DNA of 64,000 bases, from assembly GCF_014189505.1 (NCBI RefSeq), contig NZ_CP050301.1:3727501-3791500 (forward strand). The letters are read 5' to 3'. The notes under the pieces were generated by a model. That model ran no database searches and was not told where the DNA came from. It was given only the letters and a program-made list of their open reading frames with translations. The position numbers and the translations under genes are program-made. This DNA comes from Phyllobacterium sp. 628 (lineage in GTDB: Bacteria; Pseudomonadota; Alphaproteobacteria; Rhizobiales; Rhizobiaceae). Of the stretch, positions 1-64,000 are shown piece after piece. The stretch's first letter is position 1; every line of letters starts with the position of its first letter.

Positions 1-330
1 GCGCACGCCGGGCATCAGATGATCCAGCATCCAGCGCGTGCCGATGCTGCCGTCCTGCGCCTTGACCGTCACGGCAATGGTAAATGGCCGTGACGGGCTC
101 GATGACAGCGTGTAGGTGCGCAGCACGGCTTCGGGCTGTGTTGGCAGCTCGAAGGTCATGAACTGTCCCGGCTCATAGCGAAACCAGTTCTGATTGTCCG
201 AGCGGAAGGTAAACGTCTTCACATTCGGGGCTTCCTCAATGATCGACAGACACTCCAGCAGGTGCAGCCGGTCATTCCATGGCTGCATCTGGTCGAGGTG
301 CGGGTAAGACTGAGGAACGCCCATATTCAT
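1..330 (-). CDS. gbcB: GbcB-like ferredoxin/NAD(P)H reductase, N-terminal part (runs off window)
   Basis: The first 110 codons of a reductase that would pass electrons from NAD(P)H to the Rieske oxygenase encoded just upstream. The visible part is the start of a ferredoxin-reductase-type FAD-binding barrel, with a Tyr-Glu-Pro-Gly-Gln-Phe segment near residue 53 and the flavin-binding Arg-Thr-Tyr-Thr-Leu-Ser-Ser motif near residue 73. The NAD and 2Fe-2S domains lie outside the window. The start is the ATG at 330; a second in-frame ATG at 324 is also possible. It begins 8 bases after the gbcA stop, so the two are surely co-transcribed. Family assignment rests on the motif and on the neighbour; the exact electron-transfer partner is inferred. 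Confidence 0.75.
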   Translation of the reverse strand, partial: MNMGVPQSYPHLDQMQPWNDRLHLLECLSIIEEAPNVKTFTFRSDNQNWFRYEPGQFMTFELPTQPEAVLRTYTLSSSPSRPFTIAVTVKAQDGSIGTRWMLDHLMPGVR

Positions 331-338
331 TGTGTACC

Positions 339-1583
339 TTATGCTACCTTGCTGAGCCGCGTATCGCCGCCGGAAAGCCGCTCTTCCATGAACTTGCAGT
401 ACCATTCGAGGAACTGCAGCACACCACCTTCATGCTCGACCGAATAAGGGCCGGGCTCATAGGCAGGCGAGCGGATGCCGAAAGCGTTTTCTTCCACAAT
501 ACGGCGGTCCTGATCGTTGGTTTCGGTCCAGACGTGTGTCAGTTCCTCAAGATTGTAATCGACACCTTCGACGGCATCCTTGTGCACCAGCCACTTGGTC
601 GTGACCTGCGTTTCATCCGGACCAAGCGGCAGCACGCGGAAGGAAATCGCGTGGTCGCCAAGGATATGGTTCCACGTCGTTGGATAGTGGAACAGCAGCA
701 GCGAGCCGATCTGCTTTTCGTTGACGGTTTCGCTGAGCTGTTTGCCGACGGCGCGGCGTCCGGTCATCGTATAGCTTTCTGCTTCACGCAACAGCGGCAC
801 GCGGGTGGCACGGTACTGGCCGTCGTCGGACATGCGGAAAGTGCTTGGGAGGCCGGCAGCTTCGCAACGCTGCCAATGTTCGACGATTTCCGGATCATCG
901 CCAGCGCCCTGCACACCAGTCACGCTTGGCGCTTCGGGGAAGGTCTTGCACAGTTCCGGGTGGTTGGCGACGCAGTGATAGCACTCGCGATTGTTTTCCC
1001 AGACCAGCTTCCAGTTGCCTTTTTCGACGATGGTACTCTGGTAGGCAACCTTCGTTTCAGCCAGGCGATGCGGCGCAAGATATGGCTCGATCAGCGCGCG
1101 GGTGGCACTGAAATCCACCGGATTCTGAGCGAGGCAGATGAAGACATAGCCGCCGACGCTTTCGCACTGGACTGGCTTCAGACTGTGCTGGCTGGGGTCG
1201 AAATCATCGCCCATCTGGCGCGCAAACAACAGGCGGCCATCCAGTTCATAGGTCCATTGGTGATAGGGGCAAACGAGCTTGGCGGACGTGCCACGTTCTG
1301 CCGAGCAGACGCGCGAGCCGCGATGGCGGCAGGAATTGTGGAACGCACGGATCTGGTTCTGGCGGTCACGCACGATCACCACAGGATAATCGCCAACCTG
1401 CACGGTAAAGAAATTACCAGGCTTGGCGACTTCGCAATCATGGCCGATAAACAGCCAGTCGCGGTAAAAGATATTCTCCATATCCAGCCGGTAATAATCC
1501 GGATCTGAATAGAAAGCCTGTTCGAGGCCGTAGCCGGGTTTCCGGTTCTTCAGGTTCCGGAGCAGTTCATTGCGAATATCCAT
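339..1583 (-). CDS. gbcA: Rieske oxygenase, glycine betaine demethylase large subunit (GbcA-like)
   Basis: A 414-residue Rieske non-heme iron oxygenase, probably removing one methyl from glycine betaine (or a related quaternary amine) to give dimethylglycine and formaldehyde. The Rieske cluster ligands are Cys85-x-His87 and Cys105-x2-His108. The mononuclear iron site is seen in the Asn-Asn-Arg-Glu-Cys-Tyr-His motif with His203 and His208, and a later Asp in the Asn-Asp-Gln-Asp-Arg segment. The ATG at 1583 is preferred because a GAGGCGAGG ribosome-binding site precedes it and the family starts near there; an in-frame ATG at 1682 would add 33 unconserved-looking residues. A cobalamin riboswitch lies upstream and gbcB follows. 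Related stachydrine and carnitine oxygenases share these motifs, so the substrate is inferred. Confidence 0.82.
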   Translation of the reverse strand: MDIRNELLRNLKNRKPGYGLEQAFYSDPDYYRLDMENIFYRDWLFIGHDCEVAKPGNFFTVQVGDYPVVIVRDRQNQIRAFHNSCRHRGSRVCSAERGTSAKLVCPYHQWTYELDGRLLFARQMGDDFDPSQHSLKPVQCESVGGYVFICLAQNPVDFSATRALIEPYLAPHRLAETKVAYQSTIVEKGNWKLVWENNRECYHCVANHPELCKTFPEAPSVTGVQGAGDDPEIVEHWQRCEAAGLPSTFRMSDDGQYRATRVPLLREAESYTMTGRRAVGKQLSETVNEKQIGSLLLFHYPTTWNHILGDHAISFRVLPLGPDETQVTTKWLVHKDAVEGVDYNLEELTHVWTETNDQDRRIVEENAFGIRSPAYEPGPYSVEHEGGVLQFLEWYCKFMEERLSGGDTRLSKVA

Positions 1584-1650
1584 GTCGTGTCCTCGCCTCA
1601 ATGTTGCGAAAGAACTGACTGGTGGTGACGGAGGAAGAACGCCTACGCGG

Positions 1651-1674
1651 TCAGCCACCGGCCAATATCCGCAT
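1651..1674 (-). other. possible 7-codon leader ORF below the cobalamin riboswitch
   Basis: A minute frame reading Met-Arg-Ile-Leu-Ala-Gly-Gly-stop. It is noted because the strongest Shine-Dalgarno in the leader, AAGGAG at 1684-1689, sits 9 bases before its ATG at 1674 and directly abuts the last riboswitch hairpin. The same signal is only one base from the ATG at 1682 and about 100 bases from the preferred gbcA start. There is no direct evidence that it is translated. Confidence 0.25.
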
Positions 1675-1690
1675 AAAATCATGCTCCTTG

Positions 1691-1940
1691 ATCGCCCACC
1701 GCGATCAGTCGGTTTTCAGTCCCGAGGCTGGTTTCCGGGCTCTGGAGTTGCCGTGTCGGCGGTCACGACGCCTTCCCGGGGTTGTGACCCAGTGGCTTTT
1801 ATGCCGTGTTTCACTCCAATACCGTTGCGGGGGCAGCGCCGGGTTCAAGAATGAAGAAATCCACCGGATTTCACCGCTCTATACCGGCTTCCCAATTCTC
1901 CGCCTTCCCTAGAAAAGCGGCACCTCAAGTGCTCCGATAA
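1691..1940 (-). promoter_or_regulatory. cobalamin (AdoCbl) riboswitch
   Basis: Read on the minus strand, the leader carries the conserved blocks of a cobalamin riboswitch in order: GAGGTGCC near 1926, GGGAAGCCGGT near 1890, a GCTGCCCCCGCAACGGTA block near 1828, GCCACTG near 1797, CGGGAAGGCG near 1774 and the B12 box GAGCCCGGAAACCAGCCTC at 1725-1743. A perfect GATCGC/GCGATC hairpin (1690-1706) follows and touches an AAGGAG signal, which could be the expression platform. The downstream gene is gbcA on the same strand, about 107 bases away. Such elements normally lower expression when adenosylcobalamin is abundant. Control of a betaine demethylase is not a usual target. Confidence 0.9.
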
Positions 1941-2053
1941 AAGCATTCGGCATGAAAAAAGAATAGGTGCGGAAACGACATCCCATTTACGTAAGACGAC
2001 ACCGATCGTCCGTGTACACTATGTCGCAGATTGGCGATTGAATTACCCTTGGT

Positions 2054-2764
2054 TCAATCGAGAACAACCAGCTCCTCGAAATGCTTCATATCGGCAAAGC
2101 TGCAGAAAGCTGGCGGATTGAGCGCAATCACCGGCGCTTCACGCTGGATAAATGCTAGACAATCATCCAGCAGCTCCTGCCATGCCGCCAGCCTGTCATC
2201 CGGGAATCGCTCGATCACGTAGGCGAGTGTGATATGGAAAACATAGGTGTCGTGATCAGGATGGCGATATCCGAACGGAACAGCCAATGCGTCACGCCAG
2301 GCGCGCAGTATCCGCTCGTCATACTCGCTTGCGCCAGCCACGGTGAGTCCCGCAGGCGTCACGTCGACCACCTTTACATTGAACGGCCCGCAACCTTCGA
2401 AATCCTGCAGACGATCCACATAAAGCCGGGTCATGTCATCGATGCTGGTGTCGAGCGGCACATCATCCGGCCAGAAAGACGCACGGCGGCGGTATTCGAT
2501 GATACCCTGAAACAATGTCATGTGCAGGCTGGAAACCGGCGTGAATGCCAGCCGACTGGCATCCGGCATTGCCAGCATGCGCTCGCGCACAGCGATCACA
2601 GCCTTTTCCGATTCTGAACCTTTGACCAAATGACTGACCACGGTATTGCCGGGCTCGATCAGGAAATTACCCGATGTGTCATAACGTCTGCCAAGGTGCT
2701 GCGGCGGCTCCGGATGCTGACTGACGGCAAAACGGGCAAGAGACGGCTTGATCAGGTCGAGCAT
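2054..2764 (-). CDS. DUF1868 family 2H-phosphoesterase-like protein
   Basis: A 236-residue protein with the two His-x-Thr motifs of the 2H phosphoesterase superfamily: His81-Met-Thr83 and His177-Ile-Thr179. In this fold the motifs face each other and hydrolyse cyclic phosphodiesters or related bonds, but the substrate of the DUF1868 branch is not known to me. The ATG at 2764 has GGAG seven bases upstream; a longer frame from 2812 has no such signal. It lies 116 bases downstream of fucD on the same strand and could be the last gene of the sugar operon, although nothing in its sequence ties it to sugar breakdown. Confidence 0.75.
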   Translation of the reverse strand: MLDLIKPSLARFAVSQHPEPPQHLGRRYDTSGNFLIEPGNTVVSHLVKGSESEKAVIAVRERMLAMPDASRLAFTPVSSLHMTLFQGIIEYRRRASFWPDDVPLDTSIDDMTRLYVDRLQDFEGCGPFNVKVVDVTPAGLTVAGASEYDERILRAWRDALAVPFGYRHPDHDTYVFHITLAYVIERFPDDRLAAWQELLDDCLAFIQREAPVIALNPPAFCSFADMKHFEELVVLD

Positions 2765-2880
2765 GGAAACTCCGAAGCGTGAAAACCAAAATATCCCATG
2801 CCGATGGTTCACACCGGCACGGGAATAGTTCTGTCGCCATAGAGCACATATTTGTCAGGCAGATGAAACTCTACCCGTTT

Positions 2881-4158
2881 CTATGGCCGGTAGAGATATT
2901 CCTCGATCGACGCTGCCTTCATCTCGATGGAGAAGCCCGGTAGCGACGGCGGCATATAGGCTGCGTCCTGAATGTTGCAGGGATCGATGAAATGCTCGTG
3001 CAGGTGGTCGACATATTCGATCACCCGGCCCTCTTTGGTACCCGACACAGCCACGTAGTCGATCATCGACAGGTGCTGCACATATTCGCAGAGTCCCACG
3101 CCGCCCGCATGCGGCCAAACCGGCAGGTCATACTTCGCTGCGATCAGCAACACGGCCAGCACTTCGTTGAGCCCGCCCATGCGGCAGGAATCGATCTGCA
3201 CCACGTCGATGGCACCCTCGGCGATGAACTGCTTGAACATGATCCGGTTCTGGCACATCTCGCCGGTTGCAACCTTCACCGGCTTGATCGCTGCACGAAT
3301 CTTGCGGTGACCGGCCACATCGTCCGGGCTGGTGGGCTCTTCAATGAAGAACGGCTTGACGAAGGCAAGCTTGTTGACCCAGTCAATGGCCTCATTCACC
3401 TCCCATACCTGATTGGCATCGATCATCAGAATGCGGTCGGGGCCGATCACCTCACGCGCAATGGTCAGGCGGCGAATATCGTCTTCAAGATCCCGGCCAA
3501 CCTTCATCTTGATGTGATTGAAACCGGCATCCACCGCTTCCTGACAGAGGCGGCGCAGCTTTTCGTCGGAGTAACCGAGCCAGCCCGCTGACGTGGTGTA
3601 ACAGGGATAGCCCTCGGCTTTCAGTGTTGCGATCCGCTGCTGCTTGCCGCTTTCAGCCTTGCGCAGAATATCGAGCGCTTCCTCCCGCGTCAGTACATCG
3701 GTGAGATAGCGGAAGTCGACAATGTTGACGATCTCTTCCGGCGTCATCTCGCCCACCAGCTGCCAGACCGGCTTTCCGGCCTCCTTCGCAAGCAAGTCCC
3801 AGACCGCATTGACCACAGCGCCTGTGGCCAGATGCATCGCCCCCTTGTCGGGCCCGATCCAGCGCAACTGGCTGTCACCGGTGATGAAATGCCAGAACCG
3901 GCCCGGATTTTCCTTCACCCAGTCCAGTTCCAGACCAATAACGAGATGCTTCATGGCTTCGATTGCGAGGCAGCAGATTTCATTGCCGCGACCGATTGTG
4001 AAGGTCAGCCCATGACCGGACAGGTCCTTCGCATCCGTATCAAGGATAACGTAGGCGGCGGAATAGTCCGGGTCCGGATTCATGGCGTCCGATCCATCCA
4101 GACTCTGCGAGGTGGGAAAACGGACGTCGAAGACGCGAAGATCGGTAATGCGGGTCAC
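2881..4158 (-). CDS. fucD: L-fuconate dehydratase (enolase superfamily)
   Basis: A 425-residue enolase-superfamily enzyme that dehydrates L-fuconate to 2-keto-3-deoxy-L-fuconate. The expected catalytic groups are visible: Lys217-Met-Lys219 on the second barrel strand, metal ligands Asp247, Glu273/Glu274 and Glu300 (Ala-Thr-Gly-Glu-Met-Cys), and the general-acid His in Trp-Pro-His-Ala-Gly-Gly-Val-Gly. Length and the Arg-Gly-Asn-Glu segment near residue 58 fit FucD rather than generic MR-group dehydratases. The GTG at 4158 is chosen: it has GAAGAGGC upstream and gives the family's usual N-terminus, while the ATG at 4254 would run into the preceding gene. It is the last clear pathway gene of the operon. 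Confidence 0.85.
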   Translation of the reverse strand: MTRITDLRVFDVRFPTSQSLDGSDAMNPDPDYSAAYVILDTDAKDLSGHGLTFTIGRGNEICCLAIEAMKHLVIGLELDWVKENPGRFWHFITGDSQLRWIGPDKGAMHLATGAVVNAVWDLLAKEAGKPVWQLVGEMTPEEIVNIVDFRYLTDVLTREEALDILRKAESGKQQRIATLKAEGYPCYTTSAGWLGYSDEKLRRLCQEAVDAGFNHIKMKVGRDLEDDIRRLTIAREVIGPDRILMIDANQVWEVNEAIDWVNKLAFVKPFFIEEPTSPDDVAGHRKIRAAIKPVKVATGEMCQNRIMFKQFIAEGAIDVVQIDSCRMGGLNEVLAVLLIAAKYDLPVWPHAGGVGLCEYVQHLSMIDYVAVSGTKEGRVIEYVDHLHEHFIDPCNIQDAAYMPPSLPGFSIEMKAASIEEYLYRP

Positions 4159-4195
4159 AATGTGCCTCTTCAATAATGTTGGAATCAGAGCACCT

Positions 4196-5041
4196 TTAAA
4201 CGTCGGCGCGCGCCACCTGTTTCTGGATGCCAAGGCCTTCAATGCCGAGCTCAATCACATCACCCGCTTTGAGATAACGCGGCGGCTTCATGCCCATGCC
4301 AACGCCGGGTGGTGTGCCGGTCGAGATCACGTCACCGGGATGCAGCGACATGAATTGGCTCAGATAGGAGACGAGGAAGGCAACGCCGTAGACCATCGTC
4401 TTGGTGGAACCGTTCTGCATGGTCTCGCCATTGACCTTCAGCCACATGCCAAGGTTTTGCGGATCGGCCACTTCATCTTTGGTAACCAGCCACGGACCGG
4501 TTGGTCCGAATGTGTCGCAGGACTTGCCCTTGGTCCATTGCCCGGCGCGCTCGGTCTGGAATGCACGCTCGCTGACATCATGCACCGTGCAGTAGCCGGC
4601 AACGTAATCCAGTGCTTCGGCTTCGCTTACATATTTCGCTGTCCGCCCGATAACGACGCCGAGTTCGACTTCCCAATCGGTCTTCTCAGAACCGCGCGGA
4701 ATAACAAGATCGTCATTTGGTCCGACAATCGCCGAAGTGGCTTTCATGAAAATGACGGGTTCCGGCGGCACGGCCATGCCGGATTCCGCTGCGTGATCCG
4801 CATAGTTGAGACCGATACAGATGAACTTGCCCGTACCGGCAATGCAGGCGCCAAGACGCGGATTGCCATCGACAACCGGCAGGCCTTCGACATCTTGAGC
4901 AGACAGTTTGCCCAGCGCTGCAGGATCAAGTGCAGCACCAGAAAGATCGCCGACTTTGCCAGAGAGGTCGCGGATCCGGCCCTGCGCATCGAGCACACCG
5001 GGCTTTTCCTGTCCTGCTTCGCCGTAACGTAGAAATTTCAT
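4196..5041 (-). CDS. fumarylacetoacetate-hydrolase-family enzyme, probable 2,4-diketo-3-deoxy-L-fuconate hydrolase
   Basis: A 281-residue FAH-family protein. In the non-phosphorylating fucose route this position is filled by the hydrolase that cleaves 2,4-diketo-3-deoxy-L-fuconate to pyruvate and L-lactate. The family's divalent-metal site is visible in Trp-Glu-Val-Glu-Leu-Gly-Val-Val-Ile-Gly (about residue 122) and in the following Val-His-Asp-Val-Ser-Glu-Arg loop, and the C-terminal Ser-Thr-Gly-Thr-Pro-Pro-Gly-Val-Gly motif is intact. The start has GGAAGGAA nine bases upstream. It lies between the SDR gene and fucD, which supports the assignment. Proteins of this family are often labelled ureidoglycolate lyase; the context argues against that. 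Confidence 0.75.
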   Translation of the reverse strand: MKFLRYGEAGQEKPGVLDAQGRIRDLSGKVGDLSGAALDPAALGKLSAQDVEGLPVVDGNPRLGACIAGTGKFICIGLNYADHAAESGMAVPPEPVIFMKATSAIVGPNDDLVIPRGSEKTDWEVELGVVIGRTAKYVSEAEALDYVAGYCTVHDVSERAFQTERAGQWTKGKSCDTFGPTGPWLVTKDEVADPQNLGMWLKVNGETMQNGSTKTMVYGVAFLVSYLSQFMSLHPGDVISTGTPPGVGMGMKPPRYLKAGDVIELGIEGLGIQKQVARADV

Positions 5042-5066
5042 CGTTCATTCCTTCCAATTTCTTGAG

Positions 5067-5209
5067 AGGAGACTTCTGACAATTTATCCTGATGAGGGAG
5101 CTGGTGCGGTTTTCGAGAACCGGAGCGCAGTGGACATTTTCGTCCATGAGCACCGGAAGCGCAGAAAGACGCATCAGATACCCATCAGGGTGAATTGGCG
5201 AAGTCTCCT
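5067..5209. repeat. 143-bp palindromic intergenic element (RIME-like)
   Basis: The whole gap between the SDR and FAH genes is one palindromic unit. Its ends are perfect 10-base inverted repeats, AGGAGACTTC (5067-5076) and GAAGTCTCCT (5200-5209), followed inward by an imperfect match between 5081-5107 and 5169-5197 (CTGATG pairs with CATCAG, GGTGCG with CGCATC). Inner hairpins are GGTTTTCGAGAACC near 5108 and TGGAC/GTCCA near 5130-5146. The right end overlaps the SDR stop codon. The size and double-palindrome layout resemble rhizobial RIME elements; this is by recall and was not aligned. Confidence 0.6.
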
Positions 5210-5942
5210 AGACGGTCCAGCCGCCATCAATGTTATAGGCCTGCCCAGTCGTGTAGGTCGCACCGGCGAGATAAACGGCAAAGTCGGCAATTTCTTCGGG
5301 CAGGCCGAGACGGCCCATCGGCTGCCGGGCGATAAAGGCAGCACGAGCGGCCTCGTAGTCACCACCGGCGCGCATGCGCTGTTCCAGCGACGGGCTTTCA
5401 ACCGTGCCCGGGCAGATGGCGTTGCAGCGAATGCCCTGCGTGATGTAGTCTGCGGCCACAGCCTTGGTCAGACCGAGCACGGCCGCCTTGGTCACACCAT
5501 AGGCAAAACGATTCGGCACACCCTTCACGCTGCTGGCAACAGACGACATGTTGATGATCGCGCCACCTTTGCGTTCGATCATCCCCGGCAGCACGGCACG
5601 AATTGTGCGGATCATGGCGCGGACATTCAAATCCAGTGCAAAATCCAGATCGGCATCGGGCATCTCGAGGATGGAGCCGCCATGCACAAATCCGGCGCAA
5701 TTGAACAGCACGTCAACAGGGCCGATCTCACCGATAACCGCCGTGACTTCCTCGGTTTTCAGGACATCCAGTTTGCGCGGCTGGATACCAGCCTCTTTCG
5801 GCAGAGCATCGAGCAACTCTTGGTTGATATCAGTTGCATGAACCACGGCGCCTTCACGCGCAAAAGCCAGCACCGATGCACGCCCGATGCCCTGCCCTGC
5901 GGCTGTAACCAAAACGCGCTTGCCTTCAAGCTTCCCTGTCAT
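5208..5942 (-). CDS. short-chain dehydrogenase, probable 2-keto-3-deoxy-L-fuconate dehydrogenase
   Basis: A 244-residue classical SDR. The NAD-binding Thr-Ala-Ala-Gly-Gln-Gly-Ile-Gly motif is at residues 13-20, the Asn-Cys-Ala-Gly stretch at 81-84, and the catalytic Ser133/134, Tyr148 and Lys152 (Tyr-Gly-Val-Thr-Lys) are in place. The lack of an inserted domain and the Asp39 after strand beta-2 suggest NAD+ rather than NADP+. In the fucose pathway an SDR oxidises the C4 hydroxyl of 2-keto-3-deoxy-L-fuconate to the diketo acid, the substrate of the FAH-family enzyme encoded next. It could instead be the sugar 1-dehydrogenase, as both steps are done by SDRs in some bacteria. Confidence 0.78.
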   Translation of the reverse strand: MTGKLEGKRVLVTAAGQGIGRASVLAFAREGAVVHATDINQELLDALPKEAGIQPRKLDVLKTEEVTAVIGEIGPVDVLFNCAGFVHGGSILEMPDADLDFALDLNVRAMIRTIRAVLPGMIERKGGAIINMSSVASSVKGVPNRFAYGVTKAAVLGLTKAVAADYITQGIRCNAICPGTVESPSLEQRMRAGGDYEAARAAFIARQPMGRLGLPEEIADFAVYLAGATYTTGQAYNIDGGWTV

Positions 5943-5970
5943 ATCAAAATTTCCCTTCAGCCTATGCGCC

Positions 5971-6426
5971 TCACGCGCGTTTGATCCTGCGTTCAGCTAT
6001 TAGAATATGGTCGGCGGCGAGCACAACCTCGTCGTGCTGGTTGATCACTTCGCAGCGCTCGACAACCCGGCCGCTGTCTGGCCGCTTTGGATCATCCTCT
6101 TTGGCGCCGATGGTCACGCGCGTGCGGATCGTATCGCCGATAAACACCGGCCGCACAAACCTCAGCCGGTCATAGCCATAGGAAAAAGCCACCGGATTGA
6201 TCAGGCTTGCAGTCAAGCCGACGCCAATGGAAAAGACCATGGTGCCGTGCGCAACCCGCTGGCCGAATGGGGTCGTTTTGGCAAACTCCGCATCCATGTG
6301 GTGCGGGAAGAAATCGCCCGTATGACCTGCGTGTACCACGAAATCCGTTTCGGTGATCGTGCGCCCCGTCGTGGTGCGGACATGGCCGGGTTCGTAGTCT
6401 TCAAAATAGATCGCTTGTTCTGACAT
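5971..6426 (-). CDS. MaoC-like hotdog-fold dehydratase
   Basis: A 151-residue single-domain MaoC/R-specific hydratase-like protein with the family pattern [11 protein letters not shown] near residue 28, an Ala-His-Gly-Thr-Met segment near 59 and a C-terminal Arg-Phe-x-Arg-Pro-Val-Phe-x-Gly-Asp-Thr motif. Relatives hydrate enoyl-CoA, yet no other CoA enzyme is in this operon. Its ATG immediately follows the stop of the Gfo/Idh/MocA gene (no gap), so translational coupling is likely. The hydrated or dehydrated substrate is probably a sugar-derived acid, which is inference only. Confidence 0.75.
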
Positions 6427-7515
6427 TCAGACCTCCGGCTTTCGGGCGAGTGGTGTCGCGGGGGAAGCACTCGATTGATACGCCGCTTCGACCAGTGCCA
6501 TCGTATGCCAGCTGTCTTCAACCGAGCTGACAAGCTCCTTGTCCTCGCCGCTGGCAAAACGCTGCAGATTGGCCATCCGCCCGACAAAGGCATCCGGGAA
6601 CCAGGCGCCTTGCAGCGGAACGTTGATCCAGTTCGAGCCACCTTTTGGAAAAATCATCAACTCGTCCGGTTCGCCGCGCGGATAGTCCAGATTGACGCCC
6701 AGCTTCACATAGGCCGCGCCCTCTGTACCGCTGATACGGAATTCGCAGGCCTGAAACTTGCGGCCAAATTTGTGATCGTGGTTGATCGACAGCGAACACC
6801 GCACGTGATCGCCATAATCAAGAATGGCACTTGTGCGTGTCTGCGCCACTTTGTGATTGGGATGACCCAGTGTCTTGGCGTGCACACCCAGTGGGTTGCC
6901 GAGAATTTGCCGGATCAGATCGATATAATGGATCGAGTGCATGGCAATCTCGACCCGTGGCAGATCGGCCAGAAACGGCCACAGCGACCATGGTGTATCC
7001 AGCGCCAGCCAGGCATCGAAATCAATGACCTCTCCCAGCCAGCCCTTGGCGATGGCATCTTTCAGCGCCAGCATCATCGGCGCGAACCGCAGCTGGAAAT
7101 TCACAGCTGCAGTGATATTCCTGTCCCGGCAAATGCGCAGAATCTCCGAAGCTTCGTCAAGATCGCTGCCCATCGGCTTCTGGATCAGGGCGAAGGATCC
7201 TTCCGGCAATGCCCGCAACACATCCGCGTGCCTTGCAGGCGGTGTTGCGAGATCGAAGATCGCGTTTTCTACGGCAGCCGCCTCGGCAATGGAGGCATAG
7301 GCTTTGACATTCCATTCACCCGCAATCTTGCCTGCCTTGGCCTGATCCGGATCGAACAGCCCGGCAATGGGAAAGCCGCCCTTCTTATAGGCCGGATAAT
7401 GCGCATCACCGACAATGCTGCCAGCGCCGAAGGTTACAATCGGTCGCAGCTTGACGGGTAAAGGCCAACTTTGCTGCAAGGTGATTGGGTTGAAGGGATT
7501 TGTAAGTGTTTGCAC
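6427..7515 (-). CDS. Gfo/Idh/MocA-family oxidoreductase
   Basis: A 362-residue NAD(P)-dependent oxidoreductase with an N-terminal Rossmann domain (Phe-Gly-Ala-Gly-Ser-Ile-Val-Gly near residues 29-36) and a C-terminal alpha/beta substrate domain. The Gln-Lys-Pro motif (about residue 116), whose Lys is catalytic in the family, reads Ile-Gln-Lys-Pro-Met-Gly, and a His-Ser-Ile-His-Tyr-Ile-Asp segment holds the usual catalytic Asp and His. It may oxidise L-fucose or a related sugar at C1 to the lactone, filling a step for which no other candidate is present. The assigned start is a GTG at 7515 with a weak ribosome-binding site; the reading frame begins about 15 bases from a palindromic repeat that separates it from the mutarotase gene. 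Confidence 0.75.
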   Translation of the reverse strand: MQTLTNPFNPITLQQSWPLPVKLRPIVTFGAGSIVGDAHYPAYKKGGFPIAGLFDPDQAKAGKIAGEWNVKAYASIAEAAAVENAIFDLATPPARHADVLRALPEGSFALIQKPMGSDLDEASEILRICRDRNITAAVNFQLRFAPMMLALKDAIAKGWLGEVIDFDAWLALDTPWSLWPFLADLPRVEIAMHSIHYIDLIRQILGNPLGVHAKTLGHPNHKVAQTRTSAILDYGDHVRCSLSINHDHKFGRKFQACEFRISGTEGAAYVKLGVNLDYPRGEPDELMIFPKGGSNWINVPLQGAWFPDAFVGRMANLQRFASGEDKELVSSVEDSWHTMALVEAAYQSSASPATPLARKPEV

Positions 7516-7524
7516 GCTTCAGAT

Positions 7525-7718
7525 ACCCCCCTTTGCCCTGTCGGGCTCCGGGGCGAGCCACGGGTCTCGCCCGTCCTTCGGACCCCCCGCAAGGGGGGAG
7601 ATCAGCCTACACTGCCGTGTCTGCGAAAATTGCAGCATTTCCCATTGTGCAAAGGCGTTTCTGCCAATGTGATCTCCCCCCTTGTGGGGGAGATGTCCGA
7701 CAGGACAGAGGGGGGTGA
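7525..7718. repeat. palindromic repeat element A, copy 1 (long arm - core - short arm)
   Basis: About 194 bases between the dehydrogenase and mutarotase genes. The left arm (7525-7603) is a 'long' arm that contains an extra hairpin, CGGGGCGAGCC/GGTCTCGCCCG. The right arm (7671-7718) is the inverted 'short' arm with GATCTCCCCC-CTTGTGGGGGAGAT and a CTGTC/GACAG end. The core of about 65 bases is AT-richer. Two further copies lie at 12111-12308 and 15794-15953. The palindromes could fold strongly in the operon mRNA. Confidence 0.8.
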
Positions 7719-7744
7719 AAGCGCCACTATTCATTCTTCATTCC

Positions 7745-8086
7745 TCAGTCCAAATGGAAGACTTCGTCCATCATTGCCCACCATTCACCGGGCGCACGCG
7801 TTTCGAGCGGCACCTGACAGGGTATGCACAAAGCCCACCATTCCTGATTCTTCGGATCGGCAGCCATTTTCGCCATATCCGCGTCGAAGTCGGTGCCGTG
7901 ATATTCCCACGTACCGAACAGGATATTCTCCGGTTCGCGCACGAAGATTGTGTAATTTCGGATATTGCAACTTGAAATGAGTGCGAGAATCTCGGGCCAG
8001 ACAGCCGCGTGCAGGCGCTTGTATTCGGCTACCTTATCGCCATTCAGGCCGATCATCATTCCCATGCGCTGTCCAGATGAGGTCAT
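7745..8086 (-). CDS. L-rhamnose mutarotase family protein (RhaM/DUF718-like)
   Basis: A 113-residue protein of the DUF718 mutarotase family, which interconverts the anomers of L-rhamnose or L-fucose so that the dehydrogenase receives the right one. The catalytic Tyr and His are seen in Glu-Tyr-Lys-Arg-Leu-His (residues 20-25), followed by Val-Trp-Pro-Glu, and the Asn-Tyr-Thr-Ile-Phe, Gly-Thr-Trp-Glu-Tyr and C-terminal Trp-Trp-Ala-Met-Met-Asp-Glu-Val-Phe blocks are conserved. The ATG at 8086 has CCGGAG seven bases before it and lies 2 bases after the stop of the dehydratase gene. It supports a 6-deoxyhexose as the operon's substrate. Confidence 0.82.
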   Translation of the reverse strand: MTSSGQRMGMMIGLNGDKVAEYKRLHAAVWPEILALISSCNIRNYTIFVREPENILFGTWEYHGTDFDADMAKMAADPKNQEWWALCIPCQVPLETRAPGEWWAMMDEVFHLD

Positions 8087-8088
8087 AA

Positions 8089-9201
8089 TCAGCTCCGGAT
8101 TTCCGTGGTGAATTCGTCGATACTGCGAGCCTTCACCGCATCCCAATCCCAGTCAATGCCGATACCCGGCTCTGACGGAGCAATGGCGTAGCCATTTTCG
8201 ATGCGCATTTGCGTGCCGGTCAGGTCATCAAGCTGCGGAATGTACTCGACATATTTGCCATTCTGCACGGCGCAGGTCAGGCTGACATGCAGTTCCATCA
8301 GGAAGTGCGGGCAAACCGGCATATCGAAGCTCTCGGCCGTATGCGCCACTTTGAGCCACGGGGTGATGCCGCCGATGCGGCCAACGTCGACCTGTACAAT
8401 CGAGCAGGCCCGCTTCTGCATATATTCGCGGAAATGCCGGATTGAATAGAGCGACTCGCCCACCGCAACAGGTGTTTGCGTCGCGGATGACAGGCGCACA
8501 TGGCCGTCAATATCATCCGCAGGCAGCGGCTCTTCCAGCCATGCCAGATCGATATCGCGCAACACTTGCGAACGCCGGATGGCTTCATCCAGCGTAAAGC
8601 CCTGATTGGCATCGGTCATGATTTCGAAACCCGCTCCAACCGCATCGCGCACCGCCGACAGGCGGTCAAGATCTTCCGAGCCGTGCGGACGGCCGATCTT
8701 GACCTTGGCGCCCTTGAAACCCTTGGCCTTCGCCTGCAAGGCATCATCAACCAGCGCCTGCTTTTCAATGTGCAGCCAACCACCCTCGGTTGTATAAAGC
8801 GGACAGCGATCCTTGGCACCACCCGCAAGCTTCCACAACGGCAGGTTCTGCTTCTTCGCCCGCAAATCCCAAAGAGCAATATCGATCGCGGCCAGCGCAA
8901 TCGCCGTGATTGCTCCGATGGTCGTTGCATGGGTCGCGAACTCAAGCTCGCGCCAGATTGCTTCAATTTGGTCTGCGTCCTTGCCAAGCAGGCGCGGCAC
9001 CAGATGATCGGAAAGCAGCCGCATCACCGAGGAGCCGCCGGTGCCGATCGTATAGCTGTAGCCAGTCCCAACAGCGCCATCGCTGTCGGTGATGGTGACA
9101 ATCGGCGTTTCCTGACTGACAAAACTTTGAATGGCGTCTGTCCGCAGCACTTTCGGCGGCAGATCAACCATGCGCAGCTCAACGCGTTCGATTTTGGCCA
9201 T
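8089..9201 (-). CDS. mandelate racemase/muconate lactonizing-family acid-sugar dehydratase
   Basis: A 370-residue enolase-superfamily enzyme distinct from FucD. The barrel shows Lys-Val-Lys-Ile-Gly near residue 168, Asp-Ala-Asn-Gln near 193, Glu-Glu-Pro near 219, Val-Gly-Glu-Ser near 246 and a Pro-His-Phe-Leu-Met-Glu-Leu-His segment near 298, which matches MR-subgroup sugar-acid dehydratases acting by a Lys/His pair. A second dehydratase in the operon suggests use of a second sugar acid, for example an L-rhamnonate-, galactarate- or gluconate-like compound, or a role as an epimerase. The exact substrate cannot be read from sequence. It lies 2 bases from both neighbours in the transport/catabolic operon. 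Confidence 0.75.
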   Translation of the reverse strand: MAKIERVELRMVDLPPKVLRTDAIQSFVSQETPIVTITDSDGAVGTGYSYTIGTGGSSVMRLLSDHLVPRLLGKDADQIEAIWRELEFATHATTIGAITAIALAAIDIALWDLRAKKQNLPLWKLAGGAKDRCPLYTTEGGWLHIEKQALVDDALQAKAKGFKGAKVKIGRPHGSEDLDRLSAVRDAVGAGFEIMTDANQGFTLDEAIRRSQVLRDIDLAWLEEPLPADDIDGHVRLSSATQTPVAVGESLYSIRHFREYMQKRACSIVQVDVGRIGGITPWLKVAHTAESFDMPVCPHFLMELHVSLTCAVQNGKYVEYIPQLDDLTGTQMRIENGYAIAPSEPGIGIDWDWDAVKARSIDEFTTEIRS

Positions 9202-9203
9202 GG

Positions 9204-10301
9204 TCAGCTCCGCAGGGTTTTGCCGGTTTCAGCCGAGAAGAGATGTGCCTGCGACAGGTCGAAGCTCAGCTTGATGGATTCGCCCGTTGCCAGCGGACGC
9301 GGATTGAGCATGCGCGACACCCATTCCTTTTCGCCCAATGTGATGAACACCAGCGTTTCGTTGCCCAATGGTTCAGTGATCGATACCGGCAGCGACAGTT
9401 CATGCACATCGGTCGCTTCACCCGAACTCAGCCCATGACCGGTCGGATAGATATCATCAGGGCGAAGGCCGAAAATCACCTTGTCACCCGCAGCGACCTT
9501 GCTGCGAAATTCAATCGGCAGCGGCAGGCTCTGCCCACCTTTGAGAACAAGCTTGCCATCATCGACCGTGGCTTCATTCAGGTTCATCGGCGGCGAGCCG
9601 ATAAAGCCGGCGACAAAGCGCGTAGCCGGACGCTTGAACACTTCTTCCGGTGTCCCGACCTGCTCGATATAGCCATCGCGCATGATGACGATACGGTCGG
9701 AAAGCGTCATCGCTTCCACCTGATCGTGCGTCACGTAGATCATTGTTGCCTGCACCTTGGCATGCAGGCGTTTGATCTCCGTGCGCACCTGCGTGCGCAG
9801 CTTGGCATCAAGGTTGGAAAGGGGCTCGTCGAACAGGAACACTTCCGGCTTGCGCACAATCGCCCGGCCCATTGCCACGCGCTGACGCTGGCCGCCTGAC
9901 AGTTGCGAGGGACGCCGGTCCATCAGTTTTTCCAGATCGAGAATGGCAGCAGCTTCATTGACGCGCTGATCAATCTCGCTCTGCGCCAGCTTGGCGATCT
10001 TCAGCGAGAATCCCATGTTTTCGCGCACGGTCATATGCGGATACAGCGCGTAGGACTGAAACACCATCGAAATATTGCGCGCTCGCGGCGGCAGGTCGTT
10101 GACCGGCTTGCCGCCAATTTCGATGATGCCGTCGCTGATTTCTTCCAGCCCGGCAATCATGCGCAGCGTCGTTGACTTGCCGCAGCCGGACGGTCCGACC
10201 AGAGCGATGAATTCGCGGTCCTTGACCTCAAGATCGATGCCATGCACGACATCCACAGTGCCGTAGCGCTTGATCAGCTTTTTAAGGGTTACGGGAGCCA
10301 T
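9204..10301 (-). CDS. sugar ABC transporter ATPase (MsmX/UgpC family)
   Basis: A 365-residue cytoplasmic ATPase that powers the adjacent sugar importer. Walker A Gly-Pro-Ser-Gly-Cys-Gly-Lys-Ser-Thr is at residues 37-45, the signature Leu-Ser-Gly-Gly-Gln-Arg-Gln-Arg near 134 and Walker B Val-Phe-Leu-Phe-Asp-Glu-Pro near 154, followed by a TOBE/MalK-type regulatory C-terminal domain of about 120 residues. This is the carbohydrate CUT1 type. The ATG lies 2 bases after the stop of the second permease gene, so the subunits are co-translated from the operon. Confidence 0.9.
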
Positions 10302-10302
10302 T

Positions 10303-11166
10303 TTAACCTTTCACCGCGCCGAATGTCAGTCCGGACACAAGATGCTTCTGAATAATGAAGGTGAGTGTGAGTGCCGGAACGATCATGACCACGGCAAGCG
10401 CGCACATGCCGCGCCAGTCAATGGTGAATTCCGACGTGTAATCGAGAAGTCCGACAGGCAGTGTTTTTGAATTCACCGAGCGGGTGATCTGCGATGCCAG
10501 CGCATATTCGTTCCACGATGTGAGGAAGGCAAAAATACCTGCCGAGGCGATGCCCGGACCAGCCAGCGGAAACTCCACCTGCCAGAATGCCTGCCAGCGG
10601 GTGCAGCCGTCGATCTGTGCCGCCTCCGCAAGATCCTTCGGCACCTGTCTGAAGAAGCCGTCGATGAGCCAGATTGTGAATGGCACGTTCAACGCCACAT
10701 AGATCAGGATCAGCGAGAAATGCGTATCGATGATGCCGACACGGGCGAAAATCATGAACAGCGGCAGAGACAGCGCGATTCCGGGTACGGCGCGGGTCAG
10801 CATGAAGCCGAGAAAGATCGCCGACTTGCCCTTGAATTTGTAGCGGGCAAAGGCGTAGCCGCCGGCCATACCAATGATGAGCGCGATGACGGTCGACGTG
10901 ATCGAGATGATCAGCGAATTGCGGAAATATTCCCAGACCGGAATGCCGCCCTGCCCGGCGCCGCCAAACATGTTGCGATAGGCATCAAGCGAAATATCCT
11001 GCGGAATCCATACCGGAGGCTTTGCCATGATCTCGACTGTCGGTCGCAGTGAATTCAAAACGATCCAAAGGCCCGGCAGGCAGATCACCAGCATGGCGAG
11101 AAACAATCCAACGAGGTGCAGGACTTTCAGACCACGGCGCTTAAGACGATGTGTGTTGTTGTCCAT
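10303..11166 (-). CDS. sugar ABC transporter permease (MalG-type)
   Basis: A 287-residue inner-membrane permease with six predicted helices. The cytoplasmic EAA loop is clear (Glu-Ala-Ala-Gln-Ile-Asp-Gly-Cys-Thr). The true start is the ATG at 11166, giving Met-Asp-Asn-Asn-Thr-His and beginning 2 bases from the previous stop; upstream in-frame codons lie inside the other permease gene. With the MalF-type subunit it forms the channel of a CUT1 importer for the sugar metabolised by this operon. Confidence 0.88.
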
Positions 11167-11167
11167 C

Positions 11168-12064
11168 TTACCACTCCGCTCCGATTTGCTGGCGCGCAGC
11201 GGCGAGCTTTCTGAAGAAATACACAGTGAACACGATGGAAAGCAGGATCGAGATATAGGCCATGGCATTGGCCAGCCCCATTCGCGCATCACTGTAGGCG
11301 GTACGGCCAACCAGCGTCCACAAGAGTTCCGTCCGCTTGGCCGGCCCGCCATCGGTCATGATCTTGACGATGTCATAGGCACGCGCCACGTCGAGCGAGC
11401 GAATGGTCATCGCAATCATGGCAAACGGCATTAGATAGGGCCACGTAACGTAGCGGAATGTCTGCCATGGCGTGCATCCATCAACGCGCGCCGCTTCGAC
11501 CGGTTCCTGCGGCATGGCCAGCAGCCCGGCAAGGATCAAAATGGCAAAGACGGAGGTGGATGACCACACTTCAGCGACGATGATCGAAAACAATGCCAGA
11601 TTTCCATCGATCAGCCAGGGTATCGCGGACGATGTAAGCCCAAGTGACTGCAGCGCATTGTTGACGAAACCGATATTGTCGTTGAACAGGAATTTGAACT
11701 GAAAACCGACAAGAACCGGCGAAAACATCATCGGGAACATCATCAGCGTGCGCAGCAAGCGCTGGCCCCGGGTTGCCTTGTTGACCAGCATCGCCAGCCC
11801 CAGTCCGAGGAACATTTCGGCATTGAGTGCGATGGTCAAAAGCAGAACGGTTCGCCCGAATGCTGTCCAGAATTCCAGACTGGTCAGTGCGCTGACATAA
11901 TTGCGAAAGCCGATGAAAATCCACAACGATTCCGGCTTGGTCAGGCGGAATGGCGTGAAACTCGAGTAAAGCGAGAACAGCAGCGGCAGCACGATCACCG
12001 CCGCAAGGACGATGATAGCAGGCAGCAGCAGGAGTGTCGGCGCTGATAATTTTGGAAACTTCAT
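11168..12064 (-). CDS. sugar ABC transporter permease (MalF-type)
   Basis: A 298-residue inner-membrane permease with six hydrophobic segments and the EAA motif Glu-Ala-Ala-Arg-Val-Asp-Gly-Cys-Thr-Pro-Trp near residue 196. It is the first of two permeases of the importer and follows the binding-protein gene after a 260-base gap filled with repeat element A copy 2. A strong repeat between binding protein and permease is a common way to keep the binding protein in excess. Confidence 0.88.
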   Translation of the reverse strand: MKFPKLSAPTLLLLPAIIVLAAVIVLPLLFSLYSSFTPFRLTKPESLWIFIGFRNYVSALTSLEFWTAFGRTVLLLTIALNAEMFLGLGLAMLVNKATRGQRLLRTLMMFPMMFSPVLVGFQFKFLFNDNIGFVNNALQSLGLTSSAIPWLIDGNLALFSIIVAEVWSSTSVFAILILAGLLAMPQEPVEAARVDGCTPWQTFRYVTWPYLMPFAMIAMTIRSLDVARAYDIVKIMTDGGPAKRTELLWTLVGRTAYSDARMGLANAMAYISILLSIVFTVYFFRKLAAARQQIGAEW

Positions 12065-12110
12065 CTGGAATATCGGCCTTTTAATCTCTGTTCTCGGGCG
12101 GTGTCATGTG

Positions 12111-12308
12111 TCACCCCCCCTCTGGGCTGTCGGACATCTCCCCCACAAGGGGGGGAGATTAGCCCTCATTACCGATTCGATTAGTTCTGAGAGATTGCAA
12201 AATAAGCGAAAGTTTTAATGTCGATGTGATCTCCCCCCTTGCGGGGGGTCCGAAGGACGGGCGAGACCCGTGGCTCGCCCCGGAGTCCGACAGGGCAGAG
12301 GGGGGTGA
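12111..12308. repeat. palindromic repeat element A, copy 2 (short arm - core - long arm)
   Basis: The arms match copy 1 but in the opposite arrangement: the short arm is at 12111-12161 and the long arm, with the extra CGAGCCACGGG hairpin, at 12229-12308. It lies between the binding-protein and permease genes, within the operon. The core (12162-12228) differs from that of copy 1, so the arms are the conserved part. Confidence 0.8.
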
Positions 12309-12325
12309 ACATCCCCTCAAACCAA

Positions 12326-13642
12326 TCAAAGCTTTCCTGCATCCTTCAGGATATCGGTTGCCTTCTGGGCAGCCGTATCGAGCGCTTCCTTGGAGGTCTT
12401 GTCGCCAAGGATTGCGGCTTGAAGTTCCGGATAAACAGCGTTGGAAATCTCGATCCATTCAGCCAGTGGTGGAACCGGGAATGCATTCTTCGCCGCTTCC
12501 TGGAAAGCCGCCAGAACCTCGGTCTTGTACGGATCACCCTTGGCCTGTTCGATATCCCAGGCCCAGACAGCCGTACGCGTCGGCAATGGACCGGCTTTCG
12601 CTTCCAGCTTCTGGCTGTCTTCATTGGTCAGCCACCAGACGAGCGAAGCAGCTGCTGCCTTGTTGGCGCAGTTTTCCGTGACCGAGAAGCCATGGCTGCC
12701 GGACCAGCCGGTGCGCTTGCCTGACGATCCCGCCGGCTGAACCTTCACACCGACATTACCCGCAACCTTCGAGGATTTCGGATCGTTGAAAAAGCTGGCC
12801 CAGCCCGGCCAATCCAGATTGATGGCGATGGAACCGGACGCAAAGCCCTGCCCAAGATCATCCCAGAGATAGTTGGTCGTTCCGGCCGGAACAGCCTTCG
12901 CCTTGTAGAGATTGACGAACCAGTCGAGTGCCTTGATGCCAGCAGCAGAATTGAACGCGGGCTTGCCGTCCTTGTCGATATATTCGCCGCCCTCAGCCAC
13001 CAGCATTTCGTAAAAACGGCCGTTGATTGCCTCTTCCTTGCCGGCAAACTGCGTGCCGTAAAAGTCAGGCGCCTTGGTGAAAAACTCTGCCTGATCGGTG
13101 ACCTGCTGCCATGTGTCGGGCGGTGTCAGATCATAATTATACTTGGCCTTGAACGCCTTCTTGTTGGCTTCATCGGCATAAATGCTCTTCTGATAATACA
13201 GCGCCGAAACATCGAACTGCGCGCGTGGCAGCATGACCAGCTTGCCGTCCAGCGTTGATGCCTTGATATTGGCAGGAACGAAGGCGGCAATTTCTTCCGC
13301 CGGAATCAGCGCTGTCAGGTCGGTATAGATACTTGGATACTGTGGTGCGAATGACGAGTGGTTCGAACCGACACACCACTTCAGGCTGCCCGATGCAATG
13401 TCAGACTTGATCTCTTTGTCGAGTTCGAAATGATTCTTTTTCGACAGGATATTGACCTTGGCACCGGTCAGCTTTTCCCATTCGCCAATGCGTTCATATA
13501 GCGGCTCATATTGCTGGCCGCCAATCAGCTTGGCATCAATGGTTACGCCTTCAAATTTGCCCGGCAGTTCAGCACCGATGGCAAGGCTCGCGCTCATAAG
13601 AGCGATAACGCCAGCGGAAACGCTGGCAAGCAGATTTTTCAT
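12326..13642 (-). CDS. sugar ABC transporter substrate-binding protein
   Basis: A 438-residue periplasmic extracellular solute-binding protein family 1 member. The N-terminus is a signal peptide (Met-Lys-Asn-Leu-Leu, a hydrophobic stretch, then Ala-Ile-Gly-Ala near residue 23). The ATG at 13642 is chosen for its GGGAGGAA ribosome-binding site; a longer start would disrupt the signal peptide. It is the first gene of the minus-strand operon, and a promoter and a CCCATATATGGG palindrome lie upstream. The ligand is inferred to be a 6-deoxyhexose or its derivative from the catabolic genes. Confidence 0.87.
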   Translation of the reverse strand: MKNLLASVSAGVIALMSASLAIGAELPGKFEGVTIDAKLIGGQQYEPLYERIGEWEKLTGAKVNILSKKNHFELDKEIKSDIASGSLKWCVGSNHSSFAPQYPSIYTDLTALIPAEEIAAFVPANIKASTLDGKLVMLPRAQFDVSALYYQKSIYADEANKKAFKAKYNYDLTPPDTWQQVTDQAEFFTKAPDFYGTQFAGKEEAINGRFYEMLVAEGGEYIDKDGKPAFNSAAGIKALDWFVNLYKAKAVPAGTTNYLWDDLGQGFASGSIAINLDWPGWASFFNDPKSSKVAGNVGVKVQPAGSSGKRTGWSGSHGFSVTENCANKAAAASLVWWLTNEDSQKLEAKAGPLPTRTAVWAWDIEQAKGDPYKTEVLAAFQEAAKNAFPVPPLAEWIEISNAVYPELQAAILGDKTSKEALDTAAQKATDILKDAGKL

Positions 13643-13695
13643 GCAAATTCCTCCCGATTTTCCCAGAGTGCCGCCTCCCGGCACAAATTATTGCA

Positions 13696-13707
13696 CCCAT
13701 ATATGGG
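13696..13707. promoter_or_regulatory. perfect palindrome, candidate operator of the IclR regulator
   Basis: CCCATATATGGG is a perfect 12-base palindrome about 55 bases upstream of the binding-protein start. On the minus strand a TTGACG box (13745 to 13740) is followed after 17 bases by TTGTAT, so the palindrome would lie just downstream of the start of transcription, a good position for repression by the divergently encoded IclR protein. The binding link is inferred. Confidence 0.4.
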
Positions 13708-13789
13708 CGTCTCATTCATATACAAACATTATCACACTTGACCGTCAAGCGCGAAACGCTTTCCAATGAAGATAATCTTCGTATATGCA

Positions 13790-14058
13790 TTAGGTCGTAC
13801 ACTCATAAATCTGTTCGAAATGGCGCCTGAAACGGCAAGAAGATGCGAGGAGAGGCGCGAAGGGCGGGGCCTTTCCCCCGGCTGAGCGGCTCGACACTGC
13901 AGCTTGCAGCCGTTTCGGCGCCTAGGATATGGTCCATTTGCCCGGCTACAGCGTCGCAAAGGCTCGAGAATGGATAAACATTCCCATCGCCTTTGCTCCT
14001 TGTCTCCGAACAAATGGCCTCATACCATTTCAGCCAGATTTATGAGTTTACGACCTAG
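13790..14058. repeat. 269-bp element with long terminal inverted repeats
   Basis: The region between the transporter promoter and the iclR start is bounded by inverted repeats of 24 bases (13790-13813 and 14035-14058) that differ at only two positions, with a further GAAATGG/CCATTTC pair just inside. A second inverted pair lies within, GGCGCC-GAAACGGC type, at 13823-13836 and 13909-13922. It has no credible gene. It looks like a MITE or the remnant of an insertion sequence; no clear target duplication was seen. Confidence 0.6.
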
Positions 14059-14076
14059 ATAAAAGAGGGGATCGAC

Positions 14077-14880
14077 ATGACCGAAGAAGACGACAGCGAT
14101 CGCTACCGCGCGCCCGCCCTCGACAAGGGGCTGGATATTCTCGAATTGCTTTCAGGGATCGACGGCGGTCTCACTCAGGCGGAAATAGCCAAACATCTGG
14201 GCCGCAGCCCCAATGAATTTTATCGCATGCTCGACCGTCTCGTACGGCGCGGATATGTGACACGTCTTGAAGGCGATCGCTATTCGCTGACCCTGAAGCT
14301 TTTTGGCCTCGCCCAGTTGCATGCGCCGGTGCGGCGGCTTGCCTCCTACGCCACGCCATTGATGCGTGATCTTGCCGTGCTGTCCAAACAGGCCAATCAG
14401 CTCAGCGTTTTTGATCGCGGTGCAGCCGTCGTCATCGCCCAGCAGGAAGCACCGGATTATTGGGGTATCTCGATCCGAGTCGGTTCGCATATCAGTCTGT
14501 TCAACACCGGCTCCGGCCACGTGCTTCTGGCATTCCGTTCGGAGGATGAGCGCGCCATGATGATCGCCGAATACGAGAATCACGCGGATGACATCGCCCA
14601 GCCGCAGGATTTCAAAGAGCGGCTCGACCATATCCGCGAGCGCGGTTATGAAATCATGCCCAGTGCGCAAACGGCGGGTGTGTTCAACATCTCGGCGCCA
14701 ATACTTGGCCCCGACGGCCGGTCAATTGCCGCGTTGACGTGCCCCTATATCAAGCTACTCAACATTGCCGATGCTCCCGATGTTGATCAGGCGCGGGAAA
14801 TGCTCGTCGCCACCGCCAAAAAGCTGTCCGAGCTTGCCGGTGCCGACGTCATCCATTCCAGCGTTCCGCGGCAAGGTTGA
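14077..14880 (+). CDS. IclR-family transcriptional regulator
   Basis: A 267-residue regulator with an N-terminal winged helix (residues 15-75, with the Leu-Thr-Gln-Ala-Glu-Ile-Ala helix and Asn-Glu-Phe-Tyr-Arg-Met recognition helix) and a C-terminal GAF-like effector domain. The start has AGAGGGG upstream. It is divergent from the sugar operon and is followed after 13 bases by the lactonase gene, which supports a role as local repressor or activator responding to a pathway intermediate. The long inverted-repeat element sits right before it and may alter its own promoter. Confidence 0.85.
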   Translation: MTEEDDSDRYRAPALDKGLDILELLSGIDGGLTQAEIAKHLGRSPNEFYRMLDRLVRRGYVTRLEGDRYSLTLKLFGLAQLHAPVRRLASYATPLMRDLAVLSKQANQLSVFDRGAAVVIAQQEAPDYWGISIRVGSHISLFNTGSGHVLLAFRSEDERAMMIAEYENHADDIAQPQDFKERLDHIRERGYEIMPSAQTAGVFNISAPILGPDGRSIAALTCPYIKLLNIADAPDVDQAREMLVATAKKLSELAGADVIHSSVPRQG

Positions 14881-14893
14881 GCGAGGCAGTGCC

Positions 14894-15727
14894 ATGTTGA
14901 TTGATACCCATCTGCATCTCATCGACCAGTCCGCCCTGCACTATCCCTGGCTGGCTGATGTCGAAGCCCTCAACCGGGACTTCCTTTATCAGGAATATGC
15001 CTTGCAGGCCCACCGCGCCGGGATCGTTCAGGCGCTGCATATGGAAGTGGATGTCACTCCGTCGGAGATTGAAACGGAAATCGGCTATGTCGCTGCGCTG
15101 TCGCAGCATGAGGGTAATCTGATTGCCGGGGCAATCGCCGCATGCCGTCCCGAAGAGGCTGGCTTTGCTGCCCATCTCGAACGCCAGCAGGCCAATCCTT
15201 TCGTCAAAGGCTTTCGCCGCATCCTGCACACTATGCCGGATGATCTATCCGAGGGCCAACTTTTCCGGGACAACATCAAGCGCATTGGCGGCACGGGCCT
15301 CACTTTTGATCTCTGTGTGCTGCCCCGCCAGATGGACAGGGCTATCGCTCTCGTCGACCTCGCGCCTGATGTTGCCTTCATCCTCGATCATTGCGGTGTC
15401 CCGGATATCAAGAGCAATGATTTCGGTGCGTGGCGCGGCAAGATCAGCGACATTGCCAAGCGGCCCAATATCACAGCTAAAATATCGGGCGTTGTTGCCT
15501 ATGCCGATGGGGAATGGAGTACCGATACGCTGAAACCCTATGTGCAGCATGCGATCGACAGTTTCGGATGGGACCGGATTGTCTGGGGCAGTGACTGGCC
15601 TGTCTGCAGCTTGGGCGGCGGCCTTGCCACATGGGTCGCCACAACACATGCCTTGCTGTCCGGCTGCAGCGAGACGGAAAAAACCAAACTGTTTTCAGGC
15701 AATGCGAAACGGATATGGGGCCTGTAA
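14894..15727 (+). CDS. amidohydrolase (COG3618), probable L-fuconolactonase
   Basis: A 277-residue metal-dependent hydrolase of the amidohydrolase-2 / COG3618 group, whose characterised members open sugar lactones such as L-fucono-1,5-lactone. The metal ligands His6-x-His8 (Asp-Thr-His-Leu-His), the Asp-His-Cys-Gly block near residue 165 and the C-terminal Trp-Gly-Ser-Asp-Trp-Pro with its conserved Asp are intact. The ATG at 14894 is supported by the family N-terminus and by an adjacent GAGGCAG; the nearest longer start would overlap iclR. It supplies the step between the sugar dehydrogenase and fuconate dehydratase, although it is transcribed with iclR. Confidence 0.8.
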   Translation: MLIDTHLHLIDQSALHYPWLADVEALNRDFLYQEYALQAHRAGIVQALHMEVDVTPSEIETEIGYVAALSQHEGNLIAGAIAACRPEEAGFAAHLERQQANPFVKGFRRILHTMPDDLSEGQLFRDNIKRIGGTGLTFDLCVLPRQMDRAIALVDLAPDVAFILDHCGVPDIKSNDFGAWRGKISDIAKRPNITAKISGVVAYADGEWSTDTLKPYVQHAIDSFGWDRIVWGSDWPVCSLGGGLATWVATTHALLSGCSETEKTKLFSGNAKRIWGL

Positions 15728-15793
15728 GCGGCGTTCCATCTTTAAGATGCGTAAGCGTGGTCTGGTGAGCTGCACCTACTATTGTCGTAGTTT

Positions 15794-15953
15794 ACCCCCC
15801 TCTGTCCTGTCGGACATCTCCCCCACAAGGGGGAGATCACATCGACATCGATTATATCGCTCAGTTTTCAGTATGTCAGAATTAGGCAAGATGGTCATGA
15901 GAGCTGATCTCCCCCCTTGTGGGGGAGATGTCCGACAGGACAGAGGGGGGTGA
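15794..15953. repeat. palindromic repeat element A, copy 3 (short arm - core - short arm)
   Basis: A near-perfect inverted pair of about 46 bases each, 15794-15839 and 15906-15953, around a 65-base core. Both arms are the short type, beginning CCCCCCTCTGTCCTGTCGGA and containing the CTCCCCC-ACAAGGGGGAG hairpin. It lies just past the lactonase gene and closes the fucose region. Confidence 0.85.
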
Positions 15954-16019
15954 ATAGAAAACAGCCAAGCTATTGGTTCTAAAAACAATCATCACAAACT
16001 TATCCACGCTGCCAAAACC

Positions 16020-16330
16020 CATTGTATTATCCGCATGTCCTTTCCGGCGGGAATGCTTCCGGAGTCGTTCGAAAGTCGGGAAAGGACCGGCGCCTCCGCG
16101 CTTCGGGTTGACGGACCTGATGCTCCGGGGGGATGCGTCCAGTAATCCTGCGCCGGTACTAGGGCCGGTGCGTGGCTGCAACGCCAAGCGGGGAAACAGC
16201 GCGCGATATGAGGCTGTCATGGCCTCCATCAGGCGCAAATGCCTGATAATCGGACAGGGCCCCCGGTGGAATGGACGCAGACAGAAATCGCCGGGCGGGT
16301 GGTCCGAAAGATCGCAAACCCCCATTCTAC
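16020..16330 (+). other. GC-rich structured intergenic stretch before the kef-like gene
   Basis: No credible gene is seen in 15954-16538. The 16035-16330 part is GC-rich and hairpin-prone: GTCCTTTCC (16036-16044) pairs perfectly with GGAAAGGAC (16079-16087), and CAGGC/GCCTG near 16229-16244 and CGCCGG/CCGGTG near 16152-16172 form further stems. It does not match tmRNA, RNase P RNA, SRP RNA or any riboswitch class I could recall. It could be a small RNA, the leader of the antiporter gene or a decayed repeat. The rest, 16400-16538, is AT-richer and likely holds the promoter. Confidence 0.35.
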
Positions 16331-16538
16331 CCCAAGACCGCGTTCCAAGGACCGCCCGTCTTTCCCACATCTCAACAGCCAGACGCAAAAGCGGGCGTGG
16401 CAAGGCGGAAATGTATCCCGCATCAGAACAACACCACTTGCAATTGCATTCACGCGAATTGTGCAGAGGTAAAAAGCTTGCCTGCCAAGCCCATGCACTT
16501 TACCTCTGCTATTGAGGATCAAACAAACAGGACATCAT

Positions 16539-18383
16539 ATGGCAGCGGAAATCCACGGACCCGATCTACTCAGTGCTGTGGTGCTTTTGGGCGCGGGTGT
16601 CGTTGCCGTACCGGTCTTCAAGCGGCTGGGTCTTGGCTCCGTGCTTGGCTATCTTGCTGCCGGTCTGGTCATTGGTCCGTATGGCCTTAAATTCTTTTCC
16701 GATCCGCAAACTATTTTACACGTCGCCGAACTCGGCGTCGTCATGTTCCTGTTCATCATCGGACTTGAAATGCAGCCCTCCCGTCTTTGGGGGCTGCGGA
16801 AGGAAATCTTTGGTCTGGGCGCCCTGCAGGTTGGTGTCTGTGCCCTGCTGCTGACCGGTGTCGGCATCGCAACAGGCTTCCCCGTTGCCATATCCTTTGT
16901 TGCCGGTGCAGGCTTTGTCCTGACCTCCACTGCCATCGTCATGCAATTGCTGGAAGAGCGCGGCGAGATTGCCAGTCCCAAAGGTCAGCGCATGGTTTCC
17001 ATCCTGTTGCTTGAGGATCTGGCTATCGTGCCGCTGCTGGCACTGGTTGCCTTTCTCGCTCCGATCGCCGCCACCGATGCCCCGCCCACGGGCCTGCGCT
17101 GGATGGATATCGGCATCGGCGTCGGCGCCATTGTCGGTATCGTTATAGCCGGGCGTTATCTGCTCAATCCGCTGTTTGGCTTTCTCGCCCAATCGCGGGC
17201 GCGCGAGGTCATGACAGCAGCAGCGCTGCTGGTGGTGCTCGGCGCAGCGCTGGTCATGCAGGTCAGTGGCCTCTCCATGGCCATGGGTGCATTTCTTGCC
17301 GGCGTGCTTCTGTCCGAATCGACATTCCGGCATCAGCTTGAAGCTGACGTTGAGCCCTTCCGTGGTATTCTGCTTGGCCTGTTCTTCCTCGCTGTGGGCA
17401 TGTCGCTCGACCTGCGCGTGGTCACGGAAAATTGGCAGACTGTGGTGTTCTATGTCGTGGCTTTTATGGTGGTCAAAGCCATCGCTATCTATATCGTCGC
17501 GCGATTGCTGCGCTCAAGCCATGGCGAGGCACTCGAGCGGGCTGTCGTCATGGCACAAGGCGGTGAGTTTGCTTTCGTACTTTACTCAACAGCGACAGCC
17601 GTCGGCATCCTCGATGGCCGGGCCAATGCGATGCTCACGGCCATCATTATTATCTCGATGGTACTGACGCCAATTGCAATCATCGGTTTGCGCTTCATCG
17701 TACCACGTGAAAAGCAATCGCTGGATGGCGTGGATGTTGCCGAAGGCCTTTCCGGCAGCGTCCTTGTCATCGGCTTCGGCCGCTTTGGCCAGATCGCCAG
17801 CCAACCGCTGCTGCTGCGCGGTGTCGATGTTTCCATCATCGACAATGATATCGAGATGATTCAGGCCGCATCGCAATTCGGCTTCAAGGTCTATTATGGC
17901 GACGGCACACGGCTCGATATCCTGCATGCGGCAGGTCTGGGCCATGCTCAAGCCGTGCTGATTTGCGTCGACAAGGCTGAAACCATTCTCACCATAGCCG
18001 AGCAAATCAAGAATGAATTCCCGCTTATCCAGATTTATGCCCGCGCCTTCGACCGTGGCAACGCGCTCGCCCTCGTCCGCATCGGCGTAGAGTATCAGAT
18101 GCGCGAAACCTTTGAATCAGCGCTGGCCTTTGGCGAAAATACGCTGGTGGGATTGGGAGTTGATCCTGAAGAAGCTGCGGAAATCCTGGAAGACGTCCGG
18201 CGGCGCGATGCGACGCGTTTTGAATTGCAGATGGCAAGCGATATCCGTGCGGGCAATGATCTGATGAAGGGCAACATGCCGGTTCCCGGCCCGCTGATCA
18301 AACCACGCCAGTCCGGCCGCGCGCTCAATGAGGAAACTGCCCGCATCCTGCCGGGTGCGCAAACTGCGGACACGGCAAATTGA
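16539..18383 (+). CDS. Kef/CPA2-type potassium/proton antiporter with RCK domain
   Basis: A 614-residue inner-membrane protein with about 12 N-terminal helices (residues 5-390, Na+/H+ exchanger fold) and a C-terminal TrkA-N/RCK nucleotide-binding domain (Val-Leu-Val-Ile-Gly-Phe-Gly-Arg-Phe-Gly near 410). It resembles KefB/KefC/YbaL, which release potassium in exchange for protons under electrophile or osmotic stress. No KefF/G ancillary gene is nearby. The ATG at 16539 is preferred for CAGGA upstream and because the frame before it has no supporting signal. The DUF924 gene follows with little gap. Confidence 0.87.
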   Translation: MAAEIHGPDLLSAVVLLGAGVVAVPVFKRLGLGSVLGYLAAGLVIGPYGLKFFSDPQTILHVAELGVVMFLFIIGLEMQPSRLWGLRKEIFGLGALQVGVCALLLTGVGIATGFPVAISFVAGAGFVLTSTAIVMQLLEERGEIASPKGQRMVSILLLEDLAIVPLLALVAFLAPIAATDAPPTGLRWMDIGIGVGAIVGIVIAGRYLLNPLFGFLAQSRAREVMTAAALLVVLGAALVMQVSGLSMAMGAFLAGVLLSESTFRHQLEADVEPFRGILLGLFFLAVGMSLDLRVVTENWQTVVFYVVAFMVVKAIAIYIVARLLRSSHGEALERAVVMAQGGEFAFVLYSTATAVGILDGRANAMLTAIIIISMVLTPIAIIGLRFIVPREKQSLDGVDVAEGLSGSVLVIGFGRFGQIASQPLLLRGVDVSIIDNDIEMIQAASQFGFKVYYGDGTRLDILHAAGLGHAQAVLICVDKAETILTIAEQIKNEFPLIQIYARAFDRGNALALVRIGVEYQMRETFESALAFGENTLVGLGVDPEEAAEILEDVRRRDATRFELQMASDIRAGNDLMKGNMPVPGPLIKPRQSGRALNEETARILPGAQTADTAN

Positions 18384-18409
18384 CCGGAACAAATATGGGA
18401 GACGACACA

Positions 18410-18961
18410 ATGTCCGAAACGGATCAGGCTGGTATTGCCGACATCGTGACCTTCTGGCGTGATGCAGGTCCGGACGCCTGGTTCACGAAGGACGCGGCGT
18501 TTGACGAGACGTTCCGGCAGCGTTTCCTTGACCGGCATTTTGCTGCCGCACGGCGCGAATATGACCATTGGGTCGAAACAGCGGAAGGTACGCTGGCGCT
18601 GATGATCCTGCTTGATCAGTTCCCGCGCAATTCGTTTCGCGGCACCGGCCATATGTATGCAACGGATTCGTTGGCCCACTTCTATGCGGATCAGGCGCTG
18701 GAGAAAGGTCATGACCTGACACTTGAGCCATCGCTGCGCGGTTTTCTTTACCTGCCATTCATGCACTCGGAGGATATCGATCAACAATTACGCTGCGTGA
18801 AGCTCTATACGGCGTCGGTGCCAAGCCAAATCAAATGGGCTGAGGAGCACTACGATATTATCCGCCGCTTCGGCCGCTTTCCGCATCGCAATGTTATTCT
18901 CGGGCGAAAATCCACACCGGAAGAACTGGAATTTCTGGAGGCTGGCGGCTTTTCCGGTTGA
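18410..18961 (+). CDS. DUF924 family protein
   Basis: A 183-residue protein with the DUF924 hallmarks: Phe-Trp-Arg-Asp-Ala-Gly near the start, Asp-x-x-Phe-Arg-Gln-Arg-Phe, Leu-Leu-Asp-Gln-Phe-Pro-Arg-Asn (about residue 67) and Tyr-Leu-Pro-Phe-Met-His-Ser-Glu-Asp. The family is predicted to be alpha-helical and TPR-like, with no known biochemical role that I can state. The ATG at 18410 is placed by a GGGAG eight bases upstream; ATG 18395 is an alternative. It starts 27 bases after the antiporter stop and is likely in its operon. Confidence 0.75.
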   Translation: MSETDQAGIADIVTFWRDAGPDAWFTKDAAFDETFRQRFLDRHFAAARREYDHWVETAEGTLALMILLDQFPRNSFRGTGHMYATDSLAHFYADQALEKGHDLTLEPSLRGFLYLPFMHSEDIDQQLRCVKLYTASVPSQIKWAEEHYDIIRRFGRFPHRNVILGRKSTPEELEFLEAGGFSG

Positions 18962-19293
18962 GCAGAAGCATTGAATCTTTGCCGGTGCTCTTGAACGGGG
19001 GCGGGCAGACTGTCATTATAGGCACATCTGGCACCTGTAGTTTTCACCCATGACAGCCAGTCAAACAGGGACTGACCGCGCATCGATGCCGGACGAACAA
19101 TCTGAAGAGCCTCCAAGTCCGGACTTGCGAAGCATGCTGACCCCGCAAACGCGGCGTCAGCAATCCTCTGCGTATACCTCCCCCATCTCTGATTTTGCCT
19201 GCATTGCGGGCGGCTTTGCGCTGTGTTTGACGGCTGCAGCTGCTCGCCGTGTCATGCACTGATTTTACTCACTGAAAAGGAACTGACTTCCCA
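18962..19293 (+). promoter_or_regulatory. intergenic leader upstream of the terC-like gene with a strong hairpin
   Basis: No gene is supported in this 332-base gap. The main structure is TGCTGAC-CCCGC-AAAC-GCGG-CGTCAGCA at 19130-19158, a strong stem-loop in the transcribed leader of the membrane-protein gene. A Mn2+-sensing yybP-ykoY element was looked for because it often precedes terC-like genes, but its core was not found. The 70-codon frame at 19050-19262 has low complexity and no supporting signal. Confidence 0.35.
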
Positions 19294-20856
19294 ATGGAAT
19301 GGATTGCCGACCCCAATGCCTGGATTGGTCTCGCCACACTGATTGTGCTCGAGATCGTTCTCGGGATCGACAACCTCGTCTTCATCGCCATCCTCGCCGA
19401 CAAATTGCCGCCGAGTCAGCGCAACCGCGCGCGCGTCGTCGGCCTGTCGCTGGCACTGATCATGCGTCTGGCTTTGCTCGCCTCCATCTCCTGGATTGTC
19501 ACCCTTACCACCCCGCTTTTCAGCGTGGCCGGTTTTGGCTTTTCCGGACGCGATGTCATTTTGATCATCGGTGGTCTGTTCCTCCTGTTCAAAGGTACTA
19601 TGGAACTGCATGAACGGCTTGAAGGCCACATGTCCGCCAAGGAATCCAACGCGGTTCATGCCGTGTTCTGGCAGGTTATTGCCCAGATTGTTGTGCTTGA
19701 TGCGGTGTTCTCGCTGGACAGTGTCATCACCGCCGTCGGTATGGTGAAATATCTTGAGGTGATGATGATCGCCGTCGTCATCGCTGTTGGCGTCATGATG
19801 CTGGCCTCCAAGCCGCTGATGGCCTTCGTCAGCCGCCACCCGACAGTGGTTATTCTCTGCCTGGGCTTCCTCATGATGATCGGTTTCAGCCTGATCGTCG
19901 AAGGCTTTGGCTTCCATATTCCGAAGGGCTATCTCTATGCGGCCATCGGCTTCTCGGTACTGATCGAGGCTGCCAATCAGGTTGGGCGGCATAACCGCGA
20001 CAAGCACGTTACCACCATGGATTTGCGTGATCGGACGGCGGGGGCGGTGCTGCGTTTGCTGGGCGGCGGCCGCAGCAGCAATGCACATCACCCGGAGGCC
20101 ATCGACGTAATCGCCGAACAGACCGCTGCGGGGGATGTATTCCACCGCGAGGAAAAGGAAATGATCCGCGGCGTGCTTGATCTGGTTGAGCGTCCGGTGC
20201 GTTCCATCATGTCACCGCGCAACGAGGTTGAATGGCTTGACCTCAACGAAACCAATGAAGAGTTGCTGGCGGAAATCCGCACGCTCAATCATAGCCGTGT
20301 GGTTCTGGCCCGTGGCCGCGTTGATGAGTTTGTCGGTGTGGCTCTGACAAAGGATCTGCTGTTTGCCATTCTTGATGGAGGCAAGATCGATTGGGAAAAG
20401 GTCACGCGGCAGCCCCTGATCCTGCACGAGAACGCCAATGTTCTGCGCGTGATGGAACAGCTGCGCGGAACGACCGTACAGATGGCTATCGTTCTCGATG
20501 AGCATGGATCGTTCGAAGGTGTGGTAACGCCGACCGATATTCTGGAAGCTATTGCCGGCGATTTCCCTGACGAAGGTGAGGAGAGCCCGGTCCTCGAGCG
20601 TTCGGAAGATGGCAGCATTGTTGTGGATGCGTTTATCGATATCCGCAGGCTCAGTGGTTTGATTGAGCGCGACCTCGTCGATGATGGCGACCGCTACACG
20701 ACGCTGGCTGGCTATATCCTGTGGAATCTCGGCCATATCCCCGCACAGGGCGAGAGGCTGAAAGTCGAAGACTATGAATACGAAATCGTTGAAATGGATG
20801 GCCGTAATATCGGCAAAGTGCGGATTTCTCCGACGGAAACGGCGGCCTATATCTGA
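19294..20856 (+). CDS. TerC-family membrane protein with CBS pair and CorC/HlyC domain
   Basis: A 520-residue inner-membrane protein of the YegH/YoaE type. Residues 1-235 form a TerC-like bundle of about seven helices with the acidic metal-site motifs Glu-Ile-Val-Leu-Gly-Ile-Asp-Asn and Asp-Ala-Val-Phe-Ser-Leu-Asp-Ser. Residues 290-425 hold a pair of CBS domains, and the last 80 residues are the CorC/HlyC transporter-associated domain. TerC relatives move manganese or other metals outward. It is separated from the zinc genes by a convergent terminator, so no operon link is seen. Substrate unknown. Confidence 0.82.
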
Positions 20857-20877
20857 GGCCGCCGCCTGCCAATCAAG

Positions 20878-20911
20878 TTCCCGCCCTGTTTTACAACGCG
20901 GCGGGAATTTT
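20878..20911. terminator. convergent terminator between the terC-like and COG0523 genes
   Basis: TTCCCGCC (20879-20886) pairs with GGCGGGAA (20900-20907), followed by TTTTGTT on the plus strand and preceded by CAATCAAG. It fits rho-independent termination of the TerC-like gene and may work for the opposing GTPase gene too. Confidence 0.6.
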
Positions 20912-20913
20912 GT

Positions 20914-22134
20914 TCAGGCAGCCTGCCGAACCCAGCTTGGGAACGGGTCAAACAGATCTTCCCATTTTCCCGGCGTAAAGCTTTCGGCATCAACCAGACA
21001 CGCATCAAGTTGCGCCCGCAACTGCACTTCATTCATCGGGTCCACGCCAATGAAAACGATCTCCTGCCGCCGGTCACCCCAGACCGGATCAAGATAAGGC
21101 TTCATCGATTTCAGCCACTCCGGATGTTCAGGCCATTGACTGCGCGGTATTGATGACCACCAAAGTCCGCGCTTTTCCGCCCGCACCAGCGCTCCGGCCT
21201 GACTGACTTCTCCAACACAGTCCGGGCGCGTTGCCAGCCAGAAAAATCCTTTTGACCGAACCACGCCCGGCCAATTCTTGTCGAGAAAGGCTTGGAACTT
21301 CTGGGGATCAAACGGCCGCCGCTCTTTGTAGACAAAGGAGCGAACGCCGTATTCCTCCGTCTCCGGCACGTGATCGGCAAAGCCATTCAATTCCTTGAAC
21401 CAGAGCGGATGTTCCTGCGCCCTGTCGAAATCGAACAGACCGGTATTGAGGACGTCGTTCAACGGCACATCGGCAAAGTCCGTTTCGATCAATTTCGCAT
21501 CCGGATTGAGCGCGCGGATAATCTTGCGCGCCAGATCCCGGTCATACAGTGATGCATCGGAAATCTTGTTGAGAATAATGACATCGGCAAACTCGATCTG
21601 ATCGACCAGAAGATCGACCAGAGTCCGGTTGTCTGCATCACCCAATGACTCGCCACGATCACTCAGAAAATCGGCTGACGCATAGTCCTTGAGCAGATTG
21701 GCCGCATCAACCACCGTCACCATGGTATCGAGCTTGGCCACATCTGACAGACTCTGGCCATTTTCATCGCGGAAATCGAAGGTCGACGCAACCGGCAAAG
21801 GTTCGGAAATACCGGTTGATTCAATCAGCAGATAATCAAACCGGCCCTGCTTTGCCAGTGCCTGCACTTCCTGCAAAAGATCATCGCGCAGCGTGCAGCA
21901 TATGCAGCCATTGGTCATCTCGACCAGTTGTTCATCGGTGCGCGAAAGATTGGCACCACCATCGCGCACAAGCGCAGCATCAATATTGACCTCGCTCATA
22001 TCATTGACGATGACAGCAACCCGGCGGCCTTCGCGATTGTTGAGAATATGATTGAGCAGCGTGGTTTTCCCGGCTCCAAGAAATCCGGAAAGGACGGTGA
22101 CTGGCAGGCGGTTGGGTATGGCTGTGTTTTGCAT
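20914..22134 (-). CDS. COG0523 GTPase, putative zinc metallochaperone (ZigA/YeiR/ZNG1-like)
   Basis: A 406-residue G3E-family GTPase. The P-loop Ser-Gly-Phe-Leu-Gly-Ala-Gly-Lys-Thr spans residues 16-24, the metal-binding Cys77-x-Cys79-Cys80 motif follows Thr-Asn-Gly, and Glu-Ser-Thr-Gly-Ile-Ser-Glu-Pro and Asn-Lys-Ile-Ser mark the G domain, with a CobW C-terminal domain after residue 290. Such proteins supply zinc to enzymes under zinc shortage. It follows aztD by 54 bases on the same strand, below a Zur palindrome, which supports a zinc rather than cobalt role. The ATG at 22134 has GAGGG eight bases upstream. Confidence 0.85.
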
Positions 22135-22188
22135 GGCTATTGCCCTCAAACTTGGGCCTGCTCCCCGCCGGGAAGCAGGCTTGAATTG

Positions 22189-23394
22189 TTATTCGTGAAT
22201 TTCGCCGGAGCCGCCAACGGCCACGACATTGTAAGGTTTGCCTTCGACCGCGATTTCGCGGTCTTTTTCGAATTTTGCCGCATTTATGACATGCAGCTTG
22301 CTCTTCAGCGGATCGCTGACGACGATCTCATCGCCAGCAACGGCAATGCGCGGGCGTGGCAGATTCCAGTGACCGTCCATGCTGTATGGTTCGGTCAGTT
22401 TGATTGATTTGCTGATCTTGCCCGTTACAATATTGAGCTGATGCAACTGGCCGTCTTCGGTAAAAATATAGGCAAATTGTGGCCGTGCGGAATCAACGGC
22501 GAAGTGCACCCGACGCGCCGGAAGTTCGACCAGACGGAATGGATCGGCATTGCCGGATTCAACCAGCACGACCGCCTGCGGTCCATAATTGCCGAGAAAA
22601 TATTGCAGACCCTTGCCGCCAAGCAGGCTCGTGCTTTTTCCATCCGGCAAAGATTTTGAATAGGCCAGATGTTCAATTTCTGGCCCATCGGCACCGGCTT
22701 TGACCAGCAGAAGCCCGGTCTTGCAAGCGATGGCCAGAACATTGCCTGACGACGCTTCACCATGCAGATCCGGGCATTCGTGCAATGATCCTATTGCTGC
22801 GTTGTTTTTATCCAGAACCTTGATGCCGATTGGCAGCTCATCAGTCGGCTTTTCCGGATGCGGCTCGGTGACGAGAACATCATCACCGTAGGAGATCGCG
22901 ACACCGTGGTGGGGAGACGCCAGCTTGACGGTGCGCACGCCGGCTTTTCCATCCAGCACTTCGCTTTCCCTGACGATCTTGACCACGCCATCGCCGTCAA
23001 AAAACTGAGCAATGTTGCCATTATGATCAACGAAATGCGACGGGCGCTGCCCTTCGAGTTTGAAATCCAGCAGCCTGGGTGCCTCAACTCTGAGGTCGCC
23101 ATGCGAACCGTGATCTTCAATGGCAATGCCGGTGGAGAGAATTGCGACTTCTGCTCCGTCACGCTCCACAGCGAAGATCGTCTTGCCGCTGTCCGAGACT
23201 GACAAGCCCGCCGGCGCTTTCAACTTGAATGTATCGAGAACCTTGCCGGTCTGCGGATCAAGCGCGCGAATTGTTGGCTCGGCCTGATCGGCGACAAACA
23301 ACCTCCAGGTGGTCTGCTCGGCAGCAAATGACGGAAGCGCAGTTGCGCCAAATACCAGTGCGAGAGGCAGAACCATTTTCAGATGTCGTGACAT
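22189..23394 (-). CDS. aztD: AztD-like periplasmic zinc metallochaperone
   Basis: A 401-residue secreted protein with a signal peptide (cleavage after Ser-Phe-Ala-Ala near residue 25) and a beta-propeller-like chain of repeats, for example Pro-Gln-Thr-Gly-Lys-Val-Leu-Asp-Thr-Phe. Candidate metal ligands are clustered histidines, including Ser-Pro-His-His-Gly, Glu-Pro-His-Pro-Glu and Asp-Gly-His-Trp. In Paracoccus AztD loads zinc onto AztC. Start: AAAGGAAT precedes the ATG at 23394. It has its own Zur palindrome upstream and a terminator separating it from aztC. Annotation rests on the neighbourhood and the fold pattern. Confidence 0.82.
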   Translation of the reverse strand: MSRHLKMVLPLALVFGATALPSFAAEQTTWRLFVADQAEPTIRALDPQTGKVLDTFKLKAPAGLSVSDSGKTIFAVERDGAEVAILSTGIAIEDHGSHGDLRVEAPRLLDFKLEGQRPSHFVDHNGNIAQFFDGDGVVKIVRESEVLDGKAGVRTVKLASPHHGVAISYGDDVLVTEPHPEKPTDELPIGIKVLDKNNAAIGSLHECPDLHGEASSGNVLAIACKTGLLLVKAGADGPEIEHLAYSKSLPDGKSTSLLGGKGLQYFLGNYGPQAVVLVESGNADPFRLVELPARRVHFAVDSARPQFAYIFTEDGQLHQLNIVTGKISKSIKLTEPYSMDGHWNLPRPRIAVAGDEIVVSDPLKSKLHVINAAKFEKDREIAVEGKPYNVVAVGGSGEIHE

Positions 23395-23431
23395 GTTTAT
23401 TCCTTTTATGCGTAGGTCTGTCGGGAAACAT

Positions 23432-23450
23432 AATGTAATAACATTACATT
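23432..23450. promoter_or_regulatory. Zur box upstream of aztD
   Basis: AATGTAATAACATTACATT is a perfect palindrome with 8-base arms around AAC. It lies 38 bases before the aztD start and matches the type of Zur operator known in alphaproteobacteria. A second box of the same type precedes aztA. It implies derepression of aztD and the GTPase gene when zinc is scarce. Confidence 0.85.
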
Positions 23451-23460
23451 CTTGCAAATG

Positions 23461-23486
23461 AAAAAAGCGGAGTCATCCCCCGCTTT
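23461..23486 (-). terminator. terminator after aztC
   Basis: On the minus strand AAAGCGG and CCGCTTT pair around a 9-base loop and are followed by a run of T, a typical rho-independent stop. It lies just past the aztC stop and before the aztD Zur box, so aztD is a separate unit. Confidence 0.7.
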
Positions 23487-23501
23487 CTCCACCTTCATCC
23501 A

Positions 23502-24437
23502 TCAGCTGCCCAGGATGGCCTTTTTGAAGGCGCTGATATTGTGATGCATCATGTCAACGTATGTGCCGGCACCTTCCGCCGGTTCTGACAGTGCATCGGA
23601 AAACAAGGTGCCGCCGACATTCAGCTTGGTCTCGCTGGCAATCTGTTCGATCAGGCGGGGATTGGTGATATTCTCAACGAAGATGGCGGAAGCCTTGTCT
23701 TCTTTGACCTGTTTGATCAGAGCAACGACATCGGCAGCTGAAGGTTCAGAGTCAGTTGAGAGACCTTCCGGAGCCAGGAACTTCAAGCCATAGGCATTTT
23801 CGAAATAACCAAAGGCGTCATGTGATGTGATAATCAGACGCTTGGATTCCGGGATCGCCGCAATACCGGCCTTCACTTCAACCTCGGTGAGATCAAGCTT
23901 CTTGGTGTAGTCGGCACCATTCTTCTTGTAAGTGTCGCAGTTGGTCTTGTCGGCGTTGCAGAAGGCATCGACAATATTCTGGACATAGATTTTGGCATTG
24001 TGGATCGACTGGAAGGCGTGCGGATCAAAGGCACCGTGATCATGGTGTTCACCGCCTGCCTCGGCATGGCCTTCTTCTTCATCCTGCGCCTTGAGCGGTT
24101 CAACACCCTTGGTCAGTTCGACGATTGTCGCCTTGGTGCCACTGGCCTCAACAAGGCGCGGCAGAAAGCCTTCGAACCCGAGACCATTGACCAGAACGAC
24201 ATCGGCACCCGCGAGCGCTGCGGCATCAGAAGGCTTAGGCTCATAGACATGGCTGTCGCCGTTCGGGCCAACAAGATTGATCAGGGAAATCTTGTCGCCG
24301 CCAACATTCTTGGCAAAGTCTTCGATAATCGAAAAGCTGGATACGACCTTCAATTCCGCAGCAAATGCCGACGAATATCCCGCCCCAAGTAACAGTATAA
24401 CATTCAAAGCCGTAGCAAGTTTGAGCGCCTTGCGCAT
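23502..24437 (-). CDS. aztC: AztC/ZnuA-like zinc-binding protein of ABC transporter
   Basis: A 311-residue periplasmic cluster A-I (ZnuA/PsaA) solute-binding protein. A signal peptide ends near residue 27 (Ala-Phe-Ala-Ala). Zinc ligands are expected at His63 in Asp-Ser-His-Val-Tyr, in Asp-Pro-His-Ala-Phe, in Thr-Ser-His-Asp-Ala and at Asp in the C-terminal part, and there is the usual charged loop rich in His and acidic residues (about 122-137). It hands zinc to the membrane subunits encoded just upstream. The aztD neighbour defines this as the Azt rather than the Znu branch. Confidence 0.87.
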   Translation of the reverse strand: MRKALKLATALNVILLLGAGYSSAFAAELKVVSSFSIIEDFAKNVGGDKISLINLVGPNGDSHVYEPKPSDAAALAGADVVLVNGLGFEGFLPRLVEASGTKATIVELTKGVEPLKAQDEEEGHAEAGGEHHDHGAFDPHAFQSIHNAKIYVQNIVDAFCNADKTNCDTYKKNGADYTKKLDLTEVEVKAGIAAIPESKRLIITSHDAFGYFENAYGLKFLAPEGLSTDSEPSAADVVALIKQVKEDKASAIFVENITNPRLIEQIASETKLNVGGTLFSDALSEPAEGAGTYVDMMHHNISAFKKAILGS

Positions 24438-24457
24438 GGGTAGTCTCCTTTATTGAA

Positions 24458-25324
24458 TTATGCTGTTCTGTGACGATGGGAACGCATGCGGCTGTTCAGG
24501 ACACCGCGAGAACCGACGAGGATGGATGCTATATACATCGCACCGGCGGAAAGAATGATTGCCGGGCCTGATGGCAAAGCGAAATGGTACGAGATCAGGA
24601 GCCCGGCGACGCAGGACACCATACCGATCAGAATGGCCACAGCGCACATGGGACCAACCCGCGTGGTCCAGAACCGCGCACCTGCGGCCGGGAGCATCAT
24701 CAGGCCGACCGAGAGCAGCGTCCCCAATGCCTGAAATCCACCCACGAGATTGAGCACCACCAGCGCCAAAAAGATAAAATGAACCGGCGTTCCGATGCGG
24801 CTGACCGAGCGCAGAAACAGCGGATCAAGGCACTCAGCCACGAGGCCGCGCCAGAAAATGGCGAGGGTCACAATGCTGACCCCGCAGATCAGGCTGATCA
24901 GGATCAACGCATCATTGTTCAGCGCCAGAACTGTCCCGAACAACACATGCATCAGATCAACATTTGATCCACGCAACGAAACGATCATGACGCCGAGCGC
25001 CAACGAGATCAGATAGAAGGCCGCCATGGAGGCATCTTCCTTCTGGATGGTGAAGCGGGAAACAGCACCAGCACCCAGCGCGACGATAACGCCGGCAATC
25101 AATCCGCCGATGGTCATCGGCACGATTTGCAGACCATAGAGTAGGAAACCGGCCGCCGCGCCTGGCAAAATCGCATGGGACATGGCATCGCCTGTCAGGC
25201 TCATGCGCCGCAGCATAAGGAAAACGCCCACCGGGCAGGAACTGAGCGACAATGCCAGCGAACCAAGCAGCGCACGCTGCATGAAACTGTAGTCAACAAA
25301 CGGAGCGATCAGAAAATCATACAT
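24458..25324 (-). CDS. aztB: AztB/ZnuB-like zinc ABC transporter permease
   Basis: A 288-residue inner-membrane permease of the metal ABC-3 family with about eight hydrophobic segments and the conserved Asp-Ala-Met-Ser-His-Ala-Ile-Leu-Pro-Gly motif near residue 48. The ATG at 25324 is preferred although its ribosome-binding site is weak. A TTG at 25336 overlaps the aztA stop, so aztA and aztB are translationally coupled in either case. Confidence 0.85.
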   Translation of the reverse strand: MYDFLIAPFVDYSFMQRALLGSLALSLSSCPVGVFLMLRRMSLTGDAMSHAILPGAAAGFLLYGLQIVPMTIGGLIAGVIVALGAGAVSRFTIQKEDASMAAFYLISLALGVMIVSLRGSNVDLMHVLFGTVLALNNDALILISLICGVSIVTLAIFWRGLVAECLDPLFLRSVSRIGTPVHFIFLALVVLNLVGGFQALGTLLSVGLMMLPAAGARFWTTRVGPMCAVAILIGMVSCVAGLLISYHFALPSGPAIILSAGAMYIASILVGSRGVLNSRMRSHRHRTA

Positions 25325-25332
25325 TGTCCGGA

Positions 25333-26157
25333 TCAAGCCCCATTTCGCCGGTCGTGGGCGTGATCGTCATTATGGGCATGGTGTTTATGATCGTGCGAAT
25401 GCGCTGTTTCCGGCGTACCCGTTTCATCCGCCTCACACCATGGGGCACCTTCAGTCCAAGCCTCATGGAATTGGCGCGCATGCAGGAGATTTTCCGGGCG
25501 CAACGTTTCCTTGGATGCACCCCACGCAATCGGTTTGCGCGCGAGCAGCAAGGTCTCGGGAAAATGCTCGCGAACCAGATCAAGATCGTGGACGACAACC
25601 ATGATCGTCCGCTTCTCCCCGTGCCAGCGCTTGATCAGTGCAATGAGATCGCCAACAGTTTTGGCGTCGATGGCGTTGAACGGTTCGTCCAGCAGGATCA
25701 GATCCGCATCCTGCACAAGCACCCGTGCAAACAGTGCACGCTGCAACTGCCCGCCAGAAAGGCTGTCGATCGGACGCTTTTCAAAACCGCCCAGCCCGAC
25801 GCCCATCAGAGCCTTCGAAACCTGCTCGCGATCATCAGCGGTAAAACGGCCAAGCAGCCCGCGCTTTGGCCAGAGGCCCAGCGAAACCAGATCGATAACC
25901 CGCGCCGGGAAAGACCGGTCAAGCTCCGATTGCTGCGGCAGATAGGCGACGCGAACACCCTTCTCGACCACACAGGAGCCGGACATTGGTTTCAAAACAC
26001 CGACAATGCCCTTCATGAGCGTTGACTTGCCTGAACCGTTTGAGCCCACAACCGCAGTCAATGAACCGCGCTCGACTGTACCGCTCAGGTGATGAACCGC
26101 AGGATGACTGCGGTACCCGAGGGTAAGATCGCGAAAGGTAAGGCATTGATCAGTCAT
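25333..26157 (-). CDS. aztA: AztA/ZnuC-like zinc ABC transporter ATPase with His-rich tail
   Basis: A 274-residue ATPase of the zinc importer. Walker A Gly-Ser-Asn-Gly-Ser-Gly-Lys-Ser-Thr is near residue 38, the signature Leu-Ser-Gly-Gly-Gln-Leu-Gln-Arg near 134 and Walker B Leu-Ile-Leu-Leu-Asp-Glu-Pro-Phe near 152. The last 25 residues form a His/Asp-rich tail (His-Ser-His-Asp-His-Lys-His-His), likely a cytoplasmic zinc-binding segment. A Zur palindrome lies about 80 bases upstream and zur is divergent, so the gene is under zinc control. Confidence 0.87.
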   Translation of the reverse strand: MTDQCLTFRDLTLGYRSHPAVHHLSGTVERGSLTAVVGSNGSGKSTLMKGIVGVLKPMSGSCVVEKGVRVAYLPQQSELDRSFPARVIDLVSLGLWPKRGLLGRFTADDREQVSKALMGVGLGGFEKRPIDSLSGGQLQRALFARVLVQDADLILLDEPFNAIDAKTVGDLIALIKRWHGEKRTIMVVVHDLDLVREHFPETLLLARKPIAWGASKETLRPENLLHARQFHEAWTEGAPWCEADETGTPETAHSHDHKHHAHNDDHAHDRRNGA

Positions 26158-26233
26158 TGTATATCCGTGTGCGTGGAATGGGAGGACATTGAATATTTAC
26201 GCCCATCGCACGCCCTCTTCTTGACGTCTCGAT

Positions 26234-26250
26234 ATGTGATGTTATTACAT
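26234..26250. promoter_or_regulatory. Zur box between aztA and zur
   Basis: ATGTGATGTTATTACAT is a 17-base palindrome with one mismatch and the same GTT centre as the aztD box. It lies between the divergent aztABC and zur genes, about 80 bases from aztA and 165 from zur, and can serve both for repression of the importer and autoregulation of zur. Confidence 0.8.
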
Positions 26251-26415
26251 TAGTCAAGAATGGCGAATTTGAGAATAGGACAATTAATTTATCCACTGGC
26301 AGTAAATGAAGTGGTTCCCTATCTCTAAGGAAGTAGAAATTTGCAACGAGAGACTTGTTTGCGGCTGATTCAAGAGATAGCAGCTTTAATGAGTACTTTC
26401 AGGAGACCGACGGCA

Positions 26416-26820
26416 ATGACGACCGCCCAAGAGCTGACAAAAAACCAGTCACTGGTTTTCAATACGTTGTCGCGCGCGGATGGGCCGCTCAGCGCCTACA
26501 CTATTCTTGACCAATTGCGCGGCGATGGCTTCCGCGCACCGCTGCAGGTTTATCGCGCACTGGAAAAGCTGCTCGACTATGGCATGGTCCATCGTCTCGA
26601 AAGTATCAATGCATTTGTCGCGTGCGCCCATCCGCACCACCACGGTCATAGCCACGGCATGATCGCTTTCGCGATCTGTGAAAAATGCGGTCAGGTCTCG
26701 GAATTTTCAGACGATATTATCACGCAGCGTGTCCGGCAATGGACGACAGACAACGGTTTCAAGCAAACCAAGACCACGATCGAGATTCGCGGCGTCTGCG
26801 CCAATTGCGGAACAGCCTGA
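26416..26820 (+). CDS. zur: Zur, zinc-responsive Fur-family repressor
   Basis: A 134-residue Fur-family regulator. An N-terminal winged helix (residues 8-66, Ala-Pro-Leu-Gln-Val-Tyr-Arg-Ala-Leu-Glu recognition helix) is followed by a His-rich stretch (His72-His80) and two structural Cys-x2-Cys pairs, Cys88/Cys91 and Cys128/Cys131, the expected zinc site. The ATG at 26416 is used because AGGAG lies ten bases upstream; in-frame ATG 26389 is possible. It sits beside its own target genes, which makes Zur more likely than Fur, PerR or Mur. Confidence 0.88.
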   Translation: MTTAQELTKNQSLVFNTLSRADGPLSAYTILDQLRGDGFRAPLQVYRALEKLLDYGMVHRLESINAFVACAHPHHHGHSHGMIAFAICEKCGQVSEFSDDIITQRVRQWTTDNGFKQTKTTIEIRGVCANCGTA

Positions 26821-26826
26821 CAAGCG

Positions 26827-27498
26827 TCAGGCCTTGTAGGCCTTGAGAAAAAGATCAACACCCGCCGTCACGGTCTTGCGAATTTGCTCGGGCTCGGGCT
26901 CATTCTCCATCTGACCGAACAGGCGCCGGCGCAACAGACCTGAATGAAAAAGGTCTGAAAGCTGATAAGCGGCTATCTCCGTATCTTCTATGGCAAGAAA
27001 GCCTGCGGCGACGTGCCTGTCCAGGAGGGCACGCATGATAGCAAGGCCTTTCTTCGGGCCCTTCTCGTAGAAGCTGCAACTCATGGAAGGCATGCGCTCG
27101 GCTACACCAATAATAACCCGCTGCGCTTGAATACCCGCATTCGACGTAATGAGGGTGGAAAGCGCAATACCAAACTGGATCAGAGCTTCCCGCAGGTCGC
27201 TATTGCTCTCCAATGCCTGGTAGATTCCGTCAAACAGCGCCGTCTTGTATTGCTGGCACAGATCGATGAACAGCTCTTCCTTGTTATTGAAGTAGACATA
27301 GATCGTGCCCTTGGACACGCCCGCTTCACGGGTAATGTCATTCATGCTGGCGGCATCAAAACCCATCTGTGAAAAAACACGGTTGGCGCCATCCAGAATC
27401 TGCTGACGTTTCACCGGATCCTGTCCGGCGGCCAAGCGGCCGGGCCGCTCGAATGATGTCATGCCTGGGTCAACAACGGATGCCTTGGTAGACGACAT
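26827..27498 (-). CDS. TetR-family repressor of the efflux pump
   Basis: A 223-residue TetR/AcrR regulator. The N-terminal helix-turn-helix (residues 29-75, Gly-Val-Ser-Lys-Gly-Thr-Ile-Tyr-Val-Tyr-Phe) is followed by a helical ligand domain. The start at 27498 has GAGGAAA upstream. It is divergent from the emrAB-like pair, and two matching palindromes occupy the shared promoter region, so it is the likely local repressor. The inducer is unknown. Confidence 0.87.
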   Translation of the reverse strand: MSSTKASVVDPGMTSFERPGRLAAGQDPVKRQQILDGANRVFSQMGFDAASMNDITREAGVSKGTIYVYFNNKEELFIDLCQQYKTALFDGIYQALESNSDLREALIQFGIALSTLITSNAGIQAQRVIIGVAERMPSMSCSFYEKGPKKGLAIMRALLDRHVAAGFLAIEDTEIAAYQLSDLFHSGLLRRRLFGQMENEPEPEQIRKTVTAGVDLFLKAYKA

Positions 27499-27532
27499 AT
27501 TAGTCAAATTTCCTCGTTTTCGATTCTTTTTC

Positions 27533-27546
27533 GAACCAACCGGTTC
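27533..27546. promoter_or_regulatory. TetR operator 1
   Basis: GAACCAACCGGTTC: two 5-base inverted halves around a 4-base spacer. A second site with the same halves lies 44 bases downstream. It lies between the divergent tetR and emrA-like genes. Confidence 0.7.
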
Positions 27547-27589
27547 GATCCACTTGATATGCGCTCTCATTTGAGGTATGTCAACGATC

Positions 27590-27603
27590 GAACCGATTGG
27601 TTC
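27590..27603. promoter_or_regulatory. TetR operator 2
   Basis: GAACCGATTGGTTC has the same GAACC-N4-GGTTC form as operator 1 and lies 40 bases before the emrA-like start. The centre-to-centre spacing of 57 bases is about 5.4 helical turns. Confidence 0.7.
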
Positions 27604-27643
27604 AATCAAATTCAGATTGAACACCTGTAGAAAGAGTTCCTAC

Positions 27644-28822
27644 ATGTCCGCGCCGAAATCTACAAATGAAGCCGAAATTCGCCAGTTTCCGACACCTTCG
27701 CCTGCGTCCAAGGTTGAGGCACCGGCAACAGCTGAAGCGCCACAGCACGAAGTTGTGACATCAACGCCGGCTCCGCCAAAGCGTTCCGTGAGGCGTTTTA
27801 TCCTGCCGGTCATTATCGTCGCGGCCGTGGGTGCCGGTGCATGGTATGGACACGAGTGGTGGACAACAGGCCGCTTTATGGTCTCGACCGATGACGCCTA
27901 TATACAGGGCGACATCACAGCGATTGCCCCCAAGGTCACGGGTTACATCGACACCATCAATGTGGTTGCCAATCAGCGCGTCAAGGCCGGTGATGCACTG
28001 GTGACGCTTGACGACGGCGACTATACGATTGCCGAGAAGCAGGCTGAGGCCCAAATCGCCACACAGCGGATGACACTTGAACGCATTCAGGCACAGACCG
28101 AAGCCGCCAAAGCCTCACTTCAGCAGGTGGAAGCCGGAAAGGTTGCCACGCAAGCTGTTTTGACCAACGCAATTGCAGCATCTGCACGTGCCAGCCAGTT
28201 GCATGCCACACGCTTTGCCTCCCAGTCACAGCTTGATGATGCAACGGCAGCTCTCGATCAGGCCAAAGCCAACCTCGTTTCGGCTGATGCGCAAATTGCT
28301 GCTGCGGTCGCCAATGTCGGGGTGCTGGAAGCTCAGTATAAAGAGGCTGAAAGCACCGTCGCCTCGCTGCAGCTTGCAAAGGATAAGGCCGCTCGCGATC
28401 TTTCCTTCACTGTTATTCGTGCACCTCTCGATGGTGTTGTCGGCAACCTTTCGGCCAAGAAGGGTGACCTTGTGAGCCCCGGCCAGCGTTTGGCTGCTCT
28501 TGTGCCGGTCGATGCGCTCTACATTGATGCGAACTACAAGGAAACGCAGTTGCGCAACATTGTACCGGGTGAAAAAGTCCGCGTACGGGTTGATGCACTT
28601 TCAGGCGATACGTTTGAAGGCACTGTTGCTTCAATCGCTCCAGCATCTGGTGCGGTGTTCTCCTTGCTTCCAGCTGAGAACGCTACAGGCAACTTCACCA
28701 AGGTTGTCCAGCGCGTTCCGGTTCGTATTGCCCTGCCCGCCGATGTACTGGCATCCGGCAGACTTCAGGCAGGTCTGAGCGTGATCGTTGACGTCGACAC
28801 GCGCACGGCTCCAGCCAAGTAA
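27644..28822 (+). CDS. EmrA/HlyD-type membrane-fusion protein
   Basis: A 392-residue periplasmic adaptor anchored by one N-terminal helix (residues 45-70, Phe-Ile-Leu-Pro-Val-Ile-Ile-Val). It has a biotinyl-lipoyl half near Thr-Asp-Asp-Ala-Tyr-Ile-Gln-Gly, an alpha-helical hairpin of about 110 residues rich in Ala, Gln and Glu, and the second lipoyl half Ile-Arg-Ala-Pro-Leu-Asp-Gly. It links an inner-membrane transporter to an outer-membrane channel; no channel gene is nearby. The MFS partner follows after 27 bases. The start has AAAGAG upstream. Confidence 0.87.
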   Translation: MSAPKSTNEAEIRQFPTPSPASKVEAPATAEAPQHEVVTSTPAPPKRSVRRFILPVIIVAAVGAGAWYGHEWWTTGRFMVSTDDAYIQGDITAIAPKVTGYIDTINVVANQRVKAGDALVTLDDGDYTIAEKQAEAQIATQRMTLERIQAQTEAAKASLQQVEAGKVATQAVLTNAIAASARASQLHATRFASQSQLDDATAALDQAKANLVSADAQIAAAVANVGVLEAQYKEAESTVASLQLAKDKAARDLSFTVIRAPLDGVVGNLSAKKGDLVSPGQRLAALVPVDALYIDANYKETQLRNIVPGEKVRVRVDALSGDTFEGTVASIAPASGAVFSLLPAENATGNFTKVVQRVPVRIALPADVLASGRLQAGLSVIVDVDTRTAPAK

Positions 28823-28849
28823 CACGCAACGAGCATCAGGCCGAAGATC

Positions 28850-30439
28850 ATGTCGAGTGCCACCACAAGCGGAAAACCGGTAGCACCGGTTGCGTCAGAT
28901 CAAATTGACCCGAAGAAAGCCATCGCCTTCGTGGCGATGGTCTTCGGCATGTTCATGGCGATTCTCGACATTCAGATCGTCTCGGCATCGCTCGCCGAGA
29001 TTCAGGCCGGATTGAGCGCGAGTTCGGACGAAATTTCCTGGGTTCAGACGTCTTATCTGATCGCCGAAGTTATCATGATCCCGCTTTCAGGCTTCCTTGG
29101 GAGGCTTTTGTCGACGCGGGTTCTGTTTACGATTTCCGCTGCCGGCTTCACCGCCGCCAGTATACTCTGCGCCACCGCGACAAATATCGACCAGATGATC
29201 GTCTACCGCGCGATTCAAGGCTTTATCGGCGGCGGCATGATCCCCAGCGTCTTCGCAGCTGCTTTCACCATTTTCCCACCGTCCAAGCGATCCATCGTTT
29301 CACCGATCATCGGACTTGTTGCGACACTTGCGCCGACAATCGGGCCAACTGTCGGCGGCTTTCTCAGCCACGCCTTTTCCTGGCACTGGCTGTTTCTCGT
29401 CAATGTTATTCCCGGCATCATCGTGGCCTTTGCCGCCTGGAACCTCATCGATTTCGACAAAGGCGACAAGTCGCTGTTCAGCAAGTTCGACTGGTGGGGC
29501 CTTGCCGGCATGGCTACGTTCCTTGGTTCACTCGAATATGTTCTGGAAGAAGGCCCGCGCAACGACTGGCTGCAAGACAGCTCAATCTTCTTCTTCGCTA
29601 TTGTTCTTGTGATCGGCGCGCTGCTGTTTTTCTATCGAGCCTTTACCGCCGAAGAACCGATCGTTGATTTACGGGCATTCAAGAACCTGAACTTTGCCTT
29701 TGGCTCTGTGTTCTCATTCATCATGGGCGTTGGTCTCTACGGCTTGACCTACCTTTATCCCCTCTATCTCGGACGCATCCGCGGCTATGATGCGTTGATG
29801 ATCGGCGAAGCTCTGTTCGTCAGCGGTCTTGCCATGTTCATGACCGCGCCCGTGGCAGGTTTCCTGTCCAATCGCATGGACCCGCGCCTGATGATGATGA
29901 TCGGCTTTGTTGGTTTCGCCGCTGGCACGTGGACCATGACAGGTCTCACCGCCGACTGGGATTTCTACGAATTGCTGCTGCCGCAAATCCTGCGCGGCTG
30001 CTCGCTGATGCTCTGCATGGTACCGATCAACAATCTTGCGCTAGGCACACTTCCTCTCTCGCGCCTGAAGAATGCGTCCGGTCTGTTTAATCTGACGCGT
30101 AACCTTGGGGGTGCGGTTGGCCTTGCTGTCATCAACACGATTCTGACGGATCGCGGAGTGATGCACTATGCCCAACTTTCGGAGAATGTGCGCTGGGGGA
30201 ACCCGGAAGCTGAAGACCTGATGGCCAGCATGAGCAGAAACTTCGAGTCCCACGGCATCGACGGGTCAACAGCCGCACTCGTCAGGATTTCAGGAATGGT
30301 GCATCGACAGGCTTCGCTGATGTCATTCATGGATGTTTTCTATATCCTGACGATGCTGTTTGCCTCACTTGCTTTCTTCGCGATCATGATGCGCAAACCA
30401 GCGCCCGCTGCATCAGGCGGCGGTGGCGGCGGGCATTAG
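28850..30439 (+). CDS. EmrB/DHA2-family multidrug efflux transporter
   Basis: A 529-residue inner-membrane MFS transporter with 14 predicted helices, the DHA2 hallmark. Motif Leu-Asp-Ile-Gln-Ile-Val-Ser-Ala-Ser-Leu near residue 39 matches motif D1 of EmrB, and Gly-Pro-Thr-Val-Gly-Gly-Phe is the motif C glycine run. The C-terminus is an odd Ser-Gly6-His tail. Together with the HlyD-type protein it should export hydrophobic drugs or detergents under TetR control. Confidence 0.88.
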   Translation: MSSATTSGKPVAPVASDQIDPKKAIAFVAMVFGMFMAILDIQIVSASLAEIQAGLSASSDEISWVQTSYLIAEVIMIPLSGFLGRLLSTRVLFTISAAGFTAASILCATATNIDQMIVYRAIQGFIGGGMIPSVFAAAFTIFPPSKRSIVSPIIGLVATLAPTIGPTVGGFLSHAFSWHWLFLVNVIPGIIVAFAAWNLIDFDKGDKSLFSKFDWWGLAGMATFLGSLEYVLEEGPRNDWLQDSSIFFFAIVLVIGALLFFYRAFTAEEPIVDLRAFKNLNFAFGSVFSFIMGVGLYGLTYLYPLYLGRIRGYDALMIGEALFVSGLAMFMTAPVAGFLSNRMDPRLMMMIGFVGFAAGTWTMTGLTADWDFYELLLPQILRGCSLMLCMVPINNLALGTLPLSRLKNASGLFNLTRNLGGAVGLAVINTILTDRGVMHYAQLSENVRWGNPEAEDLMASMSRNFESHGIDGSTAALVRISGMVHRQASLMSFMDVFYILTMLFASLAFFAIMMRKPAPAASGGGGGGH

Positions 30440-30454
30440 AGCAAGTTTGCTCTA
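30437..30454. terminator. palindrome between convergent emrB-like and MOSC genes
   Basis: TAGAGCAA-GT-TTGCTCTA is a perfect palindrome that includes the emrB-like stop codon and ends inside the MOSC gene, filling the 12-base gap. It could act as a short two-way terminator but has no T run. Confidence 0.3.
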
Positions 30455-31153
30455 GCTCTGCTGATCACCACGCAGGCGACTGGACCAGTCTTCCACCTTA
30501 CGCGTTTCCAGACGCCGCTGCGCATAGCGTCGCCAACCGTCCGGAAGCCGTTCCAATGTTGCCATTTCCGCAAGCGCGTCAAGATTCATGGTGTCGATGT
30601 AGAGCGTGTGCCACAAGCGGCGGATGGTCCAGTCGGGCGTTGACCGGTCAACACAGGTGATCGTATCTCCCGCTGAAACATAGCCTGTTTCGAGTACCCG
30701 GTAATACCAGCCGGTTCTTCCTGTTGTCTGGACACGCAAGGACATATCCGAAACGCCGAAGCGACTGTTCAGCTTCCAACAGGGCTGCCTCCCCTGCGAC
30801 ACCTCAACAAGCGCTGCACCCACACGAAACACATCGCCGAGGGCCACATTCGTTTCATTGAGCCCCATCGTCGACAGATTTTCGCCAAACGCCCCGACTT
30901 GCTCAAGAACCGGCAAGTCACCAATTTCCCCGATCCAGTTTTCATAATGATCAAAGGGGTAATGATGAACAGCCTTATCGACACCGCCGTGACGTTTCAT
31001 ATCGCCCTGAGCATCTCCCTCAAATCCGGTCGCGCTTAACCAAAGGCGTCCCTTGACAGCCGCCTTGGCTATTCCGCTGAGTACCTCTTTATCTCCCAAT
31101 GGCGCCAGCGCGCCAATAAGCAGATCGATTTTAAAGTCCGTCATAGATGTCAT
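30452..31153 (-). CDS. MOSC domain protein (YiiM-like)
   Basis: A 233-residue protein with a MOSC domain (about residues 15-160), including the conserved Lys-x-Cys-x-Arg-Gln-Pro-Cys-like Gly-Arg-Gln-Pro-Cys-Trp-Lys with the candidate molybdopterin-binding Cys, followed by the 3-alpha domain of YiiM-type proteins (Tyr-Tyr-Arg-Val-Leu-Glu). YiiM relatives reduce N-hydroxylated base analogues using the molybdenum cofactor. The start at 31153 has AGGA eight bases upstream; an earlier start at 31276 lacks support. modABC elsewhere in the window could supply molybdate, though this is only a shared theme. Confidence 0.8.
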   Translation of the reverse strand: MTSMTDFKIDLLIGALAPLGDKEVLSGIAKAAVKGRLWLSATGFEGDAQGDMKRHGGVDKAVHHYPFDHYENWIGEIGDLPVLEQVGAFGENLSTMGLNETNVALGDVFRVGAALVEVSQGRQPCWKLNSRFGVSDMSLRVQTTGRTGWYYRVLETGYVSAGDTITCVDRSTPDWTIRRLWHTLYIDTMNLDALAEMATLERLPDGWRRYAQRRLETRKVEDWSSRLRGDQQS

Positions 31154-31641
31154 TTTCGGTATCCTGAATATCGCCGGAGGTTGACGATATTTGGGTGGAT
31201 CTTCAACCCCGCGTGTTGTCACGTCCAAGGTGCAGCCGCCATGAGCCTGAGAATTTACATCGGAATTTTGATGCATTCACTGCGAAGTGACCAGGCAAAA
31301 CCCGCCTGAATGAATATTGTCTTCTCTGTTTTTCGGGCTCGAAATTTGCATAGTCGCCGTCTGCTTCCTCATGAAATCCTGCAAGAATCCCAGGCGAAAA
31401 CATTAGTCCCCTAACGTAATTTTCGATTGTTCAACACGCTCCTGTGGATGGCAATGTCGTAAGAAATCAAACGCGACATTAATTATTCGACTAACTGACG
31501 CACCCTCCAACATTTTTGTCGCTATTGGAGTAATTTAGCCCTGTTTCCGGCTGGCGCCAATTTTCCGTATTGGGCGAATTGCTAAGCCACCGAAAAAATG
31601 TTTCACTTGCCGCTACTGCTCATGAAAAGACGTTCGCGGGC
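31154..31641. other. AT-rich intergenic stretch, no gene seen
   Basis: This gap between the MOSC start and the Pho box has stop codons in every frame, no ribosome-binding site with a convincing ORF and no repeat element. It likely holds the MOSC promoter on the minus strand. The only clear motif in the larger gap is the Pho box at 31642-31659. Confidence 0.5.
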
Positions 31642-31659
31642 CTGTCATCTAACTGACAT
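31642..31659 (+). promoter_or_regulatory. Pho box (PhoB site) before the AfuA-like gene
   Basis: CTGTCATCTAACTGACAT is two 7-base half sites separated by 4 bases, one mismatch from the PhoB consensus CTGTCAT-N4-CTGTCAT. It is on the coding strand 75 bases upstream of the binding-protein start, a suitable place for activation. It implies induction at low phosphate. Confidence 0.75.
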
Positions 31660-31734
31660 GAGAGCCCTATATCGGGAGGCAGGAACGTCGAAAAAAGAGC
31701 CAATGACGTTTGTCGCTTAAACAGGGGTGTTAAA

Positions 31735-32838
31735 ATGGTTGTTTCTTCAAAACGCTTGCTCTCTCTATCGACAGCTTTGCTGTTCGCAAGCACAACGCTT
31801 TCGTTCGCGGATGCACCGGCAGAACTGGTTGCAGCTGCTAAGAAGGAAGGCGCGCTGACAACAATCGCATTGCCGCACGACTGGTGTGGTTATGGCGATA
31901 TCATTGCAGGCTTCAAGGCAAAGTATGGTTTGACAGTCAACGAGCTCAATCCAGATGCCGGATCGAAAGACGAAGTCGAAGCGATCAAGGCAAACAAGGA
32001 CAACAAGGGCCCACAGGCACCTGACGTTATCGACGTTGGTCTTTCGTTCGGCCCGGAGGCCAAGAAAGGCGGCCTGACACTGCCTTACAAGGTTTCCACA
32101 TGGGATTCGATCCCGGCAGAATTGAAGGACGCCGACGGTCACTGGTACGGCGACTATTATGGCGTCATGTCATTCGAAGTGAACACCGACATCGTCAAGA
32201 ACGTACCAAAGGATTGGGCTGATCTGCTCAAGCCGGAATATGCCAACACAGTTGCGCTCGCTGGTGATCCACGCGCTTCGAACCAAGCGCAGCTCGCCGT
32301 TTTGGCCGCTGGCGCATCGACTGGTGCAAAGCCGGGCGCAGCTGCTGGCGAGGCTGGTCTGAAGTATTTTGCCGATCTCAACAAGGCTGGCAATTTCGTG
32401 CCGGTTATCGGCAAGTCGGGCACACTGGCACAGGGCGCAACCCCGATCATCATCAACTGGGATTACAACGCTCTTACGGGTCGCGATACGCTCAAGGGCA
32501 ACCCGCCGGTTGAAGTTGTTGTTCCGACAACAGGCGTTCTCGCCGGTGTCTATGTTCAGGCCATCAGCGCCTACGCACCGCATCCCAATGCAGCCAAGCT
32601 CTGGATGGAATATCTCTATTCCGATGAAGGCCAGATCGGCTACCTCAAGGGCTATTGCCATCCGACACGCTTCAAGGATTTGGTAAAGAACAACAAGGTA
32701 CCGAAGGAAGTTCTCGACAAGCTGCCGCCAGCAGCAGCCTACGAAAAGGCTTTCTTCCCGACCCTCGATGAACAGGCTGCCGCCAAGGAAGTCGTCACCA
32801 AGGGCTGGGACAAGGTTGTTGGCGCCAACGTCAAATAA
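31735..32838 (+). CDS. ABC transporter substrate-binding protein (AfuA-like)
   Basis: A 367-residue periplasmic binding protein of the extracellular solute-binding family 1 / iron-AfuA type. A signal peptide ends near residue 25 (Leu-Ser-Phe-Ala-Asp). It has the hinge fold pattern Ala-Pro-Asp-Val-Ile-Asp-Val near residue 99 and Pro-Ile-Ile-Ile-Asn-Trp-Asp-Tyr near 236. AfuA homologues are annotated as ferric iron, hexose-phosphate or 2-aminoethylphosphonate binding proteins, and the Pho box favours a phosphorus-containing ligand. No clear Tyr-Tyr iron clamp was seen. It is highly expressed-looking: a terminator separates it from the permease genes. Confidence 0.8.
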   Translation: MVVSSKRLLSLSTALLFASTTLSFADAPAELVAAAKKEGALTTIALPHDWCGYGDIIAGFKAKYGLTVNELNPDAGSKDEVEAIKANKDNKGPQAPDVIDVGLSFGPEAKKGGLTLPYKVSTWDSIPAELKDADGHWYGDYYGVMSFEVNTDIVKNVPKDWADLLKPEYANTVALAGDPRASNQAQLAVLAAGASTGAKPGAAAGEAGLKYFADLNKAGNFVPVIGKSGTLAQGATPIIINWDYNALTGRDTLKGNPPVEVVVPTTGVLAGVYVQAISAYAPHPNAAKLWMEYLYSDEGQIGYLKGYCHPTRFKDLVKNNKVPKEVLDKLPPAAAYEKAFFPTLDEQAAAKEVVTKGWDKVVGANVK

Positions 32839-32850
32839 TCTCTGAGATCT

Positions 32851-32886
32851 GAATCCCCGTGGAAACATCCGCGGGGATTCCTTTTT
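32851..32886 (+). terminator. attenuating terminator after the binding protein gene
   Basis: GAATCCCCG (32851-32859) pairs with CGGGGATTC (32872-32880) around a 12-base loop and a CTTTTT run follows. It lies between the binding-protein and permease genes, where partial termination keeps the binding protein in excess. Confidence 0.75.
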
Positions 32887-32991
32887 CAGGACCTGAGCCA
32901 TTTCGGCCTGAATTGACTGTTGGTTTGTACGCTTCGCAAAATGCGTGTCAGCGACTATAATTGCATCCAAGAAAGCGGTTTCCAAAATCCC

Positions 32992-33897
32992 ATGAGCGCG
33001 ATTTCAGAAGCAAGCACACCACATATCCCACCTGTTGCCACTCAGGAGCGCAAACGTCTGTCGCTCGACTGGCTCGGCGTCATGCCGTTCTTCATCTTCG
33101 CGGTTATGTTCCTGGTTCTACCAACGATCTATCTGGTCGCCGGTGCATTTCAGGATGCGCAGGGTAATCTAACTCTCAATAACCTCGCCAACCTGTTCCA
33201 GCCGTCCATTATGGATGCATACTGGATCTCGATCAAAATCTCCCTGACATCCGCGCTTCTTGGCGCGTTCATTGGCTTTTGTATCGCTGCAGCAATCACC
33301 TTGGGTGGACTGCCGAGCTGGATACGTGCGCCGATGATGACCTTTTCCGGGGTGGCATCGAACTTCGCAGGCGTTCCGCTGGCCTACGCCTTTCTGTTTA
33401 CGCTCGGACGTACGGGGCTCGTTACATACCTGCTGGTCAATGTCTTCGGCTTCAATCTCTACGCCCACGGCTTCAATCTTCTGAGTTTCTGGGGGCTGAC
33501 CATAACCTACCTCTATTTCCAGATTCCCTTGATGGTTCTCATCATCACGCCAGCTCTTGACGGGTTGAAGCGCGAATGGAAGGAGGCAGCCACCATTCTC
33601 GGCGCCACCGGGCCGCAATACTGGCGCATGGTTGCTTTTCCAATTCTCTGGCCTGCCCTGCTCGGAACCATTCTCCTGCTCTTTGCCAATTCCTTCGGCG
33701 CTATCGCCACGGCCTATGCACTCACGGGATCGTCACTGAGCATCGTACCCATCGTTCTCTACGCCCAAATTCGCGGCGACGTACTGCAGGATCCGCAGCT
33801 CGGTTATGCCTTGGCCTTTGGTATGATTGTCATCACCGGCATCTCCAACGGCATTTACATCTGGATGCGTGCCAGCAGTGAACGGTGGCTCAAATGA
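32992..33897 (+). CDS. ABC transporter permease 1 (AfuB-like)
   Basis: A 301-residue inner-membrane permease with about six helices and an EAA-type loop, Glu-Ala-Ala-Thr-Ile-Leu-Gly-Ala-Thr-Gly-Pro near residue 197. The ATG at 32992 is chosen because the protein then begins just before the first helix; the ribosome-binding site is weak (AAGAAAG). Its stop overlaps the next gene's start by the four bases ATGA, so the two permeases are translationally coupled. Together they form the channel. Confidence 0.82.
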   Translation: MSAISEASTPHIPPVATQERKRLSLDWLGVMPFFIFAVMFLVLPTIYLVAGAFQDAQGNLTLNNLANLFQPSIMDAYWISIKISLTSALLGAFIGFCIAAAITLGGLPSWIRAPMMTFSGVASNFAGVPLAYAFLFTLGRTGLVTYLLVNVFGFNLYAHGFNLLSFWGLTITYLYFQIPLMVLIITPALDGLKREWKEAATILGATGPQYWRMVAFPILWPALLGTILLLFANSFGAIATAYALTGSSLSIVPIVLYAQIRGDVLQDPQLGYALAFGMIVITGISNGIYIWMRASSERWLK

Positions 33898-34685
33898 AGA
33901 TAAATCGTTTCTGGTCGTGGATTGCGCTTGCGTTCGGCATTCTCTATTTCGCGCTGCCTTTGTTGGGATTGTTTGAATTCTCGCTACGCATGCGGCGCGG
34001 TGTCTATTCGTTTGACGCCTATTGGGTTGTGCTGAACGATCCGGGCTTTCAGGCGACTTTTGCTTATTCCGTCGTGATGGCAATCGCCACCATTCTTGTT
34101 GGTGTGCTGCTGATCGTTCCAACCGCCTATTGGGTCCGTCTGCGCCTGCCAGGCTGGCGGCCTTTCATCGAATTCATCACGCTGCTGCCGCTGGTCATTC
34201 CGGCAATCGTCATCGTGTTTGGCTATATCAAGCTTTACAATACATCTTCGATGCTACCGCTGACCGGCTCAGCCATCGGAACGAATATCCTGTTGTGCTT
34301 CGGTTATACGACGTTGGCGCTGCCTTACATGTACCGTGCTGTCGATACCGGACTTGGCGCTATTGATATCCGCACCATGACGGAAGCTGCGGAAAGCCTT
34401 GGTGCCAGCCGGATCACCATCATGTCCCGCATCATTCTTCCCAATGTGCTTGTTGCGGTTCTGTCGGGTGCGTTTCTGACTTTTGCCATCGTCATTGGCG
34501 AATTCACCATGGCCGCCCTGCTCAACCGACCGGCTTTTGGGCCGTTCCTTCAGCTACTCGGAGCCAACCGGGCTTACGAACCCGCCGCGCTTTCTGTCAT
34601 AGCCTTTGCCATAACCTGGGTCTGTATGGGGCTGATCCAGATCGTCACCCGCTTCAACAAATCCCTCGCTGCAACCAAGCGATAA
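33894..34685 (+). CDS. ABC transporter permease 2 (AfuB-like)
   Basis: A 263-residue inner-membrane permease with six predicted helices and the EAA motif Glu-Ala-Ala-Glu-Ser-Leu-Gly-Ala-Ser-Arg. Its ATG is shared with the stop of permease 1. The separate short permease genes, rather than one fused AfuB, resemble spermidine/putrescine- and 2-aminoethylphosphonate-type transporters more than the iron FbpB type. Confidence 0.82.
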   Translation: MKINRFWSWIALAFGILYFALPLLGLFEFSLRMRRGVYSFDAYWVVLNDPGFQATFAYSVVMAIATILVGVLLIVPTAYWVRLRLPGWRPFIEFITLLPLVIPAIVIVFGYIKLYNTSSMLPLTGSAIGTNILLCFGYTTLALPYMYRAVDTGLGAIDIRTMTEAAESLGASRITIMSRIILPNVLVAVLSGAFLTFAIVIGEFTMAALLNRPAFGPFLQLLGANRAYEPAALSVIAFAITWVCMGLIQIVTRFNKSLAATKR

Positions 34686-34699
34686 TCGGGAACCTGCCA

Positions 34700-35767
34700 A
34701 TGTCATTTCTTACCATCAGCCATTTGAAAAAGAGTTTTGGAGCGACAACCGTTGTTCACGATTTCAATCTGAACATCGAGAAAGGCGAGTTCATCTCCTT
34801 CCTCGGACCCAGCGGCTGCGGCAAGACGACCGTCCTGCGCATGGTTGCCGGTTTTGAAATACCGACGTCAGGCATGATCAGCATTGGCGGCAAGGACGTC
34901 GTCAATCTCAAGCCGAACCAGCGCAATATCGGCATGGTGTTTCAGGCTTATGCCCTCTTTCCCAACATGACCGTGGCGCAGAATGTTGCCTTCGGTCTGA
35001 AGGTCGCGAAGAAGCCACAGGCAGAGATCAATGCGACGGTGCACGAGATGCTGTCGCTGATCAAACTGGACCATCTGGCCGAGCGCTTCCCCTATCAGCT
35101 TTCCGGCGGCCAGCAGCAGCGCGTTGCCCTTGCACGTGCCTTGGCCACCAAGCCACAGGTGCTTTTGCTGGATGAACCGCTCTCGGCGCTGGATGCGAAA
35201 ATCCGCGTGTCGTTGCGTGAAGAAATTCGGGCGATCCAGCGCAAACTTGGCATCACCACGATTTTCGTTACTCACGATCAGGAAGAAGCTTTGTCGATCT
35301 CGGATCGCATCGTCGTCATGTATGAAGGCAAAGCCGAACAAGTCGGTGCGCCGTTTGAAATTTACAACAAACCAGCATCGCGCTTTGTCGCCTCGTTTGT
35401 CGGAACGCTGAATACTTTGGATGCGGTCGTGCGTGATGCAAGTACCGGCACGATAACGGTCGATGGCAAGGATGTCTCGATTGGCCTGAAACGCCTCAAC
35501 GGCCATAAGAATGGCGACAAGATTTCGCTTGCGGTTCGCCCTGAGGCCGTCAGCCTCGGTGAAGCCACGGGCAGCCGCGAGACAACACTCGACGGCAAGA
35601 TCAACAGCGTGCACTTTCTTGGATCGGTCATCCGCATTCGTGCCTCGCTCGGCGATAACATGGTCTCGTTTGATACATTCAACGATCCAAGCGCTCCGCC
35701 GCCAATCCCAGGCGAAGATGTCAAGGTCAGCCTCGCGGCAAAGGATTTGCTGGTTCTGGAGCATTAA
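34700..35767 (+). CDS. ABC transporter ATPase (FbpC/PotA-like)
   Basis: A 355-residue ATPase with Walker A Gly-Pro-Ser-Gly-Cys-Gly-Lys-Thr-Thr near residue 37, signature Leu-Ser-Gly-Gly-Gln-Gln-Gln-Arg near 134, Walker B Val-Leu-Leu-Leu-Asp-Glu-Pro-Leu near 154 and a TOBE domain at the end. It begins 14 bases after the permease stop and ends the operon before a strong terminator. The family includes importers for iron, phosphonates and polyamines, so the ligand remains open. Confidence 0.86.
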   Translation: MSFLTISHLKKSFGATTVVHDFNLNIEKGEFISFLGPSGCGKTTVLRMVAGFEIPTSGMISIGGKDVVNLKPNQRNIGMVFQAYALFPNMTVAQNVAFGLKVAKKPQAEINATVHEMLSLIKLDHLAERFPYQLSGGQQQRVALARALATKPQVLLLDEPLSALDAKIRVSLREEIRAIQRKLGITTIFVTHDQEEALSISDRIVVMYEGKAEQVGAPFEIYNKPASRFVASFVGTLNTLDAVVRDASTGTITVDGKDVSIGLKRLNGHKNGDKISLAVRPEAVSLGEATGSRETTLDGKINSVHFLGSVIRIRASLGDNMVSFDTFNDPSAPPPIPGEDVKVSLAAKDLLVLEH

Positions 35768-35787
35768 ACTCCGGCATCGCTTCGAAA

Positions 35788-35822
35788 ACAAACGGGGTGC
35801 TGTTGCCAGCACCCCGTTTTAA
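35788..35822. terminator. terminator after the AfuABC-like operon
   Basis: ACGGGGTGCT (35792-35801) pairs with AGCACCCCGT (35808-35817), followed by TTTAATTT on the plus strand. It lies between convergent transcription units and can serve the opposite alcohol dehydrogenase gene too. Confidence 0.8.
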
Positions 35823-35848
35823 TTTGACGACTGAGTTAAGCGCTGCAG

Positions 35849-37015
35849 CTATCCCTCAATCGCTTCATCAAGCAGCTTGAGTGCTGCTTTTTTAGTAAGT
35901 TTAACCGGATTACCGCCAGCAGTCGGGTCGACGATTGCCATATCGGCGATCAGCTCTTTCTGCTTCTTCGTCATATTGAGGTCTTTGATCAAACCCGGCA
36001 GCGCATGCGGAACTTTCAGTTCCTTGCGCAGCTTGATGATCGACTTGGCAAAGCCGTCGAAACCACCCTTGATGCCGATATAATTGGCCAGCCGCGCAAT
36101 GCGCTCTTCCACCGCATCACGATTGAACGCCAGCACATAGGGCATGAAGACCGCATTGGTCATGCCGTGATGCGTGTCATACAGCGCGCCAATGGGATGC
36201 GACAAGGAATGGATCGCGCCGAGGCCCTTCTGGAAAGCGGTTGCACCCATCGCCGCCGCACTCATCATATGCGCGCGAGCTGTCAGGTCCTTGCCATTGG
36301 CATAGGCTTTGGGTAGGTTTTCAAAAACCAGACGAATACCTTCAACCGCAATGCCATCCGCCATCGGGTGATAACCCGGGGCGCAATAGGCTTCGAGGCA
36401 GTGCGCGAGCGCATCCATGCCGGTACCAGCTGTAATGAAAGCCGGCATACCAACCGAAAGCTCAGGATCAGCGATGACAATCGCTGGCAACAGCTTCGGA
36501 TGGAAAATAACCTTCTTGGTGTGGGTTTCTTCATTGGTGATCACACCCGCACGGCCGACTTCCGAACCGGTGCCAGCAGTCGTCGGCACTGCAATAATCG
36601 GCGCGATCACATCGCTGTTGGCACGCGTCCACCAGTCATCAACATCTTCGAAATCCCAGACCGGACGGGTCTGTCCTGCCTGAAACGCGATAAGCTTGCC
36701 AAGGTCGAGCGCCGAACCGCCACCAAAGGCAATAACGCCGTCATGCTTGCCCTTTTTGAACACGGCAATACCGGCGGTCAAATTGGATTCGACCGGATTT
36801 GGCTTTACCTCGGAGAAAACGCCATAGGGAACTTTGGCATCGTCAAGAATCTTCAGCGTGCTTGCGACAACTGGCAGCTTGGCAAGGCCTGGGTCGGTGA
36901 CGAAAAGCGGCTTCTTGATGCCGGTCGCTTCCAGCACCTCCGGCAATTCCTTGATACGGCCCGCGCCGAAGCGAACGGTGGTCGGGTAATTCCATTTGGA
37001 AATCAGTTTGCTCAT
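35849..37015 (-). CDS. iron-containing alcohol dehydrogenase
   Basis: A 388-residue group III alcohol dehydrogenase. The NAD-binding Gly-Gly-Gly-Ser-Ala-Leu-Asp (near residue 97) and the metal-binding pattern with Asp, His in Ala-Leu-Ala-His-Cys-Leu-Glu-Ala and Ser-Leu-Ser-His-Pro, plus Tyr-Asp-Thr-His-His-Gly, are intact. In this cluster it probably oxidises the alcohol group of a gamma-glutamylated amino alcohol to an aldehyde, the step before the adjacent aldehyde dehydrogenase. The start has GAAAGAGA upstream. The true substrate is inferred. Confidence 0.8.
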   Translation of the reverse strand: MSKLISKWNYPTTVRFGAGRIKELPEVLEATGIKKPLFVTDPGLAKLPVVASTLKILDDAKVPYGVFSEVKPNPVESNLTAGIAVFKKGKHDGVIAFGGGSALDLGKLIAFQAGQTRPVWDFEDVDDWWTRANSDVIAPIIAVPTTAGTGSEVGRAGVITNEETHTKKVIFHPKLLPAIVIADPELSVGMPAFITAGTGMDALAHCLEAYCAPGYHPMADGIAVEGIRLVFENLPKAYANGKDLTARAHMMSAAAMGATAFQKGLGAIHSLSHPIGALYDTHHGMTNAVFMPYVLAFNRDAVEERIARLANYIGIKGGFDGFAKSIIKLRKELKVPHALPGLIKDLNMTKKQKELIADMAIVDPTAGGNPVKLTKKAALKLLDEAIEG

Positions 37016-37035
37016 GGTGTGTCTCTTTCAGAAAA

Positions 37036-38421
37036 TCAGATCGCTTCGCGCAGATGGAAGGATTTTGGCCGGGTCAGGTTACCGTAGCCAATGGCAGACA
37101 TCGCAGCGCCCTTGCCGGTTTCCTTGACTCCGGTCCAGACCAGCGCCGGATCGATATAATCGCAGCGGTTCATGAACACAGTACCGGTTTCAATCCGGTC
37201 GCCGATGCCTGCCGCCCTGTCAGTGTCGGTGGTCCACAGCGAAGCTGTCAGGCCATACTGGCTGTCATTCATTAGGGACAGTGCTTCCTCGTCATTGCGC
37301 ACCTTCATGATGCCAACAATCGGGCCGAAGCTTTCTTCGCGCATGACACTCATCTGGTGATCGACACCCGTGAGCACTTCGGGTGCGAGATAGGGCGACC
37401 CTGCCTTGTCATTGGCAACACTCATATTGACATGGGCCGTCGCACCCTTGCGCAATGCCTCGGCCTTCTGCTCGCGGATCAACTCAGCAAAGCGTGTCTG
37501 CGCCATTGGACCCATTGTTGTTGCCGCATCCAGAGGGTTGCCGACAACATACTGCTTCGTCAGATCGACAAAGCCATCGACAAAGCGGTCATAGACGTCA
37601 GCGTGTACATAGATGCGCTCGATGCCGCAGCAGCACTGGCCAGAATTGAAGAATGCGCCGTCAACCAGATTGGCAACCGCATGGTCCAGATTGACATCCG
37701 GCAGCACATAAGCCGGATCCTTGCCGCCGAGTTCCAGCCCGAGCGACATGAATGTTCCCGCCGCAGCTTTCTCAATGGCTCGGCCGCCACCAACGGAACC
37801 GGTGAAATTGACGTGATCAATACGGCCGGAACCAAGCAGCTTTTCTGTCTGCGCGTGATTCACAACGATATTCTGGAAAACGCCCTTCGGCAGCCCGGCT
37901 TTTGCGAAAGCCTGCGCAAAGCGTTCGCCCACCAGCAGCGTCTGCGCTGCATGTTTAAGAATGACACTGTTGCCAGCCATCAGAGCCGGAATGATCGTGT
38001 TGACGGCAGTCAGATACGGATAATTCCATGGGGCAATGACCATGACGACGCCAAGCGGCACATGCTTGATGTAGCGGCGAAAGCCCGGCTTGTCGTTCTC
38101 GATGATGGGTGCGAGCGCCTGTTCTGCAATGCGAACCATATAGCGCGTGCGCTCTTCCACGCCGCCTTTTTCGCCGCCATAGCGGACAGGCCGCCCCATC
38201 TGCCAGGCAATTTCCGGCACGATTTCTTCATTCATGGCAAGCAAGGCATCCAGCGCCGCAAGGCAAAGCTGGCCGCGCTCGGCAATGCTTGTCTGCGACC
38301 AGCTCACCTGCGCCTGCTTTGCGGCTTCCACCGCCGCATCAATGGCCTTGTCCGTTGCGATGGGACGTTCCGCATAAACAGAACCGTCAATGGGAGTGAT
38401 CAATTTGACCGTCTCGGTCAT
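37036..38421 (-). CDS. aldehyde dehydrogenase family protein
   Basis: A 461-residue NAD(P)+-dependent aldehyde dehydrogenase. The catalytic Glu sits in Leu-Glu-Leu-Gly-Gly-Lys-Asp near residue 228 and the nucleophile Cys in Gly-Gln-Cys-Cys-Cys-Gly near residue 263. The closest functional match in context is a PuuC/gamma-glutamyl aldehyde oxidising enzyme. It is followed by the alcohol dehydrogenase and preceded by the glutamine-synthetase-like gene, all on the minus strand. GAGG precedes the ATG. Confidence 0.85.
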   Translation of the reverse strand: MTETVKLITPIDGSVYAERPIATDKAIDAAVEAAKQAQVSWSQTSIAERGQLCLAALDALLAMNEEIVPEIAWQMGRPVRYGGEKGGVEERTRYMVRIAEQALAPIIENDKPGFRRYIKHVPLGVVMVIAPWNYPYLTAVNTIIPALMAGNSVILKHAAQTLLVGERFAQAFAKAGLPKGVFQNIVVNHAQTEKLLGSGRIDHVNFTGSVGGGRAIEKAAAGTFMSLGLELGGKDPAYVLPDVNLDHAVANLVDGAFFNSGQCCCGIERIYVHADVYDRFVDGFVDLTKQYVVGNPLDAATTMGPMAQTRFAELIREQKAEALRKGATAHVNMSVANDKAGSPYLAPEVLTGVDHQMSVMREESFGPIVGIMKVRNDEEALSLMNDSQYGLTASLWTTDTDRAAGIGDRIETGTVFMNRCDYIDPALVWTGVKETGKGAAMSAIGYGNLTRPKSFHLREAI

Positions 38422-38458
38422 GGGTAAACCTCTAGTCTGTGTTTTAAAAAGTCAGTTC

Positions 38459-38486
38459 CTGTCCCGCGGCTCGGAGCACGGGACAG
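38459..38486. terminator. hairpin between the ligase and aldehyde dehydrogenase genes
   Basis: CTGTCCCG (38459-38466) and CGGGACAG (38479-38486) form a strong stem in the 81-base gap. On the minus strand there is no immediate T run, so it may be an mRNA processing or stability hairpin rather than a terminator. Confidence 0.35.
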
Positions 38487-38502
38487 ATTTTGCTGTTTGT
38501 CT

Positions 38503-39873
38503 TCAATACCGTTCGAAACCGCGATGCAACTCCCAATCGGTGACCCGGCGGTCATACTCAAACTGTTCCCACTTGGCGGTGTGGACATAGTGCTCCACAA
38601 CATCTTCACCGAGGGCGGTTTTGAGCATTTTCGACTTGGCCAGTGTTTCCGTCGCATCGCGCAGGGTCTTGGGGATTTCGCGTAAGCGCGCACCACCATA
38701 GGCATCACCCTGGAACGGCTTGTCGAGTTCAAGCTTCTCATCAATGCCCGCAAGACCGGATGCAATCAGGCCGGCAAAGGCAAGATAGGGGTTCAGATCA
38801 GCGCCGCCGATGCGGCATTCGATGCGAATGCCCTTGGTGCCTTCGCCGCAAAGCCGGAAACCAGCCGTGCGATTATCGAGGCTCCAGACGTTTTTGGTTG
38901 GTGCGAATGTGCCCGCCTGAAAGCGCTTGTAGGAATTGATATAGGGCGCGAGGAAGAAGGTGAAATCGTCGGCATATTTCAGCTGTCCAGCCACCCATTG
39001 GCGCATCAGCGGCGACATCGTGTGTTCGGCGTTCTTGTCGAAGAACAACGGTGTCTTGCCATCTGCGCTCCACAACGAATTGTGCACATGGCTGGAGCTT
39101 CCGGCCAGCGAGTAATCGTACTTCGCCATGAAGGTGATCGCCTTGCCCATCTGAGTGGCGATTTCCTTGCAGCCGTTTTTCATGACCACATGACGGTCGG
39201 CCATTTCAAGCGCTTCGGCATAGCGCACATTGATTTCTTCCTGTCCCGGACCCCATTCACCCTTGGAATTTTCCACGGGAATACCCGCATCAAACAGACC
39301 ATTGCGGATGGCGCGCATGACCGCGTCTTCCTTGGTGGTCATCTGGATCACGTAATCCTGAATGTAAGGCGACGCCGTGCTCATACCCTTCCAATGTTTG
39401 GCGCGGGCACTCTCGTAGGTCTCATCGAAAAGATAGAATTCGAGCTCGGAGGCGAAGTAGGCGAGATAGCCGCGTTCTTTCAGCCGTGCCAGCTGGCGCT
39501 TCAGGATAGCGCGCGGCGAATGGGCGAGATCCTCATGGTGGTGATGATCGAGAATATCGCACAGAACCAGTGCACACTTTTCCAGCCATGGAATGTGGCG
39601 GATGGTGGAAAGGTCCGGCTTGATGACAAAGTCGCCATAACCCTGTTTCCAGCTGGCCGCCTTGTAGCCGGGGACTGGCTCCATATCGATGTCGTTGGCC
39701 AAGAGATAGTTGCAGCCGTGTGTCTCATCATGGGCAGATTCGACAAAGAAGCTTGCATGGAAGCGTTTGCCAATCAGGCGGCCTTGCATATCGACGAAGC
39801 AGGCCAGCACCGTATCAATTTCACCATTGGTTACATGGCGCTTTAGTTCGTCGAAACTCCAATGTCCGGGCAT
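38503..39873 (-). CDS. glutamine-synthetase-family gamma-glutamyl ligase (PuuA/IpuC/GlnA4-like)
   Basis: A 456-residue member of the glutamine synthetase superfamily. The N-terminal beta-grasp domain and catalytic ATP-grasp-like motifs are present, with Ser-Glu-Leu-Glu-Phe-Tyr near residue 144, Gly-Gln-Glu-Glu-Ile-Asn near 213 and Ser-Ser-Ser-His-Val-His-Asn-Ser near 259. Divergent members ligate glutamate to putrescine, isopropylamine, L-alaninol or ethanolamine. The neighbouring alcohol and aldehyde dehydrogenases argue that the amine carries a hydroxyl group. It is not a housekeeping GS, as the adenylylation Tyr context is absent. Confidence 0.8.
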   Translation of the reverse strand: MPGHWSFDELKRHVTNGEIDTVLACFVDMQGRLIGKRFHASFFVESAHDETHGCNYLLANDIDMEPVPGYKAASWKQGYGDFVIKPDLSTIRHIPWLEKCALVLCDILDHHHHEDLAHSPRAILKRQLARLKERGYLAYFASELEFYLFDETYESARAKHWKGMSTASPYIQDYVIQMTTKEDAVMRAIRNGLFDAGIPVENSKGEWGPGQEEINVRYAEALEMADRHVVMKNGCKEIATQMGKAITFMAKYDYSLAGSSSHVHNSLWSADGKTPLFFDKNAEHTMSPLMRQWVAGQLKYADDFTFFLAPYINSYKRFQAGTFAPTKNVWSLDNRTAGFRLCGEGTKGIRIECRIGGADLNPYLAFAGLIASGLAGIDEKLELDKPFQGDAYGGARLREIPKTLRDATETLAKSKMLKTALGEDVVEHYVHTAKWEQFEYDRRVTDWELHRGFERY

Positions 39874-39913
39874 TTCTTGTCTATCCTCAAGCAGAATTTT
39901 GATCGGGTCATGG

Positions 39914-39947
39914 AAAGGGCGACCGACCGCAGCCGGCCGCCCTTTTT
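39914..39947 (-). terminator. GC-rich hairpin between permease and ligase genes
   Basis: AAAGGGCG and CGCCCTTT pair around a GC-rich loop. On the plus strand a run of six T follows, and on the minus strand the stem is followed by TTTCC. It lies in the gap after the permease stop and may give partial termination in the minus direction. Confidence 0.45.
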
Positions 39948-39953
39948 TGGAGA

Positions 39954-41543
39954 TTAGTTTCGTTCACCCACTGCCTTTTCAGCGGCCGCAATCTCAGCAG
40001 CGCGCTTGGCTACTTCCGCACCAATCGGCGGCCCCTGGAAGCGGCGCCGCTCAAACGCAAACCAGACAATGGCCGTCACAACGAGGAAGCCAACTGTGAT
40101 GTACAGCGCCCATTCGTTTGGCGGCTGGATACCCAGAATGAAAATCAGCGCCATGGCGATAATCGACAGCACGGCGAAAAGCTTGAACATGCCTTCCCCC
40201 AGATTCCATGGTCCCATCGTCGTCCACTTTGGTGTGCCCCAGGCAAACAGGCCGAGAGCGATCGGAATAGCGAACGAGAAGAACAGGAAGATGACCGTGC
40301 AGGATACGACAATCGTATAGACCGGCGTATCGCCGATTGTGACGAGCGAAGAACCCCAGACGAACAGCACCGAAAGCGTAGCACCTGTCCATGTGGCTGC
40401 TACCGGTGTGCGGTATTTCGGGCTGACTTTCGACAGAACACTCGATGCAGGAAGACCCTTGTCACGTGCAAACGCGAAGATCATGCGTGAAACCGACGTC
40501 ACGGTCGCAAGTCCGCACAGGAACTGGCAGATGAAGATCAGGAAATAAAGGATATCCTTGACCAGCGGATTGACCTGTTCACCCATGGCCCAGAAGAACA
40601 CGTTCCAGCCCTGAGCAGCAGCAGCGTCCATGCTTGGCAGCATCAGCACGAATGAACAAAGCATGATGTAGCCGAATACGGCAGACCACAACACGGACGA
40701 GATCATACCGCGCGGCACTGAATGCGCCGCCTTGACGGTTTCTTCCGAAGTGTGGGCAGAGGCGTCATAGCCTGTGATCGTATAAATCGGCAGCAACAGT
40801 CCAAGCAGGAAGACCCAGCTTTGCGACAGGGTTGGCCAGACAGATGCGCCGGTCAATGTTCCGTCAGCAGCCATTGTTGGCTGACCTGAATAATTCGCGA
40901 ATGTGAAGAGCCGCGAGAAGTCATATGTGTCGGCCACAGCGAGACACACCACCGAAAGCGCGATAGCGGTGACAAATATCAGATAACCGGAAAAATCAGT
41001 CAGCTTGGCCGTCAGGCCGATGCCCATATGGTTGATCAGAGCCTGAATACCCGTCAGGATCACCAGGAAGATGATGCGAACCGTTGTCGTGTCTTCCATG
41101 CCGAGATAGCTGCCAAAGGCACCGACAAAGAAATAGTAGGTGCCGACATTGATAGCCCCGAGCACTGTGATCAGGCCGAGAAGATTGAACCAGGCTGTCA
41201 GCCAGCCCGTGCCGCGATTGCCGAGGATCGAACCCCAGTGATAAAGGCCGCCTGCCGTTGGATAGGCAGAGCTGATCTGCGCCATGGCAATGGCGAAAAC
41301 CGCCGAAACGAGACAGCCCAACGGCCAACCGATACCGATTGCCGCCCCACCGGCGCCGGAAGTTGCCTGCGCCAGCGAATTGATACCGCCCGATAGAATG
41401 CAGATGATCGAAAACGAAATGGCAAAGTTCGAGAAACGGCTCATGCGCCGTTCTAGTTCCTGGGCATATCCCATGCCGTGGAGGGCTTTCACGTCCTCCG
41501 ATTTATCAACGTCCGTATAATCTTGGTGTGTCATCGTACTCAC
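39954..41543 (-). CDS. APC-superfamily amino acid/amine permease
   Basis: A 529-residue inner-membrane permease with 12 hydrophobic segments, of the amino acid-polyamine-choline superfamily (GabP/choline-type, Phe-Ser-Ile-Ile-Cys-Ile-Leu-Ser-Gly-Gly near residue 44). It is the uptake system of the amine cluster. Many relatives carry GABA, choline or ethanolamine. It has a strongly charged N-terminus with Glu-Leu-Glu-Arg-Arg-Met-Ser-Arg-Phe before helix 1, typical for this branch. Confidence 0.84.
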   Translation of the reverse strand: MSTMTHQDYTDVDKSEDVKALHGMGYAQELERRMSRFSNFAISFSIICILSGGINSLAQATSGAGGAAIGIGWPLGCLVSAVFAIAMAQISSAYPTAGGLYHWGSILGNRGTGWLTAWFNLLGLITVLGAINVGTYYFFVGAFGSYLGMEDTTTVRIIFLVILTGIQALINHMGIGLTAKLTDFSGYLIFVTAIALSVVCLAVADTYDFSRLFTFANYSGQPTMAADGTLTGASVWPTLSQSWVFLLGLLLPIYTITGYDASAHTSEETVKAAHSVPRGMISSVLWSAVFGYIMLCSFVLMLPSMDAAAAQGWNVFFWAMGEQVNPLVKDILYFLIFICQFLCGLATVTSVSRMIFAFARDKGLPASSVLSKVSPKYRTPVAATWTGATLSVLFVWGSSLVTIGDTPVYTIVVSCTVIFLFFSFAIPIALGLFAWGTPKWTTMGPWNLGEGMFKLFAVLSIIAMALIFILGIQPPNEWALYITVGFLVVTAIVWFAFERRRFQGPPIGAEVAKRAAEIAAAEKAVGERN

Positions 41544-41590
41544 GTTCCCCGTTATTTTAAGAGATTTCTAACGTCAGATACCTGTGCCCA

Positions 41591-42391
41591 TCAGATCGTA
41601 TTTGCAGCTTTCCGTGTTGTGGAAAGCGGCGCTTGAGCGATTTCCTTCAAAATGGCCGAGAGTATCCCGGCCCATGCTTTTTCTTCTTTCGGCTTGGTGA
41701 TGAGATCGTTGCGGATCTCGATCATCACGGCTGGAAGTCCATGCGCTGAAGCATGGCGCTCCAGCGTGTAATAAACCCGGTCGGCGGGCGAATAGGGTTC
41801 GTTGATGCCGACACAAAACTGATTGAGTGCCTGCAAACCTGCGATCAACGGTGCAGCAACCTGATCATAGTCATCGTGAATGATGCCGATATGCCAGGGA
41901 CGTGCAACGCCGCGATAGACAGGGGTAAAAGAATGAACCGCAACATAGATCGGCGTGGGTAGACCTTTATCGGCGCGATGCTTTGCAAGTTCCTCGATTG
42001 AGGCATGATAGGGTTGATGAGAAATCGCAATACGCCGCTGTTTCTCCTGATCATTGAGATCGACATTGGCCGGAACAACGGTCAACTCGCTGGTAGATGG
42101 GATCAGATCAGGCGCCTGCAGCGGTCTGTTGCAATCAATGATCAACCGCGACACACGGGACTCAACCAGAGGCGCATCGAGCAGGGTGCTCATCACCTGG
42201 CTCACCCCCAGCGCGCCGGGATCCCAGGCGATATGTTTTTGCAGATCGTCCGGTTGAAGGCCAAGACGGCCATAGGGTGCAGGAATATGGTTCGAGGCGT
42301 GATCGCAAAGGATGACGAACGGCGAGCGGCCATCGGGGTTGGTTACCCGGACTGGCTCCCAGACACTTTGCGTGGCCTGCGATAATCCCAT
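41591..42391 (-). CDS. N-formylglutamate amidohydrolase-family protein
   Basis: A 266-residue enzyme of the FGase family (HutG-like fold). The zinc-binding motif Asp-His-Ala-Ser-Asn near residue 31 and Val-His-Ser-Phe-Thr-Pro near 150 are seen, as are Ile-Gly-Ile-Ile-His-Asp and Glu-Ile-Arg-Asn-Asp. In this operon it may hydrolyse a gamma-glutamyl or N-acyl bond and release glutamate at the end of the pathway, which is inference; no histidine catabolic genes are nearby. It is the first gene of the minus-strand cluster. Confidence 0.8.
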   Translation of the reverse strand: MGLSQATQSVWEPVRVTNPDGRSPFVILCDHASNHIPAPYGRLGLQPDDLQKHIAWDPGALGVSQVMSTLLDAPLVESRVSRLIIDCNRPLQAPDLIPSTSELTVVPANVDLNDQEKQRRIAISHQPYHASIEELAKHRADKGLPTPIYVAVHSFTPVYRGVARPWHIGIIHDDYDQVAAPLIAGLQALNQFCVGINEPYSPADRVYYTLERHASAHGLPAVMIEIRNDLITKPKEEKAWAGILSAILKEIAQAPLSTTRKAANTI

Positions 42392-42526
42392 TTTGCCCTC
42401 TTCGGCAATTTGTACTTTACATTACATTTTGTATTTTTATTTCCACTCACGTATGATTTGATACATAAGTCACAAAATTGTCAAATCCGAAAATTGCGTT
42501 TCTTAACTTTGATCGAAAGAAGTTTG

Positions 42527-43360
42527 ATGGGAACAAGCATTTCTGAACTGATCAGCGAAAAAATCGACGGCATGTCGACGTCGGAACGCAAGGCCGCGCA
42601 GACCCTCATCGCCAATTACCCGCTTATAGGTTTGCGGACCGTGGCGGAGTTTTCGGCACAGGCCGGTGTAAGCTCGCCAACAATCCTGCGTTTCGTCTCC
42701 CGTCTCGGGTTTCAAAGTTATCCGGAGTTTCAGCAGGCGCTGCAACAGGAACTGGCGGCACAGATCCAGTCACCTTTTAATCGCACGACCATTATCCAGT
42801 CTGCCAAGGGCAGTGCTGCCTATCCTCTGATGGAAGCGGCAATCGAGAATATCCGTGAAACCTTCCACCATCTTTCCACCCAACAATTGGACGACGTGAC
42901 CGACGCGCTCAGCCGCACCCGGTCGCACGTTTATCTGCTCGGCGGCCGCTTTACCGATCCCATCGCCATCTACATGGCAGCGCATCTGAAGATTATCCGC
43001 TCTGGGGTAACCCACCTGACAGGACAGGAAAGCAACTGGCGCGATCAGCTGATCGACATGGGCAAGAAGGATGTGCTCATCATCTTCGATATCCGCCGCT
43101 ATCAGGACAGCCTGATACGCTTTGCTGAAAAGGCGCAGGCACGCGGTGTTGAGATCGTCTTGATCACCGATCAGTGGTTGTCCCCCATCGCCCGCTTTGC
43201 CCGGCATGTCATTGCCGGACGCACTGCAGTCCCCTCACCCTGGGACTCATCCACCACGCTTTTCCTGATGGCGGAAACGCTGATCGCGGGGGTTACACAA
43301 AAGCTTCAGAGCAGCAGTGCCGAGCGCATCCGGGAGATGGAACAACTGCGTGATGGCTGA
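42527..43360 (+). CDS. RpiR-family transcriptional regulator
   Basis: A 277-residue regulator with an N-terminal HTH_6 domain (residues 1-77, Ala-Gly-Val-Ser-Ser-Pro-Thr-Ile-Leu-Arg-Phe) and a C-terminal SIS sugar-isomerase domain (about 115-250). The ATG at 42527 is used because the HTH domain begins there and AAGAAG precedes it. It is divergent from the amine cluster and is its likely regulator, even though RpiR proteins usually sense phosphosugars. The 135-base AT-rich region between holds GTATGATTTGATAC, a possible operator. Confidence 0.83.
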   Translation: MGTSISELISEKIDGMSTSERKAAQTLIANYPLIGLRTVAEFSAQAGVSSPTILRFVSRLGFQSYPEFQQALQQELAAQIQSPFNRTTIIQSAKGSAAYPLMEAAIENIRETFHHLSTQQLDDVTDALSRTRSHVYLLGGRFTDPIAIYMAAHLKIIRSGVTHLTGQESNWRDQLIDMGKKDVLIIFDIRRYQDSLIRFAEKAQARGVEIVLITDQWLSPIARFARHVIAGRTAVPSPWDSSTTLFLMAETLIAGVTQKLQSSSAERIREMEQLRDG

Positions 43361-43466
43361 GATTGTCATTGCCCGGAAAGCACATTGATATACAAATGCT
43401 GTCCCAGGCTGGGATCACACACCCCTAAGGGCCTGCGTTCGAATCGAATAAAGCAAGGACATAATC

Positions 43467-44885
43467 ATGCAGCAAGCTGACATCGGATTGATCGGCCTTG
43501 GCGTCATGGGCGCCAATCTGGCCCTCAATATTGCCGAAAACGGTTATCGCGTCGCAGTTTTCAACAGAACAGTCGAAAAGACCCACGCCTTCTATGAGGA
43601 AGCAGGATCCCTTAAAGGTCAGATCATTCCGTGTGAAACGCTGGAAGAACTGGCCAAGAACATCCGTGCACCGCGCCCGATCATCCTGATGGTCAAGGCT
43701 GGTGACGCCGTTGATGAACAGATCGCAGCGCTGAAGCCGTTCCTCGCCAAAGAAGACATCATCATCGATGCAGGCAACGCAAACTTCCACGATACGGTTC
43801 GCCGCCTGAAGGAACTTGGTGCCAACGATCCGACCTTTGTCGGCATGGGCGTTTCTGGTGGCGAAGAAGGTGCGCGTCACGGCCCGTCGATCATGGTTGG
43901 CGGCACCCCGGAATCCTATGCGCGCATTGAACCTGTCCTGACTGCTATTTCTGCAAAATATGAAGGCGAGTCGTGCTCCGCATTGCTGGGGCCTGACGGC
44001 GCGGGCCACTTCGTCAAGACAATCCATAACGGTATTGAATATGCCGACATGCAGATGATCGCCGAAATCTACGGCGTCCTGCGCGATGGGCTTGGCCTGT
44101 CACCTGTCGAAATCGGCAAGATTTTCGATAAATGGAATACAGGTCCGCTGAATTCCTACCTCATCGAAATCACTGCCAAGGTGCTTGCCGCGACTGACAA
44201 AGAGACCGGCAAGCCAGCTGTCGAAATCATCGTCGACAGCGCGGGCCAGAAAGGCACTGGCCGCTGGGCTGCCATCGAAGCACAGATGCTGGGCATTCCC
44301 GCAACCGGCATCGAAGCGGCCGTTGCGGCCCGTTCGATCTCAGCTCTCGCCAGTGAACGCGCCAAAGCTGCCAAGGCCTATGCATCGCTCGGCACCCCCA
44401 AACTGGCGGATACGGACAAGGCATTTATCGACGCACTTGAGCAGGGTCTTCTGGCAGGTAAAATTGCTGCCTATGCACAGGGCTTCGCCGTGATGGCGGG
44501 TGCTTCCAAGGAACATGGCTGGGATATTCCACTCGACACGACAGCAAAAATCTGGCGGGCCGGTTGCATCATCCGTTCGCAGTTTCTTGATGAAATCGCT
44601 TCAGCTTTCGCTGACGGCGGACAGGACAACCTTCTGCTAGCACCATCCTTTGTCGAACGCATGAAGAAGGCCTCGACAGCCCTACGCGATGTGGTTGCAA
44701 AGGCGGCGCTTGCCGGCTTGCCAACACCGGCCCTCGCCGCAGCACTCAGCTATTTCGACGGCTATCGTCAGGCACGCGGCACGGCCAACCTCATTCAGGC
44801 TCAGCGGGACTTCTTCGGCGCGCATGGCTTCAACCGCATTGATAAGGAAGGCGATTTCCACGGTCCTTGGTCCGATATTGGCTGA
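43467..44885 (+). CDS. gnd: 6-phosphogluconate dehydrogenase, decarboxylating
   Basis: A 472-residue NADP+-type 6-phosphogluconate dehydrogenase producing ribulose 5-phosphate. The N-terminal Gly-Leu-Gly-Val-Met-Gly-Ala-Asn-Leu and Asn-Arg-Thr (residues 8-33), the Gly-Val-Ser-Gly-Gly-Glu-Glu-Gly-Ala-Arg motif near 129, and the catalytic Lys in Val-Lys-Thr-Ile-His-Asn-Gly-Ile-Glu-Tyr are all present. The full-length long form (about 470 residues) is typical. AAGGA precedes the ATG. It stands alone, with a terminator after it. Confidence 0.92.
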   Translation: MQQADIGLIGLGVMGANLALNIAENGYRVAVFNRTVEKTHAFYEEAGSLKGQIIPCETLEELAKNIRAPRPIILMVKAGDAVDEQIAALKPFLAKEDIIIDAGNANFHDTVRRLKELGANDPTFVGMGVSGGEEGARHGPSIMVGGTPESYARIEPVLTAISAKYEGESCSALLGPDGAGHFVKTIHNGIEYADMQMIAEIYGVLRDGLGLSPVEIGKIFDKWNTGPLNSYLIEITAKVLAATDKETGKPAVEIIVDSAGQKGTGRWAAIEAQMLGIPATGIEAAVAARSISALASERAKAAKAYASLGTPKLADTDKAFIDALEQGLLAGKIAAYAQGFAVMAGASKEHGWDIPLDTTAKIWRAGCIIRSQFLDEIASAFADGGQDNLLLAPSFVERMKKASTALRDVVAKAALAGLPTPALAAALSYFDGYRQARGTANLIQAQRDFFGAHGFNRIDKEGDFHGPWSDIG

Positions 44886-44912
44886 CCACGATAATTGTCG
44901 AGATAGATTTGA

Positions 44913-44942
44913 AAACCGCCCCGTAAACGGGGCGGTTTTTTT
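44913..44942 (+). terminator. rho-independent terminator after gnd
   Basis: AAAACCGCCCC and GGGGCGGTTTT pair around a TAAAC-type loop and are followed by T. It is a classic stop 28 bases past gnd. Confidence 0.9.
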
Positions 44943-44951
44943 CGTGGGCGG

Positions 44952-45073
44952 GTGGTTCGACAAGCTCACCATGAGGGAGAGTGAGGATTGCAGGGAGCAA
45001 GATTCTGCAACCTCTCCAACCGGCTTTGCAGCCCACTCATTTCCCTCATGGTGAGCTTGTCGAACCACGCACC
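44952..45073. repeat. REP-like inverted-repeat element B, copy 1
   Basis: Two inverted arms, GTGGTTCGACAAGCTCACCA at 44952-44971 and its complement ending at 45069, enclose a core of about 60 bases (44982-45041) with GATTGCAGGGAGCAAGATTC. Copies lie at 46764-46888, 54096-54216 (core inverted) and 62483-62791. The core is shared between copies, so the unit of repetition is the whole element. Confidence 0.85.
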
Positions 45074-45094
45074 GTGATCTCTGCAGTCATTGTA

Positions 45095-46090
45095 TCACAA
45101 TCCCCTCGCGCTGCTTGGCGGCACTTTGTGAACCCGCCCCCAGGCCCGGCGCAATTGGCGGGCAGAGGCAAAACCGGCGCGTTCCGCCACCCCTTCCATA
45201 TCCAGCCGGGTGTGGTTCAGTATTTCCTGTGCCAACGCGACGCGCAAACGATTGAGATAATCCGGAATGCTCATCCCGGTATATTCATTGAACAAGCGTG
45301 ACAAATGTCTCGGGCTGGTTGCCGCGATATCGGCCAAACCCTGCAGCGTCCAAGGCTGCGCCGGATCGGCGGCCAGCTTATCCTGTACCCGGTGGATGGC
45401 CGGATGGATATGATTGCGGCCGTCAAGCCAGGGTGACCATTGCGGATCGGTGCCGCTGCGTCTCAGGTAGACCACGAGATAGCGCGCCACTGTCACGGCG
45501 CAAGCCGGACTGGTGATCTGCCCAACAAGATACAACATCAGGTCGATGCCTGCCGTGATACCGGCACTCGAATAGCGGTTGCCGTCTTCCACATAGAGCC
45601 GGTTATCAAATACGCGCGCAGTCGGAACGAGCTCGCGCAACTCATCCACCGAACCGAAGTGGGTCGTGCAGGCGCGGCCATCAAACAAGCCCGCGCGCGC
45701 GGCGAGCAGAGCGCCGGAACATATCGACACCAGTTTCTGCGTGTCGACAATATGGGTTTTCAGCCAGTCAACAATCTCTGTATCGCGATAACCATATACT
45801 TCAGCCGCAGCGCTTGCCGGGGTGTCCAGCAACTCCGTCGCATCTCCTGCAAGCACGATCATGGCATCGGCTGGCACGCTCTCGGGTAATGGCGCTATTC
45901 CGCTGATCGTCAGCCCGATAGAGGTGGTTACATGGGCAAGCGGGCCGACATAGCGCACGTTGAAATGCACCATATTCTGCTCGAAATTGGCTTTGCGCAG
46001 GACTTCCAGCGGTCCGGCAATGTCAAGCAGCAGTGCCCTTGCGGGCACCACCACCAGAACATCGATATTTTGTGGTTCGCCTGAGGTCAT
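45095..46090 (-). CDS. GlxA-type transcriptional regulator (DJ-1/PfpI + AraC domains)
   Basis: A 331-residue protein with an N-terminal DJ-1/PfpI-like domain (residues 8-190, with Cys in Ser-Ile-Cys-Ser-Gly-Ala at about 120) and a C-terminal AraC helix-turn-helix (about 225-325). Such GlxA-type proteins regulate catabolism of nitrogenous compounds or ABC transporter genes. It is downstream of the isochorismatase-like gene, overlapping by four bases, so they form one operon, and it may control it. The effector is unknown. Confidence 0.85.
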   Translation of the reverse strand: MTSGEPQNIDVLVVVPARALLLDIAGPLEVLRKANFEQNMVHFNVRYVGPLAHVTTSIGLTISGIAPLPESVPADAMIVLAGDATELLDTPASAAAEVYGYRDTEIVDWLKTHIVDTQKLVSICSGALLAARAGLFDGRACTTHFGSVDELRELVPTARVFDNRLYVEDGNRYSSAGITAGIDLMLYLVGQITSPACAVTVARYLVVYLRRSGTDPQWSPWLDGRNHIHPAIHRVQDKLAADPAQPWTLQGLADIAATSPRHLSRLFNEYTGMSIPDYLNRLRVALAQEILNHTRLDMEGVAERAGFASARQLRRAWGRVHKVPPSSARGL

Positions 46091-46650
46091 GCGGCCAACG
46101 CGTGTTCCGCACTGGCCAGCGCCTCGTCAACCGTCGCAATGCGGGCAAAGCGTCCAGCCAAAACAAGCTCGGTGCGCGCCTTAATTTCATCTGCACTGAA
46201 TGTGCGGCCCGCTGCATTGGTCATGGCAAAGGTCAGGGTTGCTTCGGAGACATAATCGACTTCATAGCCAAGATCTGACGCATGGCGTGTCGTGGTCTCG
46301 CAGCATTGTTCGGTACGGATACCCGACACAATCAATTTACGGATTCGGTTCTCGGTCAGCCAAACGTCAAGGCCGCTGCCGACGAGGGCGCTGTGACGGG
46401 ACTTTTGAAACACAATGTCAGCGTCCAACGAAACGGGCGCTAATGGCTTGATAAACCCCGATTCCAACGCAAATGGACCGTCGCCATCAACGTGAAAAAT
46501 CTGGACGATTGGCAAGCCTTGGGCTTTGGCACCATCGACCAATCGCTGAACGTTGGCTATGAATGGCTGCGCTTCTGCTTCGTTCCAGTAGCCGCGCTGA
46601 CGAAACGATTCCTGCACATCGATGACGATAAGAGCTGTATCTGTGGACAT
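46087..46650 (-). CDS. isochorismatase-family cysteine hydrolase
   Basis: A 187-residue cysteine hydrolase. The catalytic triad is visible: Asp11 in Val-Ile-Asp-Val-Gln, Lys in Phe-Gln-Lys-Ser-Arg-His and Cys in Arg-Thr-Glu-Gln-Cys-Cys-Glu (about residue 116), with the usual cis-peptide region. Members hydrolyse isochorismate, nicotinamide, N-carbamoyl sarcosine or related amides. Its stop overlaps the start of the regulator gene (ATGA). No clue points to a single substrate. Confidence 0.82.
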   Translation of the reverse strand: MSTDTALIVIDVQESFRQRGYWNEAEAQPFIANVQRLVDGAKAQGLPIVQIFHVDGDGPFALESGFIKPLAPVSLDADIVFQKSRHSALVGSGLDVWLTENRIRKLIVSGIRTEQCCETTTRHASDLGYEVDYVSEATLTFAMTNAAGRTFSADEIKARTELVLAGRFARIATVDEALASAEHALAA

Positions 46651-46763
46651 TTTTGGTATCTCCTGCCTGTTGAGACCCTCAAGATACTATCAGATAATAT
46701 GGGCCGATACGCATGGATTGGACGAGAAGCGGACAAAAAAGGACATCAGCTGCAGTACTATTC
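46651..46763. other. intergenic, no gene seen
   Basis: The gap 46651-47056 between divergent genes holds repeat element B copy 2 (46764-46888) and short flanking stretches. I see no ORF with a ribosome-binding site in it; the promoters of both flanking genes should lie here. Confidence 0.5.
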
Positions 46764-46888
46764 GGTGCGTGGTTCGACAAGCTCACCATGAGGGAGAGGG
46801 ATTAATTGCAGGGAGCAAGATTCTGCAATCTCTCCAATCGACTTTGCAGCACCACTCTCCCTCATGGTGAGCTTGTCGAACCACGCAC
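46764..46888. repeat. REP-like inverted-repeat element B, copy 2
   Basis: Arms GGTGCGTGGTTCGACAAGCT (46764-46783 and on) and the inverted counterpart ending at 46888 enclose a core almost identical to that of copy 1, with GGGAGCAAGATTCTGCAA. It lies between divergent genes. Confidence 0.87.
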
Positions 46889-47056
46889 AATAATCCTGCC
46901 AGCTTATACAAACCAAATCGCCCACACTGTCTCCACCACGGAGACGATCTATCAAGCGGCATGCGGCTTTCAGGAAGGCGCCTCGCATTCCATATGTCAG
47001 TCAACACAATGCAATCGTAAGGTCCGGGACAAGACCACCGGACGGAAAGGCCCGCC

Positions 47057-47665
47057 ATGTCTGCCACTTCCTACCAACACCGCATCCATTCAGCCGGCCA
47101 GCCGAACAGTCCGCTGTTCTTCGTGTTTCACGGCACAGGCGGAGATGAAAACCAATTCTTTGATTTTGCCCGCCGCTTACTGCCAACAGCAAGCGTGGTT
47201 TCGCCACGTGGTGATGTTTCAGAACATGGTGCTCTGCGCTTTTTCAGGCGGACCGCCGAAGGCGTCTACGATATGGCTGATCTGGCAACGCGGACGCGGA
47301 CGATGGGGGATTTTGTCAAAGGACATAAAGATTCCACCAATCCATCTGAGGTCATCGGACTGGGCTATTCCAACGGTGCCAATATTCTGGCGTCAGTCAT
47401 GCTTGAACAACCGGAGCTGTTCGACACCGCTATCCTGATGCATCCGCTCATTCCATGGACACCGGCGGCACAACCGAAACTTGCCGGGAAGCGTGTTCTT
47501 ATCACGGCTGGGCAACGTGATCCGATTTGTCCACCGGATCGCACGCAGGCCTTGGCGGATTATCTGACCGCGCAGGGAACGGACGTTAAAATTGCCTGGC
47601 ATCCGGGCGGCCATGAAATCCAGCAAAGCGAGATTGGGGCAATACAGGAATTTCTGGCGCGTTAA
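47057..47665 (+). CDS. alpha/beta hydrolase, carboxylesterase COG0400 type
   Basis: A 202-residue serine hydrolase. The oxyanion His-Gly-Thr-Gly-Gly is at 25-29, nucleophile Ser105 in Gly-Tyr-Ser-Asn-Gly, with Asp155 and His186 completing the triad. The length and the missing signal peptide fit the cytoplasmic COG0400/YpfH group, which hydrolyses short carboxylic esters. Some relatives deal with quinone or aromatic adducts. It is a single-gene unit ending at a terminator. Confidence 0.85.
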   Translation: MSATSYQHRIHSAGQPNSPLFFVFHGTGGDENQFFDFARRLLPTASVVSPRGDVSEHGALRFFRRTAEGVYDMADLATRTRTMGDFVKGHKDSTNPSEVIGLGYSNGANILASVMLEQPELFDTAILMHPLIPWTPAAQPKLAGKRVLITAGQRDPICPPDRTQALADYLTAQGTDVKIAWHPGGHEIQQSEIGAIQEFLAR

Positions 47666-47670
47666 ATAAA

Positions 47671-47696
47671 AAAGCCGGCCCCAAGGCCGGCTTTTC
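47671..47696. terminator. bidirectional terminator
   Basis: AAGCCGGCC-CCAA-GGCCGGCTT is a perfect stem with A run on the left and T run on the right, lying between the esterase and the convergent GNAT gene. It should work in both directions. Confidence 0.85.
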
Positions 47697-47717
47697 ATTC
47701 AGTTTGTCCATCGCAGC

Positions 47718-48380
47718 TCAGGCGGAGAACCGCATCGATACCGGAATAATCCGCATTGCGCGGGACGAACGGCGGCCTTTCGGCGTCAACAGGCCTTTGG
47801 CACCGTCGAGATATCCCTGCTTCAACTCAAGCGCCAGAAACCGGCGGCGTTCCACGGGACCCGGCATGGAAAGTCCGGCAGTCTTCGCTCCGTTGAAACC
47901 AAAACGTTCGTAATATTCGGGATCGCCAACCAAAATGATGGCGCCGTGTCCAAGCCGCCCGGCTTCCTTGATGGCATGGCGCATCAATGCCGAGCCAATA
48001 CCAAGGTCCTTTGTACCAGGATCAACCGCGAGAGGTCCAAGCAACAGCGCACGCACACCCCTACCGGATGCATCATGACCTGCCTGAATGTCCCAAAGCC
48101 GAACTGTTCCGAGCAAAGCGCCACCGGCACCGCGCGCAACAAAGGCAAGGCCTTCCGACGGCAACCGGCCACGGCGAAGCTTTTCCGACGACTTGCGGCG
48201 GCGGCCTTCGCCCATGGCGCGGTCCAGCACGTCTTCACGCGCCTTTTCGTCCTGCGCCGATTCATTGACGATGGCATAGGCACCCGCACCGGCGAAATAC
48301 AGGCCGTCAGGAACCAGATTCTGTTCGATATTTTCTGCTGCACTCATTGTCTTGACCAATCTTGTCATGTGTCGTGTCAT
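47718..48380 (-). CDS. GNAT-family N-acetyltransferase (YhbS-like)
   Basis: A 220-residue acetyltransferase with acetyl-CoA-binding motif A near Val-Asp-Pro-Gly-Thr-Lys-Asp-Leu-Gly-Ile-Gly-Ser-Ala-Leu (about residue 125) and the Gly-Asp-Pro-Glu-Tyr-Tyr-Glu-Arg-Phe-Gly-Phe block near 158. YhbS-type proteins are poorly characterised. The start is uncertain: in-frame ATGs at 48380, 48368 and 48347 all have weak ribosome-binding sites. It ends with a basic C-terminal segment. It follows ornithine decarboxylase on the same strand after 53 bases and may be co-transcribed. Confidence 0.72.
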   Translation of the reverse strand: MTRHMTRLVKTMSAAENIEQNLVPDGLYFAGAGAYAIVNESAQDEKAREDVLDRAMGEGRRRKSSEKLRRGRLPSEGLAFVARGAGGALLGTVRLWDIQAGHDASGRGVRALLLGPLAVDPGTKDLGIGSALMRHAIKEAGRLGHGAIILVGDPEYYERFGFNGAKTAGLSMPGPVERRRFLALELKQGYLDGAKGLLTPKGRRSSRAMRIIPVSMRFSA

Positions 48381-48433
48381 CGCTGCCCGGAGTGGTTACC
48401 GGGCAGAACGTCTTAACCGGGCATCAGACCGGC

Positions 48434-49567
48434 TTAGATGACGTATGATCGGAGTGGTTCGAAGCCGTTGAAGGCTACTGCAGAATAAGTCGTGGTGTAG
48501 GCACCTGTTCCCTCGATCAGAACCTCATCGCCAATGGTCAGCGATACGGGCAGCGGATAGGGGTTCTTTTCATACATCACGTCGGCAGAATCGCAGGTTG
48601 GACCGGCCAGAACACAAGGTTCGCTGCGATCACCATCACGCAATGTGGTGATCTGATAGCGAATGGCTTCGTCCATCGTTTCGGCCAAGCCGCCGAATTT
48701 ACCGATATCGAGATAGACCCAACGCACATTGTCGTTGGCGGCCTTCTTCGACACCAGAACAACTTCAGCCTTGATGACACCTGCATTGCCAACCATGCCG
48801 CGGCCTGGCTCAATGATGGTCTCTGGCAGACGATTGCCAAAATGCTTGCTCAGCGCCTGGAAAATAGCCTGACCATAGGCCTGTGCAGTTGGCACATCCT
48901 TGAGGTAACGGGTCGGAAAACCACCGCCCATATTGACCATCTTCAGCGTGATGCCTTCCTTGGCAAGCGCGTCGAAAACCTGCTTTGCATCGCCAAGCGC
49001 ACGGTCCCAGGCAGCCAGATCGGTCTGCTGGGAACCGACGTGGAACGATACGCCGTAAGAATCGAGGCCGAGCTGCTGCGCAACACGCAGGACATCAACA
49101 GCCATTGCAGGCACGCAACCAAACTTGCGCGACAGCGGCCATTCGGCGCCGGCACCGTCAGTCAAAACGCGGCAGAATACACGCGCGCCGGGAGCAGCGC
49201 GTGCAACCTTTTCCACTTCTTCAACGCAGTCAACCGCGAACAGCCGAATGCCGAGCTCAAAGGCGCGCGCAATATCGCGTTCCTTCTTGATCGTGTTGCC
49301 GAAGGAAATACGGTCAGCCGATGCACCGGCATCGAGAGCCATTTCGACTTCTGCAACGGAAGCTGTGTCGAAGTTCGAGCCCAGTGAAGCCAGCAAGCGC
49401 AAAATCTCAGGCGCAGGGTTGGCCTTCACGGCATAGAAAATCTTCGACTCCGGCAACGCCATCTCGAAATTGTGGAAATTTTCACGCACGACCTCAAGGT
49501 CAAGCACCATGCAAGGACCATTTGGGCGGCGGGTATTAATGAAGTCGAGAATGCGCTGTGTAGCCAT
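48434..49567 (-). CDS. ornithine/lysine decarboxylase (PLP fold type III)
   Basis: A 377-residue decarboxylase making putrescine (or cadaverine). The PLP Lys48 lies in Tyr-Ala-Val-Lys-Ala-Asn-Pro, the glycine-rich Gly-Gly-Gly-Phe-Pro near 223, Glu-Pro-Gly-Arg near 260 for phosphate binding, and the catalytic Cys in Gly-Pro-Thr-Cys-Asp-Ser near 311. This size and fold match alphaproteobacterial ornithine decarboxylases, which often accept lysine too. It has a long structured leader with a conserved-type speF RNA and an upstream ORF, consistent with control by polyamines. Confidence 0.88.
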   Translation of the reverse strand: MATQRILDFINTRRPNGPCMVLDLEVVRENFHNFEMALPESKIFYAVKANPAPEILRLLASLGSNFDTASVAEVEMALDAGASADRISFGNTIKKERDIARAFELGIRLFAVDCVEEVEKVARAAPGARVFCRVLTDGAGAEWPLSRKFGCVPAMAVDVLRVAQQLGLDSYGVSFHVGSQQTDLAAWDRALGDAKQVFDALAKEGITLKMVNMGGGFPTRYLKDVPTAQAYGQAIFQALSKHFGNRLPETIIEPGRGMVGNAGVIKAEVVLVSKKAANDNVRWVYLDIGKFGGLAETMDEAIRYQITTLRDGDRSEPCVLAGPTCDSADVMYEKNPYPLPVSLTIGDEVLIEGTGAYTTTYSAVAFNGFEPLRSYVI

Positions 49568-49574
49568 CTTGGGT

Positions 49575-49830
49575 CTCCAATCGTGACGGCACTTCCGGCC
49601 ATCTTAACAAGTCGCGATCGCAGGGGTTTCTCCCCCGTATAATCGCCAGGACAAAGTGCATGAATCCATCTCACGCGAAGCCAGCCTTTGGAGATGCTGG
49701 AAACACGGACAAGTTCATGCGGCGATGGATCTACGCTAAAGCCAGCGTTGATCCGCTTTGTCTGCCTTGGTTTGGATGATCCCATCCGCACTACCGGCAA
49801 TGAAGGTGTGCCTCTTCAGTAATTCCGGCT
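49575..49830 (-). ncRNA. speF-type leader RNA upstream of ornithine decarboxylase
   Basis: The minus-strand leader matches my recollection of the alphaproteobacterial speF motif. Stems seen are GATC-ACGCT/AGCGT-GATC (49728-49753), CCAGC/GCTGG (49681-49700) and GGGG/CCCC close to the start codon (about 49626-49638). The GATC hairpin contains the stop codon of an upstream ORF. The position before an ornithine decarboxylase gene supports a regulatory RNA that senses polyamine metabolism. It was not aligned against the family model. Confidence 0.65.
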
Positions 49831-49879
49831 TATGGACAGCCGAAAGACACCAGAAAGGCCCGCACCGTCGTTGCTTCAA
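49736..49879 (-). CDS. 47-codon leader ORF of the ornithine decarboxylase gene
   Basis: A possible leader peptide starting at a TTG with GAGG five bases before it (SD at 49883-49888) and ending inside the GATC hairpin of the leader RNA. Translation through the last codons would open that hairpin. The peptide has a basic, Cys-containing start (Leu-Lys-Gln-Arg-Arg-Cys-Gly-Pro) and a Lys-Arg-His-Thr-Phe-Ile-Ala-Gly segment. It resembles in position the ornithine-sensing speFL leader of Escherichia coli, though not in sequence. A start at a later codon is possible. Confidence 0.45.
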   Translation of the reverse strand: MKQRRCGPFWCLSAVHKPELLKRHTFIAGSADGIIQTKADKADQRWL

Positions 49880-50109
49880 GATGTCCTCAGTTCGGCAGTA
49901 GGCCGTCAAACTGACTGGAGGGGTTAGTTCCAGGTACCATACCGTTTCTTCACCATAATGAAGATCGGCGGACACCCATGGGGCACGTGCGACTTTGGGC
50001 AAGCGCGATATAAGTCTAAACTTGTGTCCAATCAATGACAAATCTCGCATCTGCGAAATTTTTTTATTTATTGAACAAAGCAACGCAAATCACATAGAAT
50101 CGATGAACG

Positions 50110-51300
50110 ATGAGCACGATTTCACCCTTGAATGCCCTGCTGGATCTGCCTTTTCAGGCATTTTCTCCTGTCGATGGACCGTTGAGCGGCCACACACTTG
50201 CCGTCAAGGACATCTTCGATGTGGCGGGGTTGCCGACACAATGTGGCAATCCTGGGAAAAATCACGAATCAGCCGCAAGTATTACCGCCTCAACCGTACA
50301 AAAATTGCTGGATTCGGGTGCCCGATTCATCGGCAAGACCCAGACGGACGAGCTGGCTTTCTCATTGATGGGTCAGAACAGCCATTATCCTTTCCCCATC
50401 AATCCCAAGGCTCCGGACCGTGTGACGGGCGGATCGTCCTCAGGCTCCGCATCCGCCGTTGCCGGCGGGTTGGCTGATATTGCAACCGGATCGGATACTG
50501 GCGGCTCGATACGGGCACCTGCCAGCTTCTGCGGCTTGATCGGCTTGCGCACCACCCATGGCCGCATATCGCTTGAGGGCACCATGCCGCTCGCCCCCTC
50601 GCTCGATACATTCGGCTGGTTTGCCAAGGATATTTCGCTCTATCAGAAGGTCGGGGCGGTCCTGCTCGGCCCCGATGAGCAGGAATTCAAGCTCAACCGG
50701 CCCCTCTTCATTCCGCTCCTCGAACATTATCTTCTGGATGAAGCAGAAGATGCGGCATTCCGCAAAATGTACGCACAGGTCGCCGCGCAGCTTGGCCATG
50801 CCAAATCTGCCCGCCAATCGACTGCCTCAATGGATGATCTCTATCTCTGCTTCCGTCAGATACAAGGTTTCGAAGCCTGGGGCGTGCATGGAGAATGGAT
50901 ATCTGCTGCCGACCGGCAGTTGGGACCCGGCGTTAAGGACCGCTTTGAGTACGGAGCGCTGATTGATCTCGATACGTATAAGGCACAGGGCAAACGCCGG
51001 GACCTTTTCCGCAATGAACTTGCCGATGTGCTAAGGGATGACGGCGTTTTGGTTTTGCCCACCGTTCCGGGAGCAGCGCCTCTCGTCAGTTCCACCTTTG
51101 AAGAGCTGCAAACCTACCGGGAACGGGCGCTGAAGCTGCTATGTCTTTCCGGTCTTTCCGGTTTTCCGCAAATTACCCTGCCTCTCGGCGAAGTCCACGG
51201 AGCACCATTCGGTATTTCCCTGTTGGGGCCCATGGGCAGCGATAGCGCCCTCATCCGCCTCAGCGCCACCATTCTGTCAGCCACAGAAAAAAGGAACTGA
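50110..51300 (+). CDS. amidase (amidase signature family)
   Basis: A 396-residue amidase signature enzyme. The catalytic Ser-cisSer-Lys triad is Lys33 (Ala-Val-Lys-Asp), Ser109/Ser110 in Gly-Gly-Ser-Ser-Ser-Gly and Ser133 in Asp-Thr-Gly-Gly-Ser-Ile-Arg. At about 400 residues it is at the short end of the family. It probably hydrolyses a small amide; the substrate is not evident. A LysR-type gene follows after 1 base, so both appear to be one operon. Confidence 0.83.
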   Translation: MSTISPLNALLDLPFQAFSPVDGPLSGHTLAVKDIFDVAGLPTQCGNPGKNHESAASITASTVQKLLDSGARFIGKTQTDELAFSLMGQNSHYPFPINPKAPDRVTGGSSSGSASAVAGGLADIATGSDTGGSIRAPASFCGLIGLRTTHGRISLEGTMPLAPSLDTFGWFAKDISLYQKVGAVLLGPDEQEFKLNRPLFIPLLEHYLLDEAEDAAFRKMYAQVAAQLGHAKSARQSTASMDDLYLCFRQIQGFEAWGVHGEWISAADRQLGPGVKDRFEYGALIDLDTYKAQGKRRDLFRNELADVLRDDGVLVLPTVPGAAPLVSSTFEELQTYRERALKLLCLSGLSGFPQITLPLGEVHGAPFGISLLGPMGSDSALIRLSATILSATEKRN

Positions 51301-51301
51301 C

Positions 51302-52200
51302 ATGGACACACTCACCCGGATGCGCGCCTATATCGACGTGGTTGAGGCTGAAGGGTTTTCGGCGGCCGCACGCAAAATCGGCCGTTCCAAAGCGCTCTTG
51401 TCAAAATATGTCCGGGAACTCGAAGACGAACTTGGGGCACTTCTGCTCAACCGTACAACCCGGCAATTTTCACTTACCGAAGCCGGTCACACCTATTACC
51501 AGCGCGCCGGGGAAATCTTACGCGAAGTTGAAAGCCTGCAGGAAGCCGTGCGGGAATCGAGCAGCGATATCAAAGGGCGTATCAAAATTTCAGCGCCCCG
51601 CTCCTTTGCCGATGCCGATATTGGCCAGTGCCTCATCGATTTTTGCATCGAACAGCCGGATATCATCCTTGATGTTCGGCTTGATGACCGGTTTGTCGAT
51701 CTGGTTGAAGAGGGCTTTGACCTGCCATCCGCATCACGCGCCTTCAAGATTCTTCACTGATCGCCAAGCGCATTGCGCCCTTTCGCACCGTGCTGTGCGG
51801 CTCGCCCGAACTGATCGAACGGGTTGGCCGTCCAACACGTCCCGAACAATTGACGGCCCTGCCCTGCATCATCGACACCAACAACCGGTCACGCAACAAC
51901 TGGCAGTTTTACAATGAAAATGGCCCGACACTATCCGTGCAGGTATCCGGGAAAGTCGAGATCAACAGCCCGCTGACGACGCGCCGCGCTGTCCTTGCTG
52001 GTCTGGGTTTTGGATCGGTGCCTGACTTTGTCGTGAAACAGGATATTGAGACCGGCAGGCTGATCAGTATTCTTGATGAATTCGCGCTGCGCGATGGCGG
52101 TATTTATGCGGTCTATCCGCATCGCCGGTATCTGCCCGCAAAGGTGCGCGTTCTTGTTGATTACCTTGCAAAATGGTTCAAGGACAACCGCAACGTATGA
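51302..52200 (+). pseudogene. LysR-family regulator with a one-base deletion
   Basis: A LysR-type regulator split over two frames. Residues 1-140 (Met-Asp-Thr-Leu-Thr-Arg-Met-Arg-Ala-Tyr) contain the winged helix and the linker, and the effector half continues in another frame from about 51725 with Cys-Gly-Ser-Pro-Glu-Leu and ends at 52200. One extra G near 51724 (CTG-GCC-ATC-CGC) would restore Glu-Gly-Phe-Asp-Leu-Ala-Ile-Arg-Ile-Thr, the standard LysR sequence. No slippery sequence is present. It is either a broken gene or a sequencing error. The coding part lies 1 base after the amidase stop. Confidence 0.8.
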
Positions 52201-52265
52201 AAATGTTATATCGTCCCAATTTAGCCAAGTTCAGAATGTCCTTTGCGTCAACTTAAACAGGCGGA

Positions 52266-52928
52266 ATGATGCACCACCGATTTGCGATCTTCATCGCGAC
52301 ACTCGCCACAGGATTAATGATCGCCACTCCGGCGTATGTGCATCCGCATGTCTTTGCCGAAGCACGGCTCGACGTCACCATCAACCCGGACGGAACGGTT
52401 CAAAAGCTGGGCCACGTTTGGCGCTTCGATGACTTGTTTTCGAGCACGGTTCTGGTCGAGTTCGATAAAAACGGTGATCTGAAGCTCGATGAAAAGGAAC
52501 TCGCCGAACTTGGCAGAACGATCAACGAGTCGATTTCCGAATTTGATTATTTTCAGACGGTCACGCTCGATAACAAGAAAGTTGTCATGGCTGCCCCTGA
52601 TCACCTGATCGCCGATTTCCAGAACAATCAATTGCTGATCATCTTCGAAAGCAAGCCAAAGCAGCCGCTGCATCTGGGCAAAGTCACCAGCTTTGGCGTT
52701 TACGATCCGACTTTTTACACGGCCATCGATTACGTCAACGACACGGATATTCATGTGACCGGCATGCCGGTCAACTGCAAATCGAAAGTCGTGCGGCCCA
52801 ATCCTGATGAGGCGATTGCCGCCAATCAGGCGACGCTGACGGATTCCTTCTTTAATGACCCGACAGGGACTAATATGTCGAAGATATTCGCCACGAAGCT
52901 GGAAATCGATTGTCCGGCAAAAGGATAG
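52266..52928 (+). CDS. zevA: ZevA-like DUF1007 zinc-associated protein
   Basis: A 220-residue secreted DUF1007 protein. A signal peptide ends near Ala-Tyr-Val-His-Pro-His-Val (about residue 24), leaving an N-terminal His-Pro-His typical of the family, and the fold is predicted beta-rich with Asp-Asp-Leu-Phe-Ser-Ser and Phe-Asp-Lys-Asn-Gly-Asp motifs. In Haemophilus, ZevA works with the NicO-like ZevB in zinc uptake. Here it lies one base before the ZevB-like gene. A half Zur-like site, AAAATGTTATATCG, precedes it. Confidence 0.78.
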   Translation: MMHHRFAIFIATLATGLMIATPAYVHPHVFAEARLDVTINPDGTVQKLGHVWRFDDLFSSTVLVEFDKNGDLKLDEKELAELGRTINESISEFDYFQTVTLDNKKVVMAAPDHLIADFQNNQLLIIFESKPKQPLHLGKVTSFGVYDPTFYTAIDYVNDTDIHVTGMPVNCKSKVVRPNPDEAIAANQATLTDSFFNDPTGTNMSKIFATKLEIDCPAKG

Positions 52929-52929
52929 A

Positions 52930-54072
52930 ATGATGCGGAAAACCACCCTCCTTTGCACCTTTGCTCTTGTAGCACTCGTTGGCGGCCATGCATGGGCGCA
53001 AACCTCATCGCTCGGCATCGGCTCGAACGAAGTCGCGATGCAGCCGACTGGTCCCTTCGCGGAAATCATCCTGTGGATCAACATCCAGCAGCGCAATTTT
53101 TACCTCGCCATGACACACGCGCTGAAAGCCATGCGTGAAGACCCGTGGCAGGCGTCCATTCTGGTTGGGCTGTCGTTCCTTTACGGCATCCTGCATGCTG
53201 TTGGTCCGGGCCACGGCAAGGCAGTTATCTCTTCCTATATGCTGGCCAATGAAACGACGCTGAAGCGCGGCATTCTTCTGTCTTTTGCATCATCGATGCT
53301 TCAGGCCATCACCGCGCTTTTCATTGTTGGTTTGGCATGGCTGGTGCTGCGCGGCACAACCGTCTCCATGAATGATGCGGCGCGCTATATGGAAATCGCC
53401 AGCTTCGTCCTGATTATCGCATTTGGCCTGTCGCTGCTCTGGCGCAAGCTGCCGCTGCTGCTTCGTCCAAACGTCGTGCACCTCATGCCGGAAAAGGCCG
53501 CGCATGGTTCCATATTGACGGATCATCATCACGATCATCACCATGCCCATAGCCATGACGACGATGGCGGCTGCGGACATGATCATCACGACCACGACAG
53601 CCATGACCATGGGCACGCGCATAGCCATGCGCTGCCCGCAGCTGCCACCCATACGCACAGCCATGCCCACCATGATCACGACCATGCAGCGGGTGAAGTC
53701 TGCGCCACATGCGGACATTCCCACGCCCCTGATCCGGCGATGATTGCCGGTGAGTTCAATTGGAAAACCGCTTGGGCAGCGATTATCGCCGTGGGATTGC
53801 GCCCGTGCTCCGGCGCGTTGATCGTGCTGACATTCTCGCTGTTGAATGGTTTGATGCTTGGCGGTGTTCTGTCGGTTTTCGCCATGGCGCTTGGAACATT
53901 CATCACCGTCGCCACATTGGCAACGCTGGCAGTGATGGCGAAAAATGTTGCGCTGAAAATTTCCGGTGGCGGCGCGCTTTCCAGCCGGGTTCAAAATACA
54001 ATTGAAGTCGGTGGCGCGCTGTTTATCGTACTGGTTGGCGTTCTGCTCCTGACTGCCGCACTTCAGTTTTAA
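52930..54072 (+). CDS. zevB: ZevB-like NicO/RcnA-family metal transporter with His-rich loop
   Basis: A 380-residue inner-membrane protein of the NicO/HoxN/RcnA superfamily. The metal motif His-Ala-Val-Gly-Pro-Gly-His-Gly-Lys is near residue 95, and a second conserved segment Leu-Arg-Pro-Cys-Ser-Gly-Ala-Leu is near 300. A cytosolic or periplasmic loop of about 80 residues (200-275) is made mostly of His and Asp. The ATG at 52930 has AAAGGATAG upstream, and the gene is coupled to zevA. The direction of transport and the metal (zinc, nickel or cobalt) are inferred from the pairing. Confidence 0.82.
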   Translation: MMRKTTLLCTFALVALVGGHAWAQTSSLGIGSNEVAMQPTGPFAEIILWINIQQRNFYLAMTHALKAMREDPWQASILVGLSFLYGILHAVGPGHGKAVISSYMLANETTLKRGILLSFASSMLQAITALFIVGLAWLVLRGTTVSMNDAARYMEIASFVLIIAFGLSLLWRKLPLLLRPNVVHLMPEKAAHGSILTDHHHDHHHAHSHDDDGGCGHDHHDHDSHDHGHAHSHALPAAATHTHSHAHHDHDHAAGEVCATCGHSHAPDPAMIAGEFNWKTAWAAIIAVGLRPCSGALIVLTFSLLNGLMLGGVLSVFAMALGTFITVATLATLAVMAKNVALKISGGGALSSRVQNTIEVGGALFIVLVGVLLLTAALQF

Positions 54073-54095
54073 GCTGAATATTTTTGCAGTCGCGT

Positions 54096-54236
54096 GGTGC
54101 GTGGTTCGACAAGCTCACCATGAGGGAGAGTGTAGCTGCAAGACCAATCGGAAAGATCGCAGAATAAGGCCTACTGCAATCCTCAATCTCCCTCATGGTG
54201 AGCTTGTCGAACCACGAACCATGAACCACGCACCAC
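54096..54236. repeat. REP-like inverted-repeat element B, copy 3
   Basis: Arms at about 54096-54129 and 54187-54216 enclose a core in the opposite orientation to copies 1 and 2. After the right arm, CCATGAACCACGCACCAC (54219-54236) repeats part of the arm end once more. It lies just after the zevB-like gene. Confidence 0.83.
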
Positions 54237-54258
54237 ACAATCTGGAAGCAAAAACTCC

Positions 54259-54465
54259 CTAATCCTTGCGGCGCTGGCTCCTGCCACGCAGCCAAAAGAC
54301 AAAGAAGAAACCGAACACAAAAACCGCCGCAAAAATACCGGCCAAAGCAGGTGAATGCGCGCCGAGAGCCAGCATCATATTGGGCATGTAAAACGCTGCA
54401 AAGCCGAAACCGAGCATGATACAGGCTGCAGCAATGGCAGCATTCCGGGTCTTGGGATCACTCAC
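54259..54465 (-). CDS. small two-helix membrane protein
   Basis: A 68-residue protein with two hydrophobic helices (about residues 10-30 and 38-58) and a basic Arg/Lys tail. No family is recognised. The start is placed at a GTG (54465) giving Met-Ser-Asp-Pro-Lys-Thr; an ATG at 54528 would add 21 charged residues. It lies 72 bases downstream of the GNAT gene on the same strand. Confidence 0.45.
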   Translation of the reverse strand: MSDPKTRNAAIAAACIMLGFGFAAFYMPNMMLALGAHSPALAGIFAAVFVFGFFFVFWLRGRSQRRKD

Positions 54466-54537
54466 GCTCGTTGTCTTTCTTCCATGCACTCGTCGGAGCC
54501 TTTGTAGCCCCGTCGCGCCTGAACGCAAGCTTTACAT

Positions 54538-55218
54538 TCAAGACAAATCGGCGCGCAAATCCTCCAGCCGTTTGATCTGCTGGCCGTTCGCATCGAAATT
54601 ATCCGGAGCAAGCCATGCATGATAGGCCGCTCTCAAGGCAGGCCATTCACTGTCGATGATCGAAAACCACGCCGTATCACGGTTCTGGCCCTTCTGGACC
54701 ATATGCTGCCGGAAGACACCCTCGAACTTGAAACCAAAGCGCTCAGCCGCCCGCTTGGATGGGGCGTTGGCGTTATTGCATTTCCATTCGTAGCGCCGAT
54801 ATCCCAGCGTGTCGAATATGTATGATGCAAACAGATACTGCGCTTCGGTAGCCGCTGGCTTGCGCGAAATCAGCGGCCCCCAATAGATATTGCCGATTTC
54901 AATGACACCAAAATTCGGATCAATCCGCATCAGGGTCTGACGGCCGGCCACCTTGCCGGATCGCTTGTCAGTCACGGCAAAAAACAGGGGATCCTTGCTG
55001 GCCTCGACCTTTTCCAGCCAGGCATTGAAGGCGGGACGATCAGTTGCAGGCGCTTCGAACAGGTAGCGAAACCGGTCGTCCGCATCCGCCACACTTGAAG
55101 CCTCATACAGGCCATCACCATGTTTGGCCGCATTAAGCGGTTCGAGCGTCACATAGCGGCCCTCGATATTTTCATGGGCGGGCGAAGGGCGCGGCGTCCA
55201 GTTTTTGAGATCAGTCAT
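54538..55218 (-). CDS. GNAT-family N-acetyltransferase (RimJ/RimL-like)
   Basis: A 226-residue acetyltransferase of the RimJ/RimL group. Its N-terminal segment Arg-Tyr-Val-Thr-Leu-Glu-Pro-Leu precedes the fold, and the acetyl-CoA region is seen at Tyr-Leu-Phe-Ala-Ser-Tyr-Ile-Phe and in the Asn-Asn-Ala-Asn-Ala-Pro-Ser-Lys-Arg-Ala-Ala-Glu-Arg-Phe-Gly-Phe motif near residue 150. Relatives modify ribosomal proteins or antibiotics. The ATG at 55218 has AAAGG nine bases upstream. A function beyond N-acetyl transfer cannot be given. Confidence 0.78.
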   Translation of the reverse strand: MTDLKNWTPRPSPAHENIEGRYVTLEPLNAAKHGDGLYEASSVADADDRFRYLFEAPATDRPAFNAWLEKVEASKDPLFFAVTDKRSGKVAGRQTLMRIDPNFGVIEIGNIYWGPLISRKPAATEAQYLFASYIFDTLGYRRYEWKCNNANAPSKRAAERFGFKFEGVFRQHMVQKGQNRDTAWFSIIDSEWPALRAAYHAWLAPDNFDANGQQIKRLEDLRADLS

Positions 55219-55307
55219 GAAAGCAGACCTTTTTGCATATGAGTATTTGACTCCATACAATCAGAGCAGCACAAAGCAGTAGATATAAATTGTATGTGAG
55301 ACAAGAA

Positions 55308-56477
55308 ATGCTGCGGACTATTTCCGGTTTCGACCGTATCGGCGAAGAAAATGCCTTTGCCGTTCTCGCCCGTGCCACCGCACTGGCTGCGCAAGGCAAA
55401 GACATCATCAATCTCGGTATCGGACAGCCAGATTTCAAAACACCCGGTCATATCGTTGAAGCGGCCATCAAGGCACTCAAGGACGGACACCACGGCTATA
55501 CGCCTGCCACCGGATTGCTTGCCGCCCGCGAGGCCGTTGCCCGCCGCACCCTGACAACGACTGGTGTCGAGGTTTCTCCTGAGAACATCATGATCGTTCC
55601 CGGCGGCAAGGTCACCATGTTTGCCGCAATCGTTATCTTTGGCGAACCCGGTGCTGAAATCCTTTATCCAGACCCTGGCTTTCCGATTTACCGCTCGATG
55701 ATCGAGTTCACTGGCGCGACGCCCATTCCTGTGCCGATCCGCGAGGAAAACGGCTTTGCTTTTTCAGCCGAGGAAACCCTGTCGCTCATCACGCCCAAAA
55801 CAAGGTTGCTGATCCTGAACTCACCAGCCAACCCGACCGGCGGCGTCACGCCAAAAGCCGAGATTGAAAAACTCGTCAAAGGCCTTGCAGCACACCCGCA
55901 TGTGGCCATCATGTCCGACGAGATTTACGACGTCATGACCTATGATGGCGAGGAGCATTACTCGCTGCTGAGCTTTCCGGAAATCCGCGACCGCCTGATT
56001 GTCCTCAACGGCTGGTCAAAGACCTGGGCCATGACCGGCTGGCGCATGGGCTGGTCGATCTGGCCAGACAGCCTCTACGACAAGGTGCGCAAACTGGCTG
56101 TGAACTGCTGGTCATGTGTCAATGCGCCAAGTCAGTATGCCGGTATTGCCGCCATTGACGGCCCGCAGGACGAGGTCGAGAAAATGTGCCGGGCCTTTGA
56201 CAGCCGCCGCAAGATCGTTGTCGATGGCCTCAACAGTCTGCCAGGCATCAGCTGCGCCACACCCAAAGGTGCGTTTTATGCCTTCCCCAACATCAAGGCG
56301 ACAGGCTGGCCTGCCAAACAACTGGCCACCGCATTGCTGGAGGAGGCAGGCGTCGCGCTGATCGGCGGGCCGGATTTCGGCATTTTGGGCGAAGGCTATA
56401 TCCGGCTTTCCTATGCCAATTCCGAAGAGAATATCGTGCGCGCCATTGAGCGGATCGAGAAGTTTCTCGCAAAATAA
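55308..56477 (+). CDS. PLP-dependent aminotransferase class I/II
   Basis: A 389-residue fold-type I aminotransferase. PLP Lys238 lies in Trp-Ser-Lys-Thr, with Asn175, Asp204 and Tyr207 as cofactor contacts and Arg near the C-terminus for the substrate carboxylate. Its N-terminal Leu-Gly-Ile-Gly-Gln-Pro-Asp-Phe and overall length fit the aspartate/aromatic aminotransferase Ib group. It lies alone on the plus strand, and its ATG at 55308 is preceded by AGACAAGAA. Substrate not assignable. Confidence 0.83.
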   Translation: MLRTISGFDRIGEENAFAVLARATALAAQGKDIINLGIGQPDFKTPGHIVEAAIKALKDGHHGYTPATGLLAAREAVARRTLTTTGVEVSPENIMIVPGGKVTMFAAIVIFGEPGAEILYPDPGFPIYRSMIEFTGATPIPVPIREENGFAFSAEETLSLITPKTRLLILNSPANPTGGVTPKAEIEKLVKGLAAHPHVAIMSDEIYDVMTYDGEEHYSLLSFPEIRDRLIVLNGWSKTWAMTGWRMGWSIWPDSLYDKVRKLAVNCWSCVNAPSQYAGIAAIDGPQDEVEKMCRAFDSRRKIVVDGLNSLPGISCATPKGAFYAFPNIKATGWPAKQLATALLEEAGVALIGGPDFGILGEGYIRLSYANSEENIVRAIERIEKFLAK

Positions 56478-57551
56478 TCAGCGCAGGACACTCCGGTCAA
56501 TCGACGCGGCCTTCACCAGTGCAAAGACATTGTCGCCGGGCTTGAGATCAAGCTCGGCAACGGATTTGCGTGTCAGCCGGGCACCGATGGTCTGCCCGCC
56601 GATATCGAGGGCAAGGTCCGTATCGGGGCCCTCGTTCGACGTCATGCCGGTGATCCGCACAGGCAAAATGTTACGGATGCTGATGGCTTCCGGCAGCGTG
56701 CGGGCAATGGAGACATCGCGCGCCCGTATCCGCAGACGCACCTTCGACCCCACAATGAAATCAAGTCTGGCAAGCTGGAATGGGTGACCACCAATATCGA
56801 TGGACGTCAGGCCAAACGCTTCGTCGCTTGCGGCAACAATGCCTGTGACCAATGCCCCGGCATCATCATGGCTGCCAAGCCGCGAGAAGATCGCTTCGGC
56901 CGGGCCGCTTGCTGTGACGCGCCCACCTTGCAGAAGCACGATCTCATCGGCCAGCCGCGCGACCTCGTCGATCTCATGACTGACATAAAGGATCGGCAAG
57001 CCTGTCTGATCACGCAGGGTTTCGAGAAATGGCAGGATTTCCTGACGCCGCGAATGATCAAGTGAGGACAAGGGTTCGTCCATCAGCAGCAGCGATGGAT
57101 TGGAGAGAAGCGCCCGGCCGATCGCCACCCGCTGGCGTTCTCCGCCCGAGAGGGTGGCTGGCGATCTTTGCTGCAGATGCTGCAGCCCGAGAAGCGCCAC
57201 CACCGCATCATACGGCAAGCCCTCGCTGCGCCGTCCCGCCCACCGGGCATAGGTCAAATTGTTCTTGACCGAGAGGTGTGGAAACAGCCTTGCATCCTGG
57301 AAGACATAACCGATGCGGCGTTTTTCCGGCGGCAGGTTGATCCCTTCCGCGCTGTCAAACAGCACCTGATTGCGGATGACAATTCGCCCCTGCTTCGGGC
57401 GTGTAACACCGGCGATCATCTTGAGCAGTGTGGTCTTGCCTGCACCGGACTCGCCAAACAGCGCGGTCACGCCTTTGCCTGCCGTGAAATCCGCTGCAAT
57501 CGGAAACGACCCGACTTGAGAATTGACCGAGACGGACAGAGTTTCGCTCAT
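56478..57551 (-). CDS. modC: molybdate ABC transporter ATPase
   Basis: A 357-residue ATPase of the molybdate importer. Walker A Gly-Glu-Ser-Gly-Ala-Gly-Lys-Thr-Thr is at residues 33-41, the signature Leu-Ser-Gly-Gly-Glu-Arg-Gln-Arg near 132 and Walker B near 152; the C-terminal TOBE/mop-like region binds the oxyanion for trans-inhibition. It overlaps modB by four bases, ATGA. This pairing with ModA and ModB defines the operon. Confidence 0.9.
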   Translation of the reverse strand: MSETLSVSVNSQVGSFPIAADFTAGKGVTALFGESGAGKTTLLKMIAGVTRPKQGRIVIRNQVLFDSAEGINLPPEKRRIGYVFQDARLFPHLSVKNNLTYARWAGRRSEGLPYDAVVALLGLQHLQQRSPATLSGGERQRVAIGRALLSNPSLLLMDEPLSSLDHSRRQEILPFLETLRDQTGLPILYVSHEIDEVARLADEIVLLQGGRVTASGPAEAIFSRLGSHDDAGALVTGIVAASDEAFGLTSIDIGGHPFQLARLDFIVGSKVRLRIRARDVSIARTLPEAISIRNILPVRITGMTSNEGPDTDLALDIGGQTIGARLTRKSVAELDLKPGDNVFALVKAASIDRSVLR

Positions 57552-58231
57552 GGACGTGCTCCGCTCAACCGGCGCTGCAGCCATTCCGAAGCAACGACCG
57601 CAACGATGGAAATCACCACGGACACAAGGATCAGCCGCAAGGCCGCCGCATCACCGCTCGGGCTTTGCAGCAGGGAATAGATGGCGAGCGACAAGGTTTG
57701 TGTCTCACCCGGAATGTTGGAGACAAAGGTGATCGTCGCGCCGAATTCGCCCAACGCCTTGGCAAAACTGAGAACAGTACCTGCAATGATACCGGGAAGA
57801 AGCAATGGCAGCGTGACGGTGAAGAACACGATGATACGCCCAGCGCCCAGCGAGCGGGCAGCCTCTTCAAGTCCCCGGTCCAGCCCTTCGATGGACAACC
57901 GAATGGGCCTGACCAGAAGCGGAAACGCCATGACCCCAGCCGCAAGGGCCGCGCCGGTCCAGCGGAATGAAAAGGTCAGCCCGAACACATCATTGAAGAA
58001 TCCGCCGAGGGTTCCGCGGGCACCGAACCAGACAAGCAGCAGATAGCCGGTGACGACGGGCGGAATAACCAGCGGCATGGTGATCAAAGCCTGCAGCAGA
58101 CTTTTACCGTAGAAGGAATAGCGGGCGAGTATCCATGCCACCGCAAATGCAAATGGCAGGGCGACGAGGATCGCGACCAGCGCGACCCTCAGCGACAGAA
58201 GAACAATCGCCCATTCTGTCTCACCCAGCAT
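57548..58231 (-). CDS. modB: molybdate ABC transporter permease
   Basis: A 227-residue inner-membrane permease with five helices and an EAA-type loop, Glu-Ala-Ala-Arg-Ser-Leu-Gly-Ala. Length matches ModB. It lies between modA (2 bases away) and modC (overlap of four bases). Confidence 0.9.
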   Translation of the reverse strand: MLGETEWAIVLLSLRVALVAILVALPFAFAVAWILARYSFYGKSLLQALITMPLVIPPVVTGYLLLVWFGARGTLGGFFNDVFGLTFSFRWTGAALAAGVMAFPLLVRPIRLSIEGLDRGLEEAARSLGAGRIIVFFTVTLPLLLPGIIAGTVLSFAKALGEFGATITFVSNIPGETQTLSLAIYSLLQSPSGDAAALRLILVSVVISIVAVVASEWLQRRLSGARP

Positions 58232-58233
58232 GT

Positions 58234-58986
58234 TTAGCCCGCCTTGTCGGAAGCGCCGACAAAGCCTTTCGACGTGATGATTTCCTGACCTTCAGGGCTG
58301 GAAAGGAACTCAAGGAAAGCCTTGCCCTCAGCAGATGCTTCCTTGCCGACGGATGCAGCCGGATAAAGAATTGGCTTGTGGGTTGAACCGGCAAAGCGAT
58401 AGGCCTCGACAAGATCAGGCGCGGCCGTATGGTCTGATGCATAAACGATGGCCGCATTGGCCTCACCACGGCTCACGAATTCAAGCGCAGCACGCACATT
58501 CTCTGTGAAGACCGCATTCTTGCTGACGCCTTCCCAGACTTTCAGCGATTCAAGGGCAGCCTTGCCATACTTGCCAGCCGGAACATTGGAAGGATCGCCC
58601 ATGGCAAAGCGGCCAGCGCCAAGAATAGCCGCAGCGTCACCCTTGTCCTTTTTGGTCAGGATAACAAGCGCATTGGCCGCAACGATCTTGCGCGACGGCT
58701 TGTCGATCAGATCGCGCTGTTCGAGATAATCCATCCAGTCCAGATCAGCGGAAATGAAGATATTGGCAGGAGCGCCCTGCTCGATCTGCTTGGCCAGCAC
58801 GGACGAAGCAGCAAATGACGACGTTACCTTCGTGCCGGTCTTGGCTTCGAACTTGACTGCCGCCGCTTCAATGACTTCCTTCATGCTGGCAGCTGCAAAA
58901 ACAGTTATCTTTTCCGCAGCATAAGCTCCGCTTTGCCCGGCCAATGCAGCCAGCAATACCAAGCCCAAAATGAGAATTTTTTTCAT
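58234..58986 (-). CDS. modA: molybdate-binding periplasmic protein
   Basis: A 250-residue periplasmic binding protein with a signal peptide (cleavage near Gly-Ala-Tyr-Ala-Ala, residue 24) and the ModA motif Phe-Ala-Ala-Ala-Ser-Met/Leu near residue 30 that binds the oxyanion with backbone and Ser groups. The ATG at 58986 is preceded by GGTGGA. It starts the modABC operon. No ModE box could be picked out upstream. Confidence 0.9.
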   Translation of the reverse strand: MKKILILGLVLLAALAGQSGAYAAEKITVFAAASMKEVIEAAAVKFEAKTGTKVTSSFAASSVLAKQIEQGAPANIFISADLDWMDYLEQRDLIDKPSRKIVAANALVILTKKDKGDAAAILGAGRFAMGDPSNVPAGKYGKAALESLKVWEGVSKNAVFTENVRAALEFVSRGEANAAIVYASDHTAAPDLVEAYRFAGSTHKPILYPAASVGKEASAEGKAFLEFLSSPEGQEIITSKGFVGASDKAG

Positions 58987-59213
58987 AAGGTCCACCCCTG
59001 TCGACAGGCCCATAGCGGTCTCATACCGGTCATAAGCCCAGTTTCAATACATTGACATGATGGTGGGCCCGAACAAAGCGCGCGCGACCCGGACGCTCTC
59101 AAAACCCTTGACGCATTGGCAGCCATCGCAACTGCCCGAAAGCTCCGACATCAGCACTCAGCCGAGTCAGAACACGTCAAACTAGACTGGAGTGGTTTGT
59201 CTTGTCGAGAGAC

Positions 59214-59244
59214 AAAACACCCGCCTGTTGAGGCGGGTGTTTTT
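59214..59244. terminator. bidirectional terminator
   Basis: AAAACACCCGCCT-GTTG-AGGCGGGTGTTTTT is a perfect stem with A and T runs on both sides. It lies after the DUF533 gene on the minus strand. Confidence 0.9.
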
Positions 59245-59264
59245 CATTTTATTACATGCCGGTA

Positions 59265-59981
59265 TCAGGCCTGCGGCTGTGCAACGGTCGCATTGGCAAC
59301 CGTCGCCTCAATATGGTCGATAAGGCTGTCCGGCAGCTTCAAGCGGCCAGCCAGAAGATCGAGATAACCACGCTCAGCCCGGGTCTTGGCTTCGATGGCC
59401 AGACGCGACGCCGTGTAGAGCTCAACCTTTTGCGCATCGGTTACAGCAGCCGCGACGAGCGCATCGACATTGACCGGAGCGTTGAGCTCCGTTGTCAGGA
59501 ATTCCTGCGTATCGCTGTTGAGGCCGGACAGCGACAGCTTTTCAACGATGCGGGCCCTCTCTGCATCATCCACATGACCATCGGCACGCGCAGCTGCAAT
59601 CATGGCCTTTACCAGCACCAGGGCAAATTCGTGCTCACCTTGCGGCGCAGTGGCTGGATGAAAGCTTGAATCATCTGGCGGGGGCAGCAGTTCAGGCTCA
59701 CCAGCCTGCTGCGTCTCGGCCGGAGCTTTGCCGGACTGGTAGTTCTGATAGGCCTTGTAAGCAAGGCCGGCGACAGCGGCGAGACCACCGAGCTTCAGGG
59801 CGCCGCCTGCAATGCCACGGCCTGTGCCGGTTCCCAGCAGCACTGCTGCCAATGCGCCAGCGGCCAGAGGATTATCCTTAGCCATTTGCGTTGCCTTGCC
59901 GGCGCTATCGCGAACGGAGGTTCCGGTGCCGGGGATACTGCTCCCCAGAAAATCATCGAGAATCTTCTTCGGATCGAACAT
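59265..59981 (-). CDS. DUF533/TerB-like tellurite-resistance-domain protein
   Basis: A 238-residue protein with a Gly/Ala-rich hydrophobic N-terminal segment (about residues 35-75) and a C-terminal TerB-like helical domain (about 115-235) with the acidic Ala-Arg-Ala-Asp-Gly-His-Val-Asp-Asp-Ala-Glu motif, probably metal-binding. The role of DUF533 proteins is unknown; YebE of E. coli belongs here. The ATG has GAGGAG upstream. No linked genes. Confidence 0.8.
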   Translation of the reverse strand: MFDPKKILDDFLGSSIPGTGTSVRDSAGKATQMAKDNPLAAGALAAVLLGTGTGRGIAGGALKLGGLAAVAGLAYKAYQNYQSGKAPAETQQAGEPELLPPPDDSSFHPATAPQGEHEFALVLVKAMIAAARADGHVDDAERARIVEKLSLSGLNSDTQEFLTTELNAPVNVDALVAAAVTDAQKVELYTASRLAIEAKTRAERGYLDLLAGRLKLPDSLIDHIEATVANATVAQPQA

Positions 59982-60074
59982 GCAAATCTCCTCATGGCTG
60001 CACGAATACGTTCCGCCCTAGGTAGGGTTGGGTTCATGGCATTGCAATGACAGAGGGATTTTTTCGTTCGGGCA

Positions 60075-61003
60075 TCAGGAGCCGATATGGGCTTTTTCGC
60101 CCCGGAGCCTGGCAAGTTTTACCTGCTTTTGCCGTTCGGCAAAGCGCGCCCGGTCTGCATCCGTGCGTTCATGATAGCAATTGGGACAGGAGACACCTTC
60201 CTCAAACAGGGTGGACAATTTGTCCTCCGGCGCAATTGGATTGCGGCAGGCGTGGCAAAGTTCAGCATCGCCCTCCACAAGGCCATGACCGACGGATACG
60301 CGTTCGTCAAAAACGAAGCACTCGCCTTCCCAGCGGCTTTCCTCGGCGGGGACTTCCTCAAGATATTTGAGAATGCCGCCCTTCAAGTGGAACACATCGT
60401 CAAAACCCAGGCCTTTGACAAAGGCCGTCGCCTTTTCGCAGCGGATACCGCCCGTGCAGAACATGGCGATCTTTTTGCCTTCGAGATCGTCACGGTGCTC
60501 CTCGACCCATTGCGGAAACTCGCGAAAGGTCTTCGTTTGCGGATCAACCGCATTGGCGAATGTGCCAATGGCTGTTTCATAATCATTGCGCGTATCGATG
60601 ACGATCGTATCTGGATCGGAGATCAGCGTGTTCCAGTCCTGCGCAGCCACGTAGGTACCGACGCTCATCAAAGGATCAATATCGTCAACACCCATGGTGA
60701 CGATCTCTTTTTCAAACGCACCTTCATGCGTTTGAACGGCATTTCGCTCGCATAGGAATATTTTAGTTCCATGCCCGCAATCGCCGGTTCCGCCTCTAAA
60801 ACGTTGATAAGTTTTTCGATGGCCGCCGCTGTCCCCGCGACCGTGCCATTTATTCCTTCAGCCGCCAATAAGAGCGTGCCCTTGATGCCTTCGCTGCAGC
60901 ATAGCTTCGCCAGCGGCTCTTGCAGCGACTGGTAGTGTTCCAGCCGTGCAAAACGGTAGAGCGCGGCCACTTTGAAGGGCAAATGTGCAGAATGATCGGT
61001 CAT
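60075..61003 (-). pseudogene. trhO: tRNA uridine 5-hydroxylase TrhO-like, with one-base frameshift
   Basis: A gene for a TrhO-like rhodanese-domain protein, which adds a hydroxyl to wobble uridines in tRNA. The N-terminal part (61003 to about 60707) carries [12 protein letters not shown], and the rhodanese part continues in the -1 frame from about 60706 with the catalytic Cys in [10 protein letters not shown]. A missing G after the run GAAAAAG (60713-60707) breaks the gene; restoring it gives [10 protein letters not shown]. The run could allow -1 slippage, so expression of full protein cannot be ruled out. The start has AGGGGATC upstream. Confidence 0.78.
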
Positions 61004-61126
61004 GATCCCCTGCAACTACTGCTCCAAGGCGACGATTTCAAGAAAATTACGTCTGGACATTTATCCACGGTGGCAAAAACGGGCGGATAATAGCCCCGCA
61101 CAAACGTCATTGAGGGATATTGAGCC

Positions 61127-61783
61127 ATGTTTTCAGAGAAAGAAATTAAGGAAATCAGCAACGAAGCCACAGGGGCAAACATCGAACCCGCAGCACTGCT
61201 CGCCATAGCGGAAGTCGAGAGCGGCGGGACGATCTTCTACAAAATCAATGGACGCTATGAACCGCCCATTCGTTTCGAGGGGCACTATTTCGACAGGCTT
61301 CTCCCAATTGAGGAGCGGCGGTTTGCCCGCTCCAAGGGCCTATCGAGCAACCTGGCGGGCGGCGTTAAAAATCCGGCATCGCAGGAAGCGCGATGGAAGT
61401 TGCTTGAACAGGCCGCAGCAATCAACCGGGAGGCCGCTTACAAATCCGTGTCTTGGGGCATCGGCCAGGTCATGGGTGAAAACTGGGAGCATCTCGGCTA
61501 CCCCAATGTGGATGCACTTGTTGAAGAGGCACGCAGTTCCCTTGCGGGGCAAGTCAGGATCATGATCCGCTTCATTCTCTGGAAGGCGCTGCGTTCGGCA
61601 TTGCGGCGTCATGATTGGAAGCGGTTCGCCTATTGCTATAATGGACCAAGTTACGCTGAGAACCACTACACAACAAAACTGAAGCAGGCCTATGCGCGCT
61701 ACGTCACGCTATTGGCCGGTATGCGACCATTGAATTCGCCGAAACCTGCTCTTGATGTGGACAAAACAGTCACACATCATTAA
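61127..61783 (+). CDS. N-acetylmuramidase-family endolysin-like protein (DUF3380)
   Basis: A 218-residue peptidoglycan hydrolase of the N-acetylmuramidase (DUF3380) family, common in phages. The domain covers residues 15-200, with Leu-Ala-Ile-Ala-Glu-Val-Glu-Ser-Gly-Gly giving the probable catalytic Glu31, and Ser-Trp-Gly-Ile-Gly-Gln-Val-Met-Gly and Tyr-Cys-Tyr-Asn-Gly-Pro in the second half. No signal peptide is seen and no holin or phage gene lies nearby, so this may be a captured phage or gene-transfer-agent gene. It is divergent from trhO. Confidence 0.78.
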   Translation: MFSEKEIKEISNEATGANIEPAALLAIAEVESGGTIFYKINGRYEPPIRFEGHYFDRLLPIEERRFARSKGLSSNLAGGVKNPASQEARWKLLEQAAAINREAAYKSVSWGIGQVMGENWEHLGYPNVDALVEEARSSLAGQVRIMIRFILWKALRSALRRHDWKRFAYCYNGPSYAENHYTTKLKQAYARYVTLLAGMRPLNSPKPALDVDKTVTHH

Positions 61784-61818
61784 ATCGATTGAACCCCAGA
61801 ACCAGCGGAGAGATTGAC

Positions 61819-62460
61819 ATGGCTCAGAAGACCGATTTGCTTTTACCCGTCCTCAAAGGCCAGCCGGTTATTCCGGTCATTCTCATCCATGATCTGGCTG
61901 ATGCCGTTCCCCTCGCCCGCGCTCTGGCTGCGGGCGGGCTTCCCGCCATCGAAATTACGCTTCGCACGCCAGTTGCGCTTGAAGCCATTCGTGCCGTGGC
62001 CAATGAAGTGCCGGAGGCCATTGTTGGCGCCGGTACCATCCTCAACGCCCGCCAGTATGAAGAAGCGAGTGCCGCCGGCTCACGCTTCATCGTCAGCCCC
62101 GGCGCAACACCGCAGCTTCTCAAAGCCGCGAACACCGGCAAGGTGCCACTGCTTCCCGGTGCCATTACCCCGGCAGAAATCATGTCGTTGCGCGAAGAAG
62201 GCTATACGATGCTCAAGTTCTTCCCGGCCGAACAGGCAGGCGGTGCTTCGTTCCTGAAGTCGCTGTCTTCACCATTCGCCGGAACCCTGTTCTGCCCGAC
62301 AGGCGGTATCGGTGCAGCCAATGCGAAGACTTATCTTGACCTGCCGAATGTCGTCTGCGTTGGCGGTTCGTGGGTCGCCCCGGAAAATCTGGTCAAAGCC
62401 GGAAACTGGGATGAGATCACTCGCCTTGCCGCGGAAGCTGTGAAATTGGCAAAGGCCTAG
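61819..62460 (+). CDS. eda: 2-dehydro-3-deoxy-phosphogluconate aldolase
   Basis: A 213-residue class I KDPG aldolase splitting 2-keto-3-deoxy-6-phosphogluconate into pyruvate and glyceraldehyde 3-phosphate. The catalytic Glu45 lies in Ile-Glu-Ile-Thr-Leu-Arg and the Schiff-base Lys133 in Leu-Lys-Phe-Phe-Pro-Ala-Glu. The start has GGAGAG nine bases upstream. It is part of the Entner-Doudoroff pathway; no edd is in the window. It may also accept KDPGal. Confidence 0.9.
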   Translation: MAQKTDLLLPVLKGQPVIPVILIHDLADAVPLARALAAGGLPAIEITLRTPVALEAIRAVANEVPEAIVGAGTILNARQYEEASAAGSRFIVSPGATPQLLKAANTGKVPLLPGAITPAEIMSLREEGYTMLKFFPAEQAGGASFLKSLSSPFAGTLFCPTGGIGAANAKTYLDLPNVVCVGGSWVAPENLVKAGNWDEITRLAAEAVKLAKA

Positions 62461-62482
62461 AGCGCTTTTTCTGCATCGCCTT

Positions 62483-62791
62483 GGTGCGTGGTTCGCCCTT
62501 CGACAAGCTCAGGAGCTCACCATGAGGGAAATTGTAGATTGCAGAGACACCGTTTATCTCCCCCTTGCGGGGGAGAAAGCGATTTCAGCATCTTAGCCTC
62601 TTGGCTAAGTGCTAGAAATCGCAAGAGAGGGGAATTCGTTAAACCAGCTTACCCCCTCCCTTGGATTTTCTAAGGATTTAGCGAAGAGGCTAAATCCAAG
62701 AAAATCCGTTCTCTTCCGCAAGGGGAGAGATAATCAGTGCCCCGCCTTGCAGCAGCGCTCTCCCTCATGGTGAGCTTGTCGAACCACGCAC
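62483..62791. repeat. REP-like inverted-repeat element B, copy 4, with nested insertion
   Basis: The outer arms (about 62483-62530 and 62760-62791) match the other B copies. The left arm carries small tandem-like insertions around TTCG and GCTC. The core pieces GATTGCAGA and CCTTGCAGCAGCG are pushed apart by a second palindromic element at 62554-62733. This is a natural example of one repeat having landed inside another. No gene is seen in 62461-62867. Confidence 0.8.
62554..62733. repeat. palindromic element C inside element B copy 4
   Basis: An approx. 180-base unit flanked by TTATCTCCCCCTTGCGGGGG-type arms (62554-62577) and the inverted TTCTCTTCCGCAAGGGGAGA (62709-62728). Inside are two strong hairpins: GCGATTTC/GAAATCGC with an inner CTTAGC/GGCTAAG (62579-62621) and GATTTTCT/AGAAAATC with inner GGATTTAGC/GCTAAATCC (62664-62706). 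Its arms share the C-rich CTCCCCC feature with element A but the rest differs. Confidence 0.75.
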
Positions 62792-62818
62792 AATCGAATT
62801 GCAATCAGATATCAAACA

Positions 62819-62850
62819 AAAAGGGCGGCTCTGGAGCCGCCCTTTCTTTT
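62819..62850 (-). terminator. terminator of the last gene
   Basis: On the minus strand GGGCGGCT and AGCCGCCC pair around CCAG and are followed by TTTTT. It lies 20 bases past the stop of the terminal gene. Confidence 0.85.
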
Positions 62851-62867
62851 GAACTATTGGCCAACAA

Positions 62868-64000
62868 TCAATTGGTTGTGGTGAACTTCGCAATCGACAT
62901 GAACGTAACGGCCTTGCCGGTGAACTTGTTGGCATCGGCAACGGGAAGCGCTTGCTGGAAACCAGCTGTGTAGACAGTGGTTGGTGCAGCGCGCATTGCT
63001 TCATTGCGCAGAACAGCCGGTTCAACATTCGGCGAAGTTTCCGCCACCTGCTGGTTCGACAGAGCACGATCAGACACATCCGATGAAACCTGAATAGCCT
63101 TGTTGCCCTGGTTCTGGGCTGCCTGACGGCGCGGCTTGGATGTCTTATTGGTCGTGATCACACCACTATCAAGCATGGCAACCGGATCGGCAGAGCCGCC
63201 GGCGTCGAGCATCGTGCGGCGCAACGAGGGCTGCGGTTCAGCCGAGGCCATCTGCGTGTTCTGAGCGGCTGCAGGCTTGTTGCGAACAACGCGGCCGCCA
63301 GTGGTCGCTGGCAAGGTTGGCATGGCCGATGCAGGCTGGACAGTCGCAACAGCCGGCGCCTTCGGATGGGCGGCATCGGACTGCTTGATGATTGTTTCCA
63401 GATCATCATGCGGCACCTGAATCTCTTCCTGATCCGCAACGACGGCAGCTTTTGCGGTCGGCATGGCCGGACGCGGATTTGGCACAACAGATGCAACCAT
63501 CATATCACTATGCTTCGGACCGGTTTGCGGCTTGTCGAATGGCACAGGAACCAGCGCATTGACCATTTCCGGCTGCGCAGGTGCAGGCTCATTTGCCGGT
63601 GTATCGACATTGGCCGCAATCATATCACGTATCGCACCAGCGCTATCCGTAGGACGCGGGGTCGGCAAAGCGGCAACCACTGTCGATGGCTCTTCAGCCA
63701 ATGCATTCAGCGTATCCGGTGCACCTGCTGCCGGCGCCGGCGCATAATCCGGGCGGCGCAGAGGTACTGGAACAGCAAACGCCAGGGCAGCATTGTCTTC
63801 CGGCGAAGCGGCAACCGGCGCATCAGGACGCGGCGCTGTCAAAGGTGCAGGCGCATTGCGCGTCGGCAAAGCAGGAGCTGCAGTGGCAGGCTGTGCATCA
63901 GCAACGCCCGGCAGTGACGATGGAGCGGCACCGCCTTCATCATCATCCGATGCCGCCGCTGGAGCCGCACGGGCTACACTGCGCGATGGCGTGGGAGCCG
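62868..64000 (-). CDS. C-terminal part of a Pro/Ala-rich protein, possibly a D-alanyl-D-alanine carboxypeptidase
   Basis: The minus-strand frame is open from the stop at 62868 to the window end, so at least 377 C-terminal residues are present and the N-terminus is missing. The visible part is a long, low-complexity Pro/Ala tail with many Pro-Ala-Pro and Pro-Arg-Pro steps. The C-terminal block, Ala-Phe/Tyr-Thr-Ala-Gly-Phe-Gln-Gln and a Phe-Thr-Gly-Lys-Ala-Val-Thr-Phe, resembles the end of rhizobial serine-type D-Ala-D-Ala carboxypeptidases by recall. The catalytic domain is not in the window, so function stays tentative. Confidence 0.5.
   Translation of the reverse strand, partial: APTPSRSVARAAPAAASDDDEGGAAPSSLPGVADAQPATAAPALPTRNAPAPLTAPRPDAPVAASPEDNAALAFAVPVPLRRPDYAPAPAAGAPDTLNALAEEPSTVVAALPTPRPTDSAGAIRDMIAANVDTPANEPAPAQPEMVNALVPVPFDKPQTGPKHSDMMVASVVPNPRPAMPTAKAAVVADQEEIQVPHDDLETIIKQSDAAHPKAPAVATVQPASAMPTLPATTGGRVVRNKPAAAQNTQMASAEPQPSLRRTMLDAGGSADPVAMLDSGVITTNKTSKPRRQAAQNQGNKAIQVSSDVSDRALSNQQVAETSPNVEPAVLRNEAMRAAPTTVYTAGFQQALPVADANKFTGKAVTFMSIAKFTTTN

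Follow-up and report, generated by a model that had tools for sequence, protein, structure and literature searches.

A cobalamin riboswitch stands in front of the gbcAB-like operon of Phyllobacterium sp. 628, and it very probably turns this O2-dependent Rieske system off when B12 is plentiful, GbcAB being a backup for corrinoid-dependent demethylation of betaine. Two routes of betaine demethylation would be involved. One would need B12 and would be composed of an MttB-type methyltransferase, an MtgC-type corrinoid protein, an MtgD-type folate methyltransferase and a reductive activator; the other, the Rieske-type GbcAB, would be free of B12 and consume O2 and NADH.

Cobalamin riboswitch and the gbcAB operon

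The window analysed here is a stretch of 64,000 nucleotides from contig NZ_CP050301.1. A first-pass annotation, made from the letters of the window, had placed a B12 riboswitch at 1691-1940 on the minus strand and proposed a check with the Rfam RF00174 covariance model. By cmscan with Rfam 15, the aptamer (RF00174) was detected at 1709-1942 (-), so that the ends first given are good to about 20 bases, and the match was full-length (model 1-189) with a score of 103.4 bits (E = 8.9e-25), above the gathering threshold of 31.5. The aptamer contains the L5 sequence GCTGCCCCCGC and the GCCACTG and GGGAAGG blocks. Across 92 riboswitch-bearing gbcA leaders, L5 was found in 88 and GGGAAGG also in 88, the exact GCCACTG in 51 and the exact [AG]GGGAA in 21.

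The annotation had named a Rieske oxygenase as the next gene on the minus strand, and this holds. A GbcA-type ORF of 414 aa is located at 339-1583 (-), with the domains PF00355 and PF00848 and, as its best NCBIfam model, NF058607 (glycine betaine monooxygenase), which matched nearly the whole protein with 525.3 bits; as this score is below the equivalog cut-off of 670, the protein is called GbcA-like. The gbcB-like reductase gene follows, with its beginning at 1-330 (-) of the window, and runs past the window (L006, 11239-12330; the start codon is a presumed one). Its best model was NF058606 with 382.3 bits, below the equivalog cut-off of 500. The genes after gbcB, for formyltetrahydrofolate deformylase, a ketopantoate-hydroxymethyltransferase-like protein, a ferredoxin reductase and a desaturase, are convergent, so that the riboswitch can serve gbcAB alone. 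A longer operon past gbcB that holds a B12 gene was also considered and is ruled out by these convergent genes. At 9562-10960 (+) of L006, the ketopantoate-hydroxymethyltransferase-like ORF overlaps the purU ORF, and the purU model matches begin at position 71-73; a frame break is possible at this overlap.

The Phyllobacterium genome (5.25 Mb) carries five cobalamin riboswitches in all. Besides that of gbcA, one is located before nrdAB, one before bluB, one before a cob cluster and the fourth near an ABC-transporter-like ORF (nrdA, nrdB and bluB were named by HMM, whereas the cob cluster was recognised by visual inspection of the ORFs). The nrdAB genes, located on a different contig from gbcAB, encode the class I ribonucleotide reductase, which is B12-independent. 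As a separate observation, the window carries at 49702-50000 (-) an Alphaproteobacterial sRNA ar45 with a speF leader directly after it, each scoring well above its threshold.

Candidate corrinoid counterpart in the same genome

If gbcAB follows the logic of nrdAB, the genome is expected to hold a B12-dependent betaine demethylation system, and a candidate MtgBCD-type cluster is indeed present. Two methyltransferases of the MttB superfamily (PF06253) were detected with 781.4 and 659.4 bits (Pfam cut-off 25), at distances of about 22 and 9 kb from the riboswitch of the cob cluster. For the corrinoid protein, the best curated model was MtgC (NF047996) with 216.9 bits; this is below the cut-off of 370, and the protein is therefore called MtgC-type. 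The MttB cluster also includes a methyl-folate:corrinoid methyltransferase of MtgD type and a betaine-homocysteine methyltransferase of BHMT/MtgE type, both above their cut-offs, an AcsV/RamA-like activator below its cut-off, and a weak relative of methylenetetrahydrofolate reductase. The same genome thus has a B12-dependent system (MttB, MtgC-type, MtgD-type, activator) for the same kind of step as that of GbcAB, as isozyme swapping implies. According to passages of PMC12478193, MtgC and MtgD are essential in Ruegeria pomeroyi for betaine demethylation and methionine synthesis, and mtgBCDE is located beside the cob operon in S. meliloti.

Since GbcA, GbcB and MtgC all score below the NCBIfam cut-offs, the substrate of either route is putative. 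The same switch and the same swap may operate on another shared quaternary amine, for instance proline betaine (stachydrine), which we regard as possible though rather unlikely. The solved structures nearest to the GbcA-like protein were 3n0q, 3vca, which we take to be the stachydrine demethylase Stc2, and 4qup, described as a demethylase. Its match to 3vca and to 4qup (539 bits each) is about as good as that to the GbcA model (525), although these scores come from different programs and are only roughly comparable. The presence of two MttB copies points in the same direction, because the MttB superfamily spans many quaternary amines. Against this stand the best curated models, which are GbcA, GbcB and MtgC, the BHMT/MtgE-type protein above its cut-off within the cluster, and cluster ORFs that we take to resemble a choline/betaine ABC transporter. 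The swap logic itself holds for any quaternary amine, provided that both routes share it.

P13 hairpin and predicted switching

Between the aptamer and the start of gbcA lies the putative expression platform (1584-1708, -), which was analysed by ViennaRNA folding. It includes the P13 hairpin TGATCGC-GGTGG-GCGATCA (1689-1707, -), of which the loop is able to base-pair with L5, the CCCCC loop in the aptamer, and a second hairpin that is predicted to mask the ribosome-binding site of gbcA. The P13 loop motif GGNGG was found in 88 of the 92 leaders, the window included. Among 46 distinct sequences, 267 of 276 cells keep the six inner pairs of P13, and changes on both sides occur in three of these pairs. 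As judged from their complementarity, the two loops could form an L13-L5 kissing pairing.

The predicted accessibility of the ribosome site was then compared for folds with P13 enforced and folds with P13 barred. This comparison covered 76 leaders, 16 of the 92 having been dropped for their start codon, length or P13, and the start codons were located by tblastn. The mean accessibility was 0.24 with P13 enforced and 0.33 with P13 barred, in a fold model without aptamer and ligand and for leaders that are related to each other. With P13 formed, accessibility was lower in 22 leaders, higher in 2 and within 0.1 in 52. The change predicted for the leader in the window was small (0.03 to 0.12). In the P13-barred fold of the L017 leader, the 5' arm of P13 pairs with downstream leader sequence. 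These predicted folds fit a translational OFF switch, for which they are weak evidence. The leader in the window also contains a candidate mini-ORF, with an ATG at 1672-1674 after AGGAG; the L017 and L018 leaders differ there.

In the mechanism that we propose, bound B12 would let L5 of the aptamer pair with the P13 loop, and P13 would be held. The downstream leader would then fold over the ribosome-binding site of gbcA, and betaine would be handled by the corrinoid route. At low B12, P13 would open, its 5' arm could pair with the downstream leader, and the ribosome site would be freed for synthesis of GbcAB.

Neighbouring genes bear on the direction of this response. In both L166 and L167, the order is riboswitch-nrdA-nrdB, riboswitch-gbcA-gbcB and a convergent riboswitch-metE, MetE and NrdA being named by HMM. 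Either nrdAB or metE with a riboswitch of its own was found beside gbcAB in six (L166, L167, L168, L169, L188 and L209) of 30 riboswitch-bearing neighbourhoods, a set to which that of the window belongs, and in none of 16 riboswitch-free neighbourhoods; several of the six had been picked for a second riboswitch nearby, so that 6/30 is not a rate. In L168, a gene under a cobalamin riboswitch at 13307-14356 (-) was named by no NCBIfam model at 1e-40, and its product presumably resembles the DUF1852/MesX part of a B12-independent methionine synthase. Isozymes of B12-dependent enzymes are listed as a class of cobalamin riboswitch targets in a passage of PMC3766115, and an excerpt of PMC5948670 names one for metE of M. 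loti.

Activation of gbcAB in the presence of B12, the reverse of the OFF switch, is improbable. An activating corrinoid riboswitch is reported in the title of PMC10653944, and the 52 of 76 leaders without a predicted accessibility change leave room for such a mode. The changes that are predicted, however, go mostly toward OFF (22 versus 2 of 76), the neighbouring nrdAB and metE, which carry a riboswitch of the same type, encode isozymes that do not need B12, and activation would leave the association between riboswitch and mtgC, described below, unexplained.

Co-occurrence of the riboswitch and mtgC among relatives

The first-pass annotation had also proposed a survey of the pairing in related genomes, and the pairing was found to be widely kept, with a riboswitch before gbcA at 37 of 53 family loci and 55 of 80 named loci. 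The family sample was 151 genomes, 70 of which gave a gbcA match at E <= 1e-80; the 53 best loci (at least 66% identity, one per genome) were scanned with Rfam. RF00174 was located upstream of gbcA in 37 of these close loci, from many genera (17/20, 13/20 and 7/13 in three batches). With mtgC scored at E < 1e-100, 36 of the 37 riboswitch-bearing genomes contained the gene versus 1 of the 16 riboswitch-free genomes (Fisher p 4e-11); one of the 36 copies, that of G003, has an in-frame stop. On either side there was one exception: G094 has a riboswitch of only 61.3 bits and neither mtgC nor MttB, and G102 has mtgC and lacks the riboswitch at gbcA. No MttB was found either in the remaining 15 riboswitch-free genomes of the family. 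That genomes without the corrinoid route mostly have no riboswitch at gbcA is expected under the OFF switch, because it would shut off their only route. All 16 riboswitch-free genomes retain one to five cobalamin riboswitches at other sites, so that B12 control in general has not been lost. Absence of the gbcA riboswitch as part of such a general loss, considered as a separate explanation, is ruled out by these 16.

The 80 gbcA loci of named genomes, a set that shares some genomes with the family set, were classified with a nucleotide profile of the 37 riboswitches, giving 55 with and 25 without riboswitch. The mtgC gene was searched in 50 of the 80, comprising all 25 riboswitch-free genomes and 25 of the 55 riboswitch-bearing ones, and was detected (E <= 1e-60) in 23 of 25 with riboswitch versus 1 of 25 without; at 4 of the 50 loci gbcA is identical to one of the 53, and the two sets are accordingly not fully independent. 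Some of the sampled strains that lack riboswitch and mtgC alike carry the labels Rhizobium leguminosarum, R. phaseoli, Agrobacterium, Brucella and Ochrobactrum. Exceptions were Ciceribacter lividus (L148), with mtgC and no riboswitch, Rhizobium sp. Leaf371 (L112), with a degenerate riboswitch and no mtgC, and Mesorhizobium loti DSM 2626 (L111), with an intact riboswitch and scored as lacking mtgC. By a looser search, mtgC of the L111 genome was observed as broken pieces, partly at contig ends, together with eight MttB genes; the broken gene is either a pseudogene or an assembly fault. Two records in the collection, L137 and L135, are labelled Sphingomonas paucimobilis and Arenimonas and have a rhizobial-looking gbcA; they are mislabelled or contaminated, or gbcA was transferred.

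Within the family, G090 and G098, with more distant gbcA, have mtgC and no riboswitch at gbcA. No riboswitch was detected for the distant gbcA set L069-L085 (at most 59% identical), either by Rfam (0/7, L069-L075) or by nhmmer (0/17); eleven further distant matches lie outside this count. Among 289 sampled genomes of the class, five from other families have gbcA at E <= 1e-130, besides that of the window. All five contain both MttB and mtgC, one mtgC copy having an in-frame stop, and by the nucleotide profile three of the five loci have the riboswitch upstream (L211, 135 bits; L214, 96 bits; L215, 79 bits) and two do not.

These distributions also bear on the idea, put forward in the first-pass annotation, that methyl groups from betaine are supplied to corrin synthesis under B12 shortage. 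We consider it very improbable, as nothing was found in its support and the known methyl chemistry runs against it: the methyl groups of corrin come from S-adenosylmethionine, and GbcAB-type enzymes release the methyl as formaldehyde. Moreover, 15 of the 16 family genomes without the gbcA riboswitch lack mtgC, yet they keep cobalamin riboswitches elsewhere. What speaks for methyl feeding is that betaine is used when S. meliloti and P. denitrificans are grown for B12 production by fermentation, as given in parts of PMC8123684 and PMC5948670. The annotation had offered as its other explanation a need for the enzyme while a B12-dependent route is not running, and this one is supported by the MtgBCD-type cluster in the genome, the co-occurrence of riboswitch and mtgC, and the nrdAB and metE neighbours.

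Independent changes and apparent decay of the riboswitch

A DNA tree built from 99 distinct gbcA genes requires at least 12 changes in riboswitch state and at least 11 in mtgC state. Ten independent pairs that differ in mtgC could be drawn across supported branches; on average the riboswitch differed in the same way in 8.4 of them, in the opposite way in 0, and showed no difference in 1.6 (sign test on the 10 pairs, median p about 0.008). L111 was scored in this test as lacking mtgC, which biases against the hypothesis. From an earlier protein tree only three independent pairs could be drawn, and the result was not significant (p 0.25). Both are quick, unrooted gene trees, and the pair counts do not separate gain from loss.

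Three of the 92 leaders, L041, L112 and L032, have lost L5, the GGGAAGG block and the loop of P13. The genomes of L041 and L112 are without mtgC, and in both the riboswitch seems to be in decay where the corrinoid route is missing. The L032 genome has mtgC, and its degenerate riboswitch speaks against a strict rule. That the pairing with gbcA is a relic or chance placement, with co-occurrence arising from shared ancestry alone, is hardly credible: these three degenerate leaders do suggest that decay happens, but the riboswitch is present in 37 of 53 family genomes of many genera, P13 shows compensatory changes, and of the 10 phylogenetically independent pairs about 8 agree and none oppose.

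Candidate second layer of control

Upstream of the riboswitch, the window carries a direct repeat TGTCGT-N15-TGTCGT at 1975-2001 (-), a candidate operator. Repeats of the form TGTCGN-N13..17-TGTCGN, mostly with N15, were found upstream in 66 of 92 leaders with riboswitch (0.35 expected from mononucleotide shuffles) and in 39 of 41 leaders without it (0.05 expected). In total, 105 of 133 gbcA loci have the repeat upstream, a count in which some genomes occur twice, and in the window and several other examples it lies 58-59 bases before the riboswitch. From this distribution, the repeat is likely an activator site common to gbcAB operons, with the riboswitch as an added veto. We would guess that the regulator at the TGTCGN repeat is GbdR-like.

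Taken further, gbcAB may belong to a portable B12-free set (nrdAB, gbcAB and metE) under an AND-NOT gate, with a veto that tracks the corrinoid route; we see the case for and against this wider model as evenly balanced. A betaine-responsive regulator bound at TGTCGN-N15-TGTCGN would start transcription and B12 would veto translation, and gain and loss of the veto would follow gain and loss of the corrinoid demethylation route.

Implications

If the OFF switch proposed here is correct, isozyme swapping by B12 riboswitches reaches beyond biosynthesis into the catabolism of a major osmolyte, and both known routes of betaine demethylation are tied into one regulatory decision. The prediction is that B12 supply sets the fate of betaine in rhizobia, between burning with O2, with formaldehyde released, and transfer of the methyl straight to folate. 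This bears on the reason for feeding betaine to B12-producing rhizobia. The gbcA riboswitch is also usable as a genomic marker for genomes that retain both routes.

Comparison with known systems

The isozyme-swap logic of cobalamin riboswitches is already known; the pair of gbcAB and a corrinoid enzyme was not found in the literature searched. No report of a gbcA-type gene under a cobalamin riboswitch was found there either, and an older mention is possible. For the chromosome of S. meliloti 1021, part of PMC2573895 gives three cobalamin riboswitches, and none of those carries the label gbcA.

The arrangement resembles riboswitch-controlled metE and nrdAB in that the riboswitch family is the same and a B12-free enzyme would be kept off while its B12-dependent counterpart works. 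It differs in that metE and nrdAB are biosynthetic, for methionine and deoxynucleotides, whereas gbcAB encodes a catabolic demethylase of an osmolyte, and in that the counterpart is an MtgBCD-type system, unlike those of metE and nrdAB. The glycine betaine monooxygenase GbcAB of Pseudomonas and Chromohalobacter provides the best curated models for both genes here; the scores, in contrast, remain below the equivalog cut-offs, and a cobalamin riboswitch is present in 37 of the 53 close family leaders. With MtgBCD of Ruegeria pomeroyi, as presented in passages of PMC12478193, the Phyllobacterium genome shares the same kinds of parts, located near cob genes as in S. meliloti. The main text of that paper mentions a riboswitch only in the title of a cited glycine riboswitch paper, and in those passages GbcAB is treated as found in bacteria without MtgBCDE, whereas the genome of the window has both types.
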